A DNA stretch of 20,423 nt. It comes from Stentor roeselii (taxonomy: Eukaryota; Ciliophora; Heterotrichea; Heterotrichida; Stentoridae). A model generated the notes under the pieces. That model saw nothing but the letters and a program-made list of their open reading frames with translations. It did no database searches and had not been told where the DNA came from. Every line of letters begins with the position of its first letter. Within the stretch, counting starts at the first letter, position 1. The position numbers were made by a program, and so were the translations under genes. Below are positions 1-20,423 of this stretch, piece by piece. The stretch spans positions 1-20,423 of the forward strand of contig RSEH01000424.1 in the NCBI GenBank assembly GCA_006503475.1. The letters are read 5' to 3'.

Positions 1-66
1 TTTCTGCCCAATTTCTTGAGATGGGCTAAGACATCCGTCAGAAAAATCATAATAAATCATTTATAA
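1..66 (+). CDS. Possible C-terminal tail of a gene entering from the left
   Basis: Frame 1 is open from the first base to a TAA at 64-66 and would encode 21 residues ending in a basic, hydrophobic tail (..KTSVRKIIINHL). This stretch is richer in G and C than the AT-rich spacer that follows (67-262), as expected at the end of a coding region. If real, the gene is on the plus strand and converges on the acyltransferase at 263-1897. The evidence is only a short open frame and composition, so it could be chance. No family can be assigned. Confidence 0.3.
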   Translation, partial: FLPNFLRWAKTSVRKIIINHL

Positions 67-262
67 GAGAAAATGTCCAATTTAGATTAATTTTTAATTA
101 GGGTAAATTAAGAGTGCTTAAAAAGTAGTGAAAATGATCATTTGAATATCTTTCTACCAAATCTTCTACATTAATTAAATCATATTATTAATTTTTATAC
201 ATAATTTCTTCTATTTTATTCACTATTTTTAAGTTAAACTAAAGATAACCATAATGACCTAA

Positions 263-1897
263 CTACTTATATCCCCAAGAATGAGGAATAAAGAAAGCTT
301 TCCATCCATACTTCTCCGAGAGGTCCAAACTTTTCCTAGCAAAATGTTCCCAGCTGTAAAACACGACAAGTAGTCCATTCCCAACAAAGAACATCGACCA
401 CACAAAAACATTAAGCAACCTTGCATCCTTTCTACTAAAAAACGTATAAATAACTCCCGGTCCTCCAAACATAACTAAAAGAATAGGATAAAAGAACCTC
501 ATAGAAATAGCAAGAATAAGTTCATGAATCAACGCAGAGATGATGAAAACCATAAAAAAACAAAACAATTGCGAACTTTTCCCTCGAGTGAACCTTAAAA
601 TATCCTGATAAACATAATGAAAAAGCCATTCATGAACAACAATATTCCATCTTCGATAATAATCCGCAAAGTTCGAGACATTCCACCAGTCAGTATAAAA
701 CTCTTTATCCCCGAACCTTAAAATTTCTGCCCACAAGTTAAACCAACTGTGAAGCATTCCAAAAAACAGGAGAATAAGCAACATAGTTCCAGGAATCATT
801 ACTTTGAACCAACTGATAAGAACAAAGCGAAAGTTGTATTCTTCCTTCCATGACTCTTGGAAGTAAGGAAAACAGTATCTTTGGAAGATGATAAAAGTGT
901 AAAAAATCGTTCCTAGTACGTTTAAAAGACTTGAAATTATTCTAGAGGACCTGTCGGAATAGTTAGTTCTTGGGTAATAGTCTCGATATATCAAGGTAGG
1001 TGCAAAGAAGAAGTAAGTGAATTTGCAGTACTCGCTTTGAAGGTCTTCGATTTTGATGTCAGGGATGTTCAAGGACTCGATGGTGACTCCTTTGTTTTTA
1101 AGTGATTCAGGAATGAACTTGGCCCATTGGTTTTCCCCATTGCCAAAAAGTAGTTTTTCTCTTAAATAAGAATGCATTTTTAGCGACATTCGGACCATTT
1201 CACAAGTGACGATGAGTCCACTGGCCATTGGAAGTTTCATATAAAGACAGAACCAGCATGAAAAGACATACAACGTTAAAATCATTACACAATAAACAGG
1301 TATCCAAACATAACACGAAATCTTCTTGAAGTGAATGACTTGAACAAGTGGAATGATGAGATAACTAAAGCCTGCCATAACAAACCAAAACATAAAGACA
1401 TACTGATAATCTCCAAAAACATAAGCAAAAAGTGACACATCAATCAAATACCCAGTCTTAAAGTAAGTATGAAGCATTTCTTCAAGGCACATCACCAACA
1501 TGATCGCGATGAAGATATGGTAAACAGTCCTCACATTCTCATTTCTATGCATTTTTATCAGTAAAGAACTACGCGTCTTGTGAACCTTTTGACTGAAAAT
1601 TCCAGATCGAGATCCTTTCACGATTTCATCTTTTCCCAGACTACTGATGGCTTCTTTAGTATTTTTTTCAAAGTCCTTATCAAATGAATCGATAGCCAAG
1701 TGCATTTGTCGGACCATCTCATCCTTTTGTTTCAAGATCTGTGACTGGCACTGGTTAAAAATCTCTGATTTGGCTTCATCAAAGCTAGTCTTTCCACCGA
1801 TTCCTGAAGAAATTTCAAGTTCTTTATTTTTCAGTTCGTGAAGCAAGGCCATAGCTGAGTTTAGCTGTTGTTCAATGCGAGCGACCTCCTTGTCCAT
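263..1897 (-). CDS. Sterol O-acyltransferase (ACAT/SOAT-like, MBOAT family)
   Basis: A 544-residue polytopic membrane protein. The family transfers a fatty acyl group from acyl-CoA to a sterol in the ER membrane, making steryl esters for lipid droplets. Seen: an acidic and basic, probably coiled-coil N-terminus (1-110), then about eight to nine hydrophobic segments from residue 124 onward. The APTLIYRDYYPR block is at 299-310, the FYxDWWN signature at 400-406, followed by YYRRWNIVVHEWL. The putative catalytic His is H458 in the context SALIHEL. The spacing of FYxDWWN and the His, and the length, closely match animal SOAT1, whose catalytic His is near 460. The YYRxWNxVVHxWL context favours ACAT/SOAT over DGAT1, but an acceptor other than sterol cannot be excluded. 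The start is the first ATG of the frame, only 37 bp from the stop of the upstream J-protein. Stop TAG. Confidence 0.85.
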   Translation of the reverse strand: MDKEVARIEQQLNSAMALLHELKNKELEISSGIGGKTSFDEAKSEIFNQCQSQILKQKDEMVRQMHLAIDSFDKDFEKNTKEAISSLGKDEIVKGSRSGIFSQKVHKTRSSLLIKMHRNENVRTVYHIFIAIMLVMCLEEMLHTYFKTGYLIDVSLFAYVFGDYQYVFMFWFVMAGFSYLIIPLVQVIHFKKISCYVWIPVYCVMILTLYVFSCWFCLYMKLPMASGLIVTCEMVRMSLKMHSYLREKLLFGNGENQWAKFIPESLKNKGVTIESLNIPDIKIEDLQSEYCKFTYFFFAPTLIYRDYYPRTNYSDRSSRIISSLLNVLGTIFYTFIIFQRYCFPYFQESWKEEYNFRFVLISWFKVMIPGTMLLILLFFGMLHSWFNLWAEILRFGDKEFYTDWWNVSNFADYYRRWNIVVHEWLFHYVYQDILRFTRGKSSQLFCFFMVFIISALIHELILAISMRFFYPILLVMFGGPGVIYTFFSRKDARLLNVFVWSMFFVGNGLLVVFYSWEHFARKSLDLSEKYGWKAFFIPHSWGYK

Positions 1898-1934
1898 ATA
1901 TTATAAGGGTGGATATTAAAGATTAACTAGGAAA

Positions 1935-2702
1935 CTAGCCGTTCCTTCTTAACTGGTTGTTTAAGTCTTCTTCGAACTCGTCCCAGACCCTCTTCTGACG
2001 GGGTTCTCTGTAGTAATCACTGGGATAAGGCCTTGGGAACATTAACTTTGACACGATCATGTAAATTAATAAACAACCGAACAAGTAACTTGCAATTGAA
2101 AAGCTTTTAATCATTTGTTCCTCTTCTTCATTGGCACTTTGCTTGAAATGTCTTTTTTTAAATAATTCGTCAAATATCTTCTGATTTTGAGAATCGTAAT
2201 CTGGGTTAGATTGAGTTGTTGTTGAACTGTAAAAATATCTCTTTCCTGTCCTTGGATCGTAAAACTCGTAATATTTTGTACGTTTTTTCTGACGTTTTCT
2301 TGAAGTTTCTGTATTATTCTCAAAAAAATCGTCGAAGTCTTTCTGAAATGAACTTTTACTTTCATAGTGTTTTCTGTAAAACTCCTGCCATTTTTCATGC
2401 TCGTTTCGCTGATAGTAATGATGCTTGTTGTAATTTGGATTTCTGAAATGAAAACCTTGACTTGAAAAATCTGATGAATCTGATGAGTCATATGAAGCTT
2501 TACTTGTCTCGTTTCCTAAGACGCTCCAGGCTTCTCCGAGTTCTTTGAACTTTTCTTCATTTCCTGTTTGGGAATCTGGATGGTATTGCTTTGCCAGTCG
2601 GAGATATGCTGAACGGATTTCAGACTTTGAAGCAGTTTTGGTGATGCCGAGAATTTTGTAGTAGTCCTTTGAGGAAAATGACCTGAATATCTTACTGAAC
2701 AT
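1935..2702 (-). CDS. Membrane-anchored J-domain protein, probably mitochondrial (copy 1)
   Basis: A 255-residue DnaJ-type co-chaperone, expected to stimulate an Hsp70 ATPase. The J domain spans about 12-72, with the HPD motif at 41-43 and the block GEAWSVLGN after it. A Tyr/Arg/Lys-rich middle follows, then one hydrophobic segment at about 201-222 and an acidic tail. There are no Gly/Phe-rich or zinc-finger regions. The open frame continues upstream to 2939, but I start at the ATG at 2700-2702. It places a Ser/Phe/Arg/Lys-rich, mitochondrial-presequence-like stretch (MFSKIFRSFSSK) directly before the J domain, and the upstream part is low-complexity Asn/Lys/Ser that looks like translated leader. 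The J domain is clearly related to the next gene. Mitochondrial location is inferred from the N-terminus only. Confidence 0.8.
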   Translation of the reverse strand: MFSKIFRSFSSKDYYKILGITKTASKSEIRSAYLRLAKQYHPDSQTGNEEKFKELGEAWSVLGNETSKASYDSSDSSDFSSQGFHFRNPNYNKHHYYQRNEHEKWQEFYRKHYESKSSFQKDFDDFFENNTETSRKRQKKRTKYYEFYDPRTGKRYFYSSTTTQSNPDYDSQNQKIFDELFKKRHFKQSANEEEEQMIKSFSIASYLFGCLLIYMIVSKLMFPRPYPSDYYREPRQKRVWDEFEEDLNNQLRRNG

Positions 2703-2961
2703 CTTTATAAAGTCATTTTTATAAATTTTTAAATGAAGGAAAATTGTAAGGATTGATTTTAGATTATTGGGATTTTTTTTTTGAGGGTTTTGGGGTTTTG
2801 AATGAGATGGTTGAGAATTTATCAAGTGTTGATTGATTTTGAATAATTTATTAGAATTTGGTTGATTTAGAGTTGAATTATATGCTAAACACTTTTCACT
2901 ATTAGAAATAAATAGGAAATAGTAATATAAACAACTCATTACCCTTTACAAATATCTTACT
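2703..2961. other. AT-rich leader/spacer between the two J-protein genes
   Basis: This 259-bp stretch has almost no C on the plus strand (one C between 2715 and 2884), so the minus-strand leader is almost G-free. It contains GGGTTTTGGGGTTTTG at 2785-2800. An open frame on the minus strand crosses it, but the translation is low-complexity Asn/Lys/Ser and not believable as protein. Confidence 0.5.
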
Positions 2962-3501
2962 TCAATCATTATCATCCTCATAATATTTCCTTTCCCTCTT
3001 GTGCCTAAAAAAATCTTCAAAGCTTTCCCCATATCTCAGCCTCTCATGGCCATCCTCTTCAAAAAAACCAAAAAAAGTTCCAACAGCACAAATAAATAAA
3101 ATAAAAAAAGCCCACCTCAAAGGGTATTTCCGAATAAATTTCCTAACAAAAGGAATATTCATAACCCTCCTCAACAATTCAGCCTTAACAGGGTCATGTT
3201 TGAAAACATTAAACCTTTCAAATTCACTCACTTCCTCATTTCTCTCTCTTTCAAAACCCTTTCTTTCTTCACCAGTCTCCAAATCATAAATTTCTCTATT
3301 TTTTTGATTTCCTAAAACACTCCAAGCTTCTCCAATCTTCTTAAATTTTTCAGTATCACCAGTGGGAGTATCTGGATGATAAATTTTCACAAGTTTCAAA
3401 TAAGCTTCTCTTATATCTTCTCTTTTCGCATCTTGCTTCACGCCCAAGGCACGATAATAGCCGCGACTGTCAGAGAGTCTTCTTATGAGTGGGCATCTCA
3501 T
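2962..3501 (-). CDS. Membrane-anchored J-domain protein, probably mitochondrial (copy 2)
   Basis: A 179-residue J-protein. The N-terminus is Arg-rich (MRCPLIRRLSDSR). The J domain spans about 14-74 with HPD at 42-44 and the same GEAWSVLGN block as the neighbouring J-protein. A charged linker follows, with one transmembrane segment at about 129-147 (WAFFILFICAVGTFFGFF) and a short charged tail. It is shorter than copy 1 because the Tyr-rich middle region is missing. The two genes lie in the same orientation and probably arose by tandem duplication. Its stop is TGA, which helps show that TGA is a terminator in this genome. The start ATG lies 21 bp from the ATG of the divergent gene at 3523. Role inferred: co-chaperone for a membrane-associated Hsp70, perhaps in mitochondria. 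Confidence 0.8.
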   Translation of the reverse strand: MRCPLIRRLSDSRGYYRALGVKQDAKREDIREAYLKLVKIYHPDTPTGDTEKFKKIGEAWSVLGNQKNREIYDLETGEERKGFERERNEEVSEFERFNVFKHDPVKAELLRRVMNIPFVRKFIRKYPLRWAFFILFICAVGTFFGFFEEDGHERLRYGESFEDFFRHKRERKYYEDDND

Positions 3502-3522
3502 TAAAATTAGTTATAATCCGAA
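3502..3522. promoter_or_regulatory. 21-bp spacer between two divergent start codons
   Basis: The J-protein ATG (minus, 3499-3501) and the coiled-coil protein ATG (plus, 3523) are separated by 21 AT-rich bases that include a TTATAAT-like element. If both starts are right, any shared promoter and both 5' leaders must fit here or overlap the opposite coding region. Confidence 0.45.
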
Positions 3523-4005
3523 ATGGAAGACCTCGATAATGAAATTTCCAGCATTGTTTTAGGAACCAACTCAATTATTGACCCTGATGCTCGACTTAGC
3601 TTGTTGTCTGATGAAATTTCTTCTATTTCTGAGATTTCTGTGAGTGAAGTTATTGAAAGTTTCCAAGTCACGCAGAATTCTCAGGCTGATGTTAAAGTGC
3701 TCCGTGATAAACTTATGGAAAATTTGAATGTGCTTCAAGGTGAGCTGAAGTTGTTGGAGGAATCGAATAGAAGAGAAGCTACACAACCCAGAGACTCGGT
3801 CCAGTCAGAAGAGATAATCGAGCAACTCACTGACATAAAGTCCAAAGTAGACTTCATGAAGTTAAAACTAAGGAAAAGCGAAGAAATGATAGTTCAAAGG
3901 ACTCAAGAAAATGAAGAACTAAAACATCAACTCCACGACCTAGAACTAAAAAACTTCACAAGTAAAGATTCATGCGTTTCTTGTGTCCAGTGCACTCAAT
4001 TCTAG
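3523..4005 (+). CDS. Coiled-coil protein of unknown function
   Basis: A 160-residue acidic protein with no family I recognise. The first 55 residues are Ser/Ile/Asp-rich. From about residue 56 to 145 there is heptad-like Leu/Ile/Glu/Lys patterning, broken by a short polar linker near 88-95, consistent with a two-part coiled coil. The C-terminus holds a CVSCVQC cluster. An in-frame TAA just upstream fixes the first ATG as the earliest possible start. If the second Met (residue 65) were used instead, the protein would be only the coiled coil. The frame is the same as that of the next gene, but TAG at 4003-4005 and a further in-frame TAA separate them, and I see no intron that would join them. 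Confidence 0.6.
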   Translation: MEDLDNEISSIVLGTNSIIDPDARLSLLSDEISSISEISVSEVIESFQVTQNSQADVKVLRDKLMENLNVLQGELKLLEESNRREATQPRDSVQSEEIIEQLTDIKSKVDFMKLKLRKSEEMIVQRTQENEELKHQLHDLELKNFTSKDSCVSCVQCTQF

Positions 4006-4044
4006 AAAAATAACTTAATTTAAACTTAATACCCAGGGTATAAA

Positions 4045-5187
4045 ATGACTTCTCTAGAAATCAGAAATAAAAAACTCCAGGAGTTCAAAGCACTGAAAGA
4101 AAAAGGCATACGTAAGGTCCCATTCACAAGAGATATCGGAAAAAAAGAACAAGACCTAAAAGAAACTCTTTCAATAGACGACAATTTCAGCACAGAAGCC
4201 CAAATCTTTTCAGTCCCTGGTTCATCCCTCGTTGAACTAGACAGTCCAACTTTATCACAACCTTCAAAAGCACCTTCACCTGGGACAACTTCTAAAAAAT
4301 CAGAGATATCAAATCTCCAGTCTTTAATCCAATCAAAAAAATCCTCAATCGAGTCACTTTTAACCTTTCGTTCATCTCTTCAAAAAGAAAACAACTCAAT
4401 AAAATCCTCAACATTTCAAAGTCTCTCAATCCAAAGCGACCTTCGCGAGACTTACACAGAAAAAGTATTATTTACTTAGCGAAAAGCTTTAGAATCTTCA
4501 ATATCAAGTCTTCTCTTCAAGATGTCTCATTGTGAAAGTCCTTCTCAGCAAGACCCTCAAGTCCAAAAGTTGCATGAACTTCGTCGAAAGTTGGAAGGAC
4601 TGAAAAAAGAAGTCTCAGAAAAAGAAGCGAATTGCAAGTCTTTAAAGAAAATGCTAGATGAACTGACAAATGAAAATGGAAGACTCAGAGGTGCAGCACC
4701 GAGCTTTATACCAGACCCGCCTGCTGAAGAAGTGATGATGGAACCTTCATATCGTAATTTGATCTCCGACGTGGGCAGTACAGGAAATCTTCACAAAAGG
4801 ACTGAAGAGGCGAAAGGTTTGAACTATCCTTCACCTGACCCACTAGAGGCGAACTTGCCACAATCAACAGGCGAGACTAAATACGCTGCAGGTGAAACTC
4901 ATTACCAAGGAGGTGCTACTCCTCCAAATGACTCAGTTTCTATCGACCATTACGACCTCCCCTGTGAAGAGTCCAAAGACCCAGGCACTCCAAAAAGAGA
5001 CACGAGCAACCCGAGAGACTCATCAGGAAGCAGCACGCCAAGAAGGTACCGCGAGTCAAACCCCCAGGTGCATAACTTACTAGGACCTTCTCATAATCCT
5101 TACTCAGAAGAAGAAAACGACTTCTTCAATGTCATGACAAGAGAAAAGAGAAAACCTGATCCAGGTAGTAAGTCACTTTTTGATTAG
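4045..5187 (+). CDS. Ser/Pro-rich coiled-coil protein, two exons
   Basis: Exon 1 is 4045-4464 and exon 2 is 4480-5187, joined over a 15-nt intron, giving 375 residues. Without splicing the frame ends at the TAG that closes the intron. With splicing the frame is continuous into a second long open stretch in the same phase. The N-terminus is basic and helical (1-50). Ser-rich regions follow at about 55-135, then a heptad coiled coil at about 164-211 (KLHELRRKLEGLKKEVSEKE and onward). The C-terminal half is Pro/Ser/Glu-rich and probably disordered. No known family was recognised; a cytoskeletal or scaffold role would be a guess. Its TAG stop is immediately followed by the stop of the converging TBC gene. 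An alternative reading is two separate genes (4045-4479 and 4522-5187), which I consider less likely. Confidence 0.65.
4465..4479 (+). other. 15-nt spliceosomal intron
   Basis: GTATTATTTACTTAG, flanked by ..GAAAAA and CGAAAA... It starts GTA and ends TAG, lies between codons (phase 0), and its last codon is an in-frame TAG, so an unspliced message would stop here. An A at position 10 is shared with the other intron in this window and is a candidate branch point. The length matches the very short introns known from heterotrich ciliates. Support is the restored frame; no transcript data were available. Confidence 0.75.
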
Positions 5188-6405
5188 TTAATCCACTTCA
5201 CTAGTAAAGTCGTTTATGTTCACAAAGGTACTCATCGCTGCAAAGGTCTTTTTAGTTGATGTCATTATTATTGTCTTGCGTAAGGTTTCTTGTGGAGTTG
5301 ATGCGGAACTCACCATGTCTTCTTCGAAACTGCAAAAATGGTTTTTTTTACCTGAAACTAAGAAATTTGAAGAAAGATGAGAGGTTTTAGGGTAATTTGA
5401 ACGGTCCAGGTACTCGTCGATCATTTGGATACCTTTGTTGGTGAATGTGAAAAAGTTGTCAGTCGCTAGAATCTTTTGCTTGCATTCATTTTCATCGATA
5501 CATTTATAACTCATTGACTCAAAGAGGTACTTATAGTCTAAAACTCTTTCGAACCTTTCGAAGTACTCACCAAGAACTTCTTTGTCATAAACCTGCCGAA
5601 GTCGACAAATGAAGCCAAAAGGAGCAATAGCATTATTTTTCTTTAAAGCATTTTTAATAACTGAAAAGTCATTCAAAGCCTTACATTCCGCTTCAATCAC
5701 AGCAAGAGCTTCAATAAAATCATTTTGCTCAATGATTTTCTTTTTAAGTACAGATAAAACAGCAAGTCCTATCAAGAATATCGCAGAAAATCCCTTTACT
5801 ATAATGATATCCCATATTTTCTTCACGATTTCAACATCAAAAGTGAAAGAAAACAAGCAAATAAACCATTGAATATTGATGATACTAGCATCAAGACTGA
5901 TCTTATCGAGATGTCTGATAAGTTTCGTTTGTTTCACCCTTAAAAGATGATCAAAAACCTTCTGGTCCAGAATGACTCCAAACATGGAACTGTAGTAACT
6001 AGAAGGCACATAATTTTCAATCAATTGCGTGAACATCCAAAAGCTTTCTTCTTCTGAAAACCCAACTCTCAGCAGAGTGGCGACGATAAAGTTCAGTCCT
6101 TGGCAGTACCCTGCGTTCGGGTTGTGCACAGCAGAAGTCTCTAAAATATTCCTTAAAGCCACTCGGTTCAATGAAGAGTCAGTCGGGAAGGTCCTGTCGA
6201 TATCTTTGTCGATTTGCTTTATTGTTTTGTTTAACTTGCTTTTGGTTAAACTTGAAACATTAAAGTAAAATGATGGGTTTTTCGACATTCTTTCACTGGC
6301 TCCGGTCGTTGTGAGCCAGATCTAAATGGATTTTACTGTTTTACGGTTGGAGTCGTTGATAGATTCTACAAGTTTTGATTGTTTTTTGCGTTCTTTTCTA
6401 TTCAT
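5188..6405 (-). CDS. TBC-domain Rab GTPase-activating protein, two exons
   Basis: Exon 1 is 6405-6337 and exon 2 is 6321-5188, joined over a 15-nt intron, giving 400 residues. The family accelerates GTP hydrolysis by Rab GTPases in membrane traffic. The TBC domain starts at about residue 24 with the IWLTTTGASERM block, which is present only if the intron is removed. It carries the Arg-finger motif IxxDxxR (IDKDIDR, residues 60-66) and the Gln-finger motif YCQG (95-98). The typical hydrophobic helical core follows to about 250 (IQWFICLFSFTF.. WDIII). The last 130 residues are less conserved and Ser/Thr-rich. Starting at the ATG of exon 2 (6288) would remove the first TBC helix. Which Rab it acts on cannot be read from the sequence. 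Its TAA abuts the TAG of the converging coiled-coil gene. Confidence 0.85.
6322..6336 (-). other. 15-nt spliceosomal intron
   Basis: On the minus strand this reads GTAAAATCCATTTAG. It begins GTA, ends TAG, has A at position 10, and sits between codons (phase 0) after ..CGTAAAACA and before ATCTGGCTC... The closing TAG is in frame, so retention truncates the protein after 28 residues. Removal restores the N-terminal W-containing helix of the TBC domain, which is independent support from a known family. Confidence 0.85.
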
Positions 6406-6443
6406 TAGGAATTTATCTATTGATCAGTTTAGACTTAAATTAT

Positions 6444-8129
6444 TCAAACACTTAGGTCTTCGCATGGAGGTACGTTTATGAAGGCTGACATCACGGGAAG
6501 TGCTGATACTTTTGTTATTAGGAAAATTCGAAGATTCTCGCTTGCCCCTGTTAGGCTTTGAACGGATATCACTAACTTGTACTTTAAACCTGGAACTAGT
6601 GATGGGAAAAAAGCGTTTGGAGTCATTACTTTGAATAATGTTGGGTCGTAGGAATAACCGACTCTAATATCAAAGCAAATATCTTTTCCAGTATTCTCAA
6701 CTTCCAAGCAAATACTAAACAAAGGTCCAAGTCCCTGAACATAAGCACTCATCCTAACACTAATTCCAGTAGTCTTGCTATTCGACTCCAGATTCTCAAG
6801 TTTCGAGAAAGTTTTAATAGTCCTCAACTTGACAGAAACAAGATCCTTAAGAAACCCTTTATACATCTGAACAGCATTTTGCTTTTCTCTCTCAACCTGT
6901 TCAAGGTACAACTTCGACTTAGCAGGAATATTCAAAGGAACTTCCTGTTCCGAAGGAGGTCCAGCAAAATCAGTCCTTCCTTCAAAATTCGCTCTTTTAT
7001 CAATTCTCTTCATAACAATTCCTCCATTTTTCAAATTTGCAACAAGAACTCCTTCTTCTTTTCCATAACTTCCAAAAGTAAATCCCTGAATACTTTCCCC
7101 TAAGTTAATAGTATTCAAAAGGACTTTATCTTTAAACATCTTAACATCGCCACTAGCAAGTCCAACAAGTAAAGCTTTAAAAACTCGAGTTCTTGTCATT
7201 TTCATCAAAGTCATGCAAACCACAGGTACCTGGAAATAATGAGTATAAAGTTTCCGTCCTTTCATATGAAAACAATGAACTTTGCAGTCAAAAGACCCAA
7301 CAAATATATACTTATCAAGAACAACAAGTCCTGAAGGTGGAGTTTCAAGTTCAATAGCATTAGACATCAAGAATCCGTTTTTAATAGTTAAAACTTTCGA
7401 GTCACGACAAGCGATGATGACTCTCCACTCAGCAGCCATGAGTCCTGCCGTAGCGACGAAAGCAGGAACTGAAGGCAACTGCGACTTTTTCAATATAGTT
7501 GAACCTACCTGGTCCAAGATATAAACAAACTTATTTTCAGTCCCGATGACCAGCAAGGAACATCCCATGTCAATTTCCATGTCCTTCTGCAAAACTCCGA
7601 GACAAGTGATGCAAGGAGTTTGATTAAGTGTTTGCGAGACAACACTTGAAACAAACTCTTCCTTTTCTTGATTACTTTCATATGTAAGCAGCTCAGCACT
7701 TCTCGAACTTAAAGTAACTTCATTATCCCTGAGACTATTCAAAGCTGAACATGCGTCAACCACAGTTAAAGCCCCTTCTTTAACCTCCTCCCAAATACGG
7801 ACTTCCTCCGAAGACAACTCGACTGAAGGCAAAGTGAACTTAAAGAACGGTCTTGTATTTTTGTAAATATAAACCGAGTTCCCCGCAGCCACTGCCAAGT
7901 TCGGAGTCGAGTTAAGTTCCGGGTAATAAGTCGTAATCGCACAGGGCACTTCAATCAAAGTAGTTTCCCAGGCAATCGAAGTGCCTTTGTAAACACGAAG
8001 CTTTTTCTTCAGGTCCGCAACGACGAATGAGTGATCGGCTTCGTTTTTCAAGTCGGACAAGCACATCGTGCTTGTAAGTCCTTTGAGACCTGCAACGGGG
8101 TCTGCCCAGAGCTGGTTCCAAGTCTCCAT
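6444..8129 (-). CDS. BBS1: BBS1, subunit of the BBSome ciliary trafficking complex
   Basis: A 561-residue protein, close to the animal BBS1 length of about 590. It matches recognisable blocks along the whole protein: an N-terminal beta-propeller (about 1-400) with NLAVAAGNSVYIYKNTRPFFKF, VIGTENKFVYILD, LPSVPAFVATAG, ACRDSK, VGLASGDVKMFKDKVLLNTI and LNIPAKSKLYLEQ. A helical hairpin follows, then the C-terminal GAE-type beta-sandwich with YVQGLGPLFSICLEVENTG and FFPSLVPGLKYKL. The family role is cargo adaptor work in the BBSome, which moves membrane proteins in and out of cilia with intraflagellar transport; BBS1 binds ARL6. The stop is TGA, with a TAA a few codons later. The start ATG is only 13 bp from the stop of the upstream CAP-like gene. 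Confidence 0.93.
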   Translation of the reverse strand: METWNQLWADPVAGLKGLTSTMCLSDLKNEADHSFVVADLKKKLRVYKGTSIAWETTLIEVPCAITTYYPELNSTPNLAVAAGNSVYIYKNTRPFFKFTLPSVELSSEEVRIWEEVKEGALTVVDACSALNSLRDNEVTLSSRSAELLTYESNQEKEEFVSSVVSQTLNQTPCITCLGVLQKDMEIDMGCSLLVIGTENKFVYILDQVGSTILKKSQLPSVPAFVATAGLMAAEWRVIIACRDSKVLTIKNGFLMSNAIELETPPSGLVVLDKYIFVGSFDCKVHCFHMKGRKLYTHYFQVPVVCMTLMKMTRTRVFKALLVGLASGDVKMFKDKVLLNTINLGESIQGFTFGSYGKEEGVLVANLKNGGIVMKRIDKRANFEGRTDFAGPPSEQEVPLNIPAKSKLYLEQVEREKQNAVQMYKGFLKDLVSVKLRTIKTFSKLENLESNSKTTGISVRMSAYVQGLGPLFSICLEVENTGKDICFDIRVGYSYDPTLFKVMTPNAFFPSLVPGLKYKLVISVQSLTGASENLRIFLITKVSALPVMSAFINVPPCEDLSV

Positions 8130-8142
8130 TTATTCGAATCTT

Positions 8143-8892
8143 TTAACTACTTAAGACCTGCTCTGTGAAGGCTGTTGAATTGTCAGCGAGATGCCAGGTC
8201 TTTCTTACTCGGGTCACCACTCGGTCGCTTGAAGACTCTTGGGTGATTTCGCAGTCGACTTTCAAAGCCTCTTCATGCCAGTCGTCAAGTTCTGGGTGTT
8301 TTTCTAACTTTTCATCGGATACAAGCACTTCGTTCATGTCAGGCTTGTTGGCGAAGTCACTTGCAAGGAGAATGACTGTTAAAGTAACTGAACCTTTTTT
8401 GGGTACACATCCGATTCCTATTATTTTGAAGTAAGGGTTTAGTAAAGCTGCCCTGTTTGTCTTTTCTTCTTGACCGTCATCTATTAAAAGACTTTGAATC
8501 ACTTCAACTCCTGTCACGTTGCCTTCGTCAACTAGTAAAACAACACTTCCATGCCAGAAGCCGTAGTCGTTTATCACTCTGGTTGGAGAGACCTCTTCCC
8601 ACGTAACACCCTGACTCAGTAGATAAGCGATGTGCAAAGCAGCATTTTGAAGACCTGCACTTTCAGAGAATTCCGGCAAAGCTTCTGTTTTTCTTAGTTT
8701 TTTTATTGTTTTTTCTGCAGCTTTTTGACCTTCAATTGTTTTGATGGGGACAAAGCCTTTGCGGTGGTATAAGTTGTTTGACTTGAAGTTTTCCAAGTTA
8801 CTTCTGATGAGACGGGAAAAGTCCTTCGGGTCCTTCCGTAACAAGTGCGCCGCTTCTTTGATATCGTTGGTGAGGCTTGAAAAGTCTGACAT
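8143..8892 (-). CDS. CAP/SCP-like domain protein without a signal peptide
   Basis: A 249-residue protein. Residues about 75-180 resemble the CAP (SCP/PR-1) fold: a helix with SAGLQNAALHIAYLLSQGVTW, then GFWHGSVVLLVDEGN, then VIQSLLIDDGQEEKTNRAALLNP followed by FKIIGIGCVPKK and a beta strand. The LIDDG..R..LLNP..K.IGIG pattern is typical of intracellular protist and bacterial CAP proteins. The usual His of the HR pair appears as Asn (N146-R147), so the metal or catalytic tetrad is probably incomplete. There is no N-terminal signal peptide, so it is predicted cytosolic, unlike most animal CAP proteins. The function is unknown. It is separated by 9 bp from the upstream methyltransferase gene and 13 bp from BBS1. 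Family assignment is from pattern memory and is moderate. Confidence 0.65.
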   Translation of the reverse strand: MSDFSSLTNDIKEAAHLLRKDPKDFSRLIRSNLENFKSNNLYHRKGFVPIKTIEGQKAAEKTIKKLRKTEALPEFSESAGLQNAALHIAYLLSQGVTWEEVSPTRVINDYGFWHGSVVLLVDEGNVTGVEVIQSLLIDDGQEEKTNRAALLNPYFKIIGIGCVPKKGSVTLTVILLASDFANKPDMNEVLVSDEKLEKHPELDDWHEEALKVDCEITQESSSDRVVTRVRKTWHLADNSTAFTEQVLSS

Positions 8893-8901
8893 GTTAATTA
8901 T

Positions 8902-9591
8902 TTAAATTCTTTGATGAATGAAGACTGTCGCCTCGCCCCAGCTCATTGCTTTGCGAAGTGACTGCTTCATGCTCCATTGCGTGGACTTTAATGATTTCGT
9001 CAAGGTCACTGCCCAGGTCCCTGGATTTACTGGGGCTGAACTCAATGTTTCCATCATTTTTACGTCGAAACATGTCGAATTTATGAAGATGAATGACGCG
9101 TCTGACCAGTTGAAGTCGAACATGTCGCCTTGGAAGAAGTGCACGTCGGGAAGACTTGTCCATAGGTCTGGGTAGGTGTAAAGAAGGTGAAGACGCATTT
9201 GTGAGTAGAGTTCTAGTAAGGATTGTGAGAAGTTGAAGAGACTTTCCATTATTTCAATACCCTCGCATGAATTAAAGTCATGCAGAAGAGCTGCTCCTAC
9301 TACTGCTTTACCGCTTCCGGAACCTAGGTCGTAAAATTTTCCACCTGAGGGGATTGGACCGTGCCTCGTTTTGATTAGGTCGAAGATCTCTGCAAGTGAT
9401 AAAAAGTCAACCTCGCCGTAGGTTAAGTTGGCTGAGGTTAGGCTTTTTTCGTCCATTTCTCGGTTCCAGTCGTCTTTGATTTTTTCAAGTGAAAACTCAT
9501 GAGTTATTTCTTGAAATATCTGGTTTTTACGCAGGTGGGTCAGTACCAGTTCATCTGAAAGTGAATAAGGAGAACTGGTTTTCCGGTCCAT
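8902..9591 (-). CDS. DOT1-like S-adenosylmethionine-dependent methyltransferase
   Basis: A 229-residue class I methyltransferase-like protein. Seen: TYGEVDF at 57-63 (a DOT1-type entry motif), the AdoMet-binding motif I FYDLGSGSGKAV at 86-97, the acidic post-I strand CEGIEIM at 109-115, and the motif-IV-like FIFINSTCF at 167-175. This order matches the catalytic core of the DOT1 histone H3K79 methyltransferase family. However, the protein is little more than the core and has no obvious nucleosome-binding extension. The substrate may be histone or something else. The start follows an in-frame TAA directly upstream, so the first ATG is firm. Its stop is 9 bp before the start of the next gene on the same strand. 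Confidence 0.75.
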   Translation of the reverse strand: MDRKTSSPYSLSDELVLTHLRKNQIFQEITHEFSLEKIKDDWNREMDEKSLTSANLTYGEVDFLSLAEIFDLIKTRHGPIPSGGKFYDLGSGSGKAVVGAALLHDFNSCEGIEIMESLFNFSQSLLELYSQMRLHLLYTYPDLWTSLPDVHFFQGDMFDFNWSDASFIFINSTCFDVKMMETLSSAPVNPGTWAVTLTKSLKSTQWSMKQSLRKAMSWGEATVFIHQRI

Positions 9592-9715
9592 AAGTTTATT
9601 GTAAAGTGATTAATAATGAATTTAATTGAAAATTTTTCAAAAACTCACAAATATCAAGAAATTATTCCACAGGCAGAACCCAAAATCATCAAGATCTAAG
9701 AATTAGTAAGTTTAC

Positions 9716-10705
9716 TTATATCTGCTTCTGATAATACGCGAGTTCTTTCGTGAGGTCCCTCAGCAGTTCTCTGTCATACTTAGGCTGAACTTTCAGCTGT
9801 TCAATCTGATTACTCAAAGCCCTGACTAAAATCTCCTTGACCTCATGAAAAGGTTTAGAAAACAAATTATCAAAAGAAGGACAAAGATGAGCAGGTCTCA
9901 AATCTTCAATATTCCCAATATGATTAATGAAAAGTCCAGGGTACCCAGGAACATTCATTACTTTTTCCAGTCCTCTATCATCAACAACAGGTTCAACAGA
10001 CCAGTTTTCCTTCACAACAAGTCTAAGCTTTCTTTCAAAAAGTGCTTTTCCATAGTCAAAGTCATGAGGAGGCCACTCATCAAGAGCATACCACCACCTT
10101 TGAAGAACTTTTGTAACAACTTCAGCTTTTTTCCTATCCTTTTCACTAAACTCGCTAAACTGAACATATTTTTTCGGGTCTTTATTTTTCGAGCTTTTTT
10201 CAGTTTTTTTTCTTTCAGGTTCTTCTTCAACTCGTTTTTTTGTTTTTTTTTTCAAGTCTTTTTCTCGATTTTTTTCTTTCTTTTTAGGTTTTTTATAAGG
10301 AATAAGTCCTTGTTTTCGTTTCGCCTCTAAAGCTTCTCTTCCTACCAAGACTTCTTCTTCATTGTTTTTGACTGGTCCAGAACTGCTCAAGTCTTCATCG
10401 CTGAGAGCTTCAGAAGCTGAGGACTTGTCACTAGATTCTGATGAACTTTCCCTGATTTTTTTTTTCTTTTTAATGTAATGTTCTTCGTCGGTTGAATGAG
10501 CTGACTCTTCAGAACTACTCGGAGGGCCTCTGCCCATATATTCAACTCGATCTGAAATGAAATCATCGAGTGAATCTTCTTCTTCATCTGGAGATTTCAA
10601 AATTTTTTCGTTTGGCAAATTTTTCTTTTTAGGGATCAGCCCGTTCGACTCGGGTACAGGCTCTGACTTTAACTTTTTTAGTCTTCTTCGAGGCTCCATT
10701 TCCAT
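9716..10705 (-). CDS. Charged nuclear-type protein with a conserved-looking C-terminal domain, function unknown
   Basis: A 329-residue protein. Residues 1-195 are highly charged and low in complexity: basic start (EPRRRLKKLK), acidic/Ser-rich stretches (DEEEDSLDDF, SSSESSDKSSASEA) and long Lys/Arg/Glu runs resembling nuclear localisation signals. Residues about 197-282 form a compact, aromatic-rich block (RWWYALDEWPPHDFDY, then NVPGYPGLFINH and DLRPAHLCPSFDN). It ends in a Leu-rich helical tail. The block looks like a real conserved domain but I cannot name it. A nuclear or chromatin-linked role is suggested only by the charged N-terminus. The upstream leader is pyrimidine-rich and G-poor on the sense strand. 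Stop TAA. Confidence 0.7.
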   Translation of the reverse strand: MEMEPRRRLKKLKSEPVPESNGLIPKKKNLPNEKILKSPDEEEDSLDDFISDRVEYMGRGPPSSSEESAHSTDEEHYIKKKKKIRESSSESSDKSSASEALSDEDLSSSGPVKNNEEEVLVGREALEAKRKQGLIPYKKPKKKEKNREKDLKKKTKKRVEEEPERKKTEKSSKNKDPKKYVQFSEFSEKDRKKAEVVTKVLQRWWYALDEWPPHDFDYGKALFERKLRLVVKENWSVEPVVDDRGLEKVMNVPGYPGLFINHIGNIEDLRPAHLCPSFDNLFSKPFHEVKEILVRALSNQIEQLKVQPKYDRELLRDLTKELAYYQKQI

Positions 10706-11068
10706 ATTTATGGATCCGCATCTTTTGATATGGCCGGGAGATTTGGACTGTTGGGGAATGTGGGGGGTTGAGAGGAGTAATTGGATTGAAGGTCTTGGGA
10801 AGATGATTGGGGATTTTTTAGAGGTTGGGATTGGAAGGTGAGGAGGTGGTTAGATGGTGAAGTGGGAGAATTAAGTGATAATAAGAAATTATTGTACTTG
10901 ATGAGGACTGGATTTTCAATATTTTGGTTTTAATGAAATCTTTTTATTATTCTGATAGTTTTTAAAGTTCACCTTCTTCACTTGAAAAATCCTAAATCAA
11001 CAGACTCATATCCTAAGCATATACCTTCATTCATTCAACAAGCACCTGGGAGTTCTCCAATCTTATAA
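10706..11068. other. 363-bp spacer between divergent genes, with a C-depleted G-rich half
   Basis: This is the longest spacer in the window. From 10736 to about 10896 the plus strand contains only two C residues but several G runs (for example 10753-10756, 10762-10767 and 10809-10812). The minus-strand leader of the gene starting at 10705 is therefore a C/T/A-rich, nearly G-free tract. From about 10970 to 11068 the composition changes to A/T/C-rich upstream of the secreted-protein gene. I see no ORF with good codon content, no tRNA and no clear repeat. It presumably holds both promoters. Confidence 0.6.
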
Positions 11069-11560
11069 ATGGTAAAAAACCTTATCCTTGTTTTTCTTCT
11101 CCTCTCTTCAGCCTCAGCTTACTTACGACCTTCAGAGTGTTTAAACATAACAATAACCCTCGAGTCCCATTTGCTGAAAATGTCTCTTGAGTTTAGTTCA
11201 CTTGCTTATTTCATGAACGGCTATCGCGACTTGCAAGCCGCTTGGGCGATTTTCCCTTCATGGCTGTTGAACTGCATTCCTTTTATCGTAGATCCGAACG
11301 AAGATTCTTACTCTTTTGAGAACATTGATGAAGAAATCCTCAGTGCTGCCCTTTGGGAGAACTCGAAACTTTTAAATGAAAACTTTAAGCTGAGAACAGA
11401 AAGATTTGAGAACTGTGAACAGGCCTTGAGGACTTATTACGACCTGTTTCTGCAAGTTGTAAGGCATGGACAGAAGGAAGAGTATTTGGGAATGATTACT
11501 TCTATGAGGACTATTGGAACTATTGGGAAAAGTGCCTCTCAGGTCTGTGGAAAGCATTAG
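11069..11560 (+). CDS. Small secreted protein with four cysteines, unknown function
   Basis: A 163-residue protein with a clear signal peptide (MVKNLILVFLLLSSASA, likely cut before Y18). The mature part of about 146 residues is mostly helical in pattern. It has four Cys (C24, C69, C116, C160), suggesting two disulfides, and a possible N-glycosylation site at N26 (NIT). No second hydrophobic segment follows, so it should be secreted or lumenal. I do not recognise the family. An in-frame TAA immediately upstream supports the start. It converges on the giant membrane protein gene with 36 bp between stops. Confidence 0.65.
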   Translation: MVKNLILVFLLLSSASAYLRPSECLNITITLESHLLKMSLEFSSLAYFMNGYRDLQAAWAIFPSWLLNCIPFIVDPNEDSYSFENIDEEILSAALWENSKLLNENFKLRTERFENCEQALRTYYDLFLQVVRHGQKEEYLGMITSMRTIGTIGKSASQVCGKH

Positions 11561-11596
11561 TTAAGTAGATTAGAAATATATTGATATTTCATGTGG

Positions 11597-14500
11597 TTAT
11601 TTATTTAGTCTAAAATCTGATTTTTGTATTGGGATTATTCTGGATTCTTCAAATATTGTATTGTCAGCGTTTTTTATCTCTTCTTTCATGGTTTTGAATT
11701 CTTTATCTACTTTTCGGTATTTCTTGTAAATAACTAAAACTAAAATCGCTAAAATTGTGATGGAGAGAAGGGAAGAGATGATAATAATCCATTGAGAGGA
11801 AAGAGGTTTAGTCTTTGTGATGATGACCTTCACAGGTGTATACAAAATATCTTCAATAACTGCGTTTTCATGATGATCTACATGTGCGACTAAGAAGTAG
11901 AAGCCATCATCAGAGTCTGAAGTGATAACAGCTTGTCTTTCTTTCCCATTATAAAAAATTTTAGCTTTTCCAGCAGCTGAAGCAAGTTCAAGTTGACAAG
12001 TTGTCAAAATCTCCAAATTTTCATCATGAGAATAAAAAATCCTATACTTGATACTTCCATTAAAAACAGTCCCATTCAAATACTGAAGAGGATCCCACAT
12101 CAATTTCATTTCCTTTCCCTTCTCCTTCAAAATAATTCCATTATTCCCAGGGTAAAGTCTTTCTCTATTCCCGCTATCAAAAACTATTTGAAAAGCAGCA
12201 CTTTTCGACTCTTTTTTACTAACAGTGACAAAATATTTATCTCCTGGAGTTTTAACCTTTCCATAAATAACTCCATCATTCATTTCATCTAAAACCACCA
12301 AAGGTTCTTCTTCGCTTGTCCAGTTTGAACTCACCTGAACAGAGAGCTGTCCCAAGCAAGTCTGTAAAAAAATCTGAAGTTCAAGAAAATTTCCAGAATT
12401 GACTTCAAATCTCCAGGCCTCCAAATGACTTGGCAAATTTACATAGTTCATCACATTCAACTGCATTAGTGAAGGGTGAAAAGAACTTGTGCAGTAAAGA
12501 CTGAACTCTCCGAAATTTGAATCATTTTCAAAGTATTTCAGAACTTTTAAATGAAGAGAAGTGCCTGGGGCAAGGAAAAAACTTGTGAATAAATCATGAC
12601 CGTTGTAGTCGTGTTTGCTGAAAACTTGCTCGTGTGATGTGGTTTGATTGGAATAGTTTGCGATGAAGATCGGGTAGAATTTGTCAGTTCTCGCTGATAA
12701 GATGCAGAAAGTCCAGTATGAGCCTGTGAATGAAAATTTTAAATGAGATGAGGCTTTATTGGATAAAGAGTTCTGAAGAGGCCAACCGTCGATCAGTGTT
12801 AATGTTGACTCCTCGTAGTACCATATCACTGAATAGAGAAAAGAGCTTGAATTGCTGGAAACGATTATAAAATACTGACCTAAGGCGAAACCTGTATCAT
12901 TTAAATCTACTTTAACTGAATATAACGACTCACCTTTTGACGGTTTCCAAGAATTTTCAAACTCTGTATCTGATCTGGACAAAAGGAAAGGAACATCATC
13001 GCCGTATTCAGAAAGACTTACAATAAACCCTCGATTTTCAATGATTTCAAATGAATAAATATCCCATTTTTTACTGTTTCCAGTTGCCTTAAAAGGAACC
13101 CCTTCAGGAAGTAGTCTTACATTCAGTTCACTTTTCAATGTAATGCTGAAGAAACTTGAGTTAGAAGAGCAAACTCCTATCAAAAAATAACAGTCGACAC
13201 AGAAACTAGAGTCAGTTGACTTGATGGTCAACGTGAAAGGATCATGCAAAAATTGAGTAGTCCAGTAATAAGAAGTCGTCGTGGGAAGATCGGAATAAAC
13301 CTCGTGATTCCAGTCCGCCTTTACTGAAGCTACCATGAAAGGTCTTCCTGACGTCGGGATGAGAGTGATGGTAAGATCTTCCAAGAGAGAATTGTAAATC
13401 GCGTAGTAAGAAATTTTAGAACTGTTAACTTCTCCCTTCTGAGGAACTCCTTGATTCAACAGGACAATTGGGTACTTCTGGTTAGTCACGGTTAATGTAA
13501 AGACACAAGATTCACTTGCACTTACTATTCCTATCATGTAAAAACCTTTCATTGACAGTCCTTGGAACTGAAGATCTTCAGATGATATAAAAATGCTGGT
13601 TTTTTCATCAGTTGGCGAAACCCATTCAAAGTCACTTGAAGTCGGCTTTGAGTCTTTTCCCCTACTCACAAAAATCTTCGGAAAACAACTGGTGAGCGTC
13701 GTGGCAACAATGAAAATATCTTCGTTGTCTTTGTTGCATTCAAATAAAAAGTACTTGTAAAACTTGCCAGCAACTGAGTACTTCGGCTTACCTTCTTGAA
13801 TAAGAGAGACTTGGTCAGTTGTGATTTCAACAACGAAAACTGATTCTTTGGTCTTGGAATGAACGGCGATTAGGGCGATGCAGTCAGGAAGGCAGAAGTC
13901 TTCTAAGATTTCTTTTTTTAAGAAGATTTCAGTGGTTAAAAGGTTTTTTGTTGTCATCATCGAACTTTCTTCGCTAGGCCTTGGCCATTCTTCTCTTGAT
14001 TGCTGAATATTTCGCTTGTCAAGAAGATTCACGTATAAGTTGCTTTTTCCAGAAAGCTGTTGAAGTTCGATCATAACTTCTTGAGTTGAGTCGAGGAATG
14101 AGTAATAAAAATCGTATTGGTCTAGATTGAGTTGTCCAAAGATAAGACTATCAGTTGGCAGGTACTTCGGAAGGTTAAGACTCGGGTGTATTTTTATTGA
14201 ATAGCTACTCGAATATTCAGAATACACTGAAATAAACACAAAACACCCATGTGGCAATCCATGCACATAATCAGTCCCAATTCCACTACAAAAAGTTTTC
14301 AAATGTTCTTCCCAAAGCAAAGTTAAAACTTCACTTCCAAAATGTTTCGACGCCAAATCATGTTTTTCCTGACTGGGCCTTTCATTTTCAAACAAAAACG
14401 AAATATAAAGATCAGGGTCTCCAGAATGCACAGTCAAAGAAATCATCAGGTCCTCATGAGCGAAGTGGACTGGAAACGAGTAATAAGAGTAGGACTTCGA

Positions 14501-16630
14501 AGAAACCTGTCCATTCACAGAGACATCTTCAGATAACATTAAAATATCGTCATTTGTGATATACTGGATTCGGTATCTACAACTTGAATTTGCGGAAAAG
14601 GTCAGACATTTCACTTTAATCAGATACGCGTTGTTTAACTTGAAGTCTCCGTCATTTGAATCAAGTTTAAGACTGCTTCCTTGTCGCCTTGTGTCAAGTT
14701 TCCATTTAAAATTTTCACTTTTGTTATTATCTTTATTGGCCTCGTCGTTGCTTACCCAGACTTCCAGGTCTTCAGAGAAGTCGCTGAGGAGGATCTCAAC
14801 TTTTGTATAGTTTTTTTCAGTAAAACCGATGAAAAATAAGTAAAACCTGATGTTTTTCCCTTCTTCATTGAAAAGGGTGTCTTTCTGAGGATGTCCTGGG
14901 TAAAGAAGAGCAGTTGAGTTATGTTCAGGAACCGTTGTTTTAACAGAAAGTGAATAATAACACCCTGTATCACAAAATACTGAAATGTAAAAAGTTCCTT
15001 TTAAAGACTCAGCGTCTTGTCCTTTGATGAAAATTACGAAATCCTCATCGATTCCTTTATTTTCAGAGCATTTTTCAAAAAAGTCCTTAGTAGGTATTTT
15101 TCCTCGGCTGACAAAAAAGTCAGGGTTTCCATAAACAGATGTTAAAAGAAAAGACACTTCAGAGACCGACTGATCCTGAAGGACATAAGTGAAAGTCTTG
15201 AAACCCGCTTCAGGAGCACTCATCACAAAAGGTCTTGAAGCGAGTAACATGATAGGACTTCCGACTTTAACAGCAACGATATAATAAAACGAGTTACTTT
15301 TAGCGTGAACAGTGATTCCCATGCGACAGCCAGAGCCATCTTTGCATTTTTCATGTTGATATCGAAAGTCCAAAGACTGCAGGACTGAACTTGACTCACT
15401 GCTCGAGACATCTTGACCCTTGCTTCCATCAGCTTGTAAAACAACACATTTTTCTTCACAGTACCTGGCATAAAGATCAGCATCTCCATGAACAGAAACA
15501 AGATAAATCGAGAAGTCACAGTCTTCAGCTCCAAGAGGAAAAACGTAATTCCTTCCTTCATCAGCATTAAGTTGAGCCTCATCAGGAATTCCATCATCAA
15601 GCCTCACAAAAGCGTAAGTATCAAAACTGGCAAGAATACTAAACCTCGTTTCAGTATCTCCATAAACTCCAATAAAAATAGTTCCATTCACAAAGGCAAG
15701 TTTCGCGAAATCTCTTCTAAAAATCCTAAGAGTGTCACTTCCAATATGAGTAGAAGAAAAATCATTATCAACAATAGTAGGAAGCCGCTTTAAGTTCACA
15801 AATAAATCCGCATCTCCATCAAAAGTAGTAAGACTGAGAACTAGTTGATTAAGACTTTCAGGTTTCATGATTTTGAAGTACTTGTATTTGCTTCTTTCCA
15901 CTCTTGACAACTGCTGAACTCCAGCTCTGAGTTCAATGCAGGTGCTTTTTGAAGAGGTTGCCAGGAGGTTGAAGCTTGAGTACTCACTTGCAACTAGACT
16001 AATAAAATAAGTACTTTTCGACACATAAGAACTGTCAACGAATTCCAAAAAGCCCTGCCAGTCGTTAAATACGAATAGGGTGTTATCAGGACCTGCCATT
16101 TTCCCGTCTTTCGAAACAAACATCTGCAAATCGCCTGAATAACGCACGTCGATTGAAACAAGGGTAGAAAAGTCTTCAATAGGAAAAAATCTCATTTCGA
16201 AAGATTTTCCTTTTTCTAGCTTTGAGGATAGAGGGACACCATCTTGAAGAAGGATCGGGTTTTGAAGGGCTGCAGTGATTGAATACCTGCAGAAAGTCTC
16301 GCACTCTACTCGGATGAAGTACTTGGTTTCGGGTGAAAGTTGTGAATTCAAGATTTGGACTAACCCTAAACCTTTTAAAGAGGATTTTTCGAAGTAGTTC
16401 AAAGATGAGACTGAACTATCAAGCCCGACGTATATATCAGGGTCGTACAGGTCGGAAAAAGAAGAAACAATGATGCTCAGGTCCTTCTTAGAATCCCCTG
16501 TATATAAAAAAAAGTATAAATTGCCTGACTGGGCTTCAGGGTCCAGCTCATCAATCAAACTTTCCCCGTCAAACAGCTCAAATGAAAGAACCACTGCGAT
16601 AAAAAGGCTTAAAACTCTGAAATTCATCAT
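11597..16630 (-). CDS. Giant type I membrane protein with tandem PPC-like beta-sandwich repeats
   Basis: A 1677-residue protein in one uninterrupted frame. It has a signal peptide (1-about 23) and a single C-terminal transmembrane segment (about 1613-1635) followed by a 42-residue charged cytoplasmic tail. The ectodomain is a series of about twelve diverged repeats of roughly 110-120 residues. Two marks recur: a start motif of the type L-x-D/E/Q-G-V/I-P (near 127-133, 343-349, 943-949, 1057-1063, 1172-1179, 1278-1284) and an internal GDPDLYIS-type strand (GDADLFVNL near 272, GDADLYARY near 382, GNPDFFVSR near 501, SGDPDLYIS near 736). This resembles the bacterial pre-peptidase C-terminal (PPC) fold. 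Many NSS/NGT sites and paired Cys suggest a glycosylated surface or vacuolar protein. No enzyme domain is visible. The role, perhaps adhesion or surface coat, is inference. Confidence 0.75.
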   Translation of the reverse strand: MMNFRVLSLFIAVVLSFELFDGESLIDELDPEAQSGNLYFFLYTGDSKKDLSIIVSSFSDLYDPDIYVGLDSSVSSLNYFEKSSLKGLGLVQILNSQLSPETKYFIRVECETFCRYSITAALQNPILLQDGVPLSSKLEKGKSFEMRFFPIEDFSTLVSIDVRYSGDLQMFVSKDGKMAGPDNTLFVFNDWQGFLEFVDSSYVSKSTYFISLVASEYSSFNLLATSSKSTCIELRAGVQQLSRVERSKYKYFKIMKPESLNQLVLSLTTFDGDADLFVNLKRLPTIVDNDFSSTHIGSDTLRIFRRDFAKLAFVNGTIFIGVYGDTETRFSILASFDTYAFVRLDDGIPDEAQLNADEGRNYVFPLGAEDCDFSIYLVSVHGDADLYARYCEEKCVVLQADGSKGQDVSSSESSSVLQSLDFRYQHEKCKDGSGCRMGITVHAKSNSFYYIVAVKVGSPIMLLASRPFVMSAPEAGFKTFTYVLQDQSVSEVSFLLTSVYGNPDFFVSRGKIPTKDFFEKCSENKGIDEDFVIFIKGQDAESLKGTFYISVFCDTGCYYSLSVKTTVPEHNSTALLYPGHPQKDTLFNEEGKNIRFYLFFIGFTEKNYTKVEILLSDFSEDLEVWVSNDEANKDNNKSENFKWKLDTRRQGSSLKLDSNDGDFKLNNAYLIKVKCLTFSANSSCRYRIQYITNDDILMLSEDVSVNGQVSSKSYSYYSFPVHFAHEDLMISLTVHSGDPDLYISFLFENERPSQEKHDLASKHFGSEVLTLLWEEHLKTFCSGIGTDYVHGLPHGCFVFISVYSEYSSSYSIKIHPSLNLPKYLPTDSLIFGQLNLDQYDFYYSFLDSTQEVMIELQQLSGKSNLYVNLLDKRNIQQSREEWPRPSEESSMMTTKNLLTTEIFLKKEILEDFCLPDCIALIAVHSKTKESVFVVEITTDQVSLIQEGKPKYSVAGKFYKYFLFECNKDNEDIFIVATTLTSCFPKIFVSRGKDSKPTSSDFEWVSPTDEKTSIFISSEDLQFQGLSMKGFYMIGIVSASESCVFTLTVTNQKYPIVLLNQGVPQKGEVNSSKISYYAIYNSLLEDLTITLIPTSGRPFMVASVKADWNHEVYSDLPTTTSYYWTTQFLHDPFTLTIKSTDSSFCVDCYFLIGVCSSNSSFFSITLKSELNVRLLPEGVPFKATGNSKKWDIYSFEIIENRGFIVSLSEYGDDVPFLLSRSDTEFENSWKPSKGESLYSVKVDLNDTGFALGQYFIIVSSNSSSFLYSVIWYYEESTLTLIDGWPLQNSLSNKASSHLKFSFTGSYWTFCILSARTDKFYPIFIANYSNQTTSHEQVFSKHDYNGHDLFTSFFLAPGTSLHLKVLKYFENDSNFGEFSLYCTSSFHPSLMQLNVMNYVNLPSHLEAWRFEVNSGNFLELQIFLQTCLGQLSVQVSSNWTSEEEPLVVLDEMNDGVIYGKVKTPGDKYFVTVSKKESKSAAFQIVFDSGNRERLYPGNNGIILKEKGKEMKLMWDPLQYLNGTVFNGSIKYRIFYSHDENLEILTTCQLELASAAGKAKIFYNGKERQAVITSDSDDGFYFLVAHVDHHENAVIEDILYTPVKVIITKTKPLSSQWIIIISSLLSITILAILVLVIYKKYRKVDKEFKTMKEEIKNADNTIFEESRIIPIQKSDFRLNK

Positions 16631-16746
16631 ATTTTATACAACCACCAAATAATCCCAACATAATTTCTAGATCTTAATTTCCTAAACCTCTCATTTTACC
16701 AGTTTTTCTCACTCATCCTTTAAAACTTTCTAAAGTCCAAATAAAT

Positions 16747-17031
16747 ATGAAGAAAACAGAAATTCTTCGAAAGTCAGAAAGATTTAAAGACTTCGACCCT
16801 GAAGTCTTGAAAGATTTGAAGGTTCTCTGTGGGTCTAAAAAGTGGAAAACTCATTTAAAGAAATTGCATCTTAAGAAGAAAAAATCTAAAAAACATGTAA
16901 ATTCTTTTCAACTTGCTGGAGTTTTAGGATTTGCTTCACTTATTCGAGAAACTGACCCTGTTCCACAAAGGGCAGCCACTCATGTCACCATAGCTCATTC
17001 AATTCTTAATATATTAAATAATTGTGACTGA
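16747..17031 (+). CDS. Small basic protein of unknown function
   Basis: A 94-residue protein. The first half is very Lys-rich (for example KTHLKKLHLKKKKSKKH, about 36-50). The second half is an amphipathic or hydrophobic helix-like region (SFQLAGVLGFASLIRE, and ATHVTIAHSILNIL at the end). There is no signal peptide. The basic half could bind nucleic acid or target a nucleus, but no family is recognised. The gene sits alone between a divergent giant gene (116-bp spacer) and a convergent CFAP96-like gene (20 bp between stops). The stop is TGA. Length and composition make a chance ORF possible, but the G-poor leader and tight fit to its neighbours favour a real gene. Confidence 0.5.
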   Translation: MKKTEILRKSERFKDFDPEVLKDLKVLCGSKKWKTHLKKLHLKKKKSKKHVNSFQLAGVLGFASLIRETDPVPQRAATHVTIAHSILNILNNCD

Positions 17032-17051
17032 CTTTAGAAGAATTAGTTAGT

Positions 17052-18014
17052 CTAACTATGTCTTAGCATTCCAAACTCTTTACGCAGGTTTCGTGCGGAG
17101 CAGGTTATTGATGGACTTGGAATTGTTCTTATTTGAGTTGTGCTCTTCCAGCTTGGCTTGTCTATTGGAGGGTCTTTTTTAGCAGCCACGCGGTCGTCGG
17201 GTTTGTATTCTGGGTACTTTTCGAAACATTCTCCTGTTCTGGCAACTAAAGAATAAAACGGCACCGCAACTTTATCAGCACTTCTCGACCCTCCAACACT
17301 TTTCTCTTTCCTATTAGAAAAATCTCCTCCAAAAAGCTGTTCATTTTTCGAGAAGAACCTACCACCCGGGTCATTTCCTTTAAATTGTTCAGGTTGCATT
17401 TTACTTCGATGTTTAACATGATCAGCAAAGTCGAGTTCTTTTTTCCTATCATAAGCATCAGGGACATATTCAGGTTCTTTACTAATAAGCAGTCCAGGGG
17501 TGCAGTTCGGATTTCCTTTTTTCATTGGAGAAGTAAAAAAGTTCCTCGGTTCAAGAACGATTTGCCCATCAGGTCCTTTCTTAAAAACCTTTTTTTCCTC
17601 TTCAGTTCTTAAATTTTCATAAAGAGAATAAGGTTCATGCTTCAACCCTCCAGGTCTCCAAGCAACTTGATGGTTTTTTCTCATTCCATCTGCATTTTGC
17701 TTGTCTTTCAGGTAAGGCTTCGCAGTTTCAATGTAGTTATCTGAAGAGTACTTCGGAGGAGAGAAATAAACGTCACTGGTCTTTCCTTTTTTCACAGGAC
17801 TCGTGAAAAAGTTCTTCGGGGCAGTCTTGACGAGGCCGTCAGCGTCACGATGAGAGATGGACTGGGAGAAGTAAGGTTTATTTGAAATTGCGAGGGTCCC
17901 TGTGTATGAAAAAAGTCCATATCTTTGATTTTTTGGGTCAAATTTTGAATCTTTAAAGGCTGCTTCTCGCATTTTTTCAGGGTCGAACTCTTCTCGTTTG
18001 GATTTTTTGGCCAT
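17052..18014 (-). CDS. CFAP96-like cilia-associated protein (C4orf47 family)
   Basis: A 320-residue basic, Pro/Gly/Lys-rich protein with the look of an axonemal or centriolar microtubule-associated protein. The N-terminal RYGLFSYTGTLAISNKPY (about 31-48) resembles the family's opening block (GLF..xGxxxIxxxY). The motif PxNFFTSPxKKG occurs twice, at 66-77 and 156-167, similar to the repeated lysine/glycine turns of the human C4orf47 (CFAP96) protein. The middle contains many short Tyr/Pro motifs. The C-terminus ends in a basic region. There is no membrane segment or enzyme fold. Localisation to cilia or basal bodies follows from the family, if the assignment is right. It is convergent with the small basic gene and divergent from the ankyrin/SAM gene. 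Confidence 0.6.
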   Translation of the reverse strand: MAKKSKREEFDPEKMREAAFKDSKFDPKNQRYGLFSYTGTLAISNKPYFSQSISHRDADGLVKTAPKNFFTSPVKKGKTSDVYFSPPKYSSDNYIETAKPYLKDKQNADGMRKNHQVAWRPGGLKHEPYSLYENLRTEEEKKVFKKGPDGQIVLEPRNFFTSPMKKGNPNCTPGLLISKEPEYVPDAYDRKKELDFADHVKHRSKMQPEQFKGNDPGGRFFSKNEQLFGGDFSNRKEKSVGGSRSADKVAVPFYSLVARTGECFEKYPEYKPDDRVAAKKDPPIDKPSWKSTTQIRTIPSPSITCSARNLRKEFGMLRHS

Positions 18015-18142
18015 TTTTGGATTATAACGAGAGTTTCTGAGAATAGACCTGGGTTACTATTAAAAATGTTGAGTTTAATTTGACAGGTTTTTTGAGAATA
18101 AGGAATAAGAAATTCGGACTTCATCAGACGTATTAATTAAAC

Positions 18143-19213
18143 ATGGACCAAGTCTTTGAACTTGCTTCTCGAAGGATAATTAAAGGAGATTGTCTTGAAT
18201 TCACGAAGATTATTGAAGAACACCCTGGAGCTGTTAATCAGGAAGTTAATGGAGAAACGCTACTGCATATTGCTTGTGACAACGGAAAAACTGATATCGT
18301 CGAAATCATTTTGAATGCTGGATGCGAGTTAAATAAACTGAATGATGAAGGAGAAACTCCTCTGCATTTAGCAGTTTACAGAGGGTATAAAAATATTGTG
18401 ACTCTTCTTTTAAAGCATAAAGCTGACCCTTTATTAAAAAATTTGCAGGGAAAAGACTCTTTTACTTATGCTAGAGAGTTTGATGAGATAGAAATCATGA
18501 AAATTTTAGATACCTTTCGAGAGTTGAATACTGATGACTTGTGTTATAGTTACTCGTCTGAGAGTTCTGTGATTTTTACTCCTGTTTCTGCAAAATACTT
18601 GAATTTTCTGTCACCTGGTGATCACCCTGTTGTTAATTTTGATATCGTTCACAGTGAAATTTCAACTTTTCACTCTGGAGGGCTTTTCAATCAGAATGAC
18701 AAAAAAAACTGCCCTCATTTAACGAAGACTGTCAGCAACTTCTCTGTAGAAGACGTTCTAGACTTTTTGGAAAGTTTGAAACTTAGAAAATACTTCAAAA
18801 ACTTCATATCTCATGGATTTGATTGTTTTGATTCACTTCTTCTGCAAATGAAAACTCCTTTGAAGATTGACTTGAATGTCTTAAAACTACTGGGGATCAC
18901 TGATGAAAATGACATGAAAATCATCGTTGAAAGTTTACAAAAACAGTCAGTTGGCTGTTTTGTTGAAACACGGTATCAGAATCTTTTTCTTTTATTGGAA
19001 GATATTAACTTGGAAAATTACTACCTCAACTTTTCTGACTCGCATTTGGTTAAACTTGATCAACTGGTCCTTGAAGCGAAAAAAAATATGAATTTCCTTG
19101 AGAGATACTTGGAGGACTCTTTGAAAATTATGAAGTATGGTCATAGGCTTAGGATTATTGGACTGCTTCAGGCTCAAGAAACCTCTTCGAATACAAGATG
19201 CTTGCTTTTATAA
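18143..19213 (+). CDS. Ankyrin-repeat and SAM-domain protein
   Basis: A 356-residue predicted cytosolic protein. Ankyrin repeats lie at about 37-66 (NGETLLHIACDNGKTDIVEIILNAG) and 69-100 (EGETPLHLAVYRGYKNIVTLLLKHKA), with a degenerate one at 103-127. A Ser-rich linker follows. A SAM domain spans about 199-266 (FSVEDVLDFLESLKLRKY.. LGITDENDMKIIVESLQ), and a second SAM-like helical block about 277-345 (LLLEDINLENYYLNF.. HRLRIIGLLQ). The arrangement resembles ANKS-type adaptors, which assemble signalling or ciliary complexes, but the exact partner is unknown. An in-frame TAA upstream supports the first ATG. There is no signal peptide or membrane segment. Confidence 0.8.
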   Translation: MDQVFELASRRIIKGDCLEFTKIIEEHPGAVNQEVNGETLLHIACDNGKTDIVEIILNAGCELNKLNDEGETPLHLAVYRGYKNIVTLLLKHKADPLLKNLQGKDSFTYAREFDEIEIMKILDTFRELNTDDLCYSYSSESSVIFTPVSAKYLNFLSPGDHPVVNFDIVHSEISTFHSGGLFNQNDKKNCPHLTKTVSNFSVEDVLDFLESLKLRKYFKNFISHGFDCFDSLLLQMKTPLKIDLNVLKLLGITDENDMKIIVESLQKQSVGCFVETRYQNLFLLLEDINLENYYLNFSDSHLVKLDQLVLEAKKNMNFLERYLEDSLKIMKYGHRLRIIGLLQAQETSSNTRCLLL

Positions 19214-19280
19214 TTTTAAATTTGAAGTAATTAACTAAGAATCTTATCTTATTCTAACTATTTTACACCAGTAATTTTTA

Positions 19281-20342
19281 ATGGCCTTCAACCCCGTCAG
19301 CCTAGGTCTTCCCAGTGACTTTGTGCTGACAAGTTTTTCAAAATACAAAGGATGAGGCTGCAAGCTTTCCAAATCCCGTCTGCGTAATCTTCTCGAGTCA
19401 TCAGTTTCCAACCCATTGAAATCCGAATCTCCAGACAGTTCAATAGTCCGCCTTTCGAATTCTCAATACCTGATCTCTACAATAGACTACTTCTACCCAT
19501 TAGTAACAGACCCTTACCTTCAAGGTCAAATAGCATGTTGCAACGTGTTAAGCGATTTATACGCCTTAGGTGTGACAAGATGTGACAACATGTTGATGAC
19601 CCTGACAGTAAGTTTCCAGATGACAGAAGAATCACAAGAAATAGTTTCCAAGTCAATGATGCAAGGTTTCAACGACATGGCATCAAAGGCAGGGACCTCT
19701 GTGACTGGTGGACAGACAATCATGAACCCTTCTCCCATCATCGGAGGAGTCGCGATGAGCGTGGTCAACGAAGACGAATTTTTAACACCCTGCAGAAGCC
19801 AGCCGGGCGACTTGATCCTGTTGACGAAGCCGATCGGGACTCAAATCGCGGTGAACCTCTGGGAATGGCTCGGCACCTGCCCTGAGTACCTCGACACCTT
19901 CCCTGAAAGACCCAGCGACGAAGAGATCACAAGGATTTATCACCAGGCCTGTGAAAGCATGGCAAGTCTCAATCTCAATGCCGCGAAACTCGTGATGAAG
20001 TTCCAGGCTCATGCTTGCACTGATGTCACTGGATTTGGAATTCTTGGACATGCGGAAAATCTTGTCAGTATTCAGCATCAAGAGGTTGATTTTGTTTTTA
20101 GGACTTTACCGGTTATACATGGTGTTATGAAAATCGATAAAATGGCACCTTTCTTTATACTTAAAGAAGGACTCTCTGCGGAAACTAGTGGAGGACTTTT
20201 AGTTGTTGTTGAAAGGGATAAGGCGGATTTGTTTTTGAAGGAGTTTAAAGAGTTGCAGGGAAAGGAGGCTTGGATTGTTGGAGAAGTCGTTTGTGGAATG
20301 AGAAGAGTTGTTTTGGATGGATTGGAGATTTTGGAAGTTTAA
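19281..20342 (+). CDS. selD: Selenophosphate synthetase (SelD/SPS), predicted selenoprotein with in-frame TGA
   Basis: Makes selenophosphate from selenide and ATP, the selenium donor for selenocysteine synthesis. Reading from the ATG at 19281 through TGA at 19353-19355 as selenocysteine gives 353 residues, close to the roughly 350 of bacterial SelD. The N-terminus (FNPVSLGLPSDFVLTSF) matches SEPHS proteins. The TGA is residue 25 in the context KG-U-GCK, exactly where the family has its catalytic Cys or Sec. Downstream are D52, TIDYFYPLVTDPY (68-80), NVLSDLYALGVTRCDNML (88-105), GTSVTGGQTIMNP (138-150), CTDVTGFGILGH and ETSGGLL. An in-frame TAA precedes the ATG. Starting at the next Met (19416) would lose residues 1-45 with the active site, Lys23 and the glycine-rich N-terminus. 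The alternative, that TGA means Trp here, is argued against by TGA serving as a stop in other genes of the window. Confidence 0.88.
19353..19355 (+). other. Recoded UGA codon (selenocysteine) in selD
   Basis: In-frame TGA at residue 25 of the synthetase, between GGA (Gly) and GGC TGC AAG (Gly-Cys-Lys). Homology resumes in the same frame on both sides without any indel, so a frameshift or an intron is not needed. The position is the known Cys/Sec site of the family. Confidence 0.88.
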
Positions 20343-20344
20343 GG

Positions 20345-20400
20345 TAAGTGACAAGTGAATGTCCTGGACAAAGTGGGAAGGGATATGAGTCATGTTCTTA
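20345..20400 (+). promoter_or_regulatory. Candidate SECIS element in the selD 3' region
   Basis: A SECIS-like fold starts 13 bases after the stop codon for its core. GUGA (20355-20358) provides the 5' UGA. It is followed by 11 nt and then AAA (20370-20372) in the apical loop, and GA (20387-20388) closes the quartet. Helix II pairs 20359-20365 with 20380-20386 (7 pairs, two G-U). Below the quartet, GTGAC (20348-20352) can pair with GTCAT (20389-20393), or TAAG (20345-20348) with CTTA (20397-20400). The UGA-to-AA distance fits the eukaryotic consensus, but helix II is short, so it needs a model-based search. Confidence 0.42.
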
Positions 20401-20423
20401 ATTTCTGAGTTAATTTATTGAGT

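Follow-up and report, generated by a model that had tools for sequence, protein, structure and literature searches.

The window analysed here, 20,423 nt long, is an entire contig, C377, of a Stentor roeselii genome that comprises 44.4 Mb in 522 contigs. At 19281..20342 on the plus strand it carries the coding sequence of a predicted selenophosphate synthetase, SPS2, of 353 residues. The frame contains a single in-frame TGA, codon 25 at 19353..19355 (+) within the motif KG-U-GCK, which from the translation and a phmmer alignment is predicted to encode Sec, and translation ends at a TAA at 20340-20342. Genes for BBS1 and CFAP96 are also found in the window (Pfam), and two adjacent DnaJ-like genes lie on the minus strand at 1935-3501, the first recognised by Pfam and the second by reading its sequence. 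As the contig ends 81 nt past the SPS2 stop, the 3' UTR of this gene is visible only in part. No continuation of the contig was found, and it ends on the same sequence as another contig, C281.

The earlier note had claimed that homology to SelD/SEPHS runs unbroken across the TGA at the catalytic site, and the phmmer alignment bears this out. Residues 2-352 form one uninterrupted alignment to selenide, water dikinase 1 (9hjt, 5.8e-88), which we take to be the human protein. The TGA falls opposite the Thr of KGTGCK in this protein, and SPS2 lacks 13 residues that selenide, water dikinase 1 has after its N-terminal part. The NCBIfam selD model gives 228.9 bits (cut-off 125) and Pfam finds both AIRS domains (PF00586, 51 bits; PF02769, 60.9 bits), i.e., the homology covers the full SelD/SEPHS enzyme. 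At the catalytic GxGCK position, the Sec or Cys expected of such an enzyme is represented at codon level by the UGA, in a genome that holds Sec machinery. The same note placed the start of an automatic annotation at Met46; this does not stand, as codon 46 is TTG (Leu) and the first ATG past the TGA is codon 104. A bacterial-style ORF list does open the downstream frame at the TTG of codon 46. An ATG-only annotation would therefore lose more of the protein than previously stated.

The inference that this organism decodes Sec is supported by the machinery genes of the genome, together with a SECIS element behind the SPS2 stop that recurs at nine Sec-GPx genes. A genome without tRNA-Sec or EFSec had been named as grounds for abandoning the inference, and both genes are present. 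The tRNA-Sec gene scores 64 bits against an Rfam gathering score of 47 and has the anticodon TCA (ARAGORN), while the other four matches of the search are Ser and Leu tRNAs under the cut-off. Only the match over the cut-off is counted, because at E 0.001 the search gave matches in 14 of 14 control genomes, over the cut-off in five. The eEFSec gene (L008) reaches 227.6 bits on the selB model, under the cut-off of 242.25; its best PDB match is eEFSec 5izk (4.5e-117), and it has the eukaryote-specific Pfam domains euk_SelB_III and eEFSec_4th. SecS scores 525.2 bits (cut-off 224.85), and the SBP2 gene (L030) has a single PDB match at E 0.1 or better, to SBP2 (2e-22). Thus, tRNA-Sec, SecS, eEFSec and SBP2, all of which the note proposed to look for, were recovered, whereas the fifth component, PSTK, is represented by a weak candidate only. 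This candidate, L092, reaches 31.5 bits to TIGR03574 against a cut-off of 290.5, and two of its three PDB matches are PSTK (3.2e-5 and 5e-5). Another locus, L040, was rejected as PSTK since it is KTI12 (243 bits), and L092 is the better candidate of the two.

One full-length SPS gene was found in the genome, SPS2 itself; the search otherwise matched only a 36-residue fragment, located on C281. This fragment is the 3' end of SPS2 and closes the contig, with 183 of 186 nt identical to the window end (L018 on C281, 1068-1253, against window 20238-20423), and its stop is TGA where the window has TAA. By blastn, the similarity of C281 to the window does not extend upstream of this copy. The copy is either an allele, an alternative junction or an assembly branch.

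The stops of 17 gene-like window frames, which we chose from the ORF list, are TAG in seven, TAA in seven and TGA in three. BBS1 is among the TGA-terminated frames, with its stop just past the GAE domain. In the genome as a whole, in-frame TGA was found in none of 44 matches of four families (SelB/EF-Tu-like 0/23, L7Ae 0/9, Rdx 0/9, MsrA 0/3), but in nine of nine GPx matches, one in each and always at the catalytic residue. These counts show that UGA is a stop codon which is recoded in particular genes, and they indicate a code of the standard type. TAG was rejected as a sense codon: the SecS gene (L007) contains two in-frame TAGs, each within an intron-like 15-nt stretch. We take these stretches as introns because they have GT...AG ends and leave a clean frame once removed. 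Introns of 15-16 nt and a standard code are described for Stentor in a previous report (PMC9505925), and with the BBS1 and CFAP96 genes of the window the intron size suggests a heterotrich ciliate.

The predicted SECIS element, which the earlier note did not contain, follows SPS2 closely on the plus strand. Its core, GTGA-N11-AAA-N14-GAG (20355..20389, with GUGA at 20355-20358 and GAG at 20387-20389), starts 12 nt past the TAA stop, and the same element stands behind nine of nine GPx genes. Helix II is formed by 20359-20369 with 20376-20386 (feature 20359..20386). In SPS2, 8 of its 11 positions pair, as seven contiguous pairs followed by three mismatches and one pair more. The apical AAA lies at 20370..20372, and two of its A columns are invariant in all ten elements. 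Helix I, 20346-20352 with 20389-20395 (feature 20346..20395), lies below the quartet and shows covariation over the ten sequences. At the base of helix II, the letters of the tandem G.A pairs (GA...GA) are invariant in 10/10, and a helix II with apical AA agrees with the available description of the SECIS model, which has 7-15 bp (PMC11227280). In an Rfam search of 19000-20423 with the threshold relaxed to E 10, no SECIS was reported, and the two matches obtained are weak and unrelated.

The nine Sec-GPx genes (L031-L039, on C60, C12, C310, C9 and C15) each have their own SECIS, and eight of them sit as four neighbouring pairs. The core can be written as GTGA-N12-AA-N13/14-NGAG in all ten genes, i.e., the nine GPx and SPS2. 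Counted from the first nucleotide of the stop codon, GTGA is at index 15 in SPS2 and seven GPx and at index 16 in two GPx, and the stop-to-GUGA distance is therefore 12-13 nt throughout. In L039, which shifts frame in the assembly, we used the stop that is in frame with the downstream part of the gene. The shift occurs after about residue 108, and the downstream part resembles the neighbouring gene when read in a different frame; possible causes are an intron, an indel or a sequencing error.

Covariation was analysed over the ten aligned elements, which had been chosen by their core letters. In helix II, 80% of cells are paired and all 11 pairs are changed on both sides. The covariation score is 0.772, whereas the shuffles average 0.350 and none of 500 attains the observed score; for two of the five measures, the counts of doubly changed pairs and of pair types, four of the 500 did reach the observed value. 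When the helix II partners were slid, the score fell to 0.277 or less. In helix I, 70% of cells are paired and six of seven pairs are changed on both sides, one pair being formed in only 3 of the 10 sequences. Together, 17 of 18 pairs show changes on both sides; because the nine GPx are paralogous to each other, these counts do not represent independent events. Of all ten elements, that of SPS2 is the weakest, with 3 of 11 helix II positions unpaired, and its single-sequence fold is not unusual (z -0.74; z -1.82 for a 94-nt stretch).

A hold-out model (R2), for which the nine GPx elements were the sole training set, was applied to the window without filtering. In this search, the element behind SPS2 ranks first with 25 bits (E 5.4e-4), and the next match has 17.2 bits (E 0.077). 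This score partly rewards the stop itself, since R2 begins with two columns that correspond to the final AA of the TAA stops, and the C281 copy with its TGA stop reaches only 21 bits. Over 38 sources (143 kb), the E-value of the SPS2 element is 0.0037 and the background rises to 20.4 bits, in L001, behind no gene of interest. The bare core has 242 matches on both strands of the 44.4 Mb genome, compared to 126 for the reversed control. By our own arithmetic, this gives 2.7e-6 per position and hence a probability of about 8e-6 that the core falls by chance at any of three offsets downstream of a particular stop. None of the other 16 window frames has a looser core less than 100 nt past its stop; elsewhere in the window this looser core occurs only twice, both times on the minus strand.

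From the 242 core matches, 100 were listed and 50 of those were examined, and the resulting list of selenoproteins is incomplete. Ranked by pairing among the 100 matches listed, four known GPx hold the first two ranks and two of the three places tied for third, and SPS2, which is outside these 100, would rank sixth. Eleven loci out of the 50 examined comprise two known GPx, two candidates and seven others, the frames of the latter being rejected as noise by eye. The candidate L074 (215-688 and 139-202, minus strand) is Selenoprotein-S-like and ends in GGUR; its best Pfam match is Selenoprotein_S with 19.5 bits, under the cut-off of 29.8. The candidate L051 (902-1474 and 1491-1550, plus strand) has a PUB domain of 71.2 bits (Pfam) and ends in KKGUR. 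In both, the gene ends as TGA-CGN-TAA and the GTGA of a SECIS-like element lies at stop+29. A model of all ten elements puts these two on top among 48 such loci (32.8 and 31.3 bits, next 21.1), scores that are partly circular since core letters served to select the loci. For algae, SELENOS and PUB have both been listed as families with Sec-containing members (PMC7539508), which makes the two candidates more credible but less new.

Several alternative readings of SPS2 bear on this interpretation. Some ciliates decode UGA as an amino acid, and the 15-nt introns of this genome are ciliate-like, so UGA could be an ordinary sense codon with, e.g., Trp at codon 25. However, TGA ends 3 of 17 window frames including that of BBS1, it is absent in-frame from the 44 matches of four families while present in 9/9 GPx, and all three Trp codons of SPS2 are TGG. 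The genome also has both the SECIS and the Sec machinery, and neither the catalytic site of SelD nor the active site of GPx is a position where Trp is expected. We consider it extremely unlikely that UGA is an ordinary sense codon here. That the UGA is merely a stop, in a dead gene or upstream of the true start, would fit the presence of the downstream frame in a standard ORF list and the partial second copy of the 3' end on C281. Yet the alignment to selenide, water dikinase 1 includes the codons ahead of the UGA, a structured SECIS is retained, and a start at the ATG of codon 104 would lose the catalytic site. No second full-length SPS was found in a genome with nine Sec-GPx genes, and a UGA that is only a stop is highly improbable.

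A sequencing or assembly error, in which the TGA stands for TGC or TGT (Cys), has in its favour that a single assembly is available and that the C281 copy stops short of the TGA site. If the gene encoded Cys, however, nothing would explain why it retains a SECIS that matches the type and spacing seen in this genome, and we regard such an error as very improbable. The SECIS behind SPS2 could also be a chance match, with the true one past the contig end: with 25 bits in R2 it is the weakest of ten, the two candidates outside the R2 training set reach 30.8 and 34.5 bits, and background comes up to 20.4 bits in the 143-kb search. Against this stand the rarity of the exact core (242 occurrences in 44.4 Mb, or roughly 8e-6 for three offsets) and the lack of the looser core behind the other 16 frames, its two further occurrences in the window being on the opposite strand. 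In addition, the sole difference of the C281 copy inside the SECIS changes a helix I pair from G-U to A-U, and a chance match is considered unlikely.

Sec-containing SPS2 is known across Sec-using eukaryotes (PMC4561486), and the present gene is one more member of this known kind. As far as the accessible text of that paper goes, it resembles SPS2/SEPHS2 in having Sec at the catalytic position (here a UGA, predicted), Sec machinery, a 3' SECIS and AIRS domains. It differs in the 13 missing residues, in the GUGA/NGAG core and in a SECIS that hugs the stop, which is a variant. Compared to the canonical eukaryotic SECIS in the available parts of PMC8704476 and PMC11227280, the G.A quartet, helices I and II, the apical adenines and the location 3' of the coding sequence are shared. 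However, GUGA takes the place of the usual AUGA in 10/10 genes, and GU for AU ahead of the first GA is described as rare (PMC11227280). The core given as UGAN/KGAW in the accessible part of PMC7409322 is likewise not followed on its 3' side, where GAG replaces KGAW in 10/10, and the ten genes share the short distance to the stop. The eSECIS-like elements of Lokiarchaea, as partly described in PMC11227280, also place the signal at the very end of the gene, but their AUGA often overlaps the stop, whereas here the stop is 12-13 nt upstream of GUGA.

The closest comparison is with Stentor coeruleus, for which the available text of a 2020 report (PMC7409322) states that all seven GPx have Sec, that SECIS elements were undetected and that tRNA-Sec was not found. 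Both genomes have Sec in every GPx, several such genes and a CXU subgroup, but the present genome has both SECIS and tRNA-Sec. A search by titles and the beginnings of abstracts, with most subscription journals and bioRxiv preprints outside its scope, found no heterotrich paper on such an element.

Collectively, the sequence evidence makes it very probable that SPS2 is a selenoprotein, in which the UGA of codon 25 would be read as Sec via tRNA-Sec, eEFSec, SBP2 and the stop-proximal SECIS. By analogy to the known pathway, from which SBP2 binding, Sec decoding and enzyme activity are taken over, SBP2 would sit on the compact SECIS whose core starts 12 nt past the stop and call in eEFSec, which would deliver tRNA-Sec to the UGA of codon 25. 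SPS2 would then make the selenophosphate that SecS uses for Sec-tRNA. As SecS needs selenophosphate for this step, the sole full-length SPS gene found would depend on its own product. The organism may also regulate this selenium donor enzyme itself, as the earlier note proposed.

We lean towards the wider view that heterotrich-type ciliates have a distinct SECIS subclass, GUGA...AA...NGAG, fixed 12-13 nt past the stop, or at stop+29 when Sec is next-to-last. Its odd core and position might then be why Sec-GPx of Stentor were reported without SECIS. At 12-13 nt past the stop, the element would lie at about the leading edge of the terminating ribosome. If this is true, the stop+29 placement in the SELENOS and PUB candidates would reflect a minimum spacing from the recoded UGA. 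For the present genome, our results answer the puzzle, set out in the accessible part of the 2020 report (PMC7409322), of Sec-GPx without visible SECIS or tRNA-Sec. They also provide an exact, testable signal with a position rule, and a pattern with which to search for selenoproteins that would be cut at the UGA by ordinary annotation, and these genes may serve as a natural test of how close a SECIS can be to the stop.
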